Shown here piece after piece: positions 1 to 64,000 of a stretch of 64,000 bases of DNA. The stretch is from positions 1 to 64,000 of the forward strand of contig NZ_JANIBO010000002.1 of assembly GCF_024506395.1 (NCBI RefSeq). Reading direction: 5' to 3'. Position numbers and translations under genes: made by a program. Position 1 is the stretch's first letter, and every line of letters begins with the position of its first letter. This DNA comes from Cetobacterium sp. NK01 (lineage in GTDB: Bacteria > Fusobacteriota > Fusobacteriia > Fusobacteriales > Fusobacteriaceae). The notes under the pieces are model-generated. The model saw nothing but the letters and a program-made list of their open reading frames with translations. It was not told the origin of the DNA and did not search any database.

Positions 1-939
1 ATGGAAAAAAGTTCTAAAATATATATAGCTGGTCATAGAGGCATGGTAGGGTCAGCAATAGTAAGAAGATTAGAAGAAAATGGATATACAAATATTATAT
101 ATAGAACTTCAACAGAGCTTGATTTAAGAAATCAAGCTGCTGTTGAAAAATTCTTTAAAGAGGAAAAGCCAGAGTATGTGTTTTTAGCAGCAGCAAAAGT
201 TGGTGGAATTCATGCGAATAACAGTTATCCAGCAGAGTTTATCTATGATAATTTGATGATAGAAACAAATATTATAAACTCTTCTTATAAAAATAAAGTT
301 AAAAAACTACTATTTTTAGGAAGCTCTTGTATATACCCTAAATTTGCACAACAACCTATAAAAGAGGAATATTTATTAACTGGTTCTCTAGAAGAAACAA
401 ATGAAGCTTATGCGATAGCAAAAATAACAGGGATAGAATTATGTAAGTTTTATAGAAGACAGTATGGGTGCGATTTTATATCAGCAATGCCAACAAATTT
501 ATATGGTATAAATGATAATTTTAATTTAGAAACATCGCATGTTATGCCAGCACTTATTAGAAAGTTTCATGAATCTAAAGTAAACAACTCTAAAGAAGTT
601 GTTATGTGGGGAACTGGAAAACCAAGAAGAGAGTTTATGTATGTTGATGATTTAGCAGATTCTTTAATTCATCTAATGTTAAATTATTCTGATGAAATAC
701 ATGTGAATCTTGGTACAGGAGAAGATATAGAGATTGGTGAGCTAGCTAACCTTATTAAAGAAATAGTTGATTATGAAGGAGAAATAGTAAATGATTTATC
801 TAAGCCAGATGGAACACCTAGAAAGCTTCTAGATGTAACAAGACTAAATTTAACAGGATTTAAACATAAAGTTGAGTTAAAAGAAGGAATCCAAAGGGTA
901 TATGAATGGTTTTTAAAGACTCAGGATGTGAAAAAATGA
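1..939 (+). CDS. fcl: GDP-L-fucose synthase
   Basis: NADPH-dependent epimerase/reductase that makes GDP-L-fucose from GDP-4-keto-6-deoxymannose for surface polysaccharide. The 312-residue length is normal for the family. The Rossmann motif [10 protein letters not shown] lies at residues 11-20, the catalytic serine region GSSCIYP at 107-113, and the Tyr/Lys pair YAIAK at 137-141. The motif NLYGINDNF and the [10 protein letters not shown] segment further on are also typical. The ATG is the first base of the window, so its ribosome site and promoter are not visible. The stop overlaps the next start as ATGA, which implies translational coupling. It opens a sugar-nucleotide and glycosyltransferase cluster, which supports a role in O-antigen or capsule building. 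Confidence 0.93.
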
Positions 940-1769
940 TTTATGCAGTTAATTATTCTGATTTAAATTTTAAAGCTAAACAAAAATTAAATACTAACAG
1001 TGCTCTTAAAAATGGATTTAAAAAAGTTTTTGAATATGGTCCAGAAGATTTAGATTTAGATTTTAAAAAGAAAAATGAAGTGATTTTAAAAGAAAAAAGA
1101 GGTGGAGGATATTGGATTTGGAAGCCTTATATAATTTTAAAATCTTTAGAAAAAATATCAGAAGGAGATTATTTATTTTATTGTGATTCAGGAGCTATTT
1201 TTTTGAAAAATCCTATGGAATTAATTGATTATATGGAGAAAAATAAATTAGACATACTTCCTTTTGAATTGCCATTATTAGAAAAACAATGGACAAAAAG
1301 AGAAACTTTTGAAATATTAGATTGTAAGACTAAAAAATATATGAACAGTAATCAAATTTTGGCAACATATTTTATTTTAAAAAAAACAGATTTTACAGTA
1401 AAATTTTTCAAAGAATTTTTAGATAAAGTTCAAGATGAAAAATTAGTTACAGACATAAAATATATGACACAATATAAAGAATTTATAGACCATAGACATG
1501 ATCAATCTATTTTTAGTTTATTATGTAAAAAATATGAAATAATTCCATTTGTAGAGCCTACACAATATGGAGATTATCCATGGTTATATAATCAACATAA
1601 AAAATTTATTTTTATTGAAAGTAATGTAAATAGAATCCATTCTAAGAAAATTATATTATCATTAAGGAAGTCTAGTTTAATTAGAATGAAAATAAGAATT
1701 TTCATTCTTGATATTTTTGGAGAAAGTATTTTTAACAACTTAAGACAATTTAAGGAAATTTTAAAATGA
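936..1769 (+). CDS. putative glycosyltransferase-like capsule/O-antigen protein
   Basis: I start this gene at the ATG at 936, which overlaps the fcl stop (ATGA) and gives 277 residues; an in-frame ATG 30 nt upstream lies inside fcl. I do not recognise a precise family. The segment [12 protein letters not shown] near residues 45-56 and [13 protein letters not shown] near 72-84, with an acidic CDSG patch where GT-A enzymes carry DxD, suggest a nucleotide-sugar transferase. The pair [12 protein letters not shown] further on resembles the late motif of GT-A capsule transferases. There is no signal peptide or membrane segment, so it is probably cytoplasmic. It lies between fcl and a flippase with 4-nt overlaps on both sides. 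The function is inferred mainly from context. Confidence 0.6.
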
Positions 1770-3055
1770 AAATAAGAAGTAAATTTTTAGAAGAAATATT
1801 ATTTAATTATATATCAAAAGCTTTTTTAATGGGAGTAGGATTTATATTAATTCCATTAGTAATTAGATATTTAGGAAGTGAAAAATATGGTATTTGGGTA
1901 ACTGTAATGACGCTAATTTCTTGGGCACAAATAAGTGATTTTGGGATAGGAAATGGACTCAGAAACAAAATAACAGAAAATTATGCAAATAAAAATATTG
2001 AGAATTTGAAAAAATATGTTTCAACAGCTTACATAACTTTAACGGGGATATCAGTATTAATATTTTTTTTAGGAATATTAATTTTTTATATTTTAAATTT
2101 TCAAAATGTATTTAATACTAATATAAGTGAAGCAGAAATTAAAGTATGTTTAATAATAACATTGTTTAGTTTTTCAGTTAACTTTATATTAGGATTAAGT
2201 AAAAATATAGCAAATGCTATTCATAAAAGTTATTTAGTAGGATTTAGTCAAGTTTTTTATTCGATTTTACTGATAATAATGATTTTATTATTATTTAAAA
2301 TACAAGTAAAAGAAAAATTAATTAGTATATCCTTAATATATTTTATTTCTACGACAATTGCTAATATTGTTTTAAGTATAAAAATATTTCAAGAAAAATA
2401 TTTTCAACCTAAACTTATAAATTTTGATAAAAATTTAGTAGGTGAAATTTTAGGAGTAGGAATAAAATTTTTTATAATCCAAGTTAGCCTTTTAATATTA
2501 TTTTCAACAGATTCTATAATAATTACAAAATTTTTGGGACCACAGCAAGTAACTAAATATAGTTTAATTGAAAAAATATTTAGTACAATAGTTAACTTAT
2601 ATTCAATTTTATTGGTTGGATTATGGTCAAAAGTAAGTAAAATAGAAGCTCAAGGAAAATTAAAATCTATAAACAAACTCATGTTGAAATTTAAATTAAC
2701 ATTAATTCCAGTTTTTTTAGTAACATTAGTAATTTTTATTTTTTTTAATAGAATTATATTTATTTGGACAAAAGAAAATCTTTATTATGAATTTTATATA
2801 AGATTTGTATTTTTTATTTATACAATGTTAATGGTTTGGTCTGGAATTAGCTTAAATATAGTTAATGGATTAGGAAAATTAAAATTACAAATGTGGTTAT
2901 ATATTATAGCAGCTATTTTTAATATTCCTCTTTCAATATATTTTATAAAATATTTAAATTTAGGAATTATGGGAGTGAAGTTAGCGACTTTAATTTGTCT
3001 TTTGCCAATAGGAATTTTAATACCATATCAAGTGAAAAAAATTTTAAATAATTAA
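1766..3055 (+). CDS. Wzx-type polysaccharide flippase
   Basis: A 429-residue, very hydrophobic protein with about 12 predicted membrane helices, matching polysaccharide-export (MOP superfamily) flippases in length and layout. The N-terminal part contains the typical YLGSEKYGIWVTVMTLISW stretch (residues 31-49) followed by DFGIGNGLRNKI. It would flip undecaprenyl-linked oligosaccharide across the inner membrane. The start ATG overlaps the previous stop by 4 nt. Composition is even more AT-rich than pgm/galU, as is common for exchangeable O-antigen genes. A teichoic-acid or other lipid-linked glycan flippase would look the same; the substrate cannot be read from sequence. Confidence 0.85.
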   Translation: MKIRSKFLEEILFNYISKAFLMGVGFILIPLVIRYLGSEKYGIWVTVMTLISWAQISDFGIGNGLRNKITENYANKNIENLKKYVSTAYITLTGISVLIFFLGILIFYILNFQNVFNTNISEAEIKVCLIITLFSFSVNFILGLSKNIANAIHKSYLVGFSQVFYSILLIIMILLLFKIQVKEKLISISLIYFISTTIANIVLSIKIFQEKYFQPKLINFDKNLVGEILGVGIKFFIIQVSLLILFSTDSIIITKFLGPQQVTKYSLIEKIFSTIVNLYSILLVGLWSKVSKIEAQGKLKSINKLMLKFKLTLIPVFLVTLVIFIFFNRIIFIWTKENLYYEFYIRFVFFIYTMLMVWSGISLNIVNGLGKLKLQMWLYIIAAIFNIPLSIYFIKYLNLGIMGVKLATLICLLPIGILIPYQVKKILNN

Positions 3056-3061
3056 AAAAAT

Positions 3062-3320
3062 TCAAGAAAATATCTAGAATGTTAGTATTTAAAAAGTATA
3101 CAGAAAGAAAAATATAAAGCTTATATCAGTTTCTATTGGATGAAATGATAAAGTAAAATTTACTGCTTTGTTGGAAGATTTTTCCTCTGATGAAACTGGA
3201 AATATAATTAGAGATACAAAAACTATAATTTATGAGGTAAATGATAATATTTTGATCTCTTAAAAAAATAGCATACAAGATATAAAAAATATTATTAAAT
3301 ATAATGAGTTAAAAAAATAG
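3062..3320 (+). pseudogene. decayed gene remnant between flippase and transferase
   Basis: No intact reading frame exists in this 273-nt gap, but pieces read like protein. Around 3155-3262 one frame gives KFTALLEDFSSDETGN followed by about 20 more residues and a stop. A shift by one base then gives KNSIQDIKNIIKYNELKK and a stop at 3318-3320, right before the ribosome site of the next gene. An in-frame stop precedes the first piece. This looks like the tail of a gene broken by at least one stop and one frameshift. The parent family is not recognised. Confidence 0.4.
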
Positions 3321-3328
3321 GAGTTTTT

Positions 3329-4306
3329 ATGTATGAAGTTTGGTATGTATCTTGTCATGGCTTTGGTCATATAACAAGGTGTATTGCTCAAATAGAAAGA
3401 AAATTAGAATCAGATAAGAGTTATAATTGTATAATTATTTGTGAAGAAAATCAAATAGATTTTGTAAAACTTTATTTAAAAGAGTTTTTAGATAGGATTA
3501 TTTTAAGAGAAGCACTAACGGATATAGGATTAATAAATAAAATTAATAGTTTAGAAGTTGATAAAAAGAAATTAGAGTCTAAATTAAAAATATTTATAAA
3601 ATCTTGGGATAGTTTATTAAAAAAAGAGATAGAATTTTTAAAAAATTATGAAATAGGAGATATATATTGTGATATATCTCCTATTGGAGTTATAGTTAGT
3701 AAAAAGTTAAATAAAAAAATAAATTTAATTACTAATTTTACTTGGTATCAACAATATAAGCATTTGAAATTAGATAATTATATTATTAAAAAATATTTAG
3801 AGCTAGATAAAATGATAGATAATTTATATATTTATCCATTAAATTTAGATTTTTCATATATAAACCCTAAAATAATAAAGATGGGGTTTATTTGTAGAAA
3901 AATAGATAATAAAAAAATTCAAAATATAAAAGAAAAATATGGTAAATCTATTTTTATATCTTGTGGTAAATCAGCTCAACTTGAAAAAATAGTTGTAAAA
4001 AATTTTAAAGGGACAATTTTTACAACAAGTGGAGTAGATGTAGAAAATAAAGACGGAATAGTTATAGAATTACCAGTAGATATACTAGATACTCAAAATT
4101 ATATAGGAGCATCTGAATTAGTTATAGCAAAAGCTGGTTGGGGAACTGTTGCAGAATGTATATGTAATAAAAAAAGAATGATTTTATTAGAAAGAAAAGG
4201 AGTGTTAGAAGATACTCATATAATAAATGAATTGAAAAAAATATCAAATACAAAATCTATAAAAATAGAAAAACTAAAATGTTTAGATTATTTAGATATA
4301 AAATAG
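3329..4306 (+). CDS. GT28/MurG-like glycosyltransferase
   Basis: A 325-residue protein with an N-terminal glycine/histidine loop (SCHGFGHITRC, residues 8-18) and a C-terminal donor-sugar region containing AGWGTVAECI and KRMILLER, the pattern of the GT-B fold in MurG and related GT28 enzymes. It would move a sugar from a nucleotide donor onto a lipid or glycan acceptor at the inner face of the membrane. The start ATG follows the site GGAG with a 5-nt spacer. It ends 16 nt before pgm. No signal peptide is seen. The donor and acceptor are unknown, and a non-catalytic glycosyltransferase-like protein is possible. Confidence 0.65.
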   Translation: MYEVWYVSCHGFGHITRCIAQIERKLESDKSYNCIIICEENQIDFVKLYLKEFLDRIILREALTDIGLINKINSLEVDKKKLESKLKIFIKSWDSLLKKEIEFLKNYEIGDIYCDISPIGVIVSKKLNKKINLITNFTWYQQYKHLKLDNYIIKKYLELDKMIDNLYIYPLNLDFSYINPKIIKMGFICRKIDNKKIQNIKEKYGKSIFISCGKSAQLEKIVVKNFKGTIFTTSGVDVENKDGIVIELPVDILDTQNYIGASELVIAKAGWGTVAECICNKKRMILLERKGVLEDTHIINELKKISNTKSIKIEKLKCLDYLDIK

Positions 4307-4322
4307 GGGAAGGATTTGTAAA

Positions 4323-6026
4323 ATGGATAAATTTACATTAAAAAATTACAACAATTGGTTAACATCAGATTATATTGACTTAAAAGATAGAGAAGATTTA
4401 GAGAGTATTAAAGAAAATGAGGCAGAAATAGAAGATAGATTTTATACAAACCTTTCTTTTGGAACTGGTGGAATGAGAGGAGTTAGAGGAGTTGGTATCA
4501 ATAGAATTAACAAATATACTATTAGAAAAGCAACTCAAGGACTTGCTAACTATATTTTAGAGTCTACTGGTGAAATAGGGAAGAAAATGGGCGTTGCTAT
4601 AGCTTATGATTGTAGAATTGGTTCTGAAGAGTATGCGCTAAATGCTGCTTTGGTTTTAGCTGGAAATGGAATTAAAGCATATCTTTTTAAATCTCTTAGA
4701 TCAACTCCTGAGCTTTCATTTGCTGTAAGAGAATTAAAGTGTATTGCTGGTATAGTTGTAACAGCTTCTCACAATCCACAAGAGTATAATGGATATAAAG
4801 TTTACTGGAATGACGGTTGTCAAATAATTGAACCTCAAGCTAGTGGAGTTGTAAACAGTGTTAATGCTATCAATTCATTTGATGAAATTAAACTTTTAAC
4901 TAAAGAAACTGCTATTCAAGAAGGACTTTTAGAATATATTTCTGAAGATATGGATACTAAGTTTATTGAGGCTGTTAAAAAGCAAATTATTCATAACGAG
5001 ATTCCAGGGAAAGAAAATTTTAAAATTGTTTATTCACCATTACATGGAACTGGTGGAAGACCAGTTAAAAGAGTTTTTGATGAAACTGGATTTAAATCGA
5101 TCTATATAGTAACTGAGCAAGAACAACCTGATGGAAATTTTCCAACTTGTTCATATGCTAATCCAGAGGATCCAGCAGTTTTTAAATTAAGCATAGAGTT
5201 AGCAGAGAAAGTTGGAGCCACACTATGTATGGCAAATGACCCTGATGCAGATAGAATTGGTGTAGCAGTAAAGGATGAAAAAGGAGAATGGATCTATCCA
5301 AATGGAAACCAGATTGGTCTTCTTTTAATGAATTATATTTTAGAAAACAAAAAAAATATACCTAAAAATTCAGCAGTTGTATCTACCGTAGTTTCAACAC
5401 CTATGCTAGATATTGTTGCTAAAGAAAAAGGAGTAAAGATTTTTAGAACTTTAACTGGATTTAAATTCATTGGAGAAAAAATCAAAGAGTTCGAAGAGGG
5501 AAAATATGATGCTACATTCTTAATGGGTTTTGAAGAGTCTTATGGTTATCTTGTAGGAACACATGCTAGAGATAAAGATGCAGTTGTATCTACTTTATTA
5601 ATAGCTGAGATGGCGGCTTATTATAGTAGCATTGGATCATCAATTCCAAAAGAATTAAAAAAATTATATGAAAAATTTGGTTACTATAGAGAAGGAATAA
5701 TTGCTATTACAAAAAAAGGAAAAGATGGTGTTGAAGCTATTAGTAAAATAATGTCAAATCTTAGAGCTAATGTTTCTAACTCTTTACTAGGTAAAGCAAT
5801 CGTATCAAAAAGAGATTTTAGTCTTGGATATGAAGGGTTACCAAAATCAGATGTTATTCAATTTGTATTAGAGGATAATACATATATTACAGCTAGACCT
5901 TCTGGAACAGAACCAAAAATAAAATATTACTTCTGTGTCGTTGGAAAAACAGAGATAGAAGCAAACGAAAAATTAATAAAAATCATGAAAAAGTTTGAGG
6001 AGTTTATAGATGAAAAAAGTAACTAA
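4323..6026 (+). CDS. pgm: phosphoglucomutase/phosphomannomutase
   Basis: Interconverts hexose-1- and hexose-6-phosphate, feeding UDP-sugar synthesis with the adjacent galU. At 567 residues it matches the long Firmicutes/Fusobacteria PgcA type. The active serine lies in [16 protein letters not shown] (residues 147-162, Ser149), the metal loop in [11 protein letters not shown] near 305, the sugar-binding loop in GFEESYGYL near 400, and the phosphate-binding loop in [12 protein letters not shown] near 530. The ribosome site GGGGAAGGA precedes ATG 4323. Its last 17 nt overlap the galU start in another frame, so the two are probably co-translated. Confidence 0.93.
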
Positions 6027-7617
6027 AGCAGTTATACCTGCAGCAGGATTAGGAACTAGAGTGCTACCTGCAACAAAGGCACAACCGAAAGAGATGGTGC
6101 GACACGTTGCATAGTGAAAAGCTATGCCACATCTAGAGTTTAGCGATAAACTAAAGATGGAGAACTATATAACTGAGAGGTGGAATGAAGGAGTAACGTC
6201 CTGAAACGCCTCCCCTAATACTCCGATATGCGATTAAATTCTAACTAAATTTAGTGGTGTAAAGCTCGGTGAAGTCGGCTGAGAACTACTCCTAACATGT
6301 TATGATGAGGAAATGCGAACCAGAGGCGGTCGAGGTAGTGATAGGTCGGGGGTCGAATCTATATGGTGAGAATGCACTGTGGTGCTGACAAAGTTACGAA
6401 TGTACAGGCCTAGAATGGGATATACCAGAAATGGTATACTTGGAAAAATCCAAGGTAAGTGGCGATGAGTAAGTATCGTCTCAATGAAAGTCGCTATATT
6501 GTTAAAGGCAATATCAAGCTTACAGGTCTAGAGTAACCACCTAAGTAGATTCTATGATAAGTTATATGGAACGTGGAAAGCGAAGCACAACAAAACAGCT
6601 TAGTTAGAGCGTTGGTGAATATAAGTTAAATAAACTTTAACGAAATTTCTTTAGCTTTGTGAGAGTAGGGGCATAGTACCAATGAAACCATGATAATAAG
6701 TGGTGGAGGGATAGCCCCAAGTCAGCATTTATAGATGTTGATGGAACGCCGTGTGCGGTGAAAGTCGCACGCACGGTGTGGGACGGGGGAAAACTTAGAG
6801 ATAACTTCAAAGAGTTACCTATCGTCATTTGGTCATTGTTGATAAACCTTCACTTCAATATATTGTTGAAGAGCTTGTAGAATCTGGAATAGAAGATATA
6901 CTAATTGTAACAGGAAGAAATAAAAATTCCATTGAGGATCATTTTGATCACTCATTTGAATTAGAAAACACTTTAGCTAGACATGGAAAGGATGAACTAT
7001 TAGAAAAAGTTGAAACTATTCATGGAATGGCAAATATATACTATGTTAGACAAAATCATCCATTAGGACTAGGACATGCAATATTAAAAGCTAAAAGCTT
7101 TATAGGAGACGATCCTTTTATCATAGCTCTTGGAGATGACATTATGTATAATCCAGAGAAAGAGGTAACAAAACAACTTATAGAAAAATACGAGGAGTAT
7201 GGACACTCTATAATTGGAGTCCAAGAGGTTGAACCTAAAGATGTATCAAAATATGGAGTTATAAAACCAGTGGAAGAGTTAGATTCTAAAACTGTAACTA
7301 TGTGTGACTTTGTAGAGAAACCAAAATTAGAAGAAGCACCATCATTAAAGGCTTGTTTAGGAAGATATCTATTAACACCAGATGTATTTCAATATTTAGA
7401 AAATACAGCTCCTGGAAAAGGTGGAGAGATCCAATTAACAGATGGAATTTTAGCAATGATAAACGACAATAAAAAAGTACTCGCATATAATTTTGATGGA
7501 ATAAGGTATGATATAGGAAATAAGATTGGATTATTAAAGGCTAATATAGAGTTTGGTTTACGTAATAATGAAACTAGTGAAGACTTAAAAAAGTATCTAA
7601 AAAGCATAAAAATATAG
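6010..7617 (+). CDS. galU: UTP-glucose-1-phosphate uridylyltransferase, split by a group II intron
   Basis: Makes UDP-glucose from UTP and glucose-1-phosphate. Exon 1 is 6010-6096 and exon 2 is 6829-7617, separated by a 732-nt intron. Exon 1 encodes 29 residues including the nucleotide loop AAGLGTR and ending ATKAQPKEM. Exon 2 restarts with [15 protein letters not shown], exactly where GalU proteins continue. Joined in frame they give 291 residues, the normal length, with LGDDIM and the FVEKP segment intact. The start has an AGGAG site 7 nt upstream and overlaps pgm by 17 nt. Without splicing the reading frame stops at 6112-6114 after 34 residues. A strong SD-led start in exon 2 is absent (it would begin with TTG), so function should depend on RNA splicing. 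Confidence 0.9.
6097..6828 (+). mobile_element. ORF-less group II intron inside galU
   Basis: The element begins GTGCGAC, the standard 5' end of bacterial group II introns (GTGYG), directly after the galU ATG codon 29. It ends at ...CGTCAT, where galU resumes in phase 0. Its GC content is visibly higher than the neighbours. A 34-nt domain V is at 6746-6779 and a domain VI with a candidate branch adenosine at 6821, 8 nt from the 3' end, follows. No reverse-transcriptase/maturase frame is present (the only ORF, 63 codons on the other strand, is unrelated), so mobility and perhaps splicing need a protein encoded elsewhere. CGTCTC at 6478-6483 could pair with the last six exon-1 bases GAGATG (one G-U) as EBS1-IBS1, but I could not fold domain I to confirm it. 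Confidence 0.92.
6746..6828 (+). ncRNA. group II intron domains V and VI
   Basis: Domain V folds into the canonical 34-nt hairpin: lower stem ACGCCGTGT with GCACGGTGT (one or two G-U pairs), two-base bulge AC at 6769-6770, upper stem GCGGT/GTCGC and GAAA tetraloop at 6760-6763. The catalytic triad position reads CGC. Domain VI closes with GACG (6782-6785) and CGTC (6823-6826), with an unpaired A at 6821. Confidence 0.9.
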
Positions 7618-7791
7618 ATTTTATAAGATAAAGTATTTAAAAATAAGTATAGTTTCATGGAATTACTATTTAACGTACAAAAGTCCAAAAAAATGACTGC
7701 GTAATTTGAGATTTAAGGTATGTATAAAAAAATATCCTATAAAATACTCGTTAGGTTAAAAAATGATATATAAAAGCGTAAAAAGCTAAAT

Positions 7792-7838
7792 AAAGGCATG
7801 TTTGTGAAATGTATTACAAATATGCCCTTTTTTTATTA
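7792..7838 (+). terminator. intrinsic terminator after galU
   Basis: Arms AAGGCATGTTTGTG and TACAAATATGCCCTT pair over about 12 bp with two G-U pairs, followed by a T run at 7828-7834. The rest of the 350-nt gap 7618-7967 holds no ORF that I can support. Confidence 0.75.
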
Positions 7839-7888
7839 TTAAAATTTATTTATAAAATATATTCAAATATTTAAATATTGAATGTTCA

Positions 7889-7917
7889 TTGATTTATTAA
7901 ACTTTATAGGGTATATA
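7889..7917 (+). promoter_or_regulatory. sigma-70-type promoter of the peptidase operon
   Basis: TTGATT at 7889-7894 and TATATA at 7912-7917 are separated by exactly 17 bp, about 50 nt before the GTG start at 7968. Confidence 0.6.
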
Positions 7918-7967
7918 TTTGATTATATACAAACGTTTAACTAAAAAGTTTAAAAAGAGGTGTTTAA

Positions 7968-8501
7968 GTGAATTTAGATAGTATTTATGATTTAAAGATA
8001 GAGGATATAGCTTTGGGATATATTTATAATGAGAAAAAAAGAGATTTTACATGTATCTTTTGTGGAGAAAACTTTGATGAAGGAATAATCTATGAAGATG
8101 ATCGTAATTTTATAACAGCCAAAAGAGCAATAGAGAAACATATTGAAAGAGAGCATGAAGGAGTATTAAAAACTTTGTTATCTTTAGAAAAAGATATAAC
8201 TGGATTAACAGAGATACAAAGCAAGATAATAACAGGTCTTATGGAGAAAAAAGAGAGTAAAAAATTAGCTGAAGAGATGGGAATATCTCCATCTACAGTG
8301 AGAACACATAAGTTTTATCTGCAAAAACTAAAAAGACAATCAAAAATATTCTTAACGATAATGAACTTATTAGAAATTTCAGAGGGCGAAGATGAGATTG
8401 AAGAGTGCTTAAAATCTAAAAAAATGAATGAAGAGATTTTAAAAAATAGTTGTGAGAGCAATACTTTACATCCATTTTTTACACAGTATAATTTAAAATA
8501 A
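7968..8501 (+). CDS. Zn-finger plus LuxR-like HTH regulator
   Basis: A 177-residue protein starting at GTG with AGAGGTG upstream. The N-terminal half contains a C-x2-C...H-x4-H pattern (FTCIFCGENF near residues 22-31, then EKHIEREHEG), a likely zinc finger. Residues about 85-125 form a helix-turn-helix of the LuxR kind (LTEIQSKIITGL, then AEEMGISPSTVRTHKFYLQKL). No signal peptide is present. It is first in a run of four same-strand genes with 14-15-nt gaps, so it probably controls the peptidase/transport operon that follows. The effector is unknown; redox or metal sensing through the zinc site is only a guess. Confidence 0.65.
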   Translation: MNLDSIYDLKIEDIALGYIYNEKKRDFTCIFCGENFDEGIIYEDDRNFITAKRAIEKHIEREHEGVLKTLLSLEKDITGLTEIQSKIITGLMEKKESKKLAEEMGISPSTVRTHKFYLQKLKRQSKIFLTIMNLLEISEGEDEIEECLKSKKMNEEILKNSCESNTLHPFFTQYNLK

Positions 8502-8515
8502 TTTTGGGGGAGATT

Positions 8516-10024
8516 ATGGATTTATTTTATGAAAAAAAGCAAGAGGCACTAAGAACAGAGTTAAAAGAGATAGAGTATCTAAAATATACACTGAACACTC
8601 TTCTTTATTGGGATAAGCTAATATATATGCCAAAGGGAGCTATAGGGTATAGATCTGAAATGGTTCAATTTTTAAGTAAAGAGATTTATAATAGGTTTTC
8701 ATCTGCAAAATTTATAAAACTTTTAGAGTATTTTGAAAAATATCCAAATAGACCTAAAATACTAGATGCCACTCTAAAGAAAATCAAAAACAACTATAAC
8801 TTTGTACAAAAGATACCTTTAAAAGAGTATGAAAATTATATGAATTTAATAACAGTATCTGAAGATATTTGGAAAAAATCTAAAAAAGAGAATAGTTATG
8901 AGGAGTTTTCTGAATATTTAGAAAAAATTATAGAGCATTTTAAAAAGTTTACTAAACATTGGGGATACGAGAAAAAACCATATGATGGACTTTTAAAATA
9001 TTATGATATAGATATAACTTCTGAGAAACTAGATAGATTAATAGAGGAACTAAAAGAGTTTATAATACCTTTAGTGAGAGAGATAGAAAAAAATAGTGAT
9101 GAAGTCTGTGAGAGCTTTATAGGGGATTATGATTATGTTAAGCAGATGGAACTATCAAAATATATTTTAGATATAACAGGTTTTAATTTTAACTATGGAA
9201 GAGTTGATCTTGGAGAGCATCCAACAACTTTAGCTGCTTCTTCAAAGGATGTAAGGGTGGTAACATCTTTTGATAAAAATAATTTAAAAGTTGGAATATA
9301 TAATACTTTTCATGAAGTGGGAAAGGGTCTTTATGAACAAGGAATAAGTGAAAAACTTTTAGGTACTCTTTTAGCAGAGGTAAGCTCTCAAGTTTTAGAA
9401 GAATCTCAAGCTAGGTTTTATGAGAATATAATTGGAAGAGATAGAAGTATATCAAAACTTATTTTTAAAAAAATAACAGAACTTTTTCCTGAGTTAAAAA
9501 ATAATAAAGAAGAGGATTTTTATAAGTTAATAAATGAGGTTAAACCTTCTCCAATTAGAATAGAAGCAGATGAACTAACATATATTTTACATATAGTTAT
9601 AAGATATGAAATAGAAAAGGATCTAATAGAAGGAAAGTTAAGTGTAGAAGATTTACCAAAAGTTTGGAATGAGAAATATAAAGACTATCTAGGAGTTGTA
9701 CCGAGCTCTTTTTCAGAGGGATTACTCCAAGATATACACTGGGCTAGTGGATATTTTGGATTTTTCCCAGTTTATTTAATAGCTGAGCTATATTCACACC
9801 AACTGAAAAACACTTTAGAAAAAGAGTGTAACTTACTAAATGAAAATATAGATAGAGAGGATTTAAAAAAGATAAACTCTTGGTTAAAAGATAACATCTA
9901 TTGTCATGGAGCTCTTTATAGTTCAGAGGAGCTTTTGAAAAAACTGACAAAAGAAGAGCTAAATTCTAAATACTATATAGATTACTTAAAAAATAAATAT
10001 TATAAACTATACAATATAAAATAA
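8516..10024 (+). CDS. M32 carboxypeptidase homologue with altered metal site
   Basis: A 502-residue protein that aligns along its length with thermostable carboxypeptidase Taq (M32). Family landmarks are RIEADELTYILHIVIRYE, LSVEDLPKVWNEKYKDYLG and LLQDIHWASGYFGFFP. The zinc motif HExxH, however, reads HEVGK (H266, E267, K270), replacing the second histidine ligand, and the downstream HES motif reads EES (295-297). The third ligand Glu is kept. The usual peptidase activity is therefore doubtful; a binding, regulatory or altered-metal role is possible. I use ATG 8516 with a GGGGGA site; an in-frame TTG 12 nt upstream is less likely. It lies 14 nt after the regulator and 15 nt before the MFS gene. 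Confidence 0.85.
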   Translation: MDLFYEKKQEALRTELKEIEYLKYTLNTLLYWDKLIYMPKGAIGYRSEMVQFLSKEIYNRFSSAKFIKLLEYFEKYPNRPKILDATLKKIKNNYNFVQKIPLKEYENYMNLITVSEDIWKKSKKENSYEEFSEYLEKIIEHFKKFTKHWGYEKKPYDGLLKYYDIDITSEKLDRLIEELKEFIIPLVREIEKNSDEVCESFIGDYDYVKQMELSKYILDITGFNFNYGRVDLGEHPTTLAASSKDVRVVTSFDKNNLKVGIYNTFHEVGKGLYEQGISEKLLGTLLAEVSSQVLEESQARFYENIIGRDRSISKLIFKKITELFPELKNNKEEDFYKLINEVKPSPIRIEADELTYILHIVIRYEIEKDLIEGKLSVEDLPKVWNEKYKDYLGVVPSSFSEGLLQDIHWASGYFGFFPVYLIAELYSHQLKNTLEKECNLLNENIDREDLKKINSWLKDNIYCHGALYSSEELLKKLTKEELNSKYYIDYLKNKYYKLYNIK

Positions 10025-10039
10025 ATTAAGGGGGGGTAT

Positions 10040-11341
10040 ATGCTAAACAAGTTATTTTTAAAATTAAATTTTGGGGAAAAACTTAAAAAAAATCTATTTG
10101 CAATACTGTTAGTATCTTTTGGAGGAGCTATAATTTATGGATTACCTTACTTTAGATATGACTATTATGACGCTTATTTAGAAGCTTATAATTTAAACAA
10201 CACTCAAATGGGGGTATTTGGAAGTGTATTTGGAATTTTTGGAATGGTTTCATATCTTTTTGGTGGATATGTAGCTGATAGAGTCTCAGTTAGAAAACTT
10301 ATTGTTTACTCACTATTAGGAACAGGACTTGGTGGATTTGCACACCTTCTACCACTGTCTTTTTACTCTTTAGTTCTTCTTTATGCATTTTGGGGATTTT
10401 CATCGTTATTTGCATTTTGGCCAGCTTGTGTAAAGGCAGTTAGAATGCTTTCAGATTCAGATGGACAGGGGAAAGCCTTTGGAATTTTTGAAGGGGGAAG
10501 AGGAATATTTGCAGCTATAGCAGCATCAGTGGCAGTTATACTTTTTAAAGTTGGAGTGAAATCTCTAGGTGTATATGTTGGTATGAGATACATAATAGTT
10601 TTTTATTCAGTTTTAACAATACTATCTGGAGTTCTTGTTCACTTTAATATGAAAGATGAAGTAATCAATAGCGGTGAGAAGATATCTATAGGGGATATAA
10701 AAAATGTTATAAAACTTCCAGCAGTTTGGATTATAGCTATTGTAACATTTTGTAACTATGTATTTACACTATCACTTTATTACTTTGTTCCATATGCAAC
10801 ATCACTACTTGGTATGACAGTTACTTCAGCGGCAGTTTTAGCAGCAGTAAAAAGATATATCTCTCCTGTTTCAAATGTTGGAGGGGGAGTTTTAGGAGAC
10901 AAAATGGGAACAAGTAATTTACTGTTTTTCTCTTTTATAGCAATGGCTTTAGGAGTAGCAGGGATTATGTTTTTACCGTTAAATGGATCGATGATTGCAA
11001 TTATAGGATTTGTATTTTTATACATCTTAAACTATCTATTTTATCAAGTGAACTTTAGTTTATCTTGGGCTATGATGGAAGAGGGAGCAATACCTGATAA
11101 GTATTCAGGAACTGCAGTTGGACTTATATCAACAATTGGTTATTTACCAGACATTTTTATCTCTTTAATGGCTGGAAAAATTTTAGATAGCTATCCAGGA
11201 GTTAATGGATATAGATACTTTTTTATGATTTTAATTGCAGTGCTTTTAGTAGGAGCAGTTTTTGTAAAAGTTTGGAAAGCACATCTAAATAAAAATAAAC
11301 TTGATCAAAGTGAAGTGGCGGAGGTTAAAGCTTATGAATAA
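10040..11341 (+). CDS. MFS transporter
   Basis: A 433-residue integral membrane protein with about 12 helices. After the first helix comes GYVADRVSVRKLIVYSL, the cytoplasmic loop typical of major-facilitator carriers (residues 71-87), and a second such loop GGGVLGDKMGTSN lies at mid-protein. The N-terminal region includes YFRYDYYDAYLEAYNLNN, as in oligopeptide or organic-acid MFS groups. The start has a strong GGGGGGG site. The gene sits between two peptidase-family genes, and its last 8 nt overlap the X-Pro peptidase start. Peptide or dipeptide uptake is the simplest reading; substrate is inference. Confidence 0.8.
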   Translation: MLNKLFLKLNFGEKLKKNLFAILLVSFGGAIIYGLPYFRYDYYDAYLEAYNLNNTQMGVFGSVFGIFGMVSYLFGGYVADRVSVRKLIVYSLLGTGLGGFAHLLPLSFYSLVLLYAFWGFSSLFAFWPACVKAVRMLSDSDGQGKAFGIFEGGRGIFAAIAASVAVILFKVGVKSLGVYVGMRYIIVFYSVLTILSGVLVHFNMKDEVINSGEKISIGDIKNVIKLPAVWIIAIVTFCNYVFTLSLYYFVPYATSLLGMTVTSAAVLAAVKRYISPVSNVGGGVLGDKMGTSNLLFFSFIAMALGVAGIMFLPLNGSMIAIIGFVFLYILNYLFYQVNFSLSWAMMEEGAIPDKYSGTAVGLISTIGYLPDIFISLMAGKILDSYPGVNGYRYFFMILIAVLLVGAVFVKVWKAHLNKNKLDQSEVAEVKAYE

Positions 11342-13520
11342 GGATATTTTAAAGTGTTTAGACAAAGATCGAATGATATCAATGGAAAATAAAAAAGAGT
11401 ATATTTTAGAGCTTTTGGGATATAAGGATATTACTTTAACAGAAGATGAAAAAAATGAGATTTTAGAGATTAGAAAGATAGATTTAAAAGAGCAATCAGA
11501 TGAGATACTTTTTACTAATGTTTTTAAAAGCTGGGATAAAAACAGTAGAAATACATTTGAAACTCTTTGTGAAAATGGTTTTTTTGATAAGATCAATGAT
11601 GAGAAAGAGATACCAGAAGTTTTAACTTTTAATGGAAAGTTACAACCTATTTTTAGCTATAAAGAGTGTTTACTAGAAAAAGTTTATGTAGAAACATCTT
11701 TAGACACAGATGGAGATGGAAAAAGAGATCTAATTGAAGTTTTCGTAAGAAGACCTAAGGAGACTTTAAAAGGGATGAAAGTTCCAGCTATATATGTGGC
11801 AAATCCATATATGATGAGTTGCAATGAAGAAGTGTATGAAAATATGCACAGTGTAGATAAAAATCTAAAAACTTTCTCTGAGAAAAAAATAAGATATGAG
11901 AAAATAAAATCTAAGAGTTTTAGAAGTAAATTTTATTGTGAAAATGAAAGGGTTAGTAAAGGGAAGACAGAGGTATCCTTGACTCAAGAGGAACCTTTAG
12001 AGTGTATAACAGAGTGGTATAAATATTATAATAGCCGTGGAGTGGCAAGTGTTTTTTCAGCTGGACTTGGAACAAAAGGCTCAGAAGGTGTAAATTGTAC
12101 AGGTTCAAAAGAGGAAAAAGAGTGGACAATAGCAGTTATTGAGTGGTTAAATGGGAAAAGAAAGGCTTATACTAATTTAACAGATAATATAGAAATAAAA
12201 GCTGAATGGTGCACAGGAAAAGTTGCTATGTGTGGAAAATCATATTTAGGGACTTTAAGTATTGCAGCAGCAACAACAGGAGTTGAAGGTTTAAAAACCA
12301 TTATACCAGAGGCAGCTATATCTAATTGGTATAACTATTACAGAGTTAATGGAGTTACAGGAGCTCCACTGGGATGGCAAGGGGATGATGCTGATCTTTT
12401 AACAAAATATTGTAGAGCTGAAAAGATAGGAAACAAGTTCCTTCCTGAGATGATAGAGGGAGAGAATAGAAACAATGGAAACTACAATGAGTTTTGGGAT
12501 GAGAGAAACTATCTAAAGGATATTAATAAGGTAAAAGCTTCTGTTTTTATAGTTCATGGATTAAATGATTGGAATGTAAAAACTACTCATTGTAAATTAT
12601 TGTGGGATAAACTGAAAAAATATAATATTCCATCTAAGATTATTTTACATCAAGGTGATCACATCTATATACAAAATCTAAAAGGGTTTGATTTTAATGA
12701 CATTATGAATAGATGGTTAAGCTATTGGTTGTATGGTATACAAAATGATGTTTTAAATAAGATTCCAGATGTTATGATTCAAAGTAATTTAGATAGTTTA
12801 GAGTGGGAGAGATCTCAAAGTTGGCCTTCAAAGAATTATCAAGAGAAGGTATTTAAAGTGGATGGGGAAAAGTTAATAAAGAGTGAAGATGTAGAAGCTG
12901 ATGGAAAAAGTGATAAAAAAGTAAAAAAGTTTATAGATGATATAGATGGAAGTGGATTTGATAGAGAGGAAAGAGATTATAATAAATGGAGAGACAGATT
13001 GGTTTTAGGGGAGAGAGAGAAACATAGGATTATCTATAGGAGTGGGGTTTTAGAGGAGGATGTGACTATTTCAGGGGATGTGAGAATAGAGTTTTGTGCT
13101 AGTGCTAACAAGAATAGAGGGGTGTTGAGTGCTATGCTAGTTGAGATAGGAGAGAGAAGACGACTGAGTGAAGAGCAAATCGTCACTGAGAAAGAGAAGA
13201 TTAGTTTGGGGAGAGACGCTGGAATGATGGATGAGGTGGATTTTAAATTTGAGGAGAATCCTTCTAAGTATAGAGTGATTACAAGGGGACATATAAATAT
13301 TCAAAATAGGAGAAGTGATTACTATAAAAATAGGGTTATTCCTAAGACTTACCATAGGTATAGTTTTGAGATGGTTCCAACTCAGTATACTTTAAAGAAA
13401 GGAAGTGAGTTAGGGCTTGTAATTTATGGAAGCGATGTAGAGATAACTCAAAGACCGTTTGAAAAGACTGTTTACTTTTTAGATGAGGAGAGTGTGAGAT
13501 TACATTTGAAGATGAAGTAG
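11334..13520 (+). CDS. X-prolyl dipeptidyl-peptidase (S15/PepX-like)
   Basis: A 728-residue alpha/beta hydrolase that releases X-Pro dipeptides. The nucleophile lies in MCGKSYLGTLSI (Ser303), the acid in HGLNDWNVKT, and the histidine in HQGDHIYIQN. The C-terminal 200 residues form the jelly-roll domain of the CocE/PepX family (VTISGDVRIEF..., ending with YGSDVEITQRPFEKTVYF). There is no signal peptide, so it is cytoplasmic. I use ATG 11334, led by GGAGGT and overlapping the MFS stop by 8 nt; the longer frame from 11301 lies inside the MFS gene. With the carrier it forms an import-and-cleave unit for proline-containing peptides. Confidence 0.85.
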   Translation: MNKDILKCLDKDRMISMENKKEYILELLGYKDITLTEDEKNEILEIRKIDLKEQSDEILFTNVFKSWDKNSRNTFETLCENGFFDKINDEKEIPEVLTFNGKLQPIFSYKECLLEKVYVETSLDTDGDGKRDLIEVFVRRPKETLKGMKVPAIYVANPYMMSCNEEVYENMHSVDKNLKTFSEKKIRYEKIKSKSFRSKFYCENERVSKGKTEVSLTQEEPLECITEWYKYYNSRGVASVFSAGLGTKGSEGVNCTGSKEEKEWTIAVIEWLNGKRKAYTNLTDNIEIKAEWCTGKVAMCGKSYLGTLSIAAATTGVEGLKTIIPEAAISNWYNYYRVNGVTGAPLGWQGDDADLLTKYCRAEKIGNKFLPEMIEGENRNNGNYNEFWDERNYLKDINKVKASVFIVHGLNDWNVKTTHCKLLWDKLKKYNIPSKIILHQGDHIYIQNLKGFDFNDIMNRWLSYWLYGIQNDVLNKIPDVMIQSNLDSLEWERSQSWPSKNYQEKVFKVDGEKLIKSEDVEADGKSDKKVKKFIDDIDGSGFDREERDYNKWRDRLVLGEREKHRIIYRSGVLEEDVTISGDVRIEFCASANKNRGVLSAMLVEIGERRRLSEEQIVTEKEKISLGRDAGMMDEVDFKFEENPSKYRVITRGHINIQNRRSDYYKNRVIPKTYHRYSFEMVPTQYTLKKGSELGLVIYGSDVEITQRPFEKTVYFLDEESVRLHLKMK

Positions 13521-13554
13521 TTAAAAAGTTGTAGAGAGATCTACAACTTTTTTA
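13521..13554. terminator. bidirectional-looking terminator after the peptidase operon
   Basis: A 13-bp stem AAAAAGTTGTAGA/TCTACAACTTTTT with a GAGA tetraloop follows the stop codon directly. The same hairpin and loop occur at 42006-42038. Confidence 0.88.
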
Positions 13555-13626
13555 ACTTAGGCAAATTAATTTATTCAGATTTATTATATATATTTGATTT
13601 TTTGCAAATACTGTTATAAGTACAAT

Positions 13627-13730
13627 ACCTATGATAGTAATATTCTTCAGCATGCAAAAAAGTTTTGTGCAAGGAATGACGGGGTCTTGTAAATAGGGTG
13701 AGAGTTGCAAAGTAAAATTTGCAACTTTTT
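13627..13730 (+). ncRNA. candidate small structured RNA
   Basis: A -10-like TATAAG at 13615-13620, with TTTGAT or TTGATT about 16 bp upstream, would start a transcript near 13627. The first bases ACCTAT can pair with ATAGG(G)T at 13693-13699. Between them lies an imperfect hairpin built from ATTCTTCAGCATGCAAAA and TTTTGTGCAAGGAAT. The transcript ends in an intrinsic terminator AGTTGCAAA (13703-13711)/TTTGCAACT (13718-13726) plus T run. There is no ORF. A 6S-type or trans-acting sRNA is possible, but I do not recognise the family. Confidence 0.5.
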
Positions 13731-13781
13731 TATTTTTTTTAATTAGTCATTAAATATATAAACCTTATTATATTCTTATAT

Positions 13782-13810
13782 AAGACAACTGTATAAAAAT
13801 ATGTTATCAT
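13782..13810 (+). promoter_or_regulatory. promoter of the peptide-binding protein gene
   Basis: AAGACA (13782-13787), 17-bp spacer and TATCAT (13805-13810) precede ATG 13856; a GGAGGGG ribosome site follows. Confidence 0.45.
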
Positions 13811-13855
13811 TGTCCTTAAAAATAAAAAAACTTTTTTAAAAAATAGGAGGGGATT

Positions 13856-15367
13856 ATGATTAAAAAAATATTTTTATTAATTATTGGAATATTTACTCTG
13901 TTAGGATGTGAAAAAAAGGAAGACAAGAAAGAGGAAAAATCGCTTATTATAGTTCAAGGATCAGATGCAAGGACAATGGATCCACAAAAAGCTATTGATA
14001 CTCCAACAGTAAGAGTATATAATCAAATTTATGATGGACTGTTAAAAAAAGATAAGGACATGAATATTGTTCCAGGTTTAGCGGAGAGTTGGAAAAAAAT
14101 TGATGAAACAAAAACTATTTTTAATTTAAGAAAAAATGTAAAATTTCATAATGGAGAAACATTAACAGCTAAAGATGTAAAATTTACATTGGATAGAATG
14201 AAAAATCAACCTACTGTTTCTTTTCTTATAAGTGAGATAGAGGCAGTAAATATTATTGACGACTATACAGTTGAGATAGTGACAAAAGATGGTTTTGGAC
14301 CATTACTTAGTCATTTATCTCACCCAGGAGCTGTTATATTAAATGAAAAAGCAGTGACAAATTCTAGTGAAAAATATGACCAAAATCCAGTTGGAACAGG
14401 ACCATATATTTTTGATAAGTGGTTAGCAGGAGATAGAATATTTCTAAAAGCTAATCCAGATTACTATTTAGGAAAAACTTCAATTGAAAATGTAGTTATA
14501 AAAGCTATTCCAGAAGGAACAAATCGTACAATAGCTTTAGAAACTGGAGAAGCAGATATAGTTTATGATGTTGAACCAGTTGATATAGATAAAATAAAAG
14601 AGAATGGTAATCTTAAATTTCTAATGGAGCAATCTTTAGGAAATGCTTATTTAGGATTAAATACACAGCATAAACCTTTTGATGATGTAAAGGTTAGACA
14701 AGCTATTGCTCACGCTATAAATGTTGATGATATAATAGAGGTTGCATATAAAAATACTGCTGTTCCAGGGAATTCTCCATTAAGCCCAAAAATTCCAGGA
14801 TACAATAAGGATGTTAAAAATTACGAATATAATGTAGAAAAAGCTAAAAATCTTTTAGCAGAAGCAGGATACCCAAATGGATTCAAAACATCTATTTGGA
14901 TAAGTGATAATACAATTAGAAAAGATATAGCAACAATTTTACAAGATCAATTTAAAACAATAGGAATTGATGCAACTATTGAAACACTTGAGTGGGGAGC
15001 ATATATAGATAGAACAGCAGCTGGAGAACATGATATGTATATTCTAGGATGGATTACTGTAACAGGAGATCCAGACTATGGATTATATCCTGTCTTCCAC
15101 AGTTCAGCTCATGGTAGACCGGGAAATAGATCTTTTTATTCAAATGCTACTGTAGACAAATTGCTTGATGAAGCAAGAGTTTCAACTGATCAAGAGAAAA
15201 GAATATCGAATTATAAAGAGGCTCAAAAAATAATTCAGGAAGAGATTCCTTCTATAACTATGGTTTATAACAATCAGAATGTTGCCACACAAAAATATGT
15301 AGAAAATTTTGTTCTACATCCTACAGGATATTTTGATTTATACAATGTTAATTTTTCTAATAAATAA
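13856..15367 (+). CDS. peptide/nickel ABC transporter substrate-binding lipoprotein (SBP family 5)
   Basis: A 503-residue DppA/OppA-type binding protein. A lipoprotein signal with lipobox LLGC (Cys at residue 18) anchors it at the membrane surface. The mature part has the family signatures SDARTMDPQKA, GLAESWKKIDETKTIFNLR, VKFHNGETLTAKDVKFTL and VGTGPYIFDKW. It would capture peptides or similar solutes for an ABC importer, but no permease or ATPase genes are adjacent, so it must share a distant transporter. It is followed after 12 nt by a creatininase-family gene, suggesting that the captured solute is cleaved by that enzyme. Confidence 0.9.
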   Translation: MIKKIFLLIIGIFTLLGCEKKEDKKEEKSLIIVQGSDARTMDPQKAIDTPTVRVYNQIYDGLLKKDKDMNIVPGLAESWKKIDETKTIFNLRKNVKFHNGETLTAKDVKFTLDRMKNQPTVSFLISEIEAVNIIDDYTVEIVTKDGFGPLLSHLSHPGAVILNEKAVTNSSEKYDQNPVGTGPYIFDKWLAGDRIFLKANPDYYLGKTSIENVVIKAIPEGTNRTIALETGEADIVYDVEPVDIDKIKENGNLKFLMEQSLGNAYLGLNTQHKPFDDVKVRQAIAHAINVDDIIEVAYKNTAVPGNSPLSPKIPGYNKDVKNYEYNVEKAKNLLAEAGYPNGFKTSIWISDNTIRKDIATILQDQFKTIGIDATIETLEWGAYIDRTAAGEHDMYILGWITVTGDPDYGLYPVFHSSAHGRPGNRSFYSNATVDKLLDEARVSTDQEKRISNYKEAQKIIQEEIPSITMVYNNQNVATQKYVENFVLHPTGYFDLYNVNFSNK

Positions 15368-15379
15368 ATGAGGTGAATT

Positions 15380-16129
15380 ATGAATATATCAAATACTCCA
15401 GCTAAAGATGTTGTAAATTTTATGAAAAAATCTCCAATAGCTGTAATTGCTATTGGAAGTATTGAATATCATGGAGCTCAAGCTCCTCTGGGAACAGATT
15501 ATATAATACCAGATTACATAGTATCAAAACTTTCTTATAGAGATGATATTTTAACTCTTCCGCCAATACCTTATGGAAATTGTCAATCAATTAAGGATTT
15601 TCCAGGAACTATAAATATTGGAAGTACTAATCTTATAAATATTTTAAATTCTATTGTAGACTCCTTATTAGCTAGTGGATTAAAGAAATTCATATTTGTT
15701 AATGGTCATGGAGGAAATATATCAGCTTTAGATCAAGTGGGATTAGATACTTTTGAAAAAGGTGGATTAGTAGCAACAATTGATTGGTGGAATTTAGCAA
15801 AGCTTTTAAATCCAGATTATGATGGTGGTCATGGAGATATTCAAGAGACAAGTACTGTTATGGCAATAGATAGAGATTCAGTAAATCTAGATTATTGTGA
15901 ACCATTAGTAATAAACGAGCTATCAGATAAAATAACTAATAAGTATATAACACTTCATAACTATAAAAATGGAAATATTAAAATAATGAGAAGTTTTAAA
16001 AGTGTTGTTCCAAATGGTTGGATAGGACCGTATGATCCTAAAAATTCAACAGTAGATCTTGGAGAGAGAATCCTTGTAGATGTGATAGAGTATATCGAGG
16101 ATTTTATTGAAAGTTTTAAAAAAGTATAA
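15380..16129 (+). CDS. creatininase-family amidohydrolase
   Basis: A 249-residue metal-dependent amidohydrolase of the creatininase/MftE family. The metal ligands appear in IEYHGAQAPLGTD (Glu29, His31, Asp40), NGHGGN (near 109-114) and GGHGDIQETS (near 149-158, supplying the late His and Glu). It has no signal peptide and would act in the cytoplasm on a cyclic amide or peptide-like bond. AGGTG precedes the ATG, 12 nt after the binding-protein stop, so both belong to one transcript that ends at the hairpin at 16145. The real substrate is unknown; the family also includes formamide and mycofactocin-peptide hydrolases. Confidence 0.82.
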   Translation: MNISNTPAKDVVNFMKKSPIAVIAIGSIEYHGAQAPLGTDYIIPDYIVSKLSYRDDILTLPPIPYGNCQSIKDFPGTINIGSTNLINILNSIVDSLLASGLKKFIFVNGHGGNISALDQVGLDTFEKGGLVATIDWWNLAKLLNPDYDGGHGDIQETSTVMAIDRDSVNLDYCEPLVINELSDKITNKYITLHNYKNGNIKIMRSFKSVVPNGWIGPYDPKNSTVDLGERILVDVIEYIEDFIESFKKV

Positions 16130-16138
16130 AAATTTAGA

Positions 16139-16213
16139 TAAATTAAAGTAGTGTGAATACACTACTTTTTTTGTTTAAAAGTATGAGATATGGTATAATA
16201 AAAGAAAAAATAT
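16139..16213 (+). repeat. terminator-promoter module, copy 1
   Basis: About 75 bp shared with 19619-19692 and 25189-25262. It contains a terminator (AAAGTAGTGT-GAAT-ACACTACTTT, 16145-16168, plus T run), then TTGTTT (16171-16176), a 17-bp spacer and TATAAT (16194-16199). It ends the creatininase transcript and starts the AAA-ATPase-like gene. Confidence 0.85.
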
Positions 16214-16229
16214 ATGGTGAGGTGAGAGC

Positions 16230-17837
16230 ATGATTAAGAAAAGTTTACCAGTGGGAATAGATGATTTTAAAAAAATAATAGAGAATAGCTATTATTTTGT
16301 AGATAAATCAATGTTTATAGACGAACTATTAAATAAAAGATCAGAAGTGACACTATTATCAAGACCAAGAAGATTTGGAAAAACTTTAAATATGTCAATG
16401 CTGAACTATTTTTTTAATATAGAGGATAAAGATAATAATAAAAAGCTATTTGAAGGACTGGCTATTTCAAATACAGATAAAATGAAGTATATGGGAGAGT
16501 ATCCAGTAATATATATAAGTTTAAAAGAGATAAAGGTTAATAATTGGGACCTTTGCTTAAATAAGTTGCACCTATTATTGCAAAATGAATATAGTAAATA
16601 CAATTTAACTTTAGAGAAGAAAAGAGAAAATCAAGAAAATGCCATTTTAGATTTATCAAAATTTTTATATGAAAAATATAAAAAGAAAGTGATAATATTG
16701 ATAGATGAATATGATACGCCGTTAGTTACAGCACATTCACAGGGTTATTACGATGAGGCAATATTTTTCTTTCGAAACTTTTTAAGTGCAGCGTTAAAAG
16801 GTAATCCATATTTAGAGTTTTCAGTACTTACAGGGATATTAAGAGTAGCTAAAGAAAGTATATTTTCAGGATTAAATAATCTTGCAGTATCAACAATCTT
16901 AGATAGAGATTTTAATCATTTTGGTTTAACTGAAGAGGAAGTGGAAGATTTATTAAAATATTATGAGTTAGAGTATGAATTAGAAGAGGTTAAAAAGTGG
17001 TATAACGGATATCAATTTGGCAAGAAGTTAGTTTATAATCCGTGGTCTTTAATTAACTTTGCTAGTAAAAATGAGTTAAATCCATATTGGGTAAATACAA
17101 GTGATAACTCTTTAATAAAAGAACTGTTAGATAAAAACGATTCTAAGGTGATAGATGATTTAAAAGCTGTATTTAGTGGGAATGAAATAGAGGAAGTAAT
17201 AACAGAAAATATCATATTTTCTGATTTAGAAGATGTTGATACAATATGGTCTTTAATGCTATTTTCAGGATATCTAACTTATGATAGGTTTGAGATATCA
17301 GATATAACTGAGGCAAAAACATATTTTTTAAAAATTCCAAATTATGAAGTTAAATCATTTTTTAAGAATACATTTATAAAAGAATATAGTCATGGTAAAA
17401 CAGCGATGTATTTTAAAATGCTAGAAGATTTATATAAAGGTGATGTAGACAGATTCAAATTTAAATTTAAGGAACTATATTATTCAGCTGTGAGCTATCA
17501 CGATACAGGAGATAGTGAAAAATACTATCATCACTTTATGCTAGGTTTGCTTTTAATATTAGGAGATAAATATATAATAACCTCTAATAGAGAAAGCGGA
17601 TATGGAAGATATGATATAGCTTTAGAACCGAAAGATAAAAGAAATTATGGATTAATATTTGAATTTAAAATAGGAGATAAAACCTCTATTGAAGAGAAAG
17701 CTAAGAAAGCGTTATCTCAAATAAAGGAAAAGAAATATGATACATCTATGAAAAATAATGGAGTATCAAAAGTTATAAAAATAGGAATGGCCTTTAGTGG
17801 TAAAGATGTAGTTATTGAAAGTGAAGTTGATAAGTAG
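16230..17837 (+). CDS. AAA-ATPase-like / PD-(D/E)XK nuclease-superfamily protein
   Basis: A 535-residue protein with two domains. The N-terminal AAA-ATPase-like part (PF09820-type) starts LPVGIDDFKKIIENSYYFVDKS and has Walker A RPRRFGKTLNMS (residues 50-61) and Walker B VIILIDEYDTPL near 153. The C-terminal part (PF08011-type) has the nuclease-fold signature RYDIALEPKDK...IFEFKI, supplying D and ExK. The family is common in multiple copies in fusobacteria and Bacteroidetes; its biochemical role is not established. A second, clearly related copy lies at 25286-26938, and both follow the same terminator-promoter module. RBS GGTGAG before ATG. Confidence 0.85.
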   Translation: MIKKSLPVGIDDFKKIIENSYYFVDKSMFIDELLNKRSEVTLLSRPRRFGKTLNMSMLNYFFNIEDKDNNKKLFEGLAISNTDKMKYMGEYPVIYISLKEIKVNNWDLCLNKLHLLLQNEYSKYNLTLEKKRENQENAILDLSKFLYEKYKKKVIILIDEYDTPLVTAHSQGYYDEAIFFFRNFLSAALKGNPYLEFSVLTGILRVAKESIFSGLNNLAVSTILDRDFNHFGLTEEEVEDLLKYYELEYELEEVKKWYNGYQFGKKLVYNPWSLINFASKNELNPYWVNTSDNSLIKELLDKNDSKVIDDLKAVFSGNEIEEVITENIIFSDLEDVDTIWSLMLFSGYLTYDRFEISDITEAKTYFLKIPNYEVKSFFKNTFIKEYSHGKTAMYFKMLEDLYKGDVDRFKFKFKELYYSAVSYHDTGDSEKYYHHFMLGLLLILGDKYIITSNRESGYGRYDIALEPKDKRNYGLIFEFKIGDKTSIEEKAKKALSQIKEKKYDTSMKNNGVSKVIKIGMAFSGKDVVIESEVDK

Positions 17838-17895
17838 TCACCTTGAATTTTATAAGTTACCTTAAGAATGTCTTTTTACACAGAGAGTTAAAGAT

Positions 17896-17930
17896 AGCTG
17901 TAGACAAATTAATATGTCTACAGCTTTTTT
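17896..17930. terminator. terminator between convergent genes
   Basis: AGCTGTAGAC (17896-17905) pairs perfectly with GTCTACAGCT (17916-17925), followed by TTTTTT. It separates the ATPase gene from the reverse-strand PH-like gene. Confidence 0.8.
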
Positions 17931-18363
17931 ATAGTAATATCTTTTTTAATTTTGAACCACCGCTAATTTGAACATCTGCAACAACTTTAGATATTTCGTT
18001 AGATAGATTCTCCATATTAACACTATATTTAAAAAACCAATAAAAATTATATCCAGGAGAAGATGTTATACATATTACATTTAGGTTAAAAAAATTAAAA
18101 CTATAGGTACTTAAAGTTCCAAGTTGAAAAAGAGGAACTGAAAATATATTTACTCTATTTTTTAATCTAAAAACACTAACTATTCTAGTATTAGTTATTA
18201 AAAAAGAATTAAATCGATTATCATAAACAGAATAAAGAGTTTCATCAGGATAAATAATATCTTTATTTTTAGGGTCTTTTAAAAATTGTGTGGAATTAAC
18301 TTTTACCATTCTAGTTAAAGGAATAAATAAAAACCAAAATATCATCTTAAGAGCTCTTACCAT
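17929..18363 (-). CDS. small membrane-anchored PH-domain-like protein
   Basis: A 144-residue protein from the ATG at 18363, which has GAGGTG 7 nt upstream; an ATG 18 nt further upstream lacks such a site. Residues 5-18 (LKMIFWFLFIPLTR) are hydrophobic and may anchor it. The rest is beta-rich with one helix at the end (MENLSNEISKVVADVQ), as in bacterial PH-like domains (DETLYSVYDNRFNSFLITNTRIV, then FSVPLFQLGTLSTYSF). I do not recognise a named family with certainty. It stands alone between a convergent terminator and the divergent lrgA-like gene. Confidence 0.5.
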   Translation of the reverse strand: MVRALKMIFWFLFIPLTRMVKVNSTQFLKDPKNKDIIYPDETLYSVYDNRFNSFLITNTRIVSVFRLKNRVNIFSVPLFQLGTLSTYSFNFFNLNVICITSSPGYNFYWFFKYSVNMENLSNEISKVVADVQISGGSKLKKILL

Positions 18364-18507
18364 AAAATTCACCTCGTTCAATATATGTATATCTTTTTAC
18401 TTATTTTTTAATCCAATCCTTTTGTGAATTTTTAAAAAAAATAAAGTTTTGTTGAAAAAAAGTATAATTAGTGATAGAATATAGAACTGTAGAATGAAAT
18501 ATTTTTT

Positions 18508-18558
18508 GGAGGTGATTTATTATCGTAAAGTGAAGTTTCATTTTCGATAATAAAAAGT
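18508..18558 (+). promoter_or_regulatory. hairpin between Shine-Dalgarno and lrgA-like start codon
   Basis: A strong GGAGGTGA (18508-18515) lies 43 nt before the ATG at 18559, too far for normal use. Between them TTATTATCG (18517-18525) pairs perfectly with CGATAATAA (18545-18553), with further pairing inside. If the hairpin forms, SD and ATG are separated by only about 6-7 unpaired nt. No alternative start codon follows the SD at usual distance. Confidence 0.65.
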
Positions 18559-18921
18559 ATGTTTTTAGAAATTTTAATAATTTTTGCAATAACTTATTCA
18601 GGAATACTTTTATCACAGTTTTTAGCATTACCTGTTCCAGGTACTATAGTTGGAATGTTTATACTTTTAGTTTTATTAATAACAAAATTTTTAAAAGTTA
18701 AGAATATTGAAAAAACCACAAACTTTATCTTAGGAAGTATGTTATTTTTATTTTTACCTCCTGCTGTAAAGCTTTTAAATTACATGGAAGTTCTTAAAAG
18801 TAGTTTTTTTAGAGTTGTTCTTTTGATAGTTTTAACAACAATTATTACAATGGCAATTACAGGAGTAACTGTTAATTTTCTTATTGAGAGAGGTGAAAGA
18901 AAAAATGGAACAACTAAATAA
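18559..18921 (+). CDS. CidA/LrgA-family holin-like membrane protein
   Basis: A 120-residue protein with four predicted helices and the family signature LLSQFLALPVPGTIVGM (residues 17-33) followed by FLPPAVKLLNYM. CidA/LrgA proteins act with LrgB partners in control of murein hydrolase export, cell lysis or pyruvate/metabolite transport. The start is set by the ATG after the structured leader (see the hairpin at 18508-18558). Its 3' end overlaps the LrgB-type gene by 17 nt, so the pair is translated together. No LytSR-type regulator is nearby. Confidence 0.85.
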   Translation: MFLEILIIFAITYSGILLSQFLALPVPGTIVGMFILLVLLITKFLKVKNIEKTTNFILGSMLFLFLPPAVKLLNYMEVLKSSFFRVVLLIVLTTIITMAITGVTVNFLIERGERKNGTTK

Positions 18922-19600
18922 TCCTCTATTTGGATTAACAATTAGTTTTTTAGCTTTTGAAATAGGAAAATATATTTTTGAAAAAACTAAATTTCCATTA
19001 TTTAATCCACTGTTAGTGGGAGCTGCTTTAGTTATTGGATTTCTTTATTACTTTTCAATACCTTTAGATTACTATTTAAAAGGTGGAGATATGATTGAGT
19101 TTTTCTTAATTCCTGGAACTGTGCTTTTAGCAGTACCTCTATATAAACAGCTAAACCTTTTGAAAAAATATTATATTCCCATACTTATTGGTGGATTAGT
19201 TGGAGCAGTGACAACTATAACGTCAACTATTGTATTGGCTAAAATATTAGGAATTGATAGATTACTTTTAATATCTTTTATTCCTAAATCTATAACTACT
19301 CCAATAGGGGTAGAAGTGAGTAAAAACCTTGGTGGAATTCCTGCAATTACAATTTTCTCTATAGTTTTAACAGGAATTTGTGGAAATATATTTGCAGTAA
19401 GCATTTGTAAGCTATTTAAAATAAATCACCCTGTTGCTAAAGGAGTGGCTATTGGAATATCTAGTCACGTTGGTGGAACTACTAAAGCTATGGAGATGGG
19501 AGAGGTTGAAGGTGCTATAAGTGCTCTTTCTATAGTTATTGCAGGAGTGTTAACTCTAATTTTAGCAATTTTCATTAGAAATTTTATTGCTTATATCTAG
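18905..19600 (+). CDS. lrgB: LrgB-family membrane protein
   Basis: A 231-residue partner of the upstream LrgA-like protein, with about 7-8 helices and the family stretch LLISFIPKSITTPIGVEVSKN and HVGGTTKAMEMGEVEGAIS near the C-terminus. I start at ATG 18905, which has GAGAGGTG at the right distance inside the end of the lrgA-like gene; a TTG 21 nt upstream is less likely. The two proteins form a two-gene unit typical of lysis-control or pyruvate-transport LrgAB systems. Which role applies here cannot be told from sequence. Confidence 0.88.
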   Translation: MEQLNNPLFGLTISFLAFEIGKYIFEKTKFPLFNPLLVGAALVIGFLYYFSIPLDYYLKGGDMIEFFLIPGTVLLAVPLYKQLNLLKKYYIPILIGGLVGAVTTITSTIVLAKILGIDRLLLISFIPKSITTPIGVEVSKNLGGIPAITIFSIVLTGICGNIFAVSICKLFKINHPVAKGVAIGISSHVGGTTKAMEMGEVEGAISALSIVIAGVLTLILAIFIRNFIAYI

Positions 19601-19618
19601 AAAACAATGAAAAAAATA

Positions 19619-19692
19619 TAAACTAAAGTAGTGTGAATACACTACTTTTTTTGTTTAAAGATATGAGATATGGTATAATAAAAGAAAAAATG
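19619..19692 (+). repeat. terminator-promoter module, copy 2 (orphan)
   Basis: Nearly identical to copy 1: hairpin 19625-19648, TTGTTT 19651-19656, 17-bp spacer, TATAAT 19674-19679. No ATPase gene follows; transcription from it would meet a second hairpin within about 60 nt. Confidence 0.85.
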
Positions 19693-19700
19693 TTTGTGTA

Positions 19701-19747
19701 AACCTTCAAGTTGGGATAATATTAAACTATCTAACTTGAAGGTTTTT
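19701..19747. terminator. hairpin terminator 3' of the autotransporter and of the orphan promoter
   Basis: AACCTTCAAGTT (19701-19712) pairs with AACTTGAAGGTT (19733-19744); T run on the + strand. With the promoter at 19651-19679 it would define a transcript of about 60 nt. Confidence 0.75.
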
Positions 19748-19777
19748 ATGGGAAAAAATTATTACTAAAGATATATT

Positions 19778-22700
19778 TTAGAATATATACCCTAATTTAA
19801 CACCTATAGTGACATTTTTTCTTTCTTTATTTGTTAAGTAATCTCCTTCGATTCCGTAAGTTATTCCTGAATCTCTTTGTACATCGTAAGCTAAAGTTAG
19901 CTTTAGAGATTCTTTTTCATTGTCTTTACCTAAAATTGTAAAGTTTGATGTAGAACCTTGAATTTTACCACTCATATTTTCATTATCATATCCACTTAAT
20001 CCATAAATTCCAGATAATCCAGCAGATAATTGACTAACAGTTCCTTTACTATAAAGAGTTTTACTAATGTTAAATCCCAACTCCCCATCTAAATAGTTAT
20101 AGTTTTGCTTAGCTATATCTAAAGCCAACTTCTCCTTTGATTCTTCAATACTATTTTGAATAATTAATGAGTATGATAATAGCCCTTTTGCACCAATTCT
20201 CATATCTTTAGGAAGTGGATAATCATAAATAACTCCACTATAAAGATTTAATCCATTTGTCTTAGGTTTACTTTTAAAACTTAAATCTTGGTAGTTATTT
20301 TTTAACTTTCTATTTACATCATATTCTCCATATTGAGCTCCTATTCCAGATATTATATTAAAGTTAGGAGTATATGCATATCTTCCATATCCACCTAAAT
20401 ATAGAGATTGTCCTTTTACATTTGAATTTGTTGTCACTGTATCAAGGCTATCTTTTTTTATTTCTTGGTGATTAGAAGTAGCTCCTCCAAAAATTCCACC
20501 AATTTTAAAAGAATCATTCATCTTTTTTTCATAAAGAGCATATCCTGTGTTTATATTTCCTTTAAAATCATCTTCCACATCTCTATTAGATATATATCCA
20601 CCATCTACATATGAATCTTTTTCAAAACTATTTTGAACTCCAAAAGGCAATGAAGTAAATGTATTCAACTCATTTTTAGATATTTTATTTAAATATTTGT
20701 AGATATTTCTTTTTGACATTTGGTCAGTTAACATCTTTAATTCACTTAAAGCCTCTTGTTCTCTCACACCTCCAAATACAGTTTTCTTATTTGTAGAAGT
20801 AGTTGTTTCCCAGATACTTCCAATTTTTTTAGCATCTTTAATACTTTTGTAAACTTCATTTTCTAGATTATCTAAACCTTGAACTCTATCTTTTACAACA
20901 ACTTGAACTAAAGAGTTACCATTCTCATCACTTTTATTAAGCTCTTTAATCTCGTGGACTATCGAATCTGAATCTAATTTAATTTTAGATTTTAAAAACT
21001 CTTCCCCACTAGTAGTGAAGTTTCTAACTGTTGTTTCCAAAGGTCTTCCCATATTTATAGTTGAGTCTTCATCAATTTTAGAAACTATCATTTCAATAGA
21101 AAACTTATTCTTTTCATTTAAATCTAAAACATATGCATTTGTAAACTCAATATCTTTATCAGAATCTCTAAAGGCATGTTGTATAAGATGTCCCTTATTA
21201 TCTTTAACATCTGTATCTATATCTAAAGTTAAAGAGTGGTTTCCTGATAGAGATGGATTATTTTCATCTCCTATAGCTCTTCCAACTTCTACAACAGCTA
21301 TATTTTTAAGTTTAGCATATGGTCCTAAAATTATATTTGTTCCATATTTTCCTGTAAATTGCTCTGTTATTCTAAGTTTATTATATCCTTCTCCTAAATC
21401 AATAGTTCCATCAACTCTACCCTTACCTCTAAACTCTATATTTTTAGATTCTATTTCAAGTATTAAATTTTTATCAGAAAGGATTCGATCAGTCCACTTT
21501 CTCCATATTGCCTCTTTCTCCTCGGGATTATCATCTCTCCAACTAGCAAATCCAGTGAAAAAACCATGTTCTTTTTGAATACTTTCAATCTTTTCATACT
21601 CTGCTAAGTATTTATTAAAGTCTGTTTTTTCATATTTTTTCATATTCTCATAAAGCGGAGTTACTTCAGCTAAATATTTTTCCAATGCTTTTTCAAACTC
21701 TCCACCTTTTTTAAAAGGTGTTACCCATTTAGCATTAAACTCCTCCTCTTCCATCTCACCACTTTTTAACTTCTGCTTATCAGCAGTTAATTTTTCAATA
21801 GAGTTAGAATATTTAGTTACATATTTAGATTCATCTTTTAACATATCCTCTAAACTTTTCCCCTCGTTTCCGTAGTAACTTCCCCCTGTTATTCTAAGAT
21901 TCTCTTTAGAAATACCTTTATCTTCAATATACATATTTGAATCTTTTGTATAAAAAATTTGTCCCTGCTCATTTTTAGGTTCGTAAGTATATATTTTTGT
22001 ATATACAGTTTCATTTAAAGTTTGGTCATACCCCTCTCTAATTCTAACTCCTTGTAAATTCCATAGAACTCTCCACTCCTCCTTATCATTTTTAGTAAAT
22101 AACTCACCATTTTTTAACTCTGTTTCAACACCATTCTCTTTTAATTTTTCATGGAGATATTTAGCAACTTCCTCTTTAGGTTTATCTTGAATTTTCTCTC
22201 TATAATCTTTCATAGATATATCTAAAGGATTTGCAGTATCGTAACTTTTATTTAAAGTTTTATTTATATTTGTATAAACACCTTCAATACTATATTTTTC
22301 ATTTTTATTATCTCTTATTTTTTCTACAGTTTTATTATAATCATCACTTTTTTTGAAAATAATATCTTTTACACTATTTCCATTTCCAAAGTAAAATCTC
22401 TTTTCATAGTTGTTTCCAACAAAGGGAAGTTTCTCTTTTAAAGATTTATCAATTGCATTTAACTTATTTTCTACAATATCAATTGCAGAGTGATAAGTTT
22501 CCCCTTTATAAAATCCTCTGACTCCTGTAAGTTCTAGCTTATCGTTAGCATGGGCCATTGCAACAATATCAATTCCATTATCTTTGGGACCTAAATCATG
22601 TGTACTTCCCTCTAAGTAAGCGGAATTTATACCTTTTTTTTTGTTTATTTGATCCACAACTCTTAATATATTTTCATAAGCTCCTTTTTCTATTGTTTCA

Positions 22701-22789
22701 GGAGGAATAGATATTATTGGTAAATCATTTGCATATATTTTTCCGCTCAATGCTAACAGTGCTAAAAGTAAATATTTATTTTTTTTCAT
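19778..22789 (-). CDS. autotransporter (type V secretion) protein
   Basis: A 1003-residue outer-membrane protein. A signal peptide (MKKNKYLLLALLALSGKIYA) leads to a long passenger of about 700 residues. The last 270 residues form an autotransporter beta-barrel: alternating aromatic strands, SLYLGGYGRYAYTPNFN, and the C-terminal GVKLGYIF. The middle passenger (GTIDLGEGYNKLRITEQF, then ILGPYAKLKNIAVVEV) resembles beta-helix repeats; a charged segment near 300-420 (Lys/Glu rich) may be coiled. I see no clear protease triad. It lies 14 nt downstream of the TonB receptor gene, so the two are probably one operon. The passenger's function is unknown. Confidence 0.85.
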   Translation of the reverse strand: MKKNKYLLLALLALSGKIYANDLPIISIPPETIEKGAYENILRVVDQINKKKGINSAYLEGSTHDLGPKDNGIDIVAMAHANDKLELTGVRGFYKGETYHSAIDIVENKLNAIDKSLKEKLPFVGNNYEKRFYFGNGNSVKDIIFKKSDDYNKTVEKIRDNKNEKYSIEGVYTNINKTLNKSYDTANPLDISMKDYREKIQDKPKEEVAKYLHEKLKENGVETELKNGELFTKNDKEEWRVLWNLQGVRIREGYDQTLNETVYTKIYTYEPKNEQGQIFYTKDSNMYIEDKGISKENLRITGGSYYGNEGKSLEDMLKDESKYVTKYSNSIEKLTADKQKLKSGEMEEEEFNAKWVTPFKKGGEFEKALEKYLAEVTPLYENMKKYEKTDFNKYLAEYEKIESIQKEHGFFTGFASWRDDNPEEKEAIWRKWTDRILSDKNLILEIESKNIEFRGKGRVDGTIDLGEGYNKLRITEQFTGKYGTNIILGPYAKLKNIAVVEVGRAIGDENNPSLSGNHSLTLDIDTDVKDNKGHLIQHAFRDSDKDIEFTNAYVLDLNEKNKFSIEMIVSKIDEDSTINMGRPLETTVRNFTTSGEEFLKSKIKLDSDSIVHEIKELNKSDENGNSLVQVVVKDRVQGLDNLENEVYKSIKDAKKIGSIWETTTSTNKKTVFGGVREQEALSELKMLTDQMSKRNIYKYLNKISKNELNTFTSLPFGVQNSFEKDSYVDGGYISNRDVEDDFKGNINTGYALYEKKMNDSFKIGGIFGGATSNHQEIKKDSLDTVTTNSNVKGQSLYLGGYGRYAYTPNFNIISGIGAQYGEYDVNRKLKNNYQDLSFKSKPKTNGLNLYSGVIYDYPLPKDMRIGAKGLLSYSLIIQNSIEESKEKLALDIAKQNYNYLDGELGFNISKTLYSKGTVSQLSAGLSGIYGLSGYDNENMSGKIQGSTSNFTILGKDNEKESLKLTLAYDVQRDSGITYGIEGDYLTNKERKNVTIGVKLGYIF

Positions 22790-22803
22790 CTTTAATCTCT
22801 CCT

Positions 22804-25029
22804 TTAAAATTTAACATTTAATCCTATATAGTAGTTTCTCTCTGGTGCAGGAACTGCTTCAATACTTGTTTCTCTCAAGTTATATTTAGTAGAAGCTAAG
22901 TTTTTAATACCAGCTCTAACTGATGAATACTCATCTAATTTATATGTAACTCCCACATCTAAAACACCATAACCATCAATTTTATAACTAAAGCTTTTAT
23001 CCTCTTCACTCATCTCTCTTCCCTCTTTGCTACTTATATAGGTATAGGTTCCGTTTAAAGATAGATTATCTGTTAAGCTATACTTTGTTCCTAATGTAAG
23101 CTTTACCTTTGGAACTAAAGGAACTTTATCTCCTTTTTTAATTTGAGCTTTTTCATTTCCTTTTAGAGTTTTAGCATCTATAAAAGTTAAAGACTCATTA
23201 AAGGTAAACTTCCCTAAGTATTGCTCTGTTTCTGCTTCTAAACCAAGTCTTCTTGTTTTTCCAATGTTTTTATATTGCCATCTTTTTATAGCTGGATTAG
23301 TAACTCCAGATTGAATTAATACAATCTCATTATCTGTATCTGTTGCAAAGAAAGTTAAACTAACATATGAATCATAGATATAATCTCTAACTCCTAACTC
23401 TATAGTATTTGTAGTTTCAGCTTTTAAATGATTATCCACATATATAGAGGATACATTAACATTAGGTGGAACAAAGAAACCTACACTTTTATCAGAAGCC
23501 AATTTTTTGTCATGAATTTTATCTGTTAATTGAGATGGAAAAGGAGTTATAAAACCTCGTTCATATCTTGTATAGAAATTTCCAGTATCTCTATATTTAT
23601 ATAAAAGTCCTAACTCACCAGCATAGTTTTCCATTTTTCTATCAGTTTCTATAGTTTGAATTTTAGGATTAATTAATGGCATCTCATTAGGACCATTAAT
23701 TCTGCTTCCAGTATACTCTGTGTACTCTCCTCTTACTCCAGTTGTAAGATCAAGTTTATTTGTAAGATTATATTTATTAAAGGCATATATTCCGTGGGAC
23801 TCTTTAGTTAAGTTGATTTTAACTTTATTTGTAACAGCTTTTCGATCTTCTGGAGATAGAGCTACATACATTCCATACTCGTTATAATATGTTTTTAAAA
23901 TTTCAGAAGTAACATTAGAATCTCTTTTTACATTGGCTTTTGTATAATCATATCCTAAAATTAACTCCCCTTTGTCATACTCATATTTAGTCTTAAGTTT
24001 AATTCCATTTTTTTCCTCTTTAAACTTTGCACTCATAAGAGATTTAACATCATAAAAATTATAATAGGATCTCACATCAGAGTATTTTCTAGAAGATAAC
24101 TCTATTAGTATGTCATCGACACTTTCTGTAGATATATCTCTTTCCTGTTTTTGATTGAAAAAAGATGCTCCAAAGAGTAGTTTATCTGTAGCTCTGTATT
24201 CGTAATCAAAAACATTACTTTCAGATTTTGTATCTACATCTAAGTTTAAACCAGGAGCTCTTCTGTTTATTTCTAATATTTTTTTACTAACTTCATTTGT
24301 TCCATTATCTTTTTCATTACCTCTTCTACCTTGATAACGAATTTTATGTTTATCACTTATTTTATAATCAAACCCTCCTAAGAAGATTTTGTTTTCTTTT
24401 TCCTCATCCTCTCGATACCCTTCGCTATTACTATAGTTAAATCCATAGTTTACATATAGATCTTTTGTGACGTTGTATCCACCTGCAAATCCTAAATCTC
24501 TATCGTCAAACGAGCCGTAATTTAGATCCATAAAGAAGTTATTTTTTGTGGCATTGGAGTTTGTAGAAATGTTTATAACTCCACCAACAGTTCCACTTCC
24601 ATATAGAGTTGCTCCACCACCTGGGATTATCTCAATTTTTTTTATACTTTCAACAGGGATAGAGTTAATGGGTAAACTAGCCATTGATTCCTCTGTTGGG
24701 TTAATAGAGATACCATCTACCATAACTTTAACTCTACTCAGAGATTTCTCTCCACTTCCTCTCATGTCTATTCTAGGGCCAAAAGCTGTATTTTGTACGA
24801 TAACTCCAGGAGCTTCCCTTAGTATAGCTTCAACGTTTTCATATTTTTTTTCTTGTATCTTTTCCTGAGTAATGATTGTTGTATTTTTAGATTCCACAAC
24901 ATTAAATATAGAACCCCCACTTCTAGTGTTATCTGTTATATGAGAGGTTTGTAATTCAACCGCTCCTATATCATCTGAATATGAGTTTGCACAAAATGCT
25001 AAACACATAACAAATAGATATTTTTTCAT
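22804..25029 (-). CDS. TonB-dependent outer-membrane receptor
   Basis: A 741-residue receptor for siderophore, heme or cobalamin-like ligands. A signal peptide ends near SYSDD; the plug domain spans residues about 45-150 with the signatures VEAILREAPGVIVQN, GPRIDMRGSGEKS and IEIIPGGGATLYGSGTVGG. A 22-strand barrel follows and ends in YYIGLNVKF with a C-terminal Phe. It is co-transcribed with the autotransporter gene. A 16-bp-arm palindrome lies just upstream of the start and may bind a regulator. No TonB/ExbBD or ABC genes are nearby, so the ligand stays open. Confidence 0.92.
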   Translation of the reverse strand: MKKYLFVMCLAFCANSYSDDIGAVELQTSHITDNTRSGGSIFNVVESKNTTIITQEKIQEKKYENVEAILREAPGVIVQNTAFGPRIDMRGSGEKSLSRVKVMVDGISINPTEESMASLPINSIPVESIKKIEIIPGGGATLYGSGTVGGVINISTNSNATKNNFFMDLNYGSFDDRDLGFAGGYNVTKDLYVNYGFNYSNSEGYREDEEKENKIFLGGFDYKISDKHKIRYQGRRGNEKDNGTNEVSKKILEINRRAPGLNLDVDTKSESNVFDYEYRATDKLLFGASFFNQKQERDISTESVDDILIELSSRKYSDVRSYYNFYDVKSLMSAKFKEEKNGIKLKTKYEYDKGELILGYDYTKANVKRDSNVTSEILKTYYNEYGMYVALSPEDRKAVTNKVKINLTKESHGIYAFNKYNLTNKLDLTTGVRGEYTEYTGSRINGPNEMPLINPKIQTIETDRKMENYAGELGLLYKYRDTGNFYTRYERGFITPFPSQLTDKIHDKKLASDKSVGFFVPPNVNVSSIYVDNHLKAETTNTIELGVRDYIYDSYVSLTFFATDTDNEIVLIQSGVTNPAIKRWQYKNIGKTRRLGLEAETEQYLGKFTFNESLTFIDAKTLKGNEKAQIKKGDKVPLVPKVKLTLGTKYSLTDNLSLNGTYTYISSKEGREMSEEDKSFSYKIDGYGVLDVGVTYKLDEYSSVRAGIKNLASTKYNLRETSIEAVPAPERNYYIGLNVKF

Positions 25030-25049
25030 TTAAATCCCTCCACTATATC

Positions 25050-25088
25050 ATTTTACAAATATTTTAATAATCAAAATATTTGTAAAAT
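25050..25088. promoter_or_regulatory. perfect palindrome upstream of the TonB receptor
   Basis: ATTTTACAAATATTTT (25050-25065) and AAAATATTTGTAAAAT (25073-25088) are exact inverted repeats around a 7-nt spacer, 20-60 nt upstream of the receptor start. It could be an operator (Fur-like or other) or a 5'-UTR hairpin; no T run follows, so a terminator is less likely. Confidence 0.55.
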
Positions 25089-25188
25089 AATTATAAAGTA
25101 AAAACATAGAAAATTATTTTTTATAACATGAAAAGTTGAATTTTTTACATGAATTATTGTTTGAAAATATATTGTAAATGTATCTATA

Positions 25189-25262
25189 AATTAAAGTAAT
25201 GTGAATGCACTACTTTTTTTGTTTAAAAATATAAGGTATGGTATAATATAAGAAAAAATATA
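25189..25262 (+). repeat. terminator-promoter module, copy 3
   Basis: Third copy, with hairpin arms slightly decayed (AAAGTAATGT / GCACTACTTT, 25193-25216). TTGTTT 25219-25224 and TATAAT 25242-25247 with 17-bp spacing are intact and drive the second AAA-ATPase-like gene. Confidence 0.85.
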
Positions 25263-25285
25263 TGTGAAAAAGGACGGTGGAAGTC

Positions 25286-26938
25286 GTGAGTAAAAAGAGA
25301 TTGCCAATAGGTGTAACTGACTTTAAAAAAATAATAGAAGGTAACTACTATTATGTTGATAAAACAAACTTTATAGCAGAGATATTGGAGAAAAAAGCAG
25401 AGGCCACACTAATAACAAGACCTAGACGTTTTGGTAAAACACTTAGCATGACAACACTAAAATACTTTTTAGATATAAAAAATGGTGAAGAAAATAGAAA
25501 ACTTTTTAAAGATTTAAATATAGAGAGTACTGAATATATGCATGAGCAGGGAAAATATCCAGTGATATATTTAACTTTGAAAGACTGTGAGGGAGAAAAT
25601 TACTCAGAGTTTTTAGAGGAGTTTAAAGATATAATTGTAAATTTATATGAAGAGCATAAAGAGTTAAAAGAGATATTAGATGAAATTGATTTGGAGAAAT
25701 ATGAATCTATACAGAAAAGAAAGGATAGTGCAAGATATAAAAAGTCTTTGGACTATTTAGCGAAATTATATTATAGATATACAGGTTTAAAGCCGGTGAT
25801 ATTAATAGACGAATACGATGCACCAATGATAAAAGCAAATGAGCATGGATATTATGAAGAGATAAAAGATTTTATTGGTGGATTTTATGGAAGCGCACTA
25901 AAAGATGGTGTTACAGCTTTTTCAGTGATAACAGGAATACTAAGAGTTGCAAAAGAATCTATATTTTCAACACTAAATAACTTAAAAGTAAGTACAATAT
26001 TAAGCGAAGACTATTTATACTTTGGAATGGAAGAGTGGGAAGTGGAAGAGGCACTGAAATATTATGACCTTGAGACAACTTTAGAGGACACAAAACTTTG
26101 GTATAACGGTTATCTTTTTGGAACTAAAAAAGTGTATAATCCATGGAGCATACTAAATCATTGTGACACTGGAAAATTACAAAGTTATTGGGTGAATACA
26201 AGTGCGAATAAACTAATAATGGAGATACTAGAAAAAAGTGATGAAAAAATCAATGATATATTTTATGATCTATTAAATGGAAAGAAAGTCTCGACATTAT
26301 TAAATGACTATATGATATTTGGTGAAGAGTACAGCGATAGTACTGTGCTGTATTTAATGTTTTCAGCAGGTTACTTAACAATAGATGGTATGTCAGAAGA
26401 ATGGGAAGATGAATACTATATCCGAATACCAAACTATGAAGTAAAAAAATATTTTAAACTAACATTTATAGATATAATTGGAAAAAATAGTAAAAATAGT
26501 TTTTCTGATTTGGAAAAAGCTTTGGTAGCAGGAAAAGTTAAAGGGATAAGTTCTGTGGAAGAAAAAATTAATAAAATGTTTAGATCTAGTATGAGTTACC
26601 ACGATGGAGATAAACAGGAGAAGTTTTATCATAATTTAGTTTTAGGAATGCTAATAGGGTTAGATAGATATTTTCATGTATTATCAAATAGAGAAGAGGG
26701 ACTTGGAAGGTATGACTTAGCCTTAGAACCAAAGGATAAAAATGGTTATGGATATATATTTGAGTTTAAGGTGGCCAAGAGTTCAAGTGAAGAGGATATG
26801 GATTTAGCTGGAGAGGTAGCGCTGGATCAAATAGATAAAAAAATGTATGAAACAGGAATGAGAGATAGAGGAATCAATAAAATAGTAAAACTAGGAATGG
26901 TTTTTAGTGGAAAAAGTTTAAGGTTTTATGAAGGGTAA
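25286..26938 (+). CDS. AAA-ATPase-like / PD-(D/E)XK nuclease-superfamily protein, second copy
   Basis: About 550 residues and clearly homologous to 16230-17837 (LPIGVTDFKKIIEGNYYYVD; Walker A RPRRFGKTLSMT; Walker B VILIDEYDAPMIK; C-terminal RYDLALEPKDK and IFEFKV). I choose GTG 25286, which has GGTGGA at 5-nt spacing; the in-frame GTG at 25277 is poorly placed. Relative to copy 1 it carries an insertion of about 20 residues between Walker A and B. Its role is unknown; the recurring promoter module suggests that the gene travels with its own regulatory DNA. Confidence 0.85.
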   Translation: MSKKRLPIGVTDFKKIIEGNYYYVDKTNFIAEILEKKAEATLITRPRRFGKTLSMTTLKYFLDIKNGEENRKLFKDLNIESTEYMHEQGKYPVIYLTLKDCEGENYSEFLEEFKDIIVNLYEEHKELKEILDEIDLEKYESIQKRKDSARYKKSLDYLAKLYYRYTGLKPVILIDEYDAPMIKANEHGYYEEIKDFIGGFYGSALKDGVTAFSVITGILRVAKESIFSTLNNLKVSTILSEDYLYFGMEEWEVEEALKYYDLETTLEDTKLWYNGYLFGTKKVYNPWSILNHCDTGKLQSYWVNTSANKLIMEILEKSDEKINDIFYDLLNGKKVSTLLNDYMIFGEEYSDSTVLYLMFSAGYLTIDGMSEEWEDEYYIRIPNYEVKKYFKLTFIDIIGKNSKNSFSDLEKALVAGKVKGISSVEEKINKMFRSSMSYHDGDKQEKFYHNLVLGMLIGLDRYFHVLSNREEGLGRYDLALEPKDKNGYGYIFEFKVAKSSSEEDMDLAGEVALDQIDKKMYETGMRDRGINKIVKLGMVFSGKSLRFYEG

Positions 26939-26991
26939 AGAAGGAATAAAATATATAGATACAATATTTTTACAGCTGCTGAACTAAAAAC

Positions 26992-27020
26992 TTGTTTTAA
27001 TGTGAAAAAAGTGTTATTAT
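26992..27020 (+). promoter_or_regulatory. promoter of the flavoprotein gene
   Basis: TTGTTT (26992-26997), 17-bp spacer, TATTAT (27015-27020), followed by AGGGGGAC and ATG 27056. Confidence 0.55.
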
Positions 27021-27055
27021 ATATCGAAAAACACACACAGGGGGACAAACAACAA

Positions 27056-28738
27056 ATGAACAAAAGAATCATACTACTAGCGGCATCATTACTAGTTTTA
27101 AGTCAAGCAACACTATCAAAGGAACGTACTTTTTTAACAAAGGCCAATGGGTATTCTGGTGAAATAAAGTTAGAGGTTATAGCAGAAGGACAAGAAGTGA
27201 AAGATATAAAGATTGTATCACACAATGAAACAGTTCCTGTTATGACAAGAGCGTTTCCTATGCTAAAAGAGAGAATCTTAGAGGCTCAATCACCAATAGT
27301 AGATAGTGTTTCTGGAGCAACACATACATCTACAGCTATAAAAAGAGCAGTAAATGATGTTTATAAACAACTAGGAAAAGATTATGGAAGAATTACAGCG
27401 AGAACAAAAGGACCTGAGTTACCAGTTGCCTATTTAGAGCCTGTATCTACAGATCTTGTAATTGTAGGAGGAGGACCAGCTGGATTAGCAGCAGCTATAT
27501 CAGCAAAAGAGCAGGGACTAAAAAATGTAATTTTAATTGAAAAAATGGATATGCTAAGTGGTAATGGAAAGTTTGATATGAACTTCTATGATTTAATAAA
27601 TTCAGAGGCTCAAAAAGCTAATGGAATGAATGATACAGTAGAAAGTTTAATAAAGGACAATACAAATTCAATGGATACACCAGAGCGTACAAGAACTCAA
27701 GCTGAAGGAGCCTTTGTTTTAGATAAATGGTTGAGAGAGATGGGAATTAAATTAAATTACCATTATGGAAAAAGAGGGCACATGGCTGAAAAGAATGTGT
27801 ATGCTGGTGAAGTTATACAGGATAAAATGGAAGCTAGAGCAAAAGAGTTAGGAGTAGATATTCGTACTTCAACAAAAGGTCTAGATTTAATTATAAATAA
27901 CGGTGTTGCAACAGGGGTAAAAGTTCAAAACAAAAATAATTTTTATGATATAAATGCAAAAGCTGTGGTAGTTGCAACAGGTGGATTCTCAGCTAATCCA
28001 GAGTTATTAGAAAAATATGCTCCAGGAACAGAGAAATTACAGCACTCAAATCAAATTAGTGCTACGGGAGATTTAATTCCAGTATTTGAAAAAAATAATA
28101 TTCAATTAGCTAATTTAGAAGTAATGAATCTGATTCCATTTATTTTAGGATCAACAAGAGATTTAGCAGGTCCTAATGGTGATGGAATGATGTTAGTTAA
28201 TATAAATGGAGAGAGATTTACAAAGGAACATATAACTAAAGATGAAAGAATGGATATGGCTAAAAAGATGTTAGCTCAACCAGAAGCCAAAGTGTTCTAT
28301 GTATTTGATAAAAAGTTATATGATTCGAGCTATCGTTTACAAAAACATACAAAAAAAGGATACCATTTAGTTGCGAACTCAATAGAGGAGTTAGCAGAGA
28401 AAATGGGAGTACCAGTGGCAACATTTAAAGAAACAGTAGTAAATTACAATAAAGGAGTACGTGGAGAGGTAAAAGATCCATTTAGAGAGGCTAAAGCAAA
28501 AAGAGAGTTTGATATGAGTGGACCATTCTATGCAGTTTTAGTTGAGCCAGCTGTTCATATGACAAGAGGAGGAGTTGTAGCTAACGAGAAAACTGAGGTT
28601 ATTCAAAACAATGGAGAGATAGTAAAAGGGCTTTTTGCAGCTGGAGAGGTAACAAGTACAAGTGCAGCATATAGTGCGTCTGTAATATTTGGACGTGTAG
28701 CTGGGGAAAATGCAGTGAAGTTTATAAATAAAAAATAG
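27056..28738 (+). CDS. exported FMN/FAD reductase of the urocanate/fumarate reductase type
   Basis: A 560-residue secreted flavoprotein. Residues 1-20 form a signal peptide; the FMN-binding domain (25-110) holds the covalent-flavin motif DSVSGATHTS (83-92); the FAD domain begins VIVGGGPAGLAAA (135-147) and ends GLFAAGEVTSTSAAYSASVIFGRVAGENA. It resembles UrdA/FccA enzymes that reduce an enoate (urocanate, fumarate, cinnamate-like acids) outside the cytoplasm with electrons from a quinol or ApbE-flavinylated chain. There is no CxxCH, so no heme domain. I use ATG 27056 with an AGGGGG site rather than the upstream GTG. The acceptor substrate is not readable. Confidence 0.85.
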   Translation: MNKRIILLAASLLVLSQATLSKERTFLTKANGYSGEIKLEVIAEGQEVKDIKIVSHNETVPVMTRAFPMLKERILEAQSPIVDSVSGATHTSTAIKRAVNDVYKQLGKDYGRITARTKGPELPVAYLEPVSTDLVIVGGGPAGLAAAISAKEQGLKNVILIEKMDMLSGNGKFDMNFYDLINSEAQKANGMNDTVESLIKDNTNSMDTPERTRTQAEGAFVLDKWLREMGIKLNYHYGKRGHMAEKNVYAGEVIQDKMEARAKELGVDIRTSTKGLDLIINNGVATGVKVQNKNNFYDINAKAVVVATGGFSANPELLEKYAPGTEKLQHSNQISATGDLIPVFEKNNIQLANLEVMNLIPFILGSTRDLAGPNGDGMMLVNINGERFTKEHITKDERMDMAKKMLAQPEAKVFYVFDKKLYDSSYRLQKHTKKGYHLVANSIEELAEKMGVPVATFKETVVNYNKGVRGEVKDPFREAKAKREFDMSGPFYAVLVEPAVHMTRGGVVANEKTEVIQNNGEIVKGLFAAGEVTSTSAAYSASVIFGRVAGENAVKFINKK

Positions 28739-28783
28739 TGAAACTTGGAATTGGATTAAAGTTTTACAAATAACATAAAAATT

Positions 28784-28850
28784 TTCTCATATATATTCAT
28801 AATATGGATGAATGTCTCTACGACCTACCGTAAATAGGTCACTATGAGAA
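28784..28850 (+). promoter_or_regulatory. purine (guanine-type) riboswitch aptamer
   Basis: P1 TTCTCATA (28784-28791)/TATGAGAA (28843-28850); P2 ATTCAT/ATGAAT around loop AATATGG; junction GTCTCTAC; P3 GACCT/AGGTC around loop ACCGTAAAT, identical to the known L3 sequence. The specificity base in J3/1 is C (28842), as in guanine rather than adenine aptamers. One junction base differs from TTTCTACC (U48 to C). Confidence 0.85.
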
Positions 28851-28901
28851 GAGACACACATATATTTGAAATATATTTTTATATTTTCATCTGATTTATT
28901 G

Positions 28902-28936
28902 AAGTCTTTTCTTGTAATAGAGAAAAGACTTTTTTT
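28902..28936 (+). terminator. riboswitch expression-platform terminator
   Basis: AAGTCTTTTCT (28902-28912) pairs perfectly with AGAAAAGACTT (28921-28931) and a T run follows. GTCTTTTCTT (28904-28913) can instead pair with GAGAAGAGAC (28846-28855), which contains the P1 3' strand, giving the alternative antiterminator. This predicts an OFF switch. Confidence 0.85.
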
Positions 28937-28974
28937 ATTTTTAAAGAAAAATATAAAATTTTAGGAAATCATGC

Positions 28975-29065
28975 TATATGACATAGAATTTTTTATAGAA
29001 ATATATTAGTATTAAATAAAATTAATATAGTATGTAAATAAAAAATATTTAGAGTATATGGCATA
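28975..29065 (+). promoter_or_regulatory. two TATATGNCATA sites before the Crp/Fnr gene
   Basis: TATATGACATA (28975-28985) and TATATGGCATA (29055-29065) are near-identical partly palindromic sites 80 bp apart; the second is 13 nt before the ATG. They may be operators for the regulator itself. Confidence 0.4.
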
Positions 29066-29078
29066 AAAAAGGGGAGTA

Positions 29079-29789
29079 ATGTCAAATATGGAAAAATGTA
29101 ATGATTTACTTAATATTATTTATATAACAAAAGATGAGAAATGGAAAACAAATCCTAATTTGAAATTAATAAAAAATCATCTTAATGAACACATGCAAAT
29201 AAGAGTTGTAAAAGAAGGAGAAAAAATACATCAGTATGATAAAACACAAAAGTATATACATTATGTAATAGTTGGAAAATATTTTCATTATCGAGAACTA
29301 AAGATAGGAAAAAGAAATCTAATAGCTTTAAATGAAGCTCCAGAATGGATTGGAATGGATAGAGTTTTGGATAAAGAAAATGCAAATATAACAGAAGATT
29401 ATGTGACAGAAGAGTGTATTGTAATAGATGTAGAAAAAGAGTATTTTATAGAATGTCTTCAGAAAAATGGAGAGATGTCATTATATATTATAAAAAATTT
29501 ATTAAAGAAAATGTCATTAACATCAAGCCGTGCAGAGAGTATGCTAATTAATGATGCAAAATTACAATTTTTATGTTGGTTAAATGACTACTGGAGAAAT
29601 AACCACAAAGGGGAAGATAGATTAATTATTAAATTAAAAAATGACTATATTATGGATAATATAGGAATAAGTACTAGAACTTTTTATCGTATATTGAGAG
29701 AGTTAAAAGAAGAGGAACTAATTGTTACAGAAAAAGGAAACATAGTTATAAATAATCTACAGATAGAAAAAATAAAAAATATATTATAA
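29079..29789 (+). CDS. Crp/Fnr-family transcription regulator
   Basis: A 236-residue regulator with an N-terminal cyclic-nucleotide-like beta-barrel (about residues 35-130: VKEGEKIHQYDKTQKYIHYVIVG, then EAPEWIGMDRVL) and a C-terminal Crp-type HTH (NIGISTRTFYRILRELKEEELI, residues about 198-219). No FeS cysteine cluster of the Fnr type is seen, so the ligand is unknown. It is the first gene after a guanine-type riboswitch and terminator, and precedes by 18 nt a GPH symporter and a DUF3604 protein. The paired TATATGNCATA sites upstream suggest self-regulation. Confidence 0.82.
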   Translation: MSNMEKCNDLLNIIYITKDEKWKTNPNLKLIKNHLNEHMQIRVVKEGEKIHQYDKTQKYIHYVIVGKYFHYRELKIGKRNLIALNEAPEWIGMDRVLDKENANITEDYVTEECIVIDVEKEYFIECLQKNGEMSLYIIKNLLKKMSLTSSRAESMLINDAKLQFLCWLNDYWRNNHKGEDRLIIKLKNDYIMDNIGISTRTFYRILRELKEEELIVTEKGNIVINNLQIEKIKNIL

Positions 29790-29807
29790 ATTCAACGGGA
29801 GGATTAA

Positions 29808-31241
29808 ATGAAGGAATTAAGAAGTGGAGAGATATCATTAGATATTCCGAGGTATTCGTCGGAGCCTGAAGCGGGAAGGGCTAAAAATAAAAATATACTG
29901 GTGGATATTTTTAAGTATTCTTTAGGCGGATTAGGGGTAACACTTGCAACAAATTTAACTATGTCATATTTAAACTTTTTTTTAACAGATATTTTTGGAA
30001 TCACAGCTTTTGCTGTAGCTGGAATAATGTTAGTTTCAAGAATTGTAGATGCTATAACAGATCCTGTTATGGGAATGGGAGCAGATAGAACAAGATCTCG
30101 TTGGGGAAAATTTAGACCTTGGATGATATTTTTTGCACCTGTACTAGGTTTTGCTGTATTTTTACTTTTTTATACACCGAATATTCCAGAAAGTATGAAA
30201 GTTATATACGCTTACGGAGTATTTATATTTTATTCAATAGCTATAACAATTGTATCTATACCATATTTTGCATTAGTGCCAGTTATTTCGAAAGACTCAC
30301 ATACGAGAACAATTATTATCTCTTGGAAAAGTGTAATGTGTCAAGTGGCGGTATTATGTATATCAACTTTTGCACTGCCTATGGTAAATATGTTTGGCGG
30401 TGGACAAAAAGGATGGGCAACTTTTGGGGCAATTGTTGGAATAGCAGCAACTATTTTTGTGTGGATTGCAGCAGATGGAGCTAAGGCTCATGATGTTTCT
30501 AGCAATACAGAAGAGTTAAAAAATAGAGCTAAAGAAAGTAAATCAAAAAATGATTTTAAAGTTCTTTTAAAAACAAAACCACTTTTAGTTCTTGTAGTAG
30601 CTTTTGGATTATCAATGTTTGCAAATACTCTTGTAAATTCAGCAAATATGTATTATTTTAAATATATTTTAAATAAACAAAATTGGATTCCAACAGTTAT
30701 GGCAGTTAGTATGGGTGCAAGTATTTTTGCATCGATGATCTTACCAAAGGTTGAAGGTATTTTTGGAAAGAAAAAAGCATTTATGTATTCAACACTTATT
30801 TGTGTAATTCCTTTAATTTTGTTGGGATTAAATCCTAATGTAACTTCAATATACGCACTTCTTGCTCAATTGGTTTTATTTGGTTTTATGTATGGAATAG
30901 CAAGTGCATTACCTTGGGCCATGATACCAGATTGTATAGATTATGCTGAGTGGAAGTATGGAGTACAACCAAATGGACTATTCACTGCAACATTTACATT
31001 TGTACAAAAATGTGGGATAGCTATTGGTGGATTTTTATCAAGTTTCTTACTAGGAATAGCTGGATTTGTAGCTAATAAAGACCAAGTTGAAAGTTCTCTT
31101 AAAATGATTATTTCATTACGTTTTATTATACCAGCAATACTTTTTGTTTTAGTGGTAGTTGTTCTATATTTTTATGAGATAACTCCAGAGAAAACGAAAG
31201 AGATTTCAAAAGAGCTAGAAAAAAGAAGAGACGTTGCATAA
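29808..31241 (+). CDS. GPH-family cation symporter (MFS)
   Basis: A 477-residue carrier with about 12 helices and glycoside-pentoside-hexuronide:cation symporter signatures: MLVSRIVDAITDPVMGMGAD (residues 67-86), RTRSRWGKFRPWMI just after it, and IDYAEWKYGVQPNGLF near 380. It would import a sugar, nucleoside or glycoside with Na+ or H+. GGGAGGA precedes the ATG. It lies between the Crp/Fnr regulator and the DUF3604 gene, all in one operon under purine-riboswitch control, so a nucleoside-type substrate is worth considering. That is inference. Confidence 0.88.
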   Translation: MKELRSGEISLDIPRYSSEPEAGRAKNKNILVDIFKYSLGGLGVTLATNLTMSYLNFFLTDIFGITAFAVAGIMLVSRIVDAITDPVMGMGADRTRSRWGKFRPWMIFFAPVLGFAVFLLFYTPNIPESMKVIYAYGVFIFYSIAITIVSIPYFALVPVISKDSHTRTIIISWKSVMCQVAVLCISTFALPMVNMFGGGQKGWATFGAIVGIAATIFVWIAADGAKAHDVSSNTEELKNRAKESKSKNDFKVLLKTKPLLVLVVAFGLSMFANTLVNSANMYYFKYILNKQNWIPTVMAVSMGASIFASMILPKVEGIFGKKKAFMYSTLICVIPLILLGLNPNVTSIYALLAQLVLFGFMYGIASALPWAMIPDCIDYAEWKYGVQPNGLFTATFTFVQKCGIAIGGFLSSFLLGIAGFVANKDQVESSLKMIISLRFIIPAILFVLVVVVLYFYEITPEKTKEISKELEKRRDVA

Positions 31242-31265
31242 CAAAGTAAAATACGGAGGAATAAA

Positions 31266-33506
31266 ATGAATGAATTAAACCAAAAATATTCAAAAGAGGT
31301 GACAGACATTGTTGCAGTTAGTGGAAAATATCCATGTATGACTCAAACTGTAGATGGAAAAAGTTATGTTTGTTATCAAGAGTATAAAGATAGACATGAT
31401 GTTATTGTAGCTGGAGTTTTAACTCAAGAAAAAGAGGAGTTTACAAAAGGAACTGTAATATCAGGAGAGGGAGAAGCTCTAAAGCCTGTTTGTGTAGCAG
31501 ATGGAAACCGTGTTTGGTATGCTTGGGGAGAAAATAGAGATCAAAAATGGGGAATTTATTATAGAAGTTATGAAAATGGAGTTTATGGAGAGATCCAATG
31601 TGCAGAGGAGGGAGAAGCTCTTTTCTATCCATATTTATACTCTAAAAATGGAGTGGTGTCTCTTCTTTGGAATCGTCAACATAGTAACTCTGCAGAAGTT
31701 GTAATGGGAACAATTGGAGAAAGTGGAGTAGAAAATATTCAAGTAGTTTCATCTTCGAAAGAGGTTTATAGACCAAGTTATACTATGACAGATGATGGAA
31801 CGGGATATGTAGCTTATGATTCTTTCAATGGAAAAAACTATGATGTTTTAGTAAGAGCTTATAGAGATGGAATATGGTCTGAGGAAAAAGTTGTGAGTAC
31901 ATCAAAAACTGCTTGGGCAGCTCAACCTTTAGTTGCTTCATTAAAAGATAAAGTTTTAGTGTGTTGGTATGATTTTAATCATGGATCTGATTTTTCATAC
32001 AATAGTTCGGTGGTTTTTTTAAAGAGCAATGAATTAGTTGTAGAGGAACCTCATTGTATTGGAAGAGGGATTGATTGGTATGAAGATATTGCAGTGGCAG
32101 AAAATTCTAAGGGAGAGGTAGTTTTTTCTTACTCTTGGGGAAAAACAAAATTACATGTGAGACATTATGATTATAAAAATAAATGGAGTGAACCAGTAGT
32201 TTTCACTTATGATGAGAATAGTTTTGCAGCTAACCAAAGAGCTTTTATAGATGAAGAGGGAACAATTCATTTAGTGTGGCAGTATGGAAATCAAAATGGA
32301 CACAAACCAATTAGAAATGCACAAGTTATCTATACGTGGTTAAAATCTAACGAGTTTGAAAACTATATTGATACAGAGGCAGAAAAAGTGAGTGATCCAT
32401 TTACTCGTCCAATTCCAGCAGAAAAATCACTAGATCGTATAAATGAAAATGAAACTAAAGAGTGGATGATTAAAAATGGATATGGAGAAAAATTCCCGAT
32501 ATTTGGAGATATTCATGGTCAAAGTGGAATGTCTGATGGAGTTGGAGAGATAGATCAATTTTTCAATATTGCAAAAGTATGGGCGAATCTAGATTTTACT
32601 GCATTAACAGATCATGATTGTTATCCATATTGGTTAAGTGAGTCAGAGTGGGAATGGATTCGTACAACTTCAAGACTATTTAATGTAGAGGGGAAAATGG
32701 CAACTCTGTTAGCTTATGAGTGGACGCCAAATGAATATCGTTATGATTTTGGTCATAAAAATATATACTATAGAGGTTTTGAAGGGGAGTTATTCCGTTC
32801 AGGAGATGAGGGTGGTCTAACGCCAGATCGTCTATTTGCTAGTATAAAAAAATATAAAGCGATGGCTTTTCCACACCATCCAGCAGCTAGTTGGAAATTA
32901 GTAAGTGCAGCAACTGATTGGTCTTTCCATGATGATAGTGTACAAAGGATGGTAGAGATCTTTTCAAGACATGCTCCATTTGAATATTATGGTAACTACT
33001 CTAAATATACTAAAAATAATATGCAGATTGAACGTTGTAGTGCACAAGACGCTTTGGCAAAAGGATATCATTTAGGATTTATTGCAGGAAGTGATTCTCA
33101 TCAGATGGAACATGGTTTAGAAGGTGGAATAATTGTATCTTTTGTAGATAAATTAGCTAATGAAACAGTATGGGATAATCTGTATGATCGTTTTGCTTAT
33201 GGAACATCTGGAGCTGGAATTTTATTATCTTTTAAAGCTGATAACTACGAGATGGGTACAATTGTTGAAAAAGAGGTTGGTAGCCAAGTTGAATTTAAAA
33301 TAAGTGTTTTAGGAACAGATGAATTAAAGGTTGAAGTGCTTTGTAATAATAAAGTTATAATAGAAAAAGAATCTACTAATAGAGCTTGTGATTTTACTTT
33401 TGCTAAAGAGGTTAAAGAAAATGAAAATTTCTATTATGTGAGAGTTACACAAAAAGATGAACATCAAGCTTGGGGAAGTCCAATTTGGATAAAAGGTAGA
33501 GATTAA
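31266..33506 (+). CDS. DUF3604 / PHP-like metallohydrolase with N-terminal propeller-like region
   Basis: A 746-residue protein. Residues 1-380 show repeating Trp/Asp strand patterns (KSYVCYQEY, NRVWYAWGE, VVSLLWNRQ, GYVAYDSFNGKNY) as in BNR/beta-propeller repeats. From about 410 comes a PHP-type metal domain: FGDIHGQSGMSDGVG, TALTDHDCYPYW, LLAYEWTP, FPHHPA and AGSDSHQ, i.e. the histidine/aspartate set of DUF3604. No signal peptide. It follows the GPH symporter by 24 nt. A phosphoesterase or other hydrolase acting on the imported solute is the simplest reading, but no member function is known to me. Confidence 0.82.
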   Translation: MNELNQKYSKEVTDIVAVSGKYPCMTQTVDGKSYVCYQEYKDRHDVIVAGVLTQEKEEFTKGTVISGEGEALKPVCVADGNRVWYAWGENRDQKWGIYYRSYENGVYGEIQCAEEGEALFYPYLYSKNGVVSLLWNRQHSNSAEVVMGTIGESGVENIQVVSSSKEVYRPSYTMTDDGTGYVAYDSFNGKNYDVLVRAYRDGIWSEEKVVSTSKTAWAAQPLVASLKDKVLVCWYDFNHGSDFSYNSSVVFLKSNELVVEEPHCIGRGIDWYEDIAVAENSKGEVVFSYSWGKTKLHVRHYDYKNKWSEPVVFTYDENSFAANQRAFIDEEGTIHLVWQYGNQNGHKPIRNAQVIYTWLKSNEFENYIDTEAEKVSDPFTRPIPAEKSLDRINENETKEWMIKNGYGEKFPIFGDIHGQSGMSDGVGEIDQFFNIAKVWANLDFTALTDHDCYPYWLSESEWEWIRTTSRLFNVEGKMATLLAYEWTPNEYRYDFGHKNIYYRGFEGELFRSGDEGGLTPDRLFASIKKYKAMAFPHHPAASWKLVSAATDWSFHDDSVQRMVEIFSRHAPFEYYGNYSKYTKNNMQIERCSAQDALAKGYHLGFIAGSDSHQMEHGLEGGIIVSFVDKLANETVWDNLYDRFAYGTSGAGILLSFKADNYEMGTIVEKEVGSQVEFKISVLGTDELKVEVLCNNKVIIEKESTNRACDFTFAKEVKENENFYYVRVTQKDEHQAWGSPIWIKGRD

Positions 33507-33514
33507 AGATTATA

Positions 33515-33548
33515 AAAAATAGCAGTTCATAAGAATTGCTATTTTTGT
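33515..33548 (+). terminator. terminator after the DUF3604 operon
   Basis: A 14-bp stem from AAAAATAGCAGTTC (33515-33528) and GAATTGCTATTTTT (33533-33546), with one G-U, loop ATAA and T run. Confidence 0.85.
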
Positions 33549-33567
33549 TTTAAAATATATAAAAGTG

Positions 33568-33595
33568 TTGACATTATAAAAAAATAGGTTATAAT
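33568..33595 (+). promoter_or_regulatory. promoter of the yhf-like operon
   Basis: TTGACA (33568-33573), 16-bp spacer, TATAAT (33590-33595), 52 nt before the yhfZ-like ATG. Confidence 0.75.
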
Positions 33596-33647
33596 AAGTA
33601 CATAAATCTTATTTTCAAAAAAATGAAAATTAGAAAAGAGGTAGAAT

Positions 33648-34529
33648 ATGAACAACACAACAGGAAAATTACAAAAAGCTATAGTAGGTTTATCTAAAGA
33701 TATTTTAGGTAGAGATGTAGAGGACAATTTAGACACAATTACAAATTATTCAGAGAATTTAGAGTTATCTTTAGGAACTATCCAAAAAGCTCTAAAGGAG
33801 TTAACAGATATAAAAGTAATTGATCTAAAGAAAAAAGGTAAATACGGAACTGTTATTGAAAATATAGATTATAAAAAACTTTTACACGTATTAAAGATGG
33901 ATTATCTTCTATGTGTTATGCCAATAACATATTCTCAGAGATACAAAAAGATAATGGATAGTATAACAAATAGTTTAAAAATACCTATTCCACTTTATTT
34001 TTCTCATATGAGAGGTGGATATGTAAGATTAAAACTTATTGAAGAGGGTGTCTATCATTTTGGTGTTGTCTCAAAATTAGCGGCTCAAAATGCAATTGAA
34101 TCAGGATTAAATTTAGAGATCATAGAGCAATTTGGACCGAGAACTTATGTGACGAAACATGTTATTTTAAAAAGAAAAAATGAGAAAGTGGTTAATGTTG
34201 GAAAAGATCCAGAGTCTAACGACCATATTTTTTTAACAAATTTTAATTTTCAAAAAAATGAAAATATAAAATTCATAGATATTAAATACTCAGAGGTTAT
34301 TGAAAATTTAATAGATGGAAAAATAGATGCAGCAATTTGGAATTATGATGATGTTCTAGATAAGATGGTTCATCTTGAAAAACATGGAATTATAATAGAG
34401 GAGCTAAATGAGAATGAGGGAAATCTTTTAGCTACAGAGTCAGTTATAGTAATAAAAAAAGATAATGAGGTTATAAAAAATATATTTAAAAAGTTTTTCG
34501 ATAAGGAAAAATTTAAACTTATAGATTAA
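33648..34529 (+). CDS. yhfZ: YhfZ-like HTH transcription regulator
   Basis: A 293-residue regulator. Residues about 15-75 form a GntR-like winged HTH (NLELSLGTIQKALKELTDIKVI); the rest resembles a periplasmic-binding-protein-like effector domain (HMRGGYVRLKLIEEGVYHFGVVSKLAA, then IDGKIDAAIWNYDD). This is the YhfZ layout, and as in E. coli it is the first gene of the yhf operon. GAGGT precedes the ATG; a consensus promoter is just upstream. It probably senses the substrate or product of the pathway encoded downstream. Confidence 0.85.
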   Translation: MNNTTGKLQKAIVGLSKDILGRDVEDNLDTITNYSENLELSLGTIQKALKELTDIKVIDLKKKGKYGTVIENIDYKKLLHVLKMDYLLCVMPITYSQRYKKIMDSITNSLKIPIPLYFSHMRGGYVRLKLIEEGVYHFGVVSKLAAQNAIESGLNLEIIEQFGPRTYVTKHVILKRKNEKVVNVGKDPESNDHIFLTNFNFQKNENIKFIDIKYSEVIENLIDGKIDAAIWNYDDVLDKMVHLEKHGIIIEELNENEGNLLATESVIVIKKDNEVIKNIFKKFFDKEKFKLID

Positions 34530-34547
34530 GTAAAATTTGGAGGGAAG

Positions 34548-34901
34548 ATGAATTTACAAACTAGACTAGAGATATTAAATAGCTCAGGGGCTATAACAGA
34601 TTGCACAAAGGATACTATGTTAAATGTAATTGAGATGTTTAATGAAAAACATAATATCAAGCTTACAGAGGAAAATGGGGCAATGATGGTAACTCATCTA
34701 TCAATGGCTATAATGAGGGTAAAAAATAATGAGCCAGTTAAGACAATAGATGAAGAGGTATTTAAAGAGACTTTAGAAAGTGAGCATATTGAAAGAGCAA
34801 ATCTTATTTATGATGATTTATCAGAGGTTTTAGATGTAACTTTACCAGAGGATGAAAAAAAATATATGCTTGTAAATATCTGTGTAATTTTAGAAAGATA
34901 A
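34548..34901 (+). CDS. yhfY: YhfY-like stand-alone PRD-domain protein
   Basis: A 117-residue single PRD module: N-terminal RLEILNSSGAITD, central ENGAMMVTHLSMAIMRVKNNEP with the conserved histidine (His49), and C-terminal EKKYMLVNICVILER. PRD domains are phosphorylated by the PTS on histidine, but this gene has no HTH or EII partner, so it would modulate another protein, most simply the YhfZ-like regulator 18 nt upstream. GGAGGG precedes the ATG. Same order (Z then Y) as in E. coli. Confidence 0.82.
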   Translation: MNLQTRLEILNSSGAITDCTKDTMLNVIEMFNEKHNIKLTEENGAMMVTHLSMAIMRVKNNEPVKTIDEEVFKETLESEHIERANLIYDDLSEVLDVTLPEDEKKYMLVNICVILER

Positions 34902-34942
34902 TAAAAAAGAAAAAAATTTAAAATAAGAGGGAGTGGATTTTA

Positions 34943-35302
34943 ATGAAAAGAATAGTTGTAGGTGGACAAATTGATAAAGAGAGATTAGCTGACACAGTAA
35001 GAAAAATCTGTGGAGATAAGGCAGTTATAACAGTAAAAACTGATATTGAAGCAGCTATGGATGTAAAAACAAATATGGCAGATTACTATTTAGGAGCTTG
35101 TAATACAGGTGGAGGTGGAGCATTAGCTATGGCTATAGCACTACTAGGAGCAAATAACTGTGCTACAGTTTCTATGCCAGGAAATATAAAAAGTGATGAT
35201 GAGATAAAAGCTGAAATTGCAGCTGGAAAGAAAGCATTTGGATTTACAGCTCAGCATATAGATGCAGTTGTACCAGTTATTTTAGCAGAGATTTTAAAAT
35301 AG
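34943..35302 (+). CDS. yhfU: YhfU-like DUF2620 protein
   Basis: A 119-residue protein of the DUF2620 family, glycine-rich in the middle (YYLGACNTGGGGALAMAIAL, residues 50-69), with a small alpha/beta fold suggested by IVVGGQIDKERLADTV at the start. No signal peptide or membrane helix. The function is not known; the invariant pairing with YhfT (11 nt downstream) suggests a cytoplasmic partner of that membrane protein, like an EIIB-type subunit, which is speculation. Confidence 0.8.
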   Translation: MKRIVVGGQIDKERLADTVRKICGDKAVITVKTDIEAAMDVKTNMADYYLGACNTGGGGALAMAIALLGANNCATVSMPGNIKSDDEIKAEIAAGKKAFGFTAQHIDAVVPVILAEILK

Positions 35303-35312
35303 GAGGGTTCAA

Positions 35313-36599
35313 ATGAACTATATAGTTGCAGTTTTATTAGGAGGTTTAGCAGCACTTTTAGCTAACAGAGGAGTAGCTATATTTAATGATGGATTAAGAC
35401 CAATTGTTCCAGAATTCCTAGAGGGAAGAATGGATAGAAAATCTTTAGCAGCCACAAGTTTTGCTTTAAGTTTTGGATTAGTTGTTGGATTTGGAATACC
35501 ATTTTCACTGACAACACATATAATTCTTATTCACAGTATTCTTTTAGGAACAGATATAATTGGAACATCTTTTAGTTATGATAAAAAAGGAGCAGTTCTA
35601 TCAACTATAGCTGGAGGACTTTATGGATTACTAATAACTCTTGGTTTAAAAATCGTTGTAGAACTTTTTGCAAAGTTACCTGTAAACTTCTTACCATCTC
35701 TTGGAAAGGTAGGATCACCAATTATAGTTGCCTTTGCAGCATTCCCAGCATTAGTTGTAGCTTATCAATATGGAATAAAAAAAGGAGCAACAACTTTTGG
35801 ATTAACTATAGTTGTAAGACAAATTATTCAAAAGTATGGTACCTTTATGTTTGATGGAAGTAAAGTAGTATTAAACCCAGATGGAATGGCCCTACTTGTT
35901 GCCATGGTAATAATGATAGCTTTTGCCATGAGAGAAAAAGCAGCAGCAGGTTCTCCAGGTTCAAATGCAATGTTATTAAATATATTTGCAGCTAGAGTTG
36001 AAAGAATAAAGAAAAATATTTTAGGTCTAGCACTTATGGGTGGAATAATATCTGCTGCTATAAGCTTACACTTAGTAGCAGGAGATCCAATATCTTTAAA
36101 TCTTTTAGCAGATGGAAAGACATCAGAAGCTGGACTTGCAGCACTAGCTAGAGCCATTGGATTTGTTCCATTAGTTGCAACAACTGCTATAGCAACAGGA
36201 GTTTATGCTCCTGCAGGTATGACATTTGTATTTGCAATTGGAATATTTTTAAGAAATCCTTTTGTAGCTTTTATTGGAGGAGCAGCAGCTATATGTATTG
36301 AAATATATGCTCTTGGAGCTATAGCTAAATTCTTAGATAAGTTCCCAGGAGTAAAAGGTTGTGGAGATCAGATTAGAACAGCTATGTCTAGAGTTTTAGA
36401 AGTGGCACTTATTGTTGGTGGAATGATTGCAGCTGATGCAATGGCTCCTGGACTTGGTTATCTATTTGTAGCTGGAGTTTATATATTAAATAAAACAGCT
36501 AAAAAACCACTTGTGGATATGGCAGTAGGACCAGTTGCAGCTATATTCTTTGGAATTTTATTAAATATATTCTCAGTTTTAGGATTATATGGTGCATAG
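35313..36599 (+). CDS. yhfT: YhfT-like membrane transport protein
   Basis: A 428-residue, very hydrophobic protein with about 10-12 helices, glycine/alanine rich, starting NYIVAVLLGGLAALLANRGVAIF and containing PIVPEFLEGRMDRKSLAATS. It matches YhfT, an uncharacterised probable permease resembling EIIC/PTS-like carriers. It would bring in the unknown substrate of the yhf pathway. AGGAGG precedes the ATG, 11 nt after yhfU. A stem of 11 bp lies just after its stop. Confidence 0.82.
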   Translation: MNYIVAVLLGGLAALLANRGVAIFNDGLRPIVPEFLEGRMDRKSLAATSFALSFGLVVGFGIPFSLTTHIILIHSILLGTDIIGTSFSYDKKGAVLSTIAGGLYGLLITLGLKIVVELFAKLPVNFLPSLGKVGSPIIVAFAAFPALVVAYQYGIKKGATTFGLTIVVRQIIQKYGTFMFDGSKVVLNPDGMALLVAMVIMIAFAMREKAAAGSPGSNAMLLNIFAARVERIKKNILGLALMGGIISAAISLHLVAGDPISLNLLADGKTSEAGLAALARAIGFVPLVATTAIATGVYAPAGMTFVFAIGIFLRNPFVAFIGGAAAICIEIYALGAIAKFLDKFPGVKGCGDQIRTAMSRVLEVALIVGGMIAADAMAPGLGYLFVAGVYILNKTAKKPLVDMAVGPVAAIFFGILLNIFSVLGLYGA

Positions 36600-36605
36600 A
36601 TAAAG

Positions 36606-36633
36606 TTTAAGAGGAGTTTATACTCCTCTTAAA
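36606..36633 (+). other. intra-operon hairpin
   Basis: TTTAAGAGGAG and CTCCTCTTAAA pair over 11 bp between yhfT and the amidase-like gene; no T run follows, so it may protect or attenuate mRNA instead of ending it. Confidence 0.55.
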
Positions 36634-36650
36634 TTATAGTGAGGTGAAAG

Positions 36651-37682
36651 ATGAATTTAAAAGTTCTTTCTGGAGTACAAAGAGTAAAGGAGTTTTTAGG
36701 AAAGAGTGTAAAAAAACAAAATCCAAATATAGTTTTAGATCTATTTAGAGAAAAATCTAATTATAAAACTTTTGGAATAAAAGATACCAGTGAAATAAGT
36801 GATGAGTTTATAGAAAGTCTTTTGGAAAAAGGATACTCTTGGAATACAATTGACACTTCTACAGATAGAGGACGAGCAGTTGATTTAAATCTTTTAAATC
36901 CTGTTACAGGAAAGCTTATGATTGGATCATCTAGCGGAACAGCGATAAATGTTTTATATGGTCTAAACACTATTGGAGTTGGAACTGATGGAGGAGGATC
37001 TGTTCTAGGTCCTGCTATAGGATTAAATTTATATTCAGCTTTACTTTCTGGAATTGGAATAAAAGGAAGAACTAGTAAAAAATCTACAGACTCTATAGAC
37101 TTTATTCCTGGAGTTGGAGTTATAACTCAAGATTTTTCTGAATTGGAAAAAGTTTGTGAGATATTTTTAACAGAGATTCAGGAGAGTATAAAAGAGTTTT
37201 GTATATTGGATTTAAATTATGAAAATTGTGAAAAATTAAAGAAAAATTTTAATATTGATCTTTTAGAAAATAGAAAAAAATATTTTGAAAGAGAGGAGAT
37301 GTTAGAGTTTTTAAAAGAGATTTTTGAAAAATATAAAATGTTTATATATCTTGAAAAAAATATAGAGGTTCTAGGTTTAGGAGACTCTGTCTTTGGAGTT
37401 ATGGGAGAAAAAGCTAATGAAATCCAGAGAGATTCAAATAAGGGATTTTTAAAAGTTTTAAATATGTTAAACTGCTCTGCTATAACTATTCCAACTGAGG
37501 ATATTGGAACAGCCATAGTTGTAGTTGTACCAGAAGGAAAAAGATATTTAAAATCATTATTAGAAATAGCTAAAATTCTTAGTGAAGATAAAAGACCAAA
37601 ACTTTATAGAGAGTATTTTCTAAATTATCCATTAAAAAATATAGATAATAGAGATTTTAAAATTTGGAGGGGAAATGATTAA
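36651..37682 (+). CDS. short amidase-signature-family protein in the yhf operon
   Basis: A 343-residue protein, shorter than usual amidases (about 450-500). The catalytic pattern of the amidase signature family is present: Lys44 in FGIKDTSE, cis-serine in IGSSSGTA (Ser93-95) and nucleophile in GTDGGGSVLGPA (Ser117), with the typical 24-residue distance from Ser93 to Ser117. The region between Lys and the first Ser is shorter than normal. E. coli yhf operons as I know them lack this gene. GAGGTGAA precedes the ATG; the end overlaps php by 8 nt. An amide-bond-cleaving step in the yhf pathway is suggested, not shown. Confidence 0.75.
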   Translation: MNLKVLSGVQRVKEFLGKSVKKQNPNIVLDLFREKSNYKTFGIKDTSEISDEFIESLLEKGYSWNTIDTSTDRGRAVDLNLLNPVTGKLMIGSSSGTAINVLYGLNTIGVGTDGGGSVLGPAIGLNLYSALLSGIGIKGRTSKKSTDSIDFIPGVGVITQDFSELEKVCEIFLTEIQESIKEFCILDLNYENCEKLKKNFNIDLLENRKKYFEREEMLEFLKEIFEKYKMFIYLEKNIEVLGLGDSVFGVMGEKANEIQRDSNKGFLKVLNMLNCSAITIPTEDIGTAIVVVVPEGKRYLKSLLEIAKILSEDKRPKLYREYFLNYPLKNIDNRDFKIWRGND

Positions 37683-38556
37683 AGATATAACATATATGCA
37701 TGAACATGTAACAATTGATCTCTCTAAGGAGAAAAATAATATAGATTGTAAGTTAGATACCTTTGATGCTACAAAAGAGGAGTTTTTAAAATTAAAAGAG
37801 CTTGGAGTGACAAGAGTTGTAGATGTGAGTAATGTTGGAATTGGTAGAGATGTAGAATATGTTATGAGAATGGAAGAGGCAACAGGATTAGATATATATA
37901 TGTCTACAGGATATTATAAAGAACCTTTTTTACCAAAAGAGGTTGAAGAGTTAACAGTTGAAAAGTTGGCTCAAAAGATGATAACTGATATCACAGTAGG
38001 GATAGATGGAAGAAATAAATGTGCAAAATTTATAGGAGAAATTGGAACAGGATTTGAAATTATAACTGAACTTGAAAAAAAGGTTTTTCACGCAGCGGCA
38101 ATTGCTCAAAAAGCAACAGGAGTTTTTATAACAACTCATACAAGTTTAGGAAAATTAGGACATGAACAACTAGATTTTTTAGAGAGTTTAGGAGTAGATT
38201 TAAGCAAAGTTATCTTAGGTCATACAGCTTTAAAAAATGATTTACCTTATATAAAATCTCTTCTTGAAAGAGGTGTGTATATAGAGTTTGATACTATTGG
38301 TAAAAACAGTTATCTTCCTGATGAAACAAGAGTTGAATTTATAAAAACACTTTGTGAAGAGGGATGGAGTGATAGATTAATAATGTCTGTTGATTTAACT
38401 AGAAGATCTCATCTGAAAATAAATGGTGGGATCGGTTATGCATACTTAATTGAAAAGTTTGTGCCTATGTTAATAGAGGCAGGAGTAAAAGAGAGCGATT
38501 TAAAAAAGATGTTAGTGGAAAATCCAAAAAAAATATTAGGAATTGGGGAGAAATAA
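37675..38556 (+). CDS. php: phosphotriesterase homology protein (Php/YhfV)
   Basis: A 293-residue TIM-barrel of the phosphotriesterase family. Metal ligands are seen in MHEHV (His9, His11), FIGEIGTG (Glu122, where true phosphotriesterases have a carboxylated Lys), THTSLGKLGHEQ (His155), LGHTALKND (His183) and MSVDLTRRS (Asp240). The Glu substitution is a Php hallmark. Physiological substrate unknown; lactonase or phosphodiesterase activity is plausible. Start overlaps the amidase-like gene by 8 nt; the stop abuts yhfS without a gap. Confidence 0.88.
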   Translation: MIKDITYMHEHVTIDLSKEKNNIDCKLDTFDATKEEFLKLKELGVTRVVDVSNVGIGRDVEYVMRMEEATGLDIYMSTGYYKEPFLPKEVEELTVEKLAQKMITDITVGIDGRNKCAKFIGEIGTGFEIITELEKKVFHAAAIAQKATGVFITTHTSLGKLGHEQLDFLESLGVDLSKVILGHTALKNDLPYIKSLLERGVYIEFDTIGKNSYLPDETRVEFIKTLCEEGWSDRLIMSVDLTRRSHLKINGGIGYAYLIEKFVPMLIEAGVKESDLKKMLVENPKKILGIGEK

Positions 38557-39660
38557 ATGAAGACATATCCATTGGAATCTATAGGAATAGAGATAGCAAA
38601 AGAAAAACAATTTAAAATGATAGATATAATAACAAAGTATTTTCAAGGACATGAGGTTTTAACAAGAGGGGATCTTGGAGTTGTAAAAGGTTTAAATAAA
38701 CCACTTACTACAGATAAAGCTGAAAAAGTAATAGCAGAGTTTTTTGGTGCAGAAAAAGCAGTTTTAGTTAGAGGTTCTGGAACTGCTGCTATAAAATGGG
38801 GACTTTATAGTATCTTAGGTGAAAAAAGTGAGAGAAGAGTATTAGTTCATAAAGCACCAGTTTATCCTACAACAGATGTGACTTTTAAAATGATGGGAAT
38901 AGAGAAGGTAGAGGCTGACTTTAATAACTTAAAGGATTTAAAAGAGGTATTAAAAAATAACAACTTTGACGCAGCTTTAGTACAGTATACTCGTCAAAAA
39001 ATTGATGATTCATACGATATTGAAGAGGTTATTAAAGAGATAAAAAAGTATGATATACCAGTTGTTACAGATGATAACTATGCTGTTATGAAAGTTAATA
39101 AAATAGGAAGTGAACTAGGAGCTGATTTATCAGCATTTTCAACATTTAAACTTTTAGGTCCTGAAGGAGTTGGATGTGTAGTTGGAAAAAGAGAGTATAT
39201 TGAAAAAATTGTAAAAAGTAATTACTCTGGTGGTGGACAAGTACAGGGGCACGAGGCTCTTGATGTTTTAAGAGGATTAGTTTATGCACCAGTTTCTTTA
39301 GCTATCCAAGGAGAAGTAAATGATAAACTACATACTATATTTAATAGTGGAGAAATAGAGTTTATTAAAGGAGCTTATCTTGTAAATGCCCAATCAAAAG
39401 TAATTGTTGTAGAATTAAAAGAGAATATAGCAGAGGATATGTTAGTTTATGCTGAGAAGTTAGGAGCTTTACCAAATCCTGTAGGAGCTGAATCAAAGTA
39501 TGAGTTTTCTCCACTTTTTTATAGAGTATCAGGAACTTTTAGAGCTGCAGATGCAACTTTAGAAAAGAGAATGATTAGAATAAATCCAAATAGAGCTGGG
39601 GTAGAAACAATAGTTAGAATATTAAAAGAGAGCTATAAAATGGCAAAAGAGGTGAAGTAG
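38557..39660 (+). CDS. yhfS: YhfS-like PLP-dependent aminotransferase-fold protein
   Basis: A 367-residue fold-type I PLP enzyme. The cofactor region appears as VRGSGTAAIKWGL (residues 71-83), the Asp in PVVTDDNYAVM, and the Schiff-base Lys198 in SAFSTFKLLGPEGVG. It resembles YhfS and more distantly selenocysteine/threonine aldolase-type enzymes. It starts immediately after the php stop. In the pathway it could transaminate or cleave an amino-containing intermediate; no reaction is known. Confidence 0.85.
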   Translation: MKTYPLESIGIEIAKEKQFKMIDIITKYFQGHEVLTRGDLGVVKGLNKPLTTDKAEKVIAEFFGAEKAVLVRGSGTAAIKWGLYSILGEKSERRVLVHKAPVYPTTDVTFKMMGIEKVEADFNNLKDLKEVLKNNNFDAALVQYTRQKIDDSYDIEEVIKEIKKYDIPVVTDDNYAVMKVNKIGSELGADLSAFSTFKLLGPEGVGCVVGKREYIEKIVKSNYSGGGQVQGHEALDVLRGLVYAPVSLAIQGEVNDKLHTIFNSGEIEFIKGAYLVNAQSKVIVVELKENIAEDMLVYAEKLGALPNPVGAESKYEFSPLFYRVSGTFRAADATLEKRMIRINPNRAGVETIVRILKESYKMAKEVK

Positions 39661-39661
39661 T

Positions 39662-40816
39662 ATGTTTTTAGATATTGTACAGGAAAAAAATCCTCAATTA
39701 ATAAAAGCAGCAATAAAACTTCATCAAAGAGGAGAGATATTACCAGATACATATATTTTAGATGTAGATGCTATTTTAGAAAATGGAAAGGCTCTTTGTA
39801 AAAAAGCTGAAGAGAATGGTATTAAACTTTATGCAATGACAAAACAATTTGGAAGAGTACCATATTTAGCAAAAAAATTAGTGGAGATAGGATTTGCTGG
39901 AATTGTAACTGTTGATTTTAAAGAGGCTTTAGTTATGATGGACAACGGTGTGAAACTGGGAAACGTAGGTCATCTAGTTCAAATTCCAACAGCTCTTGTA
40001 GATAAAGTAATAAGACACAATCCTGAAATTATAACTGTTTACTCTTTAGAAAAAATAAAAGAGATTGATGAAGCTGCAAAAAGATATGGAAAAGTCCAAG
40101 ATATAATGCTAAGAGTTTTAGAAAGAGATAGTAAAATTTATTCAGGTCAAAGTGGTGGCTTTTATTTAGATGAGATAGAGGCAGTTGCTAAAGAGGTTTT
40201 AAAATTAGAAAATGTAAAACTAAATGGACTTACATCTTTTCCATGCTTTTTATATAATTGTGACAAAAATATAATAGAGGGAACTAAAAATATTGAAACT
40301 ATAAAAAAGGCTGAAAAAATATTAAAAGAGATGGGAATATTTGTAAAACAATTAAATATGCCTTCAGCTACATCTTTAGAAAATATGGAAAGTATAAAAA
40401 AATATGGTGGAACACATGGTGAACCTGGACATGCTTTAACAGGAACAACACCTTTTAATAGCAAAAATTTACATGGAGAGATTCCAGCAATTTTATATGT
40501 TTCTGAAATATCTCATAATTTAGATTATAAATCTTACTGCTATGGAGGTGGACATTATAGAAGATCTGGAATGAGCAGCGTTTTAGTTGGTAAAGATATT
40601 AAAGATATGAAAAGGTGTTCAGTAGAAGCTCCAACAATGGAGAGTATAGATTATTATTTTGAAATATCAGGAAATAATCCAGTTGGACAAACAGTTGTAG
40701 GAGCTTTTAGAACTCAGATATTTGTTACAAGAAGTAATGTGGCACTAGTTGAAGGGATTAAAAATGAAGAACCTCAAATTATAGGTATTTATGACAGTTT
40801 AGGAAGAGAGATATAA
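39662..40816 (+). CDS. yhfX: YhfX-like PLP-dependent alanine racemase-fold protein
   Basis: A 384-residue fold-type III (alanine racemase N-terminal-like) protein. The PLP lysine is Lys61 in LYAMTKQFGRVPYLA; barrel motifs GHLVQIP, LTSFPCF and GGTHGEPGHALTGTTP follow. It matches YhfX. AGAGGTGAAG at the end of yhfS serves as ribosome site (2-nt gap). It may racemise or decarboxylate an amino acid-like intermediate, and works next to YhfS and the phosphopentomutase-like YhfW. Confidence 0.86.
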   Translation: MFLDIVQEKNPQLIKAAIKLHQRGEILPDTYILDVDAILENGKALCKKAEENGIKLYAMTKQFGRVPYLAKKLVEIGFAGIVTVDFKEALVMMDNGVKLGNVGHLVQIPTALVDKVIRHNPEIITVYSLEKIKEIDEAAKRYGKVQDIMLRVLERDSKIYSGQSGGFYLDEIEAVAKEVLKLENVKLNGLTSFPCFLYNCDKNIIEGTKNIETIKKAEKILKEMGIFVKQLNMPSATSLENMESIKKYGGTHGEPGHALTGTTPFNSKNLHGEIPAILYVSEISHNLDYKSYCYGGGHYRRSGMSSVLVGKDIKDMKRCSVEAPTMESIDYYFEISGNNPVGQTVVGAFRTQIFVTRSNVALVEGIKNEEPQIIGIYDSLGREI

Positions 40817-40819
40817 ATT

Positions 40820-42019
40820 ATGAAAAGATTTGTAGTGTTAGTTTTAGATAGCTTTGGTATTGGAGAGATGGATGATGTAAAAGATGTTCGTCCCCAAGAT
40901 ATTGGAGCTAATACATATAGAAGTGTTTTAAGAGATAATCCAAATTTAAAAATACCTAATTTAGAAAGATTAGGTATAGCTAATGCAGCTAAAATGGAGA
41001 TTGGGAATGTAAAGTTTTCAAAAGATGCTGTATACGGAAGAGCAAACCTTATGCACTTTTGGTGTGATACTTTCTATGGACATCATGAACTTATGGGAAC
41101 TTATCCTAAAAAACCTAAAACAGAACCTTTTTCTGAAGCTATAGATGAGGTGGAAAAAGTTTTGAAAAATCACGGATACTCTGTGGAGAGATTTGGTTCT
41201 CCAAGAGAAGTTTTAATAGTGAATAATTGTGCTACTATAGGTGATAATTTAGAGGCAGATTTAGGACAAGTTTACAATATAACTGGAGCTTTAGATTTTA
41301 TAAGTTATGAAAATCTATTAGAGATAGGAAAAATTGTAAGAGGAGTTGTAAAAGTTCCAAGAGTTATAACTTTTGGTGGAAAAAATGTGACAATTGAAGA
41401 TTTGAAAAATGCGTATGAGTGTAGAGATGGACTTTTTGGAGGAATAAACGCTCCTAAATCTGGAGTTTATAGAAACGGTTATCAAGTTCAACACATGGGA
41501 TATGGAATAGATAGTGAAGTACAGTTACCTAAAATTTTAGAAGGAGTTGCAAAAACTGTATTTATAGGTAAAGTTGCAGATATAGTTGAAAATCCAAAAG
41601 GGAAATCTATATTTTGTGTAGATAGTGCAAAGGTTATGGAGTTATTGATAGAAGAGATAAAATCTAATGAAAATGCTTTTATATGTGCTAATATACAGGA
41701 AACAGATTTAGCTGGACACCAAGAGGATCCTTTTAAATATGGAGAGAAACTTGAAGTTGTAGATAGAAACTTAAAAAAGGTTATAGATCTATTAGATGAA
41801 GATGATATATTAATAATTACTGCAGATCATGGAAATGATCCAGATATTGGTCATTCTAATCATACAAGAGAAAAAGTTCCAATTTTAATTTATAAAAAAG
41901 GTTTAAATGGAATAGATATAGGAGAGAGAGGTTCTCTTTCAGATATTGGTCAAAGTGTAGCTGAATATTTTGAAAGACATTTACCTGACAATGGAGAATC
42001 ATTTTTAAAAAAGTTGTAG
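40820..42019 (+). CDS. yhfW: YhfW-like phosphopentomutase/alkaline-phosphatase-superfamily enzyme
   Basis: A 399-residue metalloenzyme resembling phosphopentomutase (DeoB). The first metal Asp is in VLDSFGIGEMDD, the catalytic Thr is in CDTFYGHHELMGTYP, and the late metal cluster is in ITADHGNDPDIGHSNHTREKVPIL. It may move a phosphate within a sugar-like intermediate. It is the last gene of the yhf-like operon; its final codons AAA AAG TTG TAG form the left arm of a shared terminator. The substrate may differ from ribose-phosphate because no nucleoside genes are near. Confidence 0.88.
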   Translation: MKRFVVLVLDSFGIGEMDDVKDVRPQDIGANTYRSVLRDNPNLKIPNLERLGIANAAKMEIGNVKFSKDAVYGRANLMHFWCDTFYGHHELMGTYPKKPKTEPFSEAIDEVEKVLKNHGYSVERFGSPREVLIVNNCATIGDNLEADLGQVYNITGALDFISYENLLEIGKIVRGVVKVPRVITFGGKNVTIEDLKNAYECRDGLFGGINAPKSGVYRNGYQVQHMGYGIDSEVQLPKILEGVAKTVFIGKVADIVENPKGKSIFCVDSAKVMELLIEEIKSNENAFICANIQETDLAGHQEDPFKYGEKLEVVDRNLKKVIDLLDEDDILIITADHGNDPDIGHSNHTREKVPILIYKKGLNGIDIGERGSLSDIGQSVAEYFERHLPDNGESFLKKL

Positions 42020-42038
42020 AGAGATCTACAACTTTTTT
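42006..42038. terminator. shared bidirectional terminator containing both stop codons
   Basis: AAAAAAGTTGTAGA/TCTACAACTTTTTT with loop GAGA. TAG of yhfW is 42017-42019; TAG of the convergent aminotransferase is 42026-42028. Same hairpin as at 13521. Confidence 0.88.
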
Positions 42039-43171
42039 TCAATTCTATCAAAAGCTTCTTTTAAAACTTCAAGAGAGTTAGAGCAAGCTATTCTAATTGC
42101 CTTATCATCTCCAAAAGGTTTACCAGGAATAACTTTAACTTTGAGCGTTTCAAAAAGATAGTCTGAGTACTCAATAGAATTTAGATTAGTTTCACTAATA
42201 TCTATAAAAATATATATTCCTCCTTGAGGAGCAAAGGCTTTTAAACCATGGATTTTATTGATTCGATTTAAGCAATATTCAACTCTTTCTCTGTAAAGAG
42301 GAACAATACTATTTTTAATATGATTTCTATTTTTTAATGCTGCAAGAGCTGCTCTTTGAGATATAGCTGAAGCACTGTAGACAATAACTTCGTTAATTTT
42401 TCGAATAGTATCAACAATAGCTTTTGGAGCAACATTATAACCAACTCTCCAACCAGTCATAGCAAAATTTTTAGAAAAGCTACAAACAGAGATTGTTCGA
42501 TCTTTCATTCCATCTAAAGTGTAAATTGGTATAAAACTATCAGAGTAATCGTAGAAATCATAGATATCATCAGCATAAACAATTAGATCATATTTTTTAG
42601 CCAGTTGGCTAACAATTTCTAAACTTTCTAAAGAGTAGCAAACTCCTGTGGGATTAGAAGGAGTATTAATAATAATCCCCTTAGTTTTATTTGTTATAGC
42701 TTTTTCTAAATCATTTTTAATAATTTGATAATTATTTTCAATAGTTGTATGAACAATAACTGGAGTTCCTTTGGCCTCTTTTATTTGATCTACATAAACT
42801 GGAAAAAAAGGAGCTATGACAATAACCTCATCCTCTGGATTTAAAGTAGCTTGAAGTGCCAAATACATTCCATGACAAGCTCCTGATAACACAATAACTT
42901 CATCTAAGTCAATACGATAATTTTCAAATTCAGTTTTATGATATTTTATAATCTCTTTTCGAAGTTCTAAATCTCCCAATGGATCAGTATAATGAGTGTG
43001 ACCATTTAAAGCATCTTGAAAAGCGGAATTAATAATCAGTTCATCAGTGTGTATATCTAAATCCCCAATCCCTAAATTTATAATACTATTTTTTTCTGAT
43101 TCATCAATTGACTTAAAAGTTGTTTCCTCTTTATTTTGAAATCTCTTAGCTAAAAATTTTGATCCGTTCAT
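42026..43171 (-). CDS. class I/II PLP-dependent aminotransferase
   Basis: A 381-residue fold-type I aminotransferase. Signatures: INLGIGDLDIHT (N-terminal), HYTDPLGDLELRK, NTPSNPTGVCY near 167-177, DDIYDFYDY, and the PLP lysine in SVCSFSKNFAMTGWRVGYN near 230. It would transaminate an amino acid with 2-oxoglutarate or similar; the specificity (aspartate, aromatic, branched) cannot be read. Start ATG 43171 follows AGGGAGG. It is 13 nt downstream of the dehydrogenase gene, both behind the leader-peptide attenuator, which suggests an aromatic or other amino-acid-linked pathway. Confidence 0.9.
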   Translation of the reverse strand: MNGSKFLAKRFQNKEETTFKSIDESEKNSIINLGIGDLDIHTDELIINSAFQDALNGHTHYTDPLGDLELRKEIIKYHKTEFENYRIDLDEVIVLSGACHGMYLALQATLNPEDEVIVIAPFFPVYVDQIKEAKGTPVIVHTTIENNYQIIKNDLEKAITNKTKGIIINTPSNPTGVCYSLESLEIVSQLAKKYDLIVYADDIYDFYDYSDSFIPIYTLDGMKDRTISVCSFSKNFAMTGWRVGYNVAPKAIVDTIRKINEVIVYSASAISQRAALAALKNRNHIKNSIVPLYRERVEYCLNRINKIHGLKAFAPQGGIYIFIDISETNLNSIEYSDYLFETLKVKVIPGKPFGDDKAIRIACSNSLEVLKEAFDRIEKKL

Positions 43172-43184
43172 TTTACTTCCCTCC

Positions 43185-44228
43185 CTATAAATCTCCTTCT
43201 AAAATAGTTGTAAATTTTTCTTTAGTAAAATTAAGTGGCATTTCACTTCCTGCAACAGAGTTTAAAATTTTATCAATAATCTCATCTTTTTTTTCTAGAT
43301 ATTCATCTTTAATTACAATCTCTTTAAGACTAGTTGGAAGATTGATTTTTTCATAGAATTTTAAAAGTTTATTAAGCTCCTCGGAATTATTTTCGAGCCT
43401 TAATTGAACTAAGATCCCAAAAGCTACAACTTCCCCGTGTAGATGTTCCTCTTCAACACGTTTAATTTTTGTTAAAGCATCAAAAATAGCATGGGCAAGA
43501 GCTCCATTGTATTTAAAATCAATAAGATTTGAAACAATACCTGTTGTAACAAGAATTACTCCAACAACCTCTTTGAAATTGTCATCGACTATAGGTGTTG
43601 TCAAAGCAAGGTCTCCGTAATTTAACATACTTTCTTTACAAAGATGACTCAGTTTTTCTCCCATAGTAGTATTAAAGTTTAATCTTTTTCCACGAGCTTT
43701 AAGATTCATTTCGTAATATTTAGCCAATGTATCTCCAATTCCAGCCCATAAATATTTTTTAGGAGCTAAAATTAGCGTGTTTAAATCTATAAATGTTTTA
43801 TGAGGAGGTCTTTTTAAAAAGTATAACTCTTGAAACACATGATTTTCCTCATACATTACTGAGATATAAGAAACAGCAGCACAAGTAGAAGCAATAGTTG
43901 GAATTGTAAAAAGTGGGATATTTAATTTATCCATCATAACTTTTGAAGCATCTATGGATTTTCCACCTCCAATACCAAGTATTAGATCATAGGTATTATT
44001 TTTTAAATTATCTAAAGTTGAGTTAATAATATTATGACAACATTCATTACCATAGTGAACTAAGTGGAAATTTTTATGCTCTAAAATTTTAAAAAATTCA
44101 GTTTTTATTGATAAAAGAGATTTCTCTCCATGAATAACTAAGATTTTATTATATTTTTCAATCTCTTTATTTAAAGTGCCCCAAATGTTGTTGTCCATAT
44201 AAACTTCTGTTAAAATAGATTTTTCCAT
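43185..44228 (-). CDS. glycerol-dehydrogenase-like iron-dependent alcohol dehydrogenase
   Basis: A 347-residue NAD(P)-dependent dehydrogenase of the Fe-ADH/GldA superfamily. The nucleotide loop is ILGIGGGKSIDASK (near 79-92), the next motif TIPTIASTCAAVS, and the metal ligands lie in WAGIGDTLAKYYE (Asp), ALAHAIFDAL (His) and HLHGEVVAFG (His). It would oxidise a polyol or hydroxy acid, or reduce a keto compound. GGGAGG precedes the ATG. An attenuator-type leader peptide and terminator stand directly upstream, so its expression is probably tied to translation of that leader. Confidence 0.86.
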   Translation of the reverse strand: MEKSILTEVYMDNNIWGTLNKEIEKYNKILVIHGEKSLLSIKTEFFKILEHKNFHLVHYGNECCHNIINSTLDNLKNNTYDLILGIGGGKSIDASKVMMDKLNIPLFTIPTIASTCAAVSYISVMYEENHVFQELYFLKRPPHKTFIDLNTLILAPKKYLWAGIGDTLAKYYEMNLKARGKRLNFNTTMGEKLSHLCKESMLNYGDLALTTPIVDDNFKEVVGVILVTTGIVSNLIDFKYNGALAHAIFDALTKIKRVEEEHLHGEVVAFGILVQLRLENNSEELNKLLKFYEKINLPTSLKEIVIKDEYLEKKDEIIDKILNSVAGSEMPLNFTKEKFTTILEGDL

Positions 44229-44261
44229 AAAAATTCCTCCCAGTTAAAATAGATTTAGATA

Positions 44262-44294
44262 AAATAAAAAAGCTTTTGGTTTCCCAAAAGCTTT
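44262..44294 (-). terminator. attenuator terminator before the dehydrogenase
   Basis: Reading the reverse strand: AAAGCTTTTGG-GAAA-CCAAAAGCTTT followed by TTTATTTTA, 35-60 nt before the dehydrogenase ATG. It ends transcription unless an alternative fold forms. Confidence 0.85.
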
Positions 44295-44325
44295 AAATAA
44301 GAGATTCTTTAATAAAGTTAGTTGG

Positions 44326-44366
44326 GATATAAGCCTATATTTTTTTAATGCAAACAGGCTTATATC
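44326..44366 (-). other. 11-bp hairpin just after the leader stop
   Basis: GATATAAGCCT and AGGCTTATATC (on either strand) pair around a 19-nt loop, 7 nt after the leader stop codon. It is placed like a pause or anti-terminator hairpin. Confidence 0.7.
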
Positions 44367-44373
44367 TATATTT

Positions 44374-44442
44374 CTAGATACAAACCTTAGTTTTAAAATA
44401 ATACATAAACCAAAACATAGCCCTAACTTTTCTTAAAGACAT
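44374..44442 (-). CDS. 22-residue aromatic-rich leader peptide
   Basis: ATG TCT TTA ... TAG encodes 22 residues with a strong GGAGG site 8 nt upstream. The centre reads AMFWFMYYF: one Trp, three Phe, two Tyr and two Met in nine residues, followed by KTKVCI. A promoter lies 35 nt upstream, a hairpin starts 7 nt after the stop, and a terminator follows before the dehydrogenase gene. This is the layout of transcription attenuation by ribosome stalling. Shortage of a charged aromatic (or Met) tRNA would stall within the WFMYYF stretch. A stalling role triggered by a free ligand, as in tnaC or antibiotic-resistance leaders, is also possible. Confidence 0.75.
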   Translation of the reverse strand: MSLRKVRAMFWFMYYFKTKVCI

Positions 44443-44476
44443 TTTAAATAACCTCCAAATTTTTTTTATTTGCATC

Positions 44477-44505
44477 AATATAACATAAAAAAAGATCGTT
44501 GTAAA
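44477..44505 (-). promoter_or_regulatory. promoter of the leader-dehydrogenase-aminotransferase unit
   Basis: Reverse strand TTTACA (44505-44500), 17-bp spacer, TATATT (44482-44477). Confidence 0.7.
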
Positions 44506-44551
44506 CATTTTTTTGAAAAAATTTTTTCAAAAAAAATAAAATAAAAAAAGA

Positions 44552-44580
44552 TTGACAAATTTGTGAAAAATTATTATCAT
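44552..44580 (+). promoter_or_regulatory. promoter of the MetQ-like gene
   Basis: TTGACA (44552-44557), 17-bp spacer, TATCAT (44575-44580); GGGGG ribosome site before ATG 44611. Confidence 0.75.
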
Positions 44581-44610
44581 TTTTAAAACATTTATAGCTG
44601 GGGGTATTTT

Positions 44611-45381
44611 ATGAAAAGAACATTATTGCTATTAACAATTGTTTCAAATTTGGCTTTTGGAAAAGATGTGTTTAAAATTGGAGCGACTCCAATACCTGCT
44701 GGAGAAATTTTAAGTGAAATAAAAGAGGAGTTAGCAAAAGAGGGGTTGAATATAGAAATTGTTGAATTTACAGATTATATAATGCCAAATTTAGCTTTGG
44801 CAGATGGATCTTTAGATGCGAATTTTTTTCAACATAAACCATATTTAGCTAATTTTATGAAAGAGAAAAATTTAGATTTAGTTCCTTTAGAAGATATATA
44901 CGTTCCACCATTAGGAGGATATTCTAAAAAATATAAAAGTTTAGAGGAGTTAAAAGTGGGTGATAAAATAGCTATCCCAAATGATCCAACAAATGCTGGA
45001 AGAGCTCTAATCTTACTTCACAATAATGGAGTTATAAAACTATCTAATCCAAAGGATCTTATGGCCACAGAGTTTGATATAGTTGAAAATCCTAAAAAAC
45101 TAAAGGTTGTTTCTCTTCAAGCTGCACAACTACCAAGAGCTTTAGATGACGTAGACTTAGCAGTTATAAATTGCAATTACGCTTTAGATGCAGGCTTATC
45201 TCCTCAAGAAGATTCTTTGATTGTTGAGGGAAAAGAAAGTGCCTATGGAAATGTTGTATCTGTGAGAAAAGGAGACGAAAATAGTAAAGAGATTGCAACT
45301 TTAATGAAAGTTCTAAGGAGTGACAAAGTTAGGAATTTTATATTAGAGAAGTATAAAGGAGGAATTATTCCTCTATTCTAA
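44611..45381 (+). CDS. MetQ/NlpA-family substrate-binding protein
   Basis: A 256-residue binding protein of the D-methionine (NlpA/MetQ) family: KIGATPIPAGEILSEIKEEL, DGSLDANFFQHKPYL, KIAIPNDPTNAGRALILL and DLAVINCNYALDAG. Unlike most members it has a plain signal peptide (cut after AFG) and no lipobox Cys, so it may be free in the periplasm. It would bind methionine or a related amino acid for an ABC importer, but no metN/metI genes are here. An ABC-type amino-acid-binding gene follows after 18 nt, possibly in the same transcript. Confidence 0.85.
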   Translation: MKRTLLLLTIVSNLAFGKDVFKIGATPIPAGEILSEIKEELAKEGLNIEIVEFTDYIMPNLALADGSLDANFFQHKPYLANFMKEKNLDLVPLEDIYVPPLGGYSKKYKSLEELKVGDKIAIPNDPTNAGRALILLHNNGVIKLSNPKDLMATEFDIVENPKKLKVVSLQAAQLPRALDDVDLAVINCNYALDAGLSPQEDSLIVEGKESAYGNVVSVRKGDENSKEIATLMKVLRSDKVRNFILEKYKGGIIPLF

Positions 45382-45399
45382 ACTATTTTGGAGGTCTTT

Positions 45400-46143
45400 A
45401 TGAAAAAAATGTTAAAAGGAATTTTTATAGGGTTAATAGTATTAATTGTTTTTAGTTGCGGTAAAAAAGAACAAAATAACAAAGAGGTAAATGAAAAAGT
45501 TTTTGTAATAGGAACTAATGCAGAATATCCACCTTTTGAATACTTAGAAAATGGAAAAATAGTAGGATTAGATCCAGACATAATAGAAGCGATATTTCAA
45601 AAGCTTGGATATAAATATAAATGGGTAAATATGGAGTTTGGAGGATTAATATCAGCTCTTCAAACAGGAAAAATAGATGTAGTTATAGCTGGTATGAGTA
45701 TCACTCCAGAGAGAGCTAAAATGGTTCAGTTTACATCGCCTTATTTAACTTCAAAGGTAGCTTTTATAACAAACAAAAAGAATCCTATAAAAGGTATGGA
45801 CGATTTAGAAAATAAAAAATATGGAGCAGAGTTAGGAACAACAAAGGAGAATACAGCAAAAAAAATTCATGGATCCACAGTTGTGCCTTTTCAAAATAAT
45901 ACATCGGCTTTACTAGCTTTAAAAAATAATCAAATTGATGGAATTGTTTTAGATGAAAGCGTAGCAGATGAATATGTGAAAAATAATCCTGATTTGATAT
46001 TAGTGGGAATTTTAGAGGGAGAACCTAAAGCTATTGCATTGAGTAAAAATGAGAAAGAATATGAAAAAATAAATGAAGTACTAATACAATTAGTAAATGA
46101 TGGTACTATTGAAAAGTTGAAAGAAAAATATAAGGTAAAATAA
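45400..46143 (+). CDS. amino-acid-binding lipoprotein (SBP family 3)
   Basis: A 247-residue polar amino-acid binding protein. Lipobox VFSC near residue 20; signatures GTNAEYPPFEYLENGKIVGLD, GLISALQTGKIDVVIAGMS, and VQFTSPYL follow. It would pass an amino acid to an ABC permease located elsewhere. I use ATG 45400 with GGAGG; the upstream ATG at 45388 contains the ribosome site within it. It may share the promoter of the MetQ-like gene. A bidirectional terminator follows at 46151. Confidence 0.9.
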   Translation: MKKMLKGIFIGLIVLIVFSCGKKEQNNKEVNEKVFVIGTNAEYPPFEYLENGKIVGLDPDIIEAIFQKLGYKYKWVNMEFGGLISALQTGKIDVVIAGMSITPERAKMVQFTSPYLTSKVAFITNKKNPIKGMDDLENKKYGAELGTTKENTAKKIHGSTVVPFQNNTSALLALKNNQIDGIVLDESVADEYVKNNPDLILVGILEGEPKAIALSKNEKEYEKINEVLIQLVNDGTIEKLKEKYKVK

Positions 46144-46150
46144 AAAAGAA

Positions 46151-46184
46151 AAAAATCCATTCAATAACGAATGGATTTTTTTCT
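46151..46184. terminator. bidirectional terminator between SBP gene and pilus locus
   Basis: AAAAATCCATTC/GAATGGATTTTT (46151-46180) with loop AATAAC and T/A runs on both sides. Confidence 0.85.
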
Positions 46185-46190
46185 ATATTA

Positions 46191-46511
46191 TTAGTTGTAC
46201 ATTACTCTTACAGTAACTTTTCCTTTGAAATTATTTTCTATTGAACTTAAAGCTAATTTTCCATCTATATCTTTTTTATTATATAAATTGATATTATCAT
46301 TGTGAAGTTCTTTAATATAAACTCTAACTGCTTCCTCTTTAGAATTTTCTAACTTAAAGCTAAGTTCATTAGTGTTAGCTATTTTTTTTATAGCTATTTT
46401 TGTAGGAGTTATTAAATTTAATTTTGTATAGATATCAACATTCATATCTTTTGAACTAAAAGTCAAAATAAAATTTAGTATAAAAAAGATAAAGAAACAC
46501 AAACTCTTCAT
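46191..46511 (-). CDS. small secreted protein under its own c-di-GMP riboswitch
   Basis: A 106-residue protein with a signal peptide (hydrophobic residues 4-19, then SKDMN) and a beta-rich mature part (NELSFKLENSKEEAVRVYI, then KGKVTVRVMYN). No family is recognised. It lies at the distal end of the pilus locus but has its own c-di-GMP-I aptamer about 70 nt upstream, so its expression should follow c-di-GMP separately from the operon. The strand pattern could fit a minor pilin or a periplasmic helper. Confidence 0.6.
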   Translation of the reverse strand: MKSLCFFIFFILNFILTFSSKDMNVDIYTKLNLITPTKIAIKKIANTNELSFKLENSKEEAVRVYIKELHNDNINLYNKKDIDGKLALSSIENNFKGKVTVRVMYN

Positions 46512-46582
46512 TTTAATCCCCCTTAAAATTTATTAATAAAATTAATAATAAATTAAAATAAAGTAGTTATACTTCTTTATAC

Positions 46583-46648
46583 TGCAACTGGCTACCATTT
46601 TAAAGGCCCTATAGCTTTGCGTCACACAGTTTCCTATGTTTTGCCTTT
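46583..46648 (-). promoter_or_regulatory. c-di-GMP-I (GEMM) riboswitch, distal copy
   Basis: Reverse strand: GGCAAAAC, GGAAAC loop region, the diagnostic GACGCAAAGC, GGGCC, then TAGCCAGTTGC pairing GCAA with TTGC (P1). A short stem ATAAAG/CTTTAT with T-rich tail follows and could be the expression platform. The gene controlled is the 106-residue secreted protein. It lies in the 222-nt gap 46512-46733. Confidence 0.85.
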
Positions 46649-46733
46649 ATTTTAATTTTTACAAATTAATCTACAATAAAATTTTACTATATTGACCTTT
46701 TATTTGTCAATAGTAAGGGAATTATTACTTAAT

Positions 46734-47165
46734 TTAGTTTTGACCAGTTATACCTATTCCAATTTCGTTAAATATAATAATATCTTTGTTTAAAATAGAT
46801 TTAGAGTCATTGGGAAGTTCTTTAAAAATTATATAACTTTTATAGCTTTCATTTTTTTTTAATATATTTCCCTTATTTTTAAACACTAGTTTTATTATTT
46901 TTTCCTCTTGTGGTTTTAACATTATAAACTTTGGAAAACATTCAAGCATTAATTCTAAACTATTATTTTGAAATTCTATAGGAGTTTCAAAATATGGAAG
47001 GAGTTTAACGGTCTTATTACCATTATTCATTAAGTGAATATTTGTAACAGAGTTATGAGTTAAATTTAGCTCTATTTTCGTAGGGTTTATAGATAAATTA
47101 AAGTCAGTTGATAACAAAATCGTAGAAAAAAATAGATAAATTAATAAAAGTTTTATATAAAACAC
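46734..47165 (-). CDS. small pilus-chaperone-like periplasmic protein
   Basis: A 143-residue secreted protein (signal peptide to about residue 19). The mature part looks like the first Ig domain of a PapD-type chaperone: LSINPTKIELNLTHNSVTNIHL (strands A-B), then FPKFIMLKPQEEKIIKLVF, the region equivalent to the G1/F1 edge. The second domain is missing. It follows the EAL gene by 18 nt as the last gene of the c-di-GMP-controlled operon, before the second aptamer. Confidence 0.6.
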   Translation of the reverse strand: MFYIKLLLIYLFFSTILLSTDFNLSINPTKIELNLTHNSVTNIHLMNNGNKTVKLLPYFETPIEFQNNSLELMLECFPKFIMLKPQEEKIIKLVFKNKGNILKKNESYKSYIIFKELPNDSKSILNKDIIIFNEIGIGITGQN

Positions 47166-47183
47166 TCTCCTTTTGTTGTTTTA

Positions 47184-47891
47184 TTAAAAAAGCAACTCAT
47201 TTTCTAAAATAGGTTCCCCAATATAATATCCTTGAATAAAGTCTACTCCAATCTCCTTAATAAAATCAAATTGCTCCTTTGTTTCAATTCCTTCAGTTGT
47301 TATTTCATGTTTCATGGTTTTTAAGAGAGCTACAATTCCTCTATAAGTTTCTTTTCCTAAAGGACAATCGATATTGTTTAATAAACTTCGATCTATTTTA
47401 ACCTTATTAATTTTAGTTTTTAAAAGAGTTTCTAAGCTAGAATTCTCTATAGGGAAATCATCTATTGCAACTTTTATTCCTAATTTATGTAGTTGATTTA
47501 CTCTGATGATAAGTTTTTCATAATCTAGATTCCCTCGTTCTGTCAATTCAATCTCTAAATTGGATAAATCACATTTTAATAAGTTTATTTTTTCTATAAA
47601 CTCATCCATCAATATAGTTAAAGGTGATATATTGATTGCAATTTTTTTACCTTTTTTTAAATATTTTTCTATTTTTTTTAAGATTAGAAAATCTAATTGA
47701 TGTATAATGTCTAATTTTTCCAAAAAATTTATAACTTTAATTGTTGAAATAAGATCATTTTCCTTATTATAAAATCTTGATAATACTTCAAAACTTTTAA
47801 CCTCTCCCTCTAAAGAATAGATTGGTTGAAAAGCAACTTTTAAAATATCTTCTAAGTTAAATTTTAGAAGATTCTCCAATTGTTTATTCAT
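47184..47891 (-). CDS. EAL-domain c-di-GMP phosphodiesterase in the pilus operon
   Basis: A 235-residue cytoplasmic single-domain EAL protein, expected to hydrolyse c-di-GMP to pGpG. The needed residues are visible: E in SFEVLSRF (EVL version of EAL), N in INISPLT, E in LEIELTERG, DD in AIDDFPIENS, K in VKIDRSLL, E in TTEGIET and Q in QGYYIGEP. No sensor, GGDEF or membrane part. I start at ATG 47891 with GGGGGA; a TTG at 47903 is less likely. It sits 26 nt after the adhesin gene, inside an operon that starts with a c-di-GMP riboswitch, so it can provide negative feedback. Confidence 0.9.
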   Translation of the reverse strand: MNKQLENLLKFNLEDILKVAFQPIYSLEGEVKSFEVLSRFYNKENDLISTIKVINFLEKLDIIHQLDFLILKKIEKYLKKGKKIAINISPLTILMDEFIEKINLLKCDLSNLEIELTERGNLDYEKLIIRVNQLHKLGIKVAIDDFPIENSSLETLLKTKINKVKIDRSLLNNIDCPLGKETYRGIVALLKTMKHEITTEGIETKEQFDFIKEIGVDFIQGYYIGEPILENELLF

Positions 47892-47917
47892 AAAATCCCC
47901 CAATTTTAATATATTTT

Positions 47918-50900
47918 TTAATAACTATTTAAATAAACATTTAAATGAATTTGTTCTTTATGTTCACCCTCTAAAATGCTATTTTGAGTTTCGATAAGTT
48001 GTCCCTCTAAGATAAAATAGCTGTTTTCACCACTATTCTCTATTATTTCATCGCTTATAGAGAAATTTCCAGCTTTGATTATAGAATTACCATTTTTTAA
48101 ATCCACTTGTGGTTTTGCTAGTTCTAATTTTAATGTATTTCCAGATAAATTTTTTATAGTTATTTTAGAAGTTGCAGTTTTTGAATTATCACCTTTTAAA
48201 ACAGTTCCAAAATCTAAATCTTCTGCTGATATTAATTCAAAATTTGAACCAGGAGTTTTTAAGTTTACAGTGTACTCTCGTCTTGTTAATCCAGATTTTT
48301 CTGTGTGTATAATTTTAAGTATATGAGAACTTCCAACCCATTTTATAAGAGAAAGAGAGACTAGTCCATTATTTTTATAGATAAAATCAATATCTAGTTT
48401 AGAGTTTTGAATACTTCCTGTAGTATCACCTAAAGGATTCATATCCATAGAGATCAGTTTACTACTCTCATAAAATATCTCTAATTTTCCATCATTTAAT
48501 TCTAGACCATTAATAAATTGTCCAGAGTTTAAATTAACTTCTACACTAGTATTAGTAGTGTTTCCAGCAAAATCAAAATCAACTTTTTCACCTTTGTTAT
48601 AACTATTTTTAAAGTCTATCACAATATTATTGTTTTTTACAATATCTTTAACTACTGTTAGAGTTGGATAAGAGACCTTAACAATTGGAGAATCCTTTAG
48701 AAATTTGTAATTATTATCAGACCATTCTCCTTGAACAAATGCTATTTTTTCATTAGTGTTAAGTTGAACTCTTTCAGAGTTTATCCCCCTAATATACGTT
48801 AAAAAATCTTTTTTGTCCTCATTTTTAATTTTTATAGATAAGTTTCCACTGACTTCCTCTCTACCACTATTGGAATAAACCCAAATACCTAAATTAGAAT
48901 TATCATTACTTTTTTGGATTCCCCCTTGAATAGAAGATGTTCCCTCTAACAATCCACCTGTTGAATTTTTAAAATATGGATAAGTTTTAAGAGTATCATT
49001 GTAGTTAGCAACATAAGTATCTCTGTTAATTAAAGTGGAATTCCCTGCAAATAAATAGCCTTTTGGAGCATAATCTTTTTCACCTAGAGCAATCATGGGA
49101 ATTTGTATATCATTTGGTGACATCTTTACTTGCTGGAAATGAACAAATCCAGCTTCTCTATCTAAGTCACTTGTTTCTATTAAATCTTTTTCTCCAATCT
49201 CTAAATTGTTAAGCTTGTGGTCAGAGGTAAAATTGCCTGTAGTATTACTATTTCCAGTTTTTTTCTTAAATTTAATTTTTGGATACAGTATCTCTCGAAT
49301 TTTTCCTAAATTCCTATTAGGAATATAAATATGCGTGTTGCCGTTATTTGCTGAACTTGGAATTAAAGAGATTTTATAACTATCCCCATATGGGATTTCT
49401 ACAATATCTTCGTTTTTTGTGTAAGCATAATCTCGTATTGATTTTAAAAAGTTACTAGGAATAGCAATTTTTATTTCAGCGGTAATACTAGCTTCAGCTG
49501 ATTTTTTTTCATATGTTGCCAAAGTAACAGATCTTTTATCATTATCAATTTGGTTTTCATTCCCTAGGCTTTTCCTAAATAAAAAGCCTTTTTTATTTAT
49601 TTCTGTTAAATATGGATAAATAGATTTATTTGTACCAATATTTATAAAAATATTTTGGATTTCATTAAAGTTAGCATTTATTGTGGTATTTTTATCTTTA
49701 TTTATAAATCCTTCATACCTCCAATGCTCTTCGTTACCTAAACCAATTGTAGGAGTTAAATCTATTCCGTGATTTCCAAAGAGACGGTTAACAGAAACTC
49801 TGCCTAAAGATGCAATATAAAAATTTTTAGAAAAATTTTCTATTTCTTTTTCATCTATTATATGATCTTTTAAAGCATTAACATTATAACTAAAATAATC
49901 TTCGTATTTATCTTTTATTTTGCCAATGTAAACTTTAGGGTATGTGAGATTAATTGTTTCATCATCTATATTTTCAGTGGGAATATCATAATATCCATCT
50001 CCCTTTGAACTTCCTACGGCTAAAGTTATTTGCTCATCAGTATCAAGAGGTTTATAAGGTATTTTTATTAATTCGTTTTCTCCTGCTGGAATTTGGCTTG
50101 CATAACTTTTCATCTGTTCAATAGTTGAAGCATCTATTTTAAAGTTTAATTCCACCTCTATGAATTCATTTTCATGTGTTTCATAAGCACCTATAGCTAT
50201 TTTATCTAAAAGATTTTCTTCAATATTGTGATAATAGATTTTTTTGCTTACTCCCATATTTGTTGAAGGGCTTGAGCTTTTATATCTTAATTGTGGTATC
50301 ATTTTTCCTTGAATAGATGATGAATTAAATGATATTGCTATAACTTTTTGAGAATTCTGAACAGGTTGATTTCCAGGATGTTTTTCTTTTTCCCAAATAT
50401 CATCTTCCCCCAAAGTGATAACTGGAAATAACTCAGACTCTTTATTGGCAATTTGTTTAAATTTTATAGTTATAGGCTCTGATATATAATCTCCTAAATG
50501 GTTAGGATCAATTATTATATCCTTATAATTAATAAGGTCATATGAAAAATCCTTTAATGAACCGATGCTATGAACTTGAGGTTTTTTGAATTCAGCTTTA
50601 TAAATTTTTTCAACTGCTCTTGTTTTATTATTAAATATTCCTAAATAAAGTGTTTCAGGTTTTAAATCATAGGATACTTCCAAAATTTTTTCTCTGTCTT
50701 TTTCTACTAGGTTATAGCTTATATTTTTTAATTTTGTTTTTTCAATATTTTTCTTCATATAAGTTGCAGTATTGTCTAAATTTTCTAAAATAAAAATATC
50801 ATAACTAGTACTATCTATTATAAGTTTCATTTTTTCTGCTGCTTTTTTTAAATCTTTAAAATCAAAGATTATTTTCTTCTCACCCTCATATATTACCCCA

Positions 50901-51055
50901 GTTATTTTCTCTGTTTTTATTTTTAGAACTTCAATATCTAAATTAGCTTTTTCTCTTTTAGGAAGAGCCTCTAGTGTTGTAACTTCATTTTTCGAAAAAC
51001 TAGTAAAAAAAATACAGATGAAAAGAACTAAATTAATTAAAACTCTATTTATCAT
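47918..51055 (-). CDS. large secreted adhesin-like protein of the pilus operon
   Basis: A 1045-residue exported protein (signal peptide up to about residue 21). After an N-terminal region of 185 residues, three related modules of about 220-240 residues can be seen, each opening with a VI(T/A)LGE.D/IGLGNEE/MIALGEKD motif, continuing through a long strand-rich part (YPYLTEINKKGFLF; YPYFKNSTGGLLE) and closing with a strand such as YPKVYIGKIK, YPKIKFKK or YPTLTVVKD. The last 250 residues end in a separate beta domain. It overlaps the preceding subunit gene by 11 nt. A tip adhesin or major surface-exposed subunit is the likely role; no named family is recognised. Confidence 0.6.
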   Translation of the reverse strand: MINRVLINLVLFICIFFTSFSKNEVTTLEALPKREKANLDIEVLKIKTEKITGVIYEGEKKIIFDFKDLKKAAEKMKLIIDSTSYDIFILENLDNTATYMKKNIEKTKLKNISYNLVEKDREKILEVSYDLKPETLYLGIFNNKTRAVEKIYKAEFKKPQVHSIGSLKDFSYDLINYKDIIIDPNHLGDYISEPITIKFKQIANKESELFPVITLGEDDIWEKEKHPGNQPVQNSQKVIAISFNSSSIQGKMIPQLRYKSSSPSTNMGVSKKIYYHNIEENLLDKIAIGAYETHENEFIEVELNFKIDASTIEQMKSYASQIPAGENELIKIPYKPLDTDEQITLAVGSSKGDGYYDIPTENIDDETINLTYPKVYIGKIKDKYEDYFSYNVNALKDHIIDEKEIENFSKNFYIASLGRVSVNRLFGNHGIDLTPTIGLGNEEHWRYEGFINKDKNTTINANFNEIQNIFINIGTNKSIYPYLTEINKKGFLFRKSLGNENQIDNDKRSVTLATYEKKSAEASITAEIKIAIPSNFLKSIRDYAYTKNEDIVEIPYGDSYKISLIPSSANNGNTHIYIPNRNLGKIREILYPKIKFKKKTGNSNTTGNFTSDHKLNNLEIGEKDLIETSDLDREAGFVHFQQVKMSPNDIQIPMIALGEKDYAPKGYLFAGNSTLINRDTYVANYNDTLKTYPYFKNSTGGLLEGTSSIQGGIQKSNDNSNLGIWVYSNSGREEVSGNLSIKIKNEDKKDFLTYIRGINSERVQLNTNEKIAFVQGEWSDNNYKFLKDSPIVKVSYPTLTVVKDIVKNNNIVIDFKNSYNKGEKVDFDFAGNTTNTSVEVNLNSGQFINGLELNDGKLEIFYESSKLISMDMNPLGDTTGSIQNSKLDIDFIYKNNGLVSLSLIKWVGSSHILKIIHTEKSGLTRREYTVNLKTPGSNFELISAEDLDFGTVLKGDNSKTATSKITIKNLSGNTLKLELAKPQVDLKNGNSIIKAGNFSISDEIIENSGENSYFILEGQLIETQNSILEGEHKEQIHLNVYLNSY

Positions 51056-51491
51056 TTAGATTTCCCCTTTTCTTGTATTGAGAGACAATAATAGGAATAT
51101 ACCCAACATACTCACCTTCAATATCAATAACTTCACCTTTATTAATATCTTTACGATCTAAGACAGCGTAAAAAGCGAATTGCTCTCTCTCTTTAGCTAT
51201 GATTATCTCTTTTTTAGATGATTCCATTCCTAGCTTTTCCACTTTTAACCATTTTCTACGATTGGTCATAAGGTTATATTCTGGAAATTCAAACATTATT
51301 TTTTTCCCAAAATCCTCTTTTTTATTATCTGTAAAAACTTCTATAATCCCTTTTCCTAAAACTTTCCCTTTTTCTAAATGTGTAGTATTAATACTTTTAA
51401 ATCTCATAGGCTCAGCTATTTTAACTTTTATTTCACTAAAGGTTAAAACTTGAATACTAAATAGAAGCACAATTAAAATTAATTTTTTCAT
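51045..51491 (-). CDS. secreted small pilus-locus protein (148 aa)
   Basis: Signal peptide (MKKLILIVLLFSIQVLTFS), then a 128-residue beta-rich mature part (SEIKVKIAEPMRFKSI, ENTTHLEKG-like turn, VLGKGIIEVFTD). No domain is recognised. Its 3' end overlaps the adhesin start by 11 nt and its 5' end is 2 nt from the preceding gene, so it is strongly tied to them in translation. The size and position between usher and adhesin fit a minor subunit or adaptor. Confidence 0.6.
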   Translation of the reverse strand: MKKLILIVLLFSIQVLTFSEIKVKIAEPMRFKSINTTHLEKGKVLGKGIIEVFTDNKKEDFGKKIMFEFPEYNLMTNRRKWLKVEKLGMESSKKEIIIAKEREQFAFYAVLDRKDINKGEVIDIEGEYVGYIPIIVSQYKKRGNLNDK

Positions 51492-51493
51492 AT

Positions 51494-52045
51494 TTATTTC
51501 CCATCCTTAACTTCCACAGTTATATAAACTCTTTTTTTATGTAATCCCTCTTTTGTAATATTTGAACCATCAATACTTAATACGTTGTCATCAACAATTT
51601 TTTTATTAATATATTTAGGCGAGTATATTTTAGTATCGATATTGCCATCATTATCTAAATCTAACTCTTTTTGAGAATATTTAAGCATGTAGTGATCTTT
51701 TTTTTCAGGTTCTTTATTCATCTCGATTTCAAATGGAATATCAAGTTTTTGATCATCAATAATCATAGCCTTTATTTCAATATCTGATATGATCTCTAAA
51801 GGTACTATGACTTTAACTTTACTTTCCATCATAACTGTAGAGATTTTTTCTAAAATCCAAACATCTTCATTTTCATCAACTTTTTCTACTGGAGAAGCAG
51901 GAATCAGTGGAATCATAGGTGTGGCTATACTTGGATTAGCAACTGGAGTTCCCATTGTTTCATCAGAAGGGAGCGTCATTATTCCCTCTGATGAAAAAAC
52001 TATTAGTTGCGTTAACATATAAAAAAGTATTAATAAAACCTTCAT
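51494..52045 (-). CDS. secreted small pilus-locus protein (183 aa)
   Basis: Signal peptide to about residue 19; then a proline-rich linker (residues 24-54 with PSDETMGTPVANPS and IPLIPASP) and a beta-rich domain ending VYITVEVKDGK. A DLDNDGNIDTK stretch (near 132-142) resembles a calcium-binding loop. No family recognised. It follows the usher gene by 15 nt. A minor pilin with a flexible N-terminal arm is plausible; the proline-rich arm is unusual for donor-strand subunits. Confidence 0.58.
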   Translation of the reverse strand: MKVLLILFYMLTQLIVFSSEGIMTLPSDETMGTPVANPSIATPMIPLIPASPVEKVDENEDVWILEKISTVMMESKVKVIVPLEIISDIEIKAMIIDDQKLDIPFEIEMNKEPEKKDHYMLKYSQKELDLDNDGNIDTKIYSPKYINKKIVDDNVLSIDGSNITKEGLHKKRVYITVEVKDGK

Positions 52046-52060
52046 AATATTACCCCTATC

Positions 52061-54667
52061 TTAATTTTTTAAAAGTACTATTCCCTTTTCAGTAAACTCT
52101 AAAACAATTTCGTTTCCTTTTTCTTCTGTATATTTTAAATCTATTTTTTCTACTAAAGGCGGTATATTTAATTCTTCTCCAAGATAATCTACTTCAATAC
52201 TGTAGCTTTCAGTAAATAATCCACTTACATAAAAAATTCCATTTTCATCAGGAATGGTATTTTCTAAAACTTTTCCCTCTTTATCTTTTATTTTTATAAG
52301 TGTGTTATCATAAATATCTGTTATGTCTTTTTCACTTAAATTTAATTTTTTATCAACTATAAATGATCCTGATAGAGTCATCATAGCTTTTAGTGGAATA
52401 AATGCTTCGATAGTTCCTGTATTTGTTCCACGAACTGCAATTTTATTGTTTCCTAAAGAGTATGAAGGTTTTCTAATTTTAGGATTTAAATCATATAGAA
52501 TTCCATTTGGAACTCCAAAGAAATAGGCTTGGCCATTTTCAGCTGTTACCTCTTTTTGAGAGCCAATTTTAATCTCTACATTATCAACTAATTTTTCTCC
52601 AGAATCATATATGTTGTTACTATTTTCATCTACAAAAGCTATAACTTTAACTCTACTTGAATTCATACTTTCAATATTTCTAGTTACATTTTTCAAATCA
52701 ACAACTTTATCAACTCCAAGTTTGTAGTTTTGTGCACCGTTTTTTCCAGCAAACATTCCTGCACTTAACCAGTTGTCATAGTTTAAATCAAATCTAAAAG
52801 TAAATCTTGATTCATCTCTATTTGAATAACTGAACTCTATAGAAAAATCTAAGGTGTCCCAAAGATTTTTATTCATAAGTGTTAAGACACTTTCAAAATC
52901 TTTTCCATTCTCGCTCCACCTGTTGTTTAGTCTAGTATTAACGTAGTGTAATCCTGTGTAATAAAGATTGATAGAATACTCATCTCCATTGTTATTTCCA
53001 GTACTATATTCCCCAGTAACAAGAAGATCTCTCATTAAATTTTTATAAACTGAAACACCAACATCATAGTTTCTTTCAGTTTTGTCATTATAGTAATCAT
53101 TTATATAGTAATTTGTATCTATAGAGTAACCATTTCCAGGGTTATATTCTATTGTGTATGATCTTGCTGTTTCAAGATCATAGTATAAACCAAAGTTTTG
53201 ATGTTCTGTTCTTACTTTAAAATCATATATTTGTATTTGAGCTTCTAAGTATTCCTTAGTTCTTTTTTCTTTTCCTCTTTCTCCTCCTAAAACTAAAGTA
53301 TATGGCATTCTAAAAACATAGTTAGAGTAAACAGCTTCAGCATTAAAAAGATCTATATATTGAGTTCTATCATTAGAAGTATCAATACTTCTTATATATC
53401 CAGTTCCTAAAGTTAGATTTTCTGTAAGACCATAGTATATATTTCCTTCGCTAGCATATTTTTTAGAGTTATGATCCTCTCTTATTTTGAAATCATACTC
53501 AATCTCTCCTCTATTTTGCTGTCTAAAATCAACAGCAGTATTGATATCTATTGTATATATTTTTCCATTTGGTTCATGTACTCTTAAAGTATATTCTCTA
53601 TCATTTTTTATTTCTGAGTTTTGAAACTCTACAATACCATTTTCAGCATATTGAACTGCAATGGGAAATCCAAGATACAGCAGTTCAACTCTACTACCAA
53701 TAGGAACATTCTCTCTAATGACAATATCTTTTCCCACGTAGAAATATCCCTTTTCTTTTTTTAAACTAAGGCCTAGTTCACGTTCCACTGCTCCATAACT
53801 TCCAAATTCAAGTGAGTGATTTTTATAAATTTCAGGGTAGTAAAGGTAAGTATCTCCTAGTGTTTTTTCTTTTATATCATAAGATGTTGTAAATTCGCCA
53901 AAGAGAAGATTACCTTGATATTCTAAATCTCCAGTCCATCCTGTTTGGAAATTCTCTCCCTTATTCTTTGATAACTCTCCTTGAACATTGAATCTCATAT
54001 ATCCAATATCAAAGAATCTATTTTTATTTGTATAGACAATATCATTTTTATTCTCTTTTGTAAGTTCGTTATCTAATCTATTTTCTAAAGAGGTATCAAT
54101 TTCAAAAGGAGTGCTAAATGTCAAGTAAGTTTTAATAAGTAATTTTTTAGGATCTATCTCTAAAGATTCTGTGAAAATCTCTTTAAATAATCCAATCTCT
54201 ATATAGATCTCGTTTCCATCTTTAAATACTTCTGATTCTTTAAATTGTATTTTTCTATTGGGATTGCTTAAAGTTGCAGTGTGTTGTGTCCAATTTATAT
54301 CTATATTATCAAGGTCTTTTCCAACTTTCATGGAAATCTTATTTTTTTCAAAGTCATAGTTTTTAAATCTAATTATCTCTAAAAATTCTATTAATGGAAT
54401 ATAATCATAACCATCTTTTTTTAAAAGTTTTAAATGAGTTCCTCGAACTCTTCCGTTAACTATTACAGAATAAATCATCTCATCATTTATAAGAGTAGCA
54501 CCTTGTAATTCAGCTTTTAAAATTTCATATTCCTCTTCTGAGATGAGATCTTGAGCTTTAAAAGCATCTAAATCCTCTAGGGAGTAGTCTGTTGAATATG
54601 AAGTTGTAAATAGAATCAATCCGACACTAAGAAGATTCTTTAAAAATCTACTATCTGTTTTTTTCAT
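52061..54667 (-). CDS. outer-membrane usher of a chaperone-usher pilus
   Basis: An 868-residue exported protein matching usher length (about 800-880). After a signal peptide it has an unusual N-terminal SHOCT-like helical piece (LEDLDAFKAQDLISEEEYEI), a strand domain, a long barrel of alternating aromatic strands (YSNRDESRFTFRFDLNY, YDVGVSVYKNLM), a plug-like region (GSRVELLYLGFPIAVQYAENG), and at 670-760 an SD-rich Ig/carboxypeptidase-like domain (DENSNNIYDSGEKLVDNV) as in ushers' C-terminal domains. It exports and assembles subunits delivered by the two chaperones. It lies 22 nt after chaperone 2. Confidence 0.78.
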   Translation of the reverse strand: MKKTDSRFLKNLLSVGLILFTTSYSTDYSLEDLDAFKAQDLISEEEYEILKAELQGATLINDEMIYSVIVNGRVRGTHLKLLKKDGYDYIPLIEFLEIIRFKNYDFEKNKISMKVGKDLDNIDINWTQHTATLSNPNRKIQFKESEVFKDGNEIYIEIGLFKEIFTESLEIDPKKLLIKTYLTFSTPFEIDTSLENRLDNELTKENKNDIVYTNKNRFFDIGYMRFNVQGELSKNKGENFQTGWTGDLEYQGNLLFGEFTTSYDIKEKTLGDTYLYYPEIYKNHSLEFGSYGAVERELGLSLKKEKGYFYVGKDIVIRENVPIGSRVELLYLGFPIAVQYAENGIVEFQNSEIKNDREYTLRVHEPNGKIYTIDINTAVDFRQQNRGEIEYDFKIREDHNSKKYASEGNIYYGLTENLTLGTGYIRSIDTSNDRTQYIDLFNAEAVYSNYVFRMPYTLVLGGERGKEKRTKEYLEAQIQIYDFKVRTEHQNFGLYYDLETARSYTIEYNPGNGYSIDTNYYINDYYNDKTERNYDVGVSVYKNLMRDLLVTGEYSTGNNNGDEYSINLYYTGLHYVNTRLNNRWSENGKDFESVLTLMNKNLWDTLDFSIEFSYSNRDESRFTFRFDLNYDNWLSAGMFAGKNGAQNYKLGVDKVVDLKNVTRNIESMNSSRVKVIAFVDENSNNIYDSGEKLVDNVEIKIGSQKEVTAENGQAYFFGVPNGILYDLNPKIRKPSYSLGNNKIAVRGTNTGTIEAFIPLKAMMTLSGSFIVDKKLNLSEKDITDIYDNTLIKIKDKEGKVLENTIPDENGIFYVSGLFTESYSIEVDYLGEELNIPPLVEKIDLKYTEEKGNEIVLEFTEKGIVLLKN

Positions 54668-54689
54668 TCTCCATCCCCCTAAATAGATT

Positions 54690-55412
54690 TTAGATTTTGA
54701 TTTTCATGATTGTAACTTCGTTTTCTTTTATTAATAAAGTATTGTAATTTTTAATATTTTTAAAAATAATATCATCCTTAATCTCTTGATTAAACTCTTT
54801 TAAATCTAGTTCTTCATTTATTAAAAATCTTTTATTCCCCAGTAAAAAACTATTTTTATTTTTTGAATCACTTAAATAAAATGAAAATGTTCCACGTCTA
54901 TTTCCAGTGTTTTTTATTTTTCCAAAAAACTCTAGTTTTTTATTTTCTTTTTTTATAACTAAGTTTTTCAAAGTTAAATTGGTTTTTAGATCTCCTACAT
55001 ACCCTACAATTTCCATTTTAAGATTTGTTAAAATTTTAAGAGTAGAACTCTTATTTTTTATCTCTTTTTCAGTTACAACGGGCATCTCTTTAATACCTAA
55101 AACTGTTGTGTATTCTCCTGATTCACTTCCCTTAGGTGCTTTTATAAAAACTTTTAAAACACCCTCTTGCCCGGGTTTTAGGTTAAGGGTTTTCGGGTAA
55201 TACTCCACCCAGCTAGTCATATCTTTTCCTTTTTTACTTTTTTCCACAGAGAAAATATATTTAATTGAAGTATTAGTGCCGTTATATAGGTAATACTCTT
55301 CAATTTCCCCAGAACCACCTATATTTTTATCAAAGTTTACAGGATGAATATTAACATATGAGTATACCTTAGAGAATAGAAGCATAAGTATAATAAAGAT
55401 ATTTTTTTTCAT
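54690..55412 (-). CDS. periplasmic pilus chaperone 2 (PapD-like)
   Basis: A 240-residue periplasmic chaperone with signal peptide (cut near SYV). Strand pattern VNIHPVNFDKNIGGSGEIEEYYLYN and MTSWVEYYPKTLNLKPGQEGVLKVFIKAPKG match the first Ig domain; residues after 130 form the second (KLEFFGKIKNTGNRRGTFSFYL). The basic residue usually in the cleft (Arg8 of PapD) is not obvious. It is a paralogue of chaperone 1 at 56140. It holds subunits by donor-strand complementation before passing them to the usher, the next gene. Confidence 0.78.
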   Translation of the reverse strand: MKKNIFIILMLLFSKVYSYVNIHPVNFDKNIGGSGEIEEYYLYNGTNTSIKYIFSVEKSKKGKDMTSWVEYYPKTLNLKPGQEGVLKVFIKAPKGSESGEYTTVLGIKEMPVVTEKEIKNKSSTLKILTNLKMEIVGYVGDLKTNLTLKNLVIKKENKKLEFFGKIKNTGNRRGTFSFYLSDSKNKNSFLLGNKRFLINEELDLKEFNQEIKDDIIFKNIKNYNTLLIKENEVTIMKIKI

Positions 55413-55422
55413 AGTTGTTCTC

Positions 55423-55456
55423 CTTAAAAAAGCCTCTAAACTTCTTAGAGGCTTTT
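55423..55456 (-). terminator. attenuating terminator after the pilin gene
   Basis: Reverse strand AAAAGCCTCTAA-GAAGT-TTAGAGGCTTTT (12 bp, perfect) with T run, in the 59-nt gap between pilin and chaperone 2. A partial stop here would leave more pilin mRNA than usher mRNA. Confidence 0.8.
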
Positions 55457-55471
55457 AAATTTTTAGTTATC

Positions 55472-56119
55472 TTATTTTGAAGTGGCCTTATCAACAACTA
55501 GAGCTGGGTTTTTACTAAATTTAACGCTTAATGTTGATGTATTTGAATAACTGCCTTCATCTAAATTAGCTTGTTGAAATTCAGTAGCCTCTATTTTTGA
55601 GTTTAAATCAACTTGTATATGCTTTATATTTTTATTTGTTGAAAATATATTAGTGTGAGTATTTTTATTACCAGCTAAAGATAAGGTAAGACCTTTTGAA
55701 GTAGCAGAAGCAGCATTAAAAACTCTTCCAGTTAGTGTATGCGCCATACGGACATTATTATCTGAATGAGTTAAATTATTGTGAGGACTTGTAAGAGATA
55801 TTTTTAGCATAGTATTGTCAGGGAAATTGTTATCATTTGCTCTTTTTATATAAACAGACCTACTTACTTTAGAAGGAGATGTACTTCCCTTCATAATTGT
55901 TCCATGATCTAATTCAATTGATTTTATTGCTGTTACTCCCTCTGGTCTTTCTGTTATGATAAGTCCTGAATCAACTATAAATGCCTTTGTTGTAATATCA
56001 ATTTGATTCTCACCACTAGCTCTAGGGGTTCCAGTTGATTGTGATGGTCCAATTGGCGTTGATGGTACGGCCATAAGTGTTGCTGATAATGCTAATAATC
56101 CTAATAAAACCTTTTTCAT
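55472..56119 (-). CDS. probable major pilin subunit
   Basis: A 215-residue secreted protein with signal peptide (cut after LMA, VPSTP begins the mature part). Low in aromatics and rich in Ser/Thr/Asn strands (ITTKAFIVDSGLIITERPEG, VSRSVYIKRANDNNFPD, and the C-terminal STLSVKFSKNPALVV), which is typical of pilin-like beta sandwiches. No Cys. The gene is between two chaperones and is followed by an attenuating terminator, the arrangement expected for the most abundant subunit. A named family cannot be assigned. Confidence 0.62.
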   Translation of the reverse strand: MKKVLLGLLALSATLMAVPSTPIGPSQSTGTPRASGENQIDITTKAFIVDSGLIITERPEGVTAIKSIELDHGTIMKGSTSPSKVSRSVYIKRANDNNFPDNTMLKISLTSPHNNLTHSDNNVRMAHTLTGRVFNAASATSKGLTLSLAGNKNTHTNIFSTNKNIKHIQVDLNSKIEATEFQQANLDEGSYSNTSTLSVKFSKNPALVVDKATSK

Positions 56120-56139
56120 TTTTTTCCTCCTTATATTAT

Positions 56140-56850
56140 CTATATTTTTAGTTTGTTGATAGTTCTATAGTTTATATCTTCGTATATCTCTATTTCGTAA
56201 GGATGATTTTTTTTCATTCCATCTAACTCTAAAGTTATCTTTTTACTTTCTCCTGCATATATACGCCCTAAAGTATTTCTAACTAAAGTATTGTTTTTAC
56301 CCTTAACTTGTATCCCAAACTCTACCCCTCTTTTATCAGATGGATTTTTTATAGCAATATCTAATTTTGTCTTTCCATTTTCTTCATAAACTTTATAGTT
56401 ATCTATTTTTATGAACGGTTCTAAATTTCCAACATATCCAATCATCTCTATAGATGCATTTATTCTAATTCCTACATTGGACTTTATTCCTGTTCCATCC
56501 TTTTTTATACTTGGAACTGATATGAGTGAACTATCTAAGTGAAAACCATATTCACCATCTTTTGATTCTTTTGGTGCTTTAGCAAAAACTTTTAAAAGCC
56601 CAGTTTCTCCTGGTTTAACTGTTAAAACTTTTGGATAAAATTCAACCCATTGGCTCATATCTCCTCTTATGTCACTTCCAGGAGATACAGCAAACTTATA
56701 TCTTAAAGTTTCTAAGCCGTTATTAGGAAAATAAAACTCTTGATACCCTTCACCGTTATCTATTCTTTTTTCAAATCCATCTGGCATTATGTGAAAACTG
56801 TAAGAAATGATATTTAAAATTATAAAAAAAAGTGTAATTAATTTTTTCAT
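56140..56850 (-). CDS. periplasmic pilus chaperone 1 (PapD-like)
   Basis: A 236-residue periplasmic chaperone. Signal peptide to about residue 18, then SFHIMPDGFEKRIDNGEGYQ; strand-rich Ig domain 1 with MSQWVEFYPKVLTVKPGETGLL and FAKAPKESKDGEYGFHL; domain 2 begins near KIDNYKVYEENGKTKLDIAI. It shares the WVE(F/Y)YPK...LKPG pattern with chaperone 2 in this locus. It is the first gene after the c-di-GMP riboswitch and the terminator. The subunit served is not known; the pilin is the next gene (20 nt). Confidence 0.78.
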   Translation of the reverse strand: MKKLITLFFIILNIISYSFHIMPDGFEKRIDNGEGYQEFYFPNNGLETLRYKFAVSPGSDIRGDMSQWVEFYPKVLTVKPGETGLLKVFAKAPKESKDGEYGFHLDSSLISVPSIKKDGTGIKSNVGIRINASIEMIGYVGNLEPFIKIDNYKVYEENGKTKLDIAIKNPSDKRGVEFGIQVKGKNNTLVRNTLGRIYAGESKKITLELDGMKKNHPYEIEIYEDINYRTINKLKI

Positions 56851-56881
56851 GTTGCCCCCCGTTATAAAGTTAAAAATTTAT

Positions 56882-56926
56882 AAAAAAAAGTTGCACCTAT
56901 TGTATAGCGATACAACTTGTGCAACT
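56882..56926 (-). terminator. riboswitch-controlled terminator before the pilus operon
   Basis: Reverse strand AGTTGCAC pairs with GTGCAACT, with an inner hairpin TTGTAT/ATACAA and a run of seven T. The 5' arm AGTTGCAC is also the 3' strand of aptamer P1, so aptamer folding and terminator folding exclude each other. Confidence 0.88.
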
Positions 56927-56990
56927 GGCTGCCATTTAACAGGCCCTATAGTTTTGCGTCCTCAAATTTCTTTGAGTTTGCCATATTTTA
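56919..56990 (-). promoter_or_regulatory. c-di-GMP-I (GEMM) riboswitch of the pilus operon
   Basis: Reverse strand: GGCAAAC, tetraloop region AAAGAAATTT, diagnostic GACGCAAAAC, GGGCC, then GCAGCCAGTTGC, with GCAA/TTGC forming P1. Ligand binding would hold the TTGC strand and block the terminator, giving an ON switch. It lies in the 402-nt gap 56851-57253 between the pilus operon and the GntR gene; the rest of the gap holds promoters only. Confidence 0.9.
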
Positions 56991-57007
56991 TTTTATGATT
57001 GGCTATA

Positions 57008-57013
57008 ATTATA
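57008..57013 (-). promoter_or_regulatory. -10 element of the pilus operon
   Basis: TATAAT on the reverse strand, 18 nt upstream of the aptamer. No good -35 is seen behind it because a run of nine T occupies that area. Confidence 0.45.
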
Positions 57014-57253
57014 GAGCATTTTAAAAAAAAATTCTATTAGAAATTTTTGTATATTTATTTTAATTTTTTTCTAGTATAAAAAAACGAACTATATACATAC
57101 AAGTTTGGTATTAGTGAAAAATGTTTCAAGTATAATCTATAAGTTTGTTTTTTAGATGTTTTTGAAATATTATATAAAATTTTGCAAATTTATAAAGGGT
57201 GAGGTATATAAAATTACTGAAGGATTTAATTAGGAGATGGCTAAGGGGGAAAA

Positions 57254-57925
57254 ATGCAGATAAAAAGAAAAAAATCAATTCGTGAACAAGTTTATGAATA
57301 TTTAAAAGAGGAGATTGTAAACGGAAAAATAGAGGAAGAAAGTAGAATTGTAGAAGAGGAATATGCATTGAAATTAAATGTAAGTAGAACTCCTTTGAGA
57401 GAAGCTATTAGAATGCTTGAGTTAGAGGGGCTTATAGAAGGAAGAGAAAAAGGAGGAGTAATAGTTCCTAAAACAACAAAAAAAGATGTAGAAGAGGTAA
57501 TAAAAATAAGAATGGCTTTAGAAACTGTTATTTTTCAAGAAATATTTGAAAAGGTTACTGAACATGATATAAAAAAATTAGAAAAAAATATAGATAAAAC
57601 AAAGTTAATAATAGAAAATGAGAAAGAATCTTCAAATGTATTTAAATATTTTTCTGAATTTAATAGAATTCTCTATCATATTGCAGATTCACCAAGAGTT
57701 GTAAATTTAATTAATAATTTAAATCTATACTTAAAAAAATTTAGAAAAATATCTATTGAAAACAGTAATCGGAGATTAAATGCTCACAAAGATCATGTTA
57801 ATATGGTAGAATTTATAAAAAAAGATAGAAAAAAAGAGATAATAGATTTAAATAAAAAACATCTATTAGAGGCAAAAGAGTTTTTAATACAGCAGTTAGA
57901 AATACGTGAAAATAAAAGTTACTAA
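57254..57925 (+). CDS. GntR/FCD-family transcription regulator 1
   Basis: A 223-residue GntR regulator: winged HTH at residues 8-72 (IREQVYEYLKEEIVNGKI, VSRTPLREAIRMLELEGLI) and an all-helical FCD effector domain to the end (IRMALETVIFQEIF, FNRILYHIADSPRVV, AHKDHVNMVEFI). FCD proteins bind small organic acids, often with a metal. GGGGGA precedes the ATG. It is divergent from the pilus operon and followed by a second GntR gene, a hydratase and a TctCBA transporter, so it is likely one of their two controllers. Confidence 0.88.
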   Translation: MQIKRKKSIREQVYEYLKEEIVNGKIEEESRIVEEEYALKLNVSRTPLREAIRMLELEGLIEGREKGGVIVPKTTKKDVEEVIKIRMALETVIFQEIFEKVTEHDIKKLEKNIDKTKLIIENEKESSNVFKYFSEFNRILYHIADSPRVVNLINNLNLYLKKFRKISIENSNRRLNAHKDHVNMVEFIKKDRKKEIIDLNKKHLLEAKEFLIQQLEIRENKSY

Positions 57926-57965
57926 AATATTTTTTCTTGCTAAAACATCTAAAAGAAAGTATTAT

Positions 57966-57985
57966 ATTGTATATAATATATTTAG
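57966..57985 (+). promoter_or_regulatory. operator/promoter-like site before GntR 2
   Basis: ATATTGTATATAATAT contains TATAAT and resembles the TTGTATACAA sites further on; autoregulation is possible. Confidence 0.4.
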
Positions 57986-57998
57986 GAGATTATAATTC

Positions 57999-58628
57999 AT
58001 GAGAAAAAGTAGTAGTGATAATATCTATGAAACAATAAAAAATGATTTGTTAGTTGGGAATATAGATTTTGGAGATAAGATTGTTGAAATTGATTATGCT
58101 AATAAGCTAAATGTAAGTAGGACTCCTTTGAGAGAAGCTATAAAAAAACTTGAAATTGAGGGGATCATAGAAAGATTACCTAATGGAAGATTAAGAGTTA
58201 TGGAGATTACTCCACAAAAAATTGATGAAATATTTGAAATTAGAATTTGCTTAGAGGGGATTTTATTTGATTCAATTATTAAAAATAAAAATGAAATTGA
58301 AAGAATATATCAAAATCTTGTTCTAACAAAATATTTAATAGATACGGAAAATTGGAGTGAAGTAAGAAGACTATTTTTAGAATATAACTCTCTTGTTTAT
58401 TCGGCGTCCTCTTTAGAATATGCAGTGAAAATTTTAAGACACTATGATTTTATTATTTCAGCTCTAAAGAGAAAATCTTTAAAAAATGAGAATAGAATTT
58501 TAAAAGCTTATAATGAGCATTTAGAAATTATAAATTTATTGAAAGAGGATGAGTTAGAAAAAGCAAAAGAAGCCAATAGAATACACCTATTAAATGCAAA
58601 AGAGGGAGTGAAAAATGCTATCAAGTAA
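57999..58628 (+). CDS. GntR/FCD-family transcription regulator 2
   Basis: A 209-residue paralogue of the preceding regulator: HTH with VSRTPLREAIKKLEIEGII at residues about 37-55 (the recognition helix SRTPLREAI is shared with regulator 1, suggesting the same or similar operator), then an FCD-type helical domain that is shorter and diverged. Its stop lies inside the left arm of the terminator at 58611. Two near-identical recognition helices next to three TTGTATAC-like sites suggest the proteins bind those sites, with different or antagonistic effectors. Confidence 0.86.
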   Translation: MRKSSSDNIYETIKNDLLVGNIDFGDKIVEIDYANKLNVSRTPLREAIKKLEIEGIIERLPNGRLRVMEITPQKIDEIFEIRICLEGILFDSIIKNKNEIERIYQNLVLTKYLIDTENWSEVRRLFLEYNSLVYSASSLEYAVKILRHYDFIISALKRKSLKNENRILKAYNEHLEIINLLKEDELEKAKEANRIHLLNAKEGVKNAIK

Positions 58629-58650
58629 AATTGATAGCATTTTTTTTATA
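58611..58650 (+). terminator. terminator after the GntR pair
   Basis: AAAAATGCTATCAA (58611-58624) pairs with TTGATAGCATTTTT (58631-58644), loop GTAAAA, T run. Confidence 0.88.
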
Positions 58651-58688
58651 AAAAAAATTGACAAATGAAAAAAAAAATAATAAATTAT

Positions 58689-58702
58689 AATTGTATACAA
58701 TT
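58689..58702. promoter_or_regulatory. GntR-type operator before the hydratase
   Basis: AATTGTATACAATT is a perfect 14-bp palindrome, 27 nt before the hydratase ATG; TTGACA (58658-58663) lies upstream and TATAAT (58686-58691) overlaps it, though their 22-bp spacing is too long for a standard promoter. Confidence 0.65.
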
Positions 58703-58728
58703 ATTCAAAAATGAAAAAGGAGGAATTT

Positions 58729-60972
58729 ATGATAACTCTATATAACAAAGGGGTTTTTTTAGTTGATGGAAAAGATATTATTCAAAATGAAAGTATTGTA
58801 GAAAGTGGTAAAAGCGAAGCTAAAAAGGGAACAATAACTTATGAAATATTAAAAAAACATAATATTTCAAATGATATGGAAAATTTAAAATTGAAATTTG
58901 ATTGTCTAGCCTCACATGATATAACCTATGTTGGAATAATTCAAACAGCAAAAGCTAGTGGCCTTGAAAAATTTCCCATTCCATACGTATTAACAAATTG
59001 TCATAATACTTTATGTGCTGTAGGTGGAACGATAAATGAAGATGATCATATGTATGGGTTATCAGCTGCTAAAAAATATGGTGGTATCTACGTTCCTCCT
59101 CATCAAGGAGTAATTCATCAATATATGAGAGAAACAATGGCAGGATGTGGAAAAATGATCTTAGGATCAGATAGTCACACAAGATATGGAGCTCTAGGTA
59201 CAATAGCAATAGGCGAAGGTGGAGGAGAATTAGTAAAACAGATTTTAAATAAAACTTATGACATAAAGTACCCAGAAGTTATTGGAGTATATTTAAAAGG
59301 TAAGCCTAGAAATGGAATTGGTCCACAAGATGTTGCTTTGACAATTATTAAAGCTGTATTTAAAAATGGATTTGTAAAAAATAAAGTTATGGAATTTATC
59401 GGAGAGGGAATATCTAATTTAAATGTTGAATTTAGAAATGGAATAGATGTTATGACTACAGAAACAACATGCCTAACTTCAGTATGGAAAACAGATAAAA
59501 GTGTAGAAGAGTACTTAAAGGATCATAATCGAGAAAGTGATTATAAAAAATTAGAGCCTAAGAAAGTTGCTTTTTATGATGGAATGATTATTGTAGATTT
59601 AGATCAGATTGAATCTATGATTGCGTTGCCTTTTCATCCAAGTAACGTATATTCAATAAAAGAGTTACAAAATAATTTAGAAGAGATTTTAACAAAAGTA
59701 GAAAAAGAAGCTTTTGAGCAAGGCATTAAAATAGATCTAAAAAGTAAAATAAAAAATGGAGATTTTTTTGCAGAACAAGGAGTGATCGCTGGGTGTGCAG
59801 GAGGGACTTATGACAATATAGTTGATGTTGCAGATATTTTAAATAATAGATCTGTAGGAGTAGATTTTTCACTAAATATTTATCCATCTAGTCAACCAAC
59901 ATATATTGAATTAAATAAAAATGGATCGATAGAAAAAATAATGGAGAGTGGAACAGTTGTAAGATCAGCTTTTTGTGGACCGTGTTTTGGTGCAGGAGAT
60001 ACTCCGGCAAATGGACAATTAAGTCTTAGACACACAACAAGAAATTTTCCAAATAGAGAGGGATCAAAACCTGGAGATGGTCAGATATCTATGGTAGCTC
60101 TAATGGATGCTAGATCTATAGCAGCAACAGCTATTAATGGTGGAAAATTAACAGCAGCAACAGAGTTAGATATAAATTTTAGTAAACCAAAGTATATATT
60201 TAACGATAAGGTCTATAAAAATAAAGTTTATGAAGGATTTCAAAAAAGTTATGACTTAGAGTTAAGATATGCTCCAAACATAGTGGATTGGCCTAAAATG
60301 CCAAAATTGACAAAAAATATACTACTTAAAGTTTGTGCAGTAATAAATGATCCAGTAACAACAACAGATGAGTTGATCCCTTCTGGTGAAACATCGTCAT
60401 ATCGTTCAAATCCTATGAGATTAGCTGAATTTACTCTTTCAAGAAGAGTTCCAGATTATGTTAAAAATGCTAAAAGTATACATAGTTTTGAAGTTCAAAG
60501 AGAACTTGGACAAGATCCATTTACAAAAGAACTAAAAGATGTATTTCATAAGATTAAAGAAATAGATAAAGATGTTGAGCCTTTGGATATTGGAATAGGT
60601 AGTACAATATATGCTAATAAACCTGGAGATGGTTCAGCAAGAGAGCAAGCAGCTTCATGCCAAAAAGTTTTAGGTGGTTGGGCAAATATAGCTAAGGAGT
60701 ATGCAACTAAACGTTATAGATCAAATTTAATAAATTGGGGAATGATACCATTTACTTTAGATCAAGATGTTAATTTTGAAAATGGTGATTATATTTATAT
60801 AAAAGATATAGAGAAAAGTATAAAAAATAAAGTAGAGATAATAGAAGCCTATCTAATTTCATCTATAAATAATAGTATAGAAAAAATAGAGTTAAAAATA
60901 GATTCCTTAACAAATACAGAAAGAGATATTTTAATCAAAGGTTGTCTTATAAATTATTATAAAGAATCATAG
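58729..60972 (+). CDS. aconitase-family hydratase (YbhJ-like)
   Basis: A 747-residue [4Fe-4S] hydro-lyase of the aconitase superfamily, most like E. coli YbhJ. Likely cluster cysteines are in [12 protein letters not shown] and [15 protein letters not shown]; other aconitase landmarks are [35 protein letters not shown] and [11 protein letters not shown]. It would isomerise or hydrate a tri- or dicarboxylic acid. I start at ATG 58729 because AAGGAGG lies inside the first codons of the longer frame from 58711. It precedes tctCBA and is under a GntR-type palindrome, so its substrate is probably the imported tricarboxylate. Confidence 0.87.
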
Positions 60973-61018
60973 TGTATGAAAAAAATATTTTATTTTCAAT
61001 AAAAGTGCAAAAATAAAA

Positions 61019-61059
61019 TTGACATTACAAAAAAATGTTGTATACTCTATTGTATACAA
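61019..61059 (+). promoter_or_regulatory. promoter with two GntR-type operators before tctC
   Basis: TTGACA (61019-61024), 16-bp spacer, TATACT (61041-61046). TTGTATAC at 61038-61045 covers the -10, and a full TTGTATACAA follows at 61050-61059, as at 58691. This places tctCBA under the same control as the hydratase. Confidence 0.65.
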
Positions 61060-61147
61060 AAAAACATATCCAGGATACAGAATACCAGAATATTAAATTA
61101 AAACTTTTCTTTAAAGTTTTAAAATAACTATAAAAAGGGGAGATATT

Positions 61148-62119
61148 ATGTTAAAGAAAAAGATTTTGGCAGTATTATCAACAACATTTTTACTAGGTGC
61201 ATGTGGGGATTCATCTGATAAAGTTGCCGTAGATGGTCCTTGGAAATGGGAGAGAAAAGTAGAGATAATTTGTCCTTGGGGAACTGGTGGAGGAGCTGAT
61301 ACTACAACAAGAACATTTGCAACAGCTCTAGAAAAAGAGTTAGGAGTTCCAGTTGTAGTTAATAATAGATCAGGAGCAGGAGGGGTATCTGGTATTCAAT
61401 TTGGTGCAAAACAACCAGCAGATGGATATACATATATAATGTCAACGCCATCACCACTTTTAGCACAAATTTCAGGAGCTACTCCATATGATGTATATGG
61501 AACACTTAATCCATTAATTCAAATGGTACACGATGTTAATATTTTTGTAACAAGTTCAAAATCACCATATAATAATTTTACAGAGTTAATGGAGTATGTA
61601 GATAAAAATCCTGGAAAAGTAAAGGCTGGAGTTATGACAATAACAGGTCTTGATGCAGCTTGTGTAATGGGAGCTACAGATGGAAAGATAGAACCAGTTG
61701 CTTACACAGAAGGATCTCAGTTAAATGCTGATGTAATCGGAGGACATGTGGATATAGCTTGTGTTGGACCTGCTGAGGTTGCGGCAATGGTAGCTTCTGG
61801 AGATATGAAAGTACTTCTAGCTTTAACAGAGAATAGATTAACACTTCCTGGATATGAAAATGTTCCATCATCAAAAGAGCTGGGGTTAAATACATATTTT
61901 GGACCTGCAAGAGGAATATTTTATATAAATGGAACTCCTGATAAAGCTATTGAAGCATTTGAAGCAGCAGCTCAAAGAGCAATAGAAAGTGATTTTTTCC
62001 AGAATTGGGCTAAAAATGAAGGGCTAGATCAAAGAAAAGGATGGTTAAACACAGAGGAATTTAAAGCTCAATGGAAAAATGATTATAACTCTTTAACTGA
62101 ACTGTTTGGTAAAAAGTAA
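61148..62119 (+). CDS. tctC: tripartite tricarboxylate transporter substrate-binding lipoprotein
   Basis: A 323-residue Bug/TctC receptor. The lipobox is LLGAC (Cys19); family motifs are VEIICPWGTGGGADTTTR, VVVNNRSGAGGVSGI, and the ADGYTYIM piece; the C-terminus has SDFFQNWAKNEGLD. It binds a di- or tricarboxylate in the periplasm for the TctAB permease encoded next. GGGGAG precedes the ATG. The operator-promoter region upstream is shared in type with the hydratase gene. Confidence 0.93.
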   Translation: MLKKKILAVLSTTFLLGACGDSSDKVAVDGPWKWERKVEIICPWGTGGGADTTTRTFATALEKELGVPVVVNNRSGAGGVSGIQFGAKQPADGYTYIMSTPSPLLAQISGATPYDVYGTLNPLIQMVHDVNIFVTSSKSPYNNFTELMEYVDKNPGKVKAGVMTITGLDAACVMGATDGKIEPVAYTEGSQLNADVIGGHVDIACVGPAEVAAMVASGDMKVLLALTENRLTLPGYENVPSSKELGLNTYFGPARGIFYINGTPDKAIEAFEAAAQRAIESDFFQNWAKNEGLDQRKGWLNTEEFKAQWKNDYNSLTELFGKK

Positions 62120-62160
62120 TATCAAAGTAAAGAATACTTATAATAGGGAGTGAAATAAAT

Positions 62161-62670
62161 TTGGATATTATATTTTCAATAGCATTAATTATATTTAATA
62201 TTTATTGTTTCTTTTTAGTTGGAATAGAATCACCAGCTCCTACCTTAACGGAATTAGGAGCTGCGTTTTGGCCAAGAATAGTTATATCTTTAATGGTTAT
62301 TTTATTAATAGCTAATTTAATTAATCAACTAAAAATAAGAAAAGAAAAAACAGTTCATGAAAAGATCGACATAATATCTTTTTTTAAAAGTAAATTATTT
62401 ATAGGAATGGTTCTAGTTTCAATTATGGCCCTTTCAACTCCATACATTGGATTTTTAACATCATGTTTTGGATTTTTAGTGACTTATGCAATTTTATTAG
62501 GAGAGAGAAATATATTTAAAGTTATATTAAACTCTTTAATAATAACTTTTATTCTTTATATAATTTTTCAGGGACTATTAGATATAAGATTAGAAAGAGG
62601 AATAGGAATATTCCGTAACTTAGCACTTTTCCTTGAAGGTATATTATTAAATATTAAAAGGGGGCTATAA
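62161..62670 (+). CDS. tctB: TctB-like small permease subunit
   Basis: A 169-residue membrane protein with four predicted helices and the TctB-type sequence GIESPAPTLTELGAAFWPRIV after the first helix. The start is TTG 62161 with AGGGAG 11 nt upstream; no ATG fits before the first helix. It partners the large TctA subunit 3 nt downstream. Confidence 0.85.
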   Translation: MDIIFSIALIIFNIYCFFLVGIESPAPTLTELGAAFWPRIVISLMVILLIANLINQLKIRKEKTVHEKIDIISFFKSKLFIGMVLVSIMALSTPYIGFLTSCFGFLVTYAILLGERNIFKVILNSLIITFILYIIFQGLLDIRLERGIGIFRNLALFLEGILLNIKRGL

Positions 62671-62673
62671 GTT

Positions 62674-64000
62674 ATGTTTGATCTGTTAGGTATGGGATTA
62701 AGAATTATATTAAACCCTAGTACATTTTTATTAATAACTGCAGGAACTATTTTAGGTGTTGTTTTTGGAGCAATGCCTGGTGTTAGTGCATCTATGGCAG
62801 TTGCACTAGCGTTACCTTTTGCTTATGCAATGGATCCTGTTATTGCAATTGCATTTTTAGTTTCAGTATATTGTGCATCAATAACTGGAGGTGGTATAAC
62901 AGCAATATTATTTAAAATACCAGGAACACCTTCTAGTGCACCTACAACTTTTGATGGATACCCAATGGCTCAAAGAGGGGAAGCAGGAAAAGCTTTGGGA
63001 TTCTCACTAATTGCATCAGCTGTTGGAGGATTAGTTGCAGCATTTGCAATGGCTTTAGTATCTCCACAACTTGCAAGTATAGCATTAGAGTTTGGACCTT
63101 CTGAACTATTTGCTGTATCTTTTTTAGGAATTTCAGTTTTATCATGTTTAGATAGTGATAATATAGTAAAAACTTTAATATCAGGTTTGATTGGACTTTT
63201 ATTAGCTTGTGTTGGAATGGATCCAATGTTGGGAATTTCTAGATTTACTTGGGGAAGTTCTACACTACTTTCTGGAATAGAGATGATCCCAATAATGATT
63301 GGATTATTTGCTGTTACAGAAGTATTGAAGCAAACTGCTAAATCAAAAAAAATTGAAGTAAGTGATAAAGAAAAAAATGAATCAACAAAAATGAAAACAG
63401 TTCTTCCATCTGTAAAGGAGATTTGGGAAACAAAGGGTACGATGACAAGATCTTCTATATTAGGAACTGTAATTGGAATACTTCCAGGAGCAGGAGCTAC
63501 AATAGCATCATTTTTATCATATGCTATTGAAAAAAAGGTGTCAAAACATCCAGAGAAATTAGGAACGGGAATAGCTGATGGAATAGTAGCATCAGAAGCA
63601 GCTAATAATGCTGCAACAGGTGGATCTATGGTTCCTTTGTTATCTCTTGGAATTCCAGGTGGAAATGCAGCGGCAATAATGATGACTGCTCTAGTTATAA
63701 AAGGTGTACAAATAGGACCTTTATTAATAAAAACACAGCCACAATATTTAGCATCTGTATTTGGTTCAATGCTTATAACAAATATTGTAATGGTTATTGT
63801 TGCTATGGCTGTAGCAAAAGTATTTGCGAAAATTTTAGCAATTCCATATACAATATTAGGACCAGTTATCGTTATGTTAGCAACAATAGGAGCGTATGCT
63901 TTAAAAAATAATACTGGAGATGTTATTTTAATGGCGGCAGCTGGAATAATAGGGTATATGTTTGTAAAATTAGGTTATAATTCAGCAGCTTTAGTTTTAG
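62674..64000 (+). CDS. tctA: TctA-like large permease subunit (truncated by window end)
   Basis: About 442 residues are visible from ATG 62674 (GGGG site upstream) and the frame stays open to the last base, so the roughly 500-residue subunit is incomplete here. Family signatures: GTILGVVFGAMPGVSASMAV (first loop), ITGGGITAILFKIPGTPSSA, and, in the second half, LPGAGATIASFLSYAIEKK and VPLLSLGIPGGNAAA. The two GxPG repeats are the substrate loops of TctA. The rest of the operon lies outside the window. Confidence 0.93.
   Translation, partial: MFDLLGMGLRIILNPSTFLLITAGTILGVVFGAMPGVSASMAVALALPFAYAMDPVIAIAFLVSVYCASITGGGITAILFKIPGTPSSAPTTFDGYPMAQRGEAGKALGFSLIASAVGGLVAAFAMALVSPQLASIALEFGPSELFAVSFLGISVLSCLDSDNIVKTLISGLIGLLLACVGMDPMLGISRFTWGSSTLLSGIEMIPIMIGLFAVTEVLKQTAKSKKIEVSDKEKNESTKMKTVLPSVKEIWETKGTMTRSSILGTVIGILPGAGATIASFLSYAIEKKVSKHPEKLGTGIADGIVASEAANNAATGGSMVPLLSLGIPGGNAAAIMMTALVIKGVQIGPLLIKTQPQYLASVFGSMLITNIVMVIVAMAVAKVFAKILAIPYTILGPVIVMLATIGAYALKNNTGDVILMAAAGIIGYMFVKLGYNSAALVL

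Follow-up and report, generated by a model that had tools for sequence, protein, structure and literature searches.

A pilus-like gene run of the fish-gut bacterium Cetobacterium, expected to be under c-di-GMP control, carries a gene for the type of enzyme that destroys c-di-GMP. In the window, the 64,000-nucleotide stretch of Cetobacterium sp. NK01 DNA analyzed here, nine genes lie in one unbroken minus-strand run headed by a c-di-GMP-I riboswitch (RS1), and the last but one encodes a single-domain EAL protein, a putative c-di-GMP phosphodiesterase (PDE). Negative feedback through this riboswitch-driven operon is the best reading of the arrangement, and we consider it probable. With RS1 of the ON type, c-di-GMP would allow transcription to continue past the leader into the pilus operon, which is of a divergent chaperone-usher type; read-through would carry it on to the EAL gene. 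The PDE made from the same mRNA would then hydrolyze c-di-GMP, the level would fall, and pilus expression would thereby limit itself. The sequence itself shows the aptamer, a terminator competing with it, the gene order, its conservation, and the intact ligand, metal, and catalytic residues; read-through to the EAL gene, hydrolysis, and the fall of c-di-GMP are inferred from these.

Organization of the pilus-like operon

The run consists of genes for a chaperone-like, a pilin-like, and a second chaperone-like protein, a divergent usher-like protein, two small secreted proteins, a putative adhesin, the EAL protein, and a PapD_N-like protein. All intervening genes are on the minus strand, as are all window features given below, and the intergenic gaps are 2 to 59 bases or overlaps. 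The sequence-only reading had placed the EAL gene inside a riboswitch-headed operon, which was borne out by the uninterrupted run and the RS1 score; that reading lacked the last gene, with which the run extends past the EAL gene down to 46734.

The first chaperone-like protein (56140 to 56850; 236 amino acids [aa]) is secreted and is a paralogue of the second (54690 to 55412; 240 aa); weak PapD_N matches were seen in 4 of the 17 members of its family. Between them lies the putative major pilin (55472 to 56119; 215 aa), assigned from its position, a signal peptide recognized by eye, and fast divergence, with orthologues at 50 to 53% versus 87 to 93% for neighboring genes. The usher-like outer-membrane protein (52061 to 54667; 868 aa) gave no match to Pfam, NCBIfam, or PDB profiles, and a single-sequence AlphaFold model was unusable (pLDDT of 31). 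Its tentative assignment comes indirectly through a sister family, which it matches with a probability of 100 and which in turn matches Escherichia coli ushers (probability of 74, E value of 2.9e-5). Two small secreted proteins follow (51494 to 52045, 183 aa; 51045 to 51491, 148 aa), the former after the usher gene in most related operons. The large putative tip/adhesin protein (47918 to 51055; 1,045 aa) was recognized by its position, its fast divergence, and a size that varies among relatives. The run ends, behind the EAL gene (47184 to 47891; 235 aa), with the secreted PapD_N-like protein (46734 to 47165; 143 aa), whose PapD_N match (1e-3) is under the cutoff and which matches E. coli chaperones in hhalign with a probability of 63.

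Riboswitches of the genome

RS1 (56917 to 56992) matches the Rfam family RF01051 with 62.3 bits (E value of 8e-10), above the gathering cutoff of 35 bits, and was recovered again by a whole-genome riboswitch search. Its expression platform (56883 to 56930) contains a terminator, AGTTGCAC..GTGCAACT, followed by T8. Sequence and folds show that this terminator and the basal helix of the aptamer have AGUU in common. The whole terminator folds with −17.2 kcal/mol; minus the shared bases, the fold has −10.4 kcal/mol and stands apart from the U-tract. Because the leader terminator shares these bases with the aptamer, c-di-GMP should switch the pilus-like operon ON, and the competition supports what had been proposed from the letters.

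A second c-di-GMP-I aptamer, RS2 (46580 to 46655; RF01051, 65.1 bits), comes after the nine-gene run and heads a separate small gene for a 106-aa secreted protein (46191 to 46511). It is preceded by a promoter-like sequence, TTGACA-18-TAAAAT (46681 to 46710), with 11 of 12 consensus bases. The genome has six c-di-GMP-I riboswitches in total, some of them ahead of DUF4402 pilin-like genes, and eight GGDEF domains as a potential source of c-di-GMP synthesis. Two PDE-family genes are found among the 21 genes of its riboswitch-headed operons (P of ~0.002 under random placement in this genome). A further candidate on contig C1 (1366285 to 1377126), in which a GGDEF-EAL gene lies 11 kb downstream of a riboswitch, was rejected as an operon, since antisense genes lie between.

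The other riboswitches raise a different use for the EAL protein: the pilus operon could lower global c-di-GMP and shut other riboswitch targets or pili, as proposed for the action of Klebsiella FimK on type 3 fimbriae (PMC9487511). The six riboswitches of the genome, some of them ahead of pilin-like genes, fit such cross-talk. However, the same ligand governs the operon itself, which with a shared pool could not avoid limiting its own expression, and we regard cross-talk in place of self-limitation as very improbable.

The EAL protein

The open reading frame spans 47184 to 47903 when taken from the first possible start, a TTG; an ATG with a good ribosome site lies at 47891. The Pfam EAL match has 158 bits (cutoff, 31.3; E value of 2.5e-46), and the Pfam search gave no other credible domain. 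The protein retains the full set of 13 metal, substrate, and catalytic residues associated with hydrolysis of c-di-GMP (Q22, E35, R39, N87, E115, E118, D144, D145, K165, D167, E200, E203, and Q220). The structural model is confident (pLDDT of 91.6), and its closest structural matches are EAL enzymes (TM scores of 0.84 to 0.90). A single-domain EAL protein with its catalytic residues, as first described, is thus confirmed, except that loop 6 differs. This loop, reported to be essential for EAL activity (PMC12943098), is a noncanonical DDFPIENSS instead of the usual DDFGTGYSS, and DDFG was present in 82 of 83 general EAL domains scanned. Since loop 6 lacks DFG(T/A)GYSS, we file the protein as an EAL-family protein with putative PDE activity.

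Loop 6 also bears on whether the protein is instead an effector or trigger enzyme, one that binds c-di-GMP with little or no hydrolysis and works, for instance, through contact with a partner in control of pilus assembly or transcription. Known EAL proteins include degenerate receptors as well as PdeR and PdeL, which are active "trigger PDEs" (PMC5052742); the DDFP of loop 6 is clade specific and common to all seven members of the EAL clade, and the protein is a single domain without a sensor. However, the metal ligands and the catalytic glutamate and lysine are all retained, whereas BvgR, an EAL protein judged inactive, has lost 12 of the 13 residues (PMC11537037). The parallel with the HD-GYP operon described below favors turnover as well. 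On balance, an effector role appears rather unlikely.

Distribution of the EAL clade

The seven clade members score 369 to 399 bits against a next best of 145, and 12 of the 13 functional residues are invariant across them (P of 5e-7 against the column background). A search of 61 family genomes found no member outside the genus, and a search of genome_contigs found none apart from one Cetobacterium metagenome-assembled genome. The survey of relatives suggested earlier, for riboswitch, usher, and EAL gene together, showed that the combination recurs: all seven members are housed in usher-type clusters, five of them in riboswitch-headed operons (one operon, in genome G006, is split over two contigs). 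The gene order of the window operon recurs in relatives, and the EAL subclades track operon type. In one species the same operon (L104) has both riboswitches without the EAL gene, and several related riboswitch-headed pilus operons also do without it; the EAL gene is therefore accessory to the pilus operon.

Within the operon, a terminator-like hairpin with T6 lies in the gap between the pilin and second chaperone genes (55423 to 55456; 12-bp stem, −15.1 kcal/mol) and is probably a partial terminator. Hairpins at the same position were found in related operons, and with one this strong the distal genes need read-through. The hairpin may hold EAL expression low, which suggests that the position of the EAL gene affects dosage rather than timing. 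No terminator was found in the adhesin-EAL gap in three orthologous operons. Near the EAL start, no promoter match exceeded 9 of 12 bases and promoter-like sites were no commoner than in shuffles. A promoter of its own, which would have uncoupled the EAL gene from the riboswitch, was rejected on these grounds.

These data also allow an assessment of the EAL gene as a passenger, sitting incidentally behind the adhesin gene, with its expression due to a promoter inside the operon or to slight read-through and with no feedback on the pilus. Its absence from L104 and related operons would fit, as would the hairpin after the pilin gene and two clusters in which the EAL gene lies behind a serine recombinase gene, outside the pilus operon. 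Against this stand the usher-type clusters around every clade member, the short gaps and good ribosome sites that precede the EAL genes, the lack of a good promoter near the EAL start, and the low probability of two PDE genes in riboswitch-headed operons by chance. We consider a mere passenger quite improbable.

A second operon with an HD-GYP gene

The same genome has a second riboswitch-headed usher-type operon, on C1, whose first gene encodes an HD-GYP protein (HD_5 domain, PF13487, 1.3e-35) with intact HD, HHE, and GYP motifs (HDIGK and HHEKWDGTGYP). PapD_N is matched above the cutoff in this operon. Nine Cetobacterium species have the HD-GYP gene, in every case directly behind a riboswitch, and in one other genus it follows a riboswitch closely; the enzyme is sensor linked. 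Two unrelated PDE folds are thus used in one genome, and the proposed feedback principle extends beyond the EAL gene. More tentatively, at a little short of an even chance, a PDE of either fold in riboswitch-activated pilus operons of Cetobacterium and near relatives would be a selected principle, with the EAL enzyme ungated and the HD-GYP enzyme gated by a periplasmic solute-binding sensor.

At elongation rates like those of E. coli, about 9 kb of transcription amounts to a delay of a few minutes. The idea that the distal position of the EAL gene serves as a built-in time delay is weakened by the HD-GYP operon, which begins with its PDE gene.

Feedback and known systems

In an illustrative feedback model with arbitrary parameters, overshoot was seen in about half of the cases and oscillation in 5%. 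A pulse generator, as envisaged from sequence, is thus possible but not required. We expect the loop chiefly to brake or stabilize c-di-GMP, as a homeostat would, when a signal drives its level up, giving overshoot and partial adaptation, not a sharp pulse. As for the built-in negative feedback, the ON-type anatomy, the conserved arrangement, and the independent HD-GYP version speak for it; the altered loop 6 speaks against it and leaves the activity putative.

GEMM riboswitches that control PDE genes are already known, and so are fimbrial clusters that encode a PDE (Klebsiella FimK and MrkJ). In the Klebsiella type 3 system, c-di-GMP likewise activates a chaperone-usher fimbria and an adjacent PDE (MrkJ) lowers c-di-GMP (PMC3161979). 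There, however, the sensor is the protein MrkH rather than a riboswitch, mrkHIJ is convergent to mrkABCDF, and mrkJ is transcribed independently of mrkHI, whereas the Cetobacterium EAL gene apparently lies within the activated operon. FimK, too, is an EAL-domain protein whose gene is distal in a chaperone-usher (type 1 fimbrial) operon (PMC9487511), but it has an N-terminal HTH domain, unlike the single-domain protein here, and inversion of DNA, instead of a c-di-GMP riboswitch, switches the fim operon. GEMM riboswitches ahead of diguanylate cyclase or PDE genes, according to a review, similarly control genes that alter their own ligand (PMC3971182). Unlike in those cases, the Cetobacterium PDE gene belongs to an operon for a surface structure, and one genome employs two unrelated PDE folds. 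The type IV pilus operon of Clostridioides difficile is, as proposed here for Cetobacterium, positively regulated by c-di-GMP and under a riboswitch; it encodes a type IV pilus under a class II aptamer (c-di-GMP-II) rather than a putative usher-type pilus under c-di-GMP-I, and the sections consulted mention no PDE gene in it (PMC11477304; PMC6200980). Literature searches found nothing on point for Cetobacterium with c-di-GMP and no paper combining a riboswitch, negative feedback, and a phosphodiesterase gene.

The pilus-like family described here is not recognized as usher dependent by present profile libraries. If the feedback reading is true, sensor, output, and brake stand on a single transcript, so that one mRNA would encode a compact negative feedback loop acting on a second messenger. 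Such loops would have evolved two or more times within one genus, from unrelated enzymes. Cetobacterium would then offer a natural test bed for how self-limiting c-di-GMP responses influence adhesion in little-studied fish-gut anaerobes.

Results

The window belongs to a 610-kb contig, and the whole genome is 3.1 Mb. Its usher-type operon is encoded on the minus strand and is headed by a c-di-GMP-I riboswitch (RS1, 56992-56917; 62.3 bits, Rfam), with intergenic gaps of 2 to 59 bases in the run downstream. A chaperone-like gene (56140-56850) is followed by a pilin-like gene (55472-56119), a second chaperone-like gene (54690-55412), and a gene for an 868-aa usher-like protein (52061-54667). Next are genes for two small secreted proteins and a 1,045-aa adhesin-like protein, then the gene for the EAL protein, a putative c-di-GMP phosphodiesterase (PDE; 47184-47891), and lastly one for a PapD_N-like protein (46734-47165). 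On the same strand, a promoter-like TTGACA-18-TAAAAT separates this last gene from a second c-di-GMP-I riboswitch (RS2, 46580-46655; 65.1 bits), behind which a 106-aa secreted protein is encoded separately from the RS1 operon. The window's plus strand also holds group II intron RNA matches (6160-6828) and a purine riboswitch aptamer (28767-28864).

Downstream of RS1, AGTTGCAC-hairpin-GTGCAACT and the T residues after it form a terminator (-17.2 kcal/mol), whose first four bases, AGUU, are in the Rfam alignment also the 3' strand of the RS1 basal helix (AACU/AGUU). When AGUU is held by the aptamer, the leftover stem has only -10.4 kcal/mol and no longer adjoins the U-tract, so that, judging from sequence and fold, ligand binding should block termination and RS1 should be an ON switch. 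The orthologue in genome G008 (L022) has the same aptamer/terminator design. At RS2, no terminator built on its own aptamer arm was found; a weak A/U hairpin there is common to four orthologues.

Nothing terminator-like was found at the adhesin-EAL junction in the window, G008, or G006. Promoter-like sites near the EAL start reach at most 9/12, and shuffled sequence gives such sites just as often. The pilin gene is followed by a strong hairpin and six T (55423-55456, minus strand), placed before the second chaperone gene, and hairpins occupy the equivalent site in the related pilus operons L101, L103, L104, and L108 to L112; the form is kept while the sequence varies between operon types, the more distant operons having other sequences. 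We read it as a partial terminator, which would leave pilin abundant and all distal products, including the EAL protein, scarce.

The 868-aa usher-like family was not recognized by Pfam, NCBIfam, or PDB profiles and, searched alone, matched E. coli ushers with Prob 6. At the corresponding place, a sister family from a second operon of this genome gave a 146-column alignment to E. coli ushers (Prob 74, E 2.9e-5), which surrounds what we take to be the usher plug region. The sister family matched the window's family with Prob 100, and the two are clearly homologous. The usher assignment is an indirect one, and the operon is likely, not certainly, a divergent usher pilus.

Among 61 genomes of the family, the clade of the EAL protein has exactly seven members, well separated from the next EAL (369 versus 145 bits). 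The arrangement described in the sequence-only reading, an EAL gene within a riboswitch-headed usher operon, recurs in relatives, and all seven members sit in usher-type clusters. Three are in the orthologous operon (the window, G008:C125, and G006, where it is split over two contigs), two end a paralogous riboswitch-headed operon (G008:C10 and G005:C4; usher ~41% identical), and two are in clusters without a riboswitch (G002:C11 and C1, another contig of the window's own genome). In these last two, a serine-recombinase gene is followed directly by the EAL gene and then by a nucleoside diphosphate kinase gene; the link to the usher cluster is loosest at C1 because the usher gene is ~30 kb away. 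Phase variation through DNA inversion is possible in the recombinase-EAL clusters. Serine recombinase (Resolvase)-EAL pairs stand beside riboswitch-free usher clusters at L105:5176-8336 (minus strand) and L107:12030-16773 (plus strand), and short inverted repeats lie upstream of the C1 operon.

In phylogenetic trees, EAL and usher proteins both cluster by operon type. The EAL gene is accessory to the operon, since the G002 operon (L104) has both riboswitches but no EAL gene; it carries an IS21-type insertion (integrase and IstB; L104:10804-13082) that separates the pilin gene from the first chaperone gene. A c-di-GMP-I riboswitch directly precedes an EAL-containing gene also in G007, G009, G019, and G024, the last resting on a weak riboswitch match. 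At L112:5065-7188 (minus strand), an HD-GYP-like gene is divergent to an adjoining riboswitch-headed pilus operon without EAL.

The second operon of the window's genome (C1:1636576-1645431, equal to L126:2577-11432) is headed by a riboswitch at C1:1636576 and sits behind an ORF resembling guaB (IMP dehydrogenase). It encodes, in order, an HD-GYP protein with a periplasmic solute-binding sensor, SBP_bac_5, DUF4402, the sister usher family, MORN, and a PapD-like chaperone in which PapD_N is above cut-off. The operon is conserved across nine species of Cetobacterium. The HD-GYP orthologue occurs in nine species of this genus and always has the riboswitch directly before it; in one species of another genus, the riboswitch is a short way upstream, with one small gene in between. 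The HD, HHE, and GYP motifs are intact. Riboswitch-headed usher-type operons have thus been entered by PDE-family genes with two unrelated folds. Two of the genome's nine PDE-family genes (six EAL and three HD_5) fall among 21 riboswitch-operon genes, where 0.065 would be expected (P ~0.002, assuming ~2,900 genes).

The impression that all catalytic residues are visible in the EAL protein was borne out, with 13 of 13 kinds of activity-relevant position (PMC11537037) present, although this does not prove activity. Twelve of them are invariant across the clade (P 5e-7), whose other members are 47 to 83% identical to the window's protein; R39 alone varies, being replaced by K in the own-genome paralogue. 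An AlphaFold model (pLDDT 91.6; 44-row alignment) resembles EAL enzymes including MorA, MucR, and BifA (TM 0.84 to 0.90) and also the EAL domains of LapD and FimX (TM 0.82 to 0.84), which are known as inactive receptors, so the fold cannot decide activity. Loop 6 reads DDFP(I/M)xxS in all seven clade members, DDFG in 82 of 83 general EAL domains scanned, and DDFGTG in E. coli PdeH, a single-domain PDE. This loop is reported to be essential for activity (PMC12943098), and its alteration counts against activity of the EAL protein.

Discussion

In a delayed single-step feedback model with arbitrary parameters, overshoot above 1.5-fold occurred in 54% of cases and sustained oscillation in 5%, indicating only that a pulse is possible. 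The proposal that the distal position of the PDE gene provides a delay did not extend to both operons, because the HD-GYP gene comes first in its own.

GEMM riboswitches are known to precede DGC and PDE genes (PMC3971182), and riboswitch control of a type IV pilus is also known (PMC11477304). EAL proteins are encoded in fimbrial operons, as with FimK (PMC9487511), and the PDE MrkJ is encoded beside c-di-GMP-activated fimbriae (PMC3161979). In the literature searched, mostly outside subscription journals, we found no description of a riboswitch, pilus genes, and a PDE combined on one transcript, nor of this combination with two enzyme folds. We conclude that this arrangement is real and merits a bench test.
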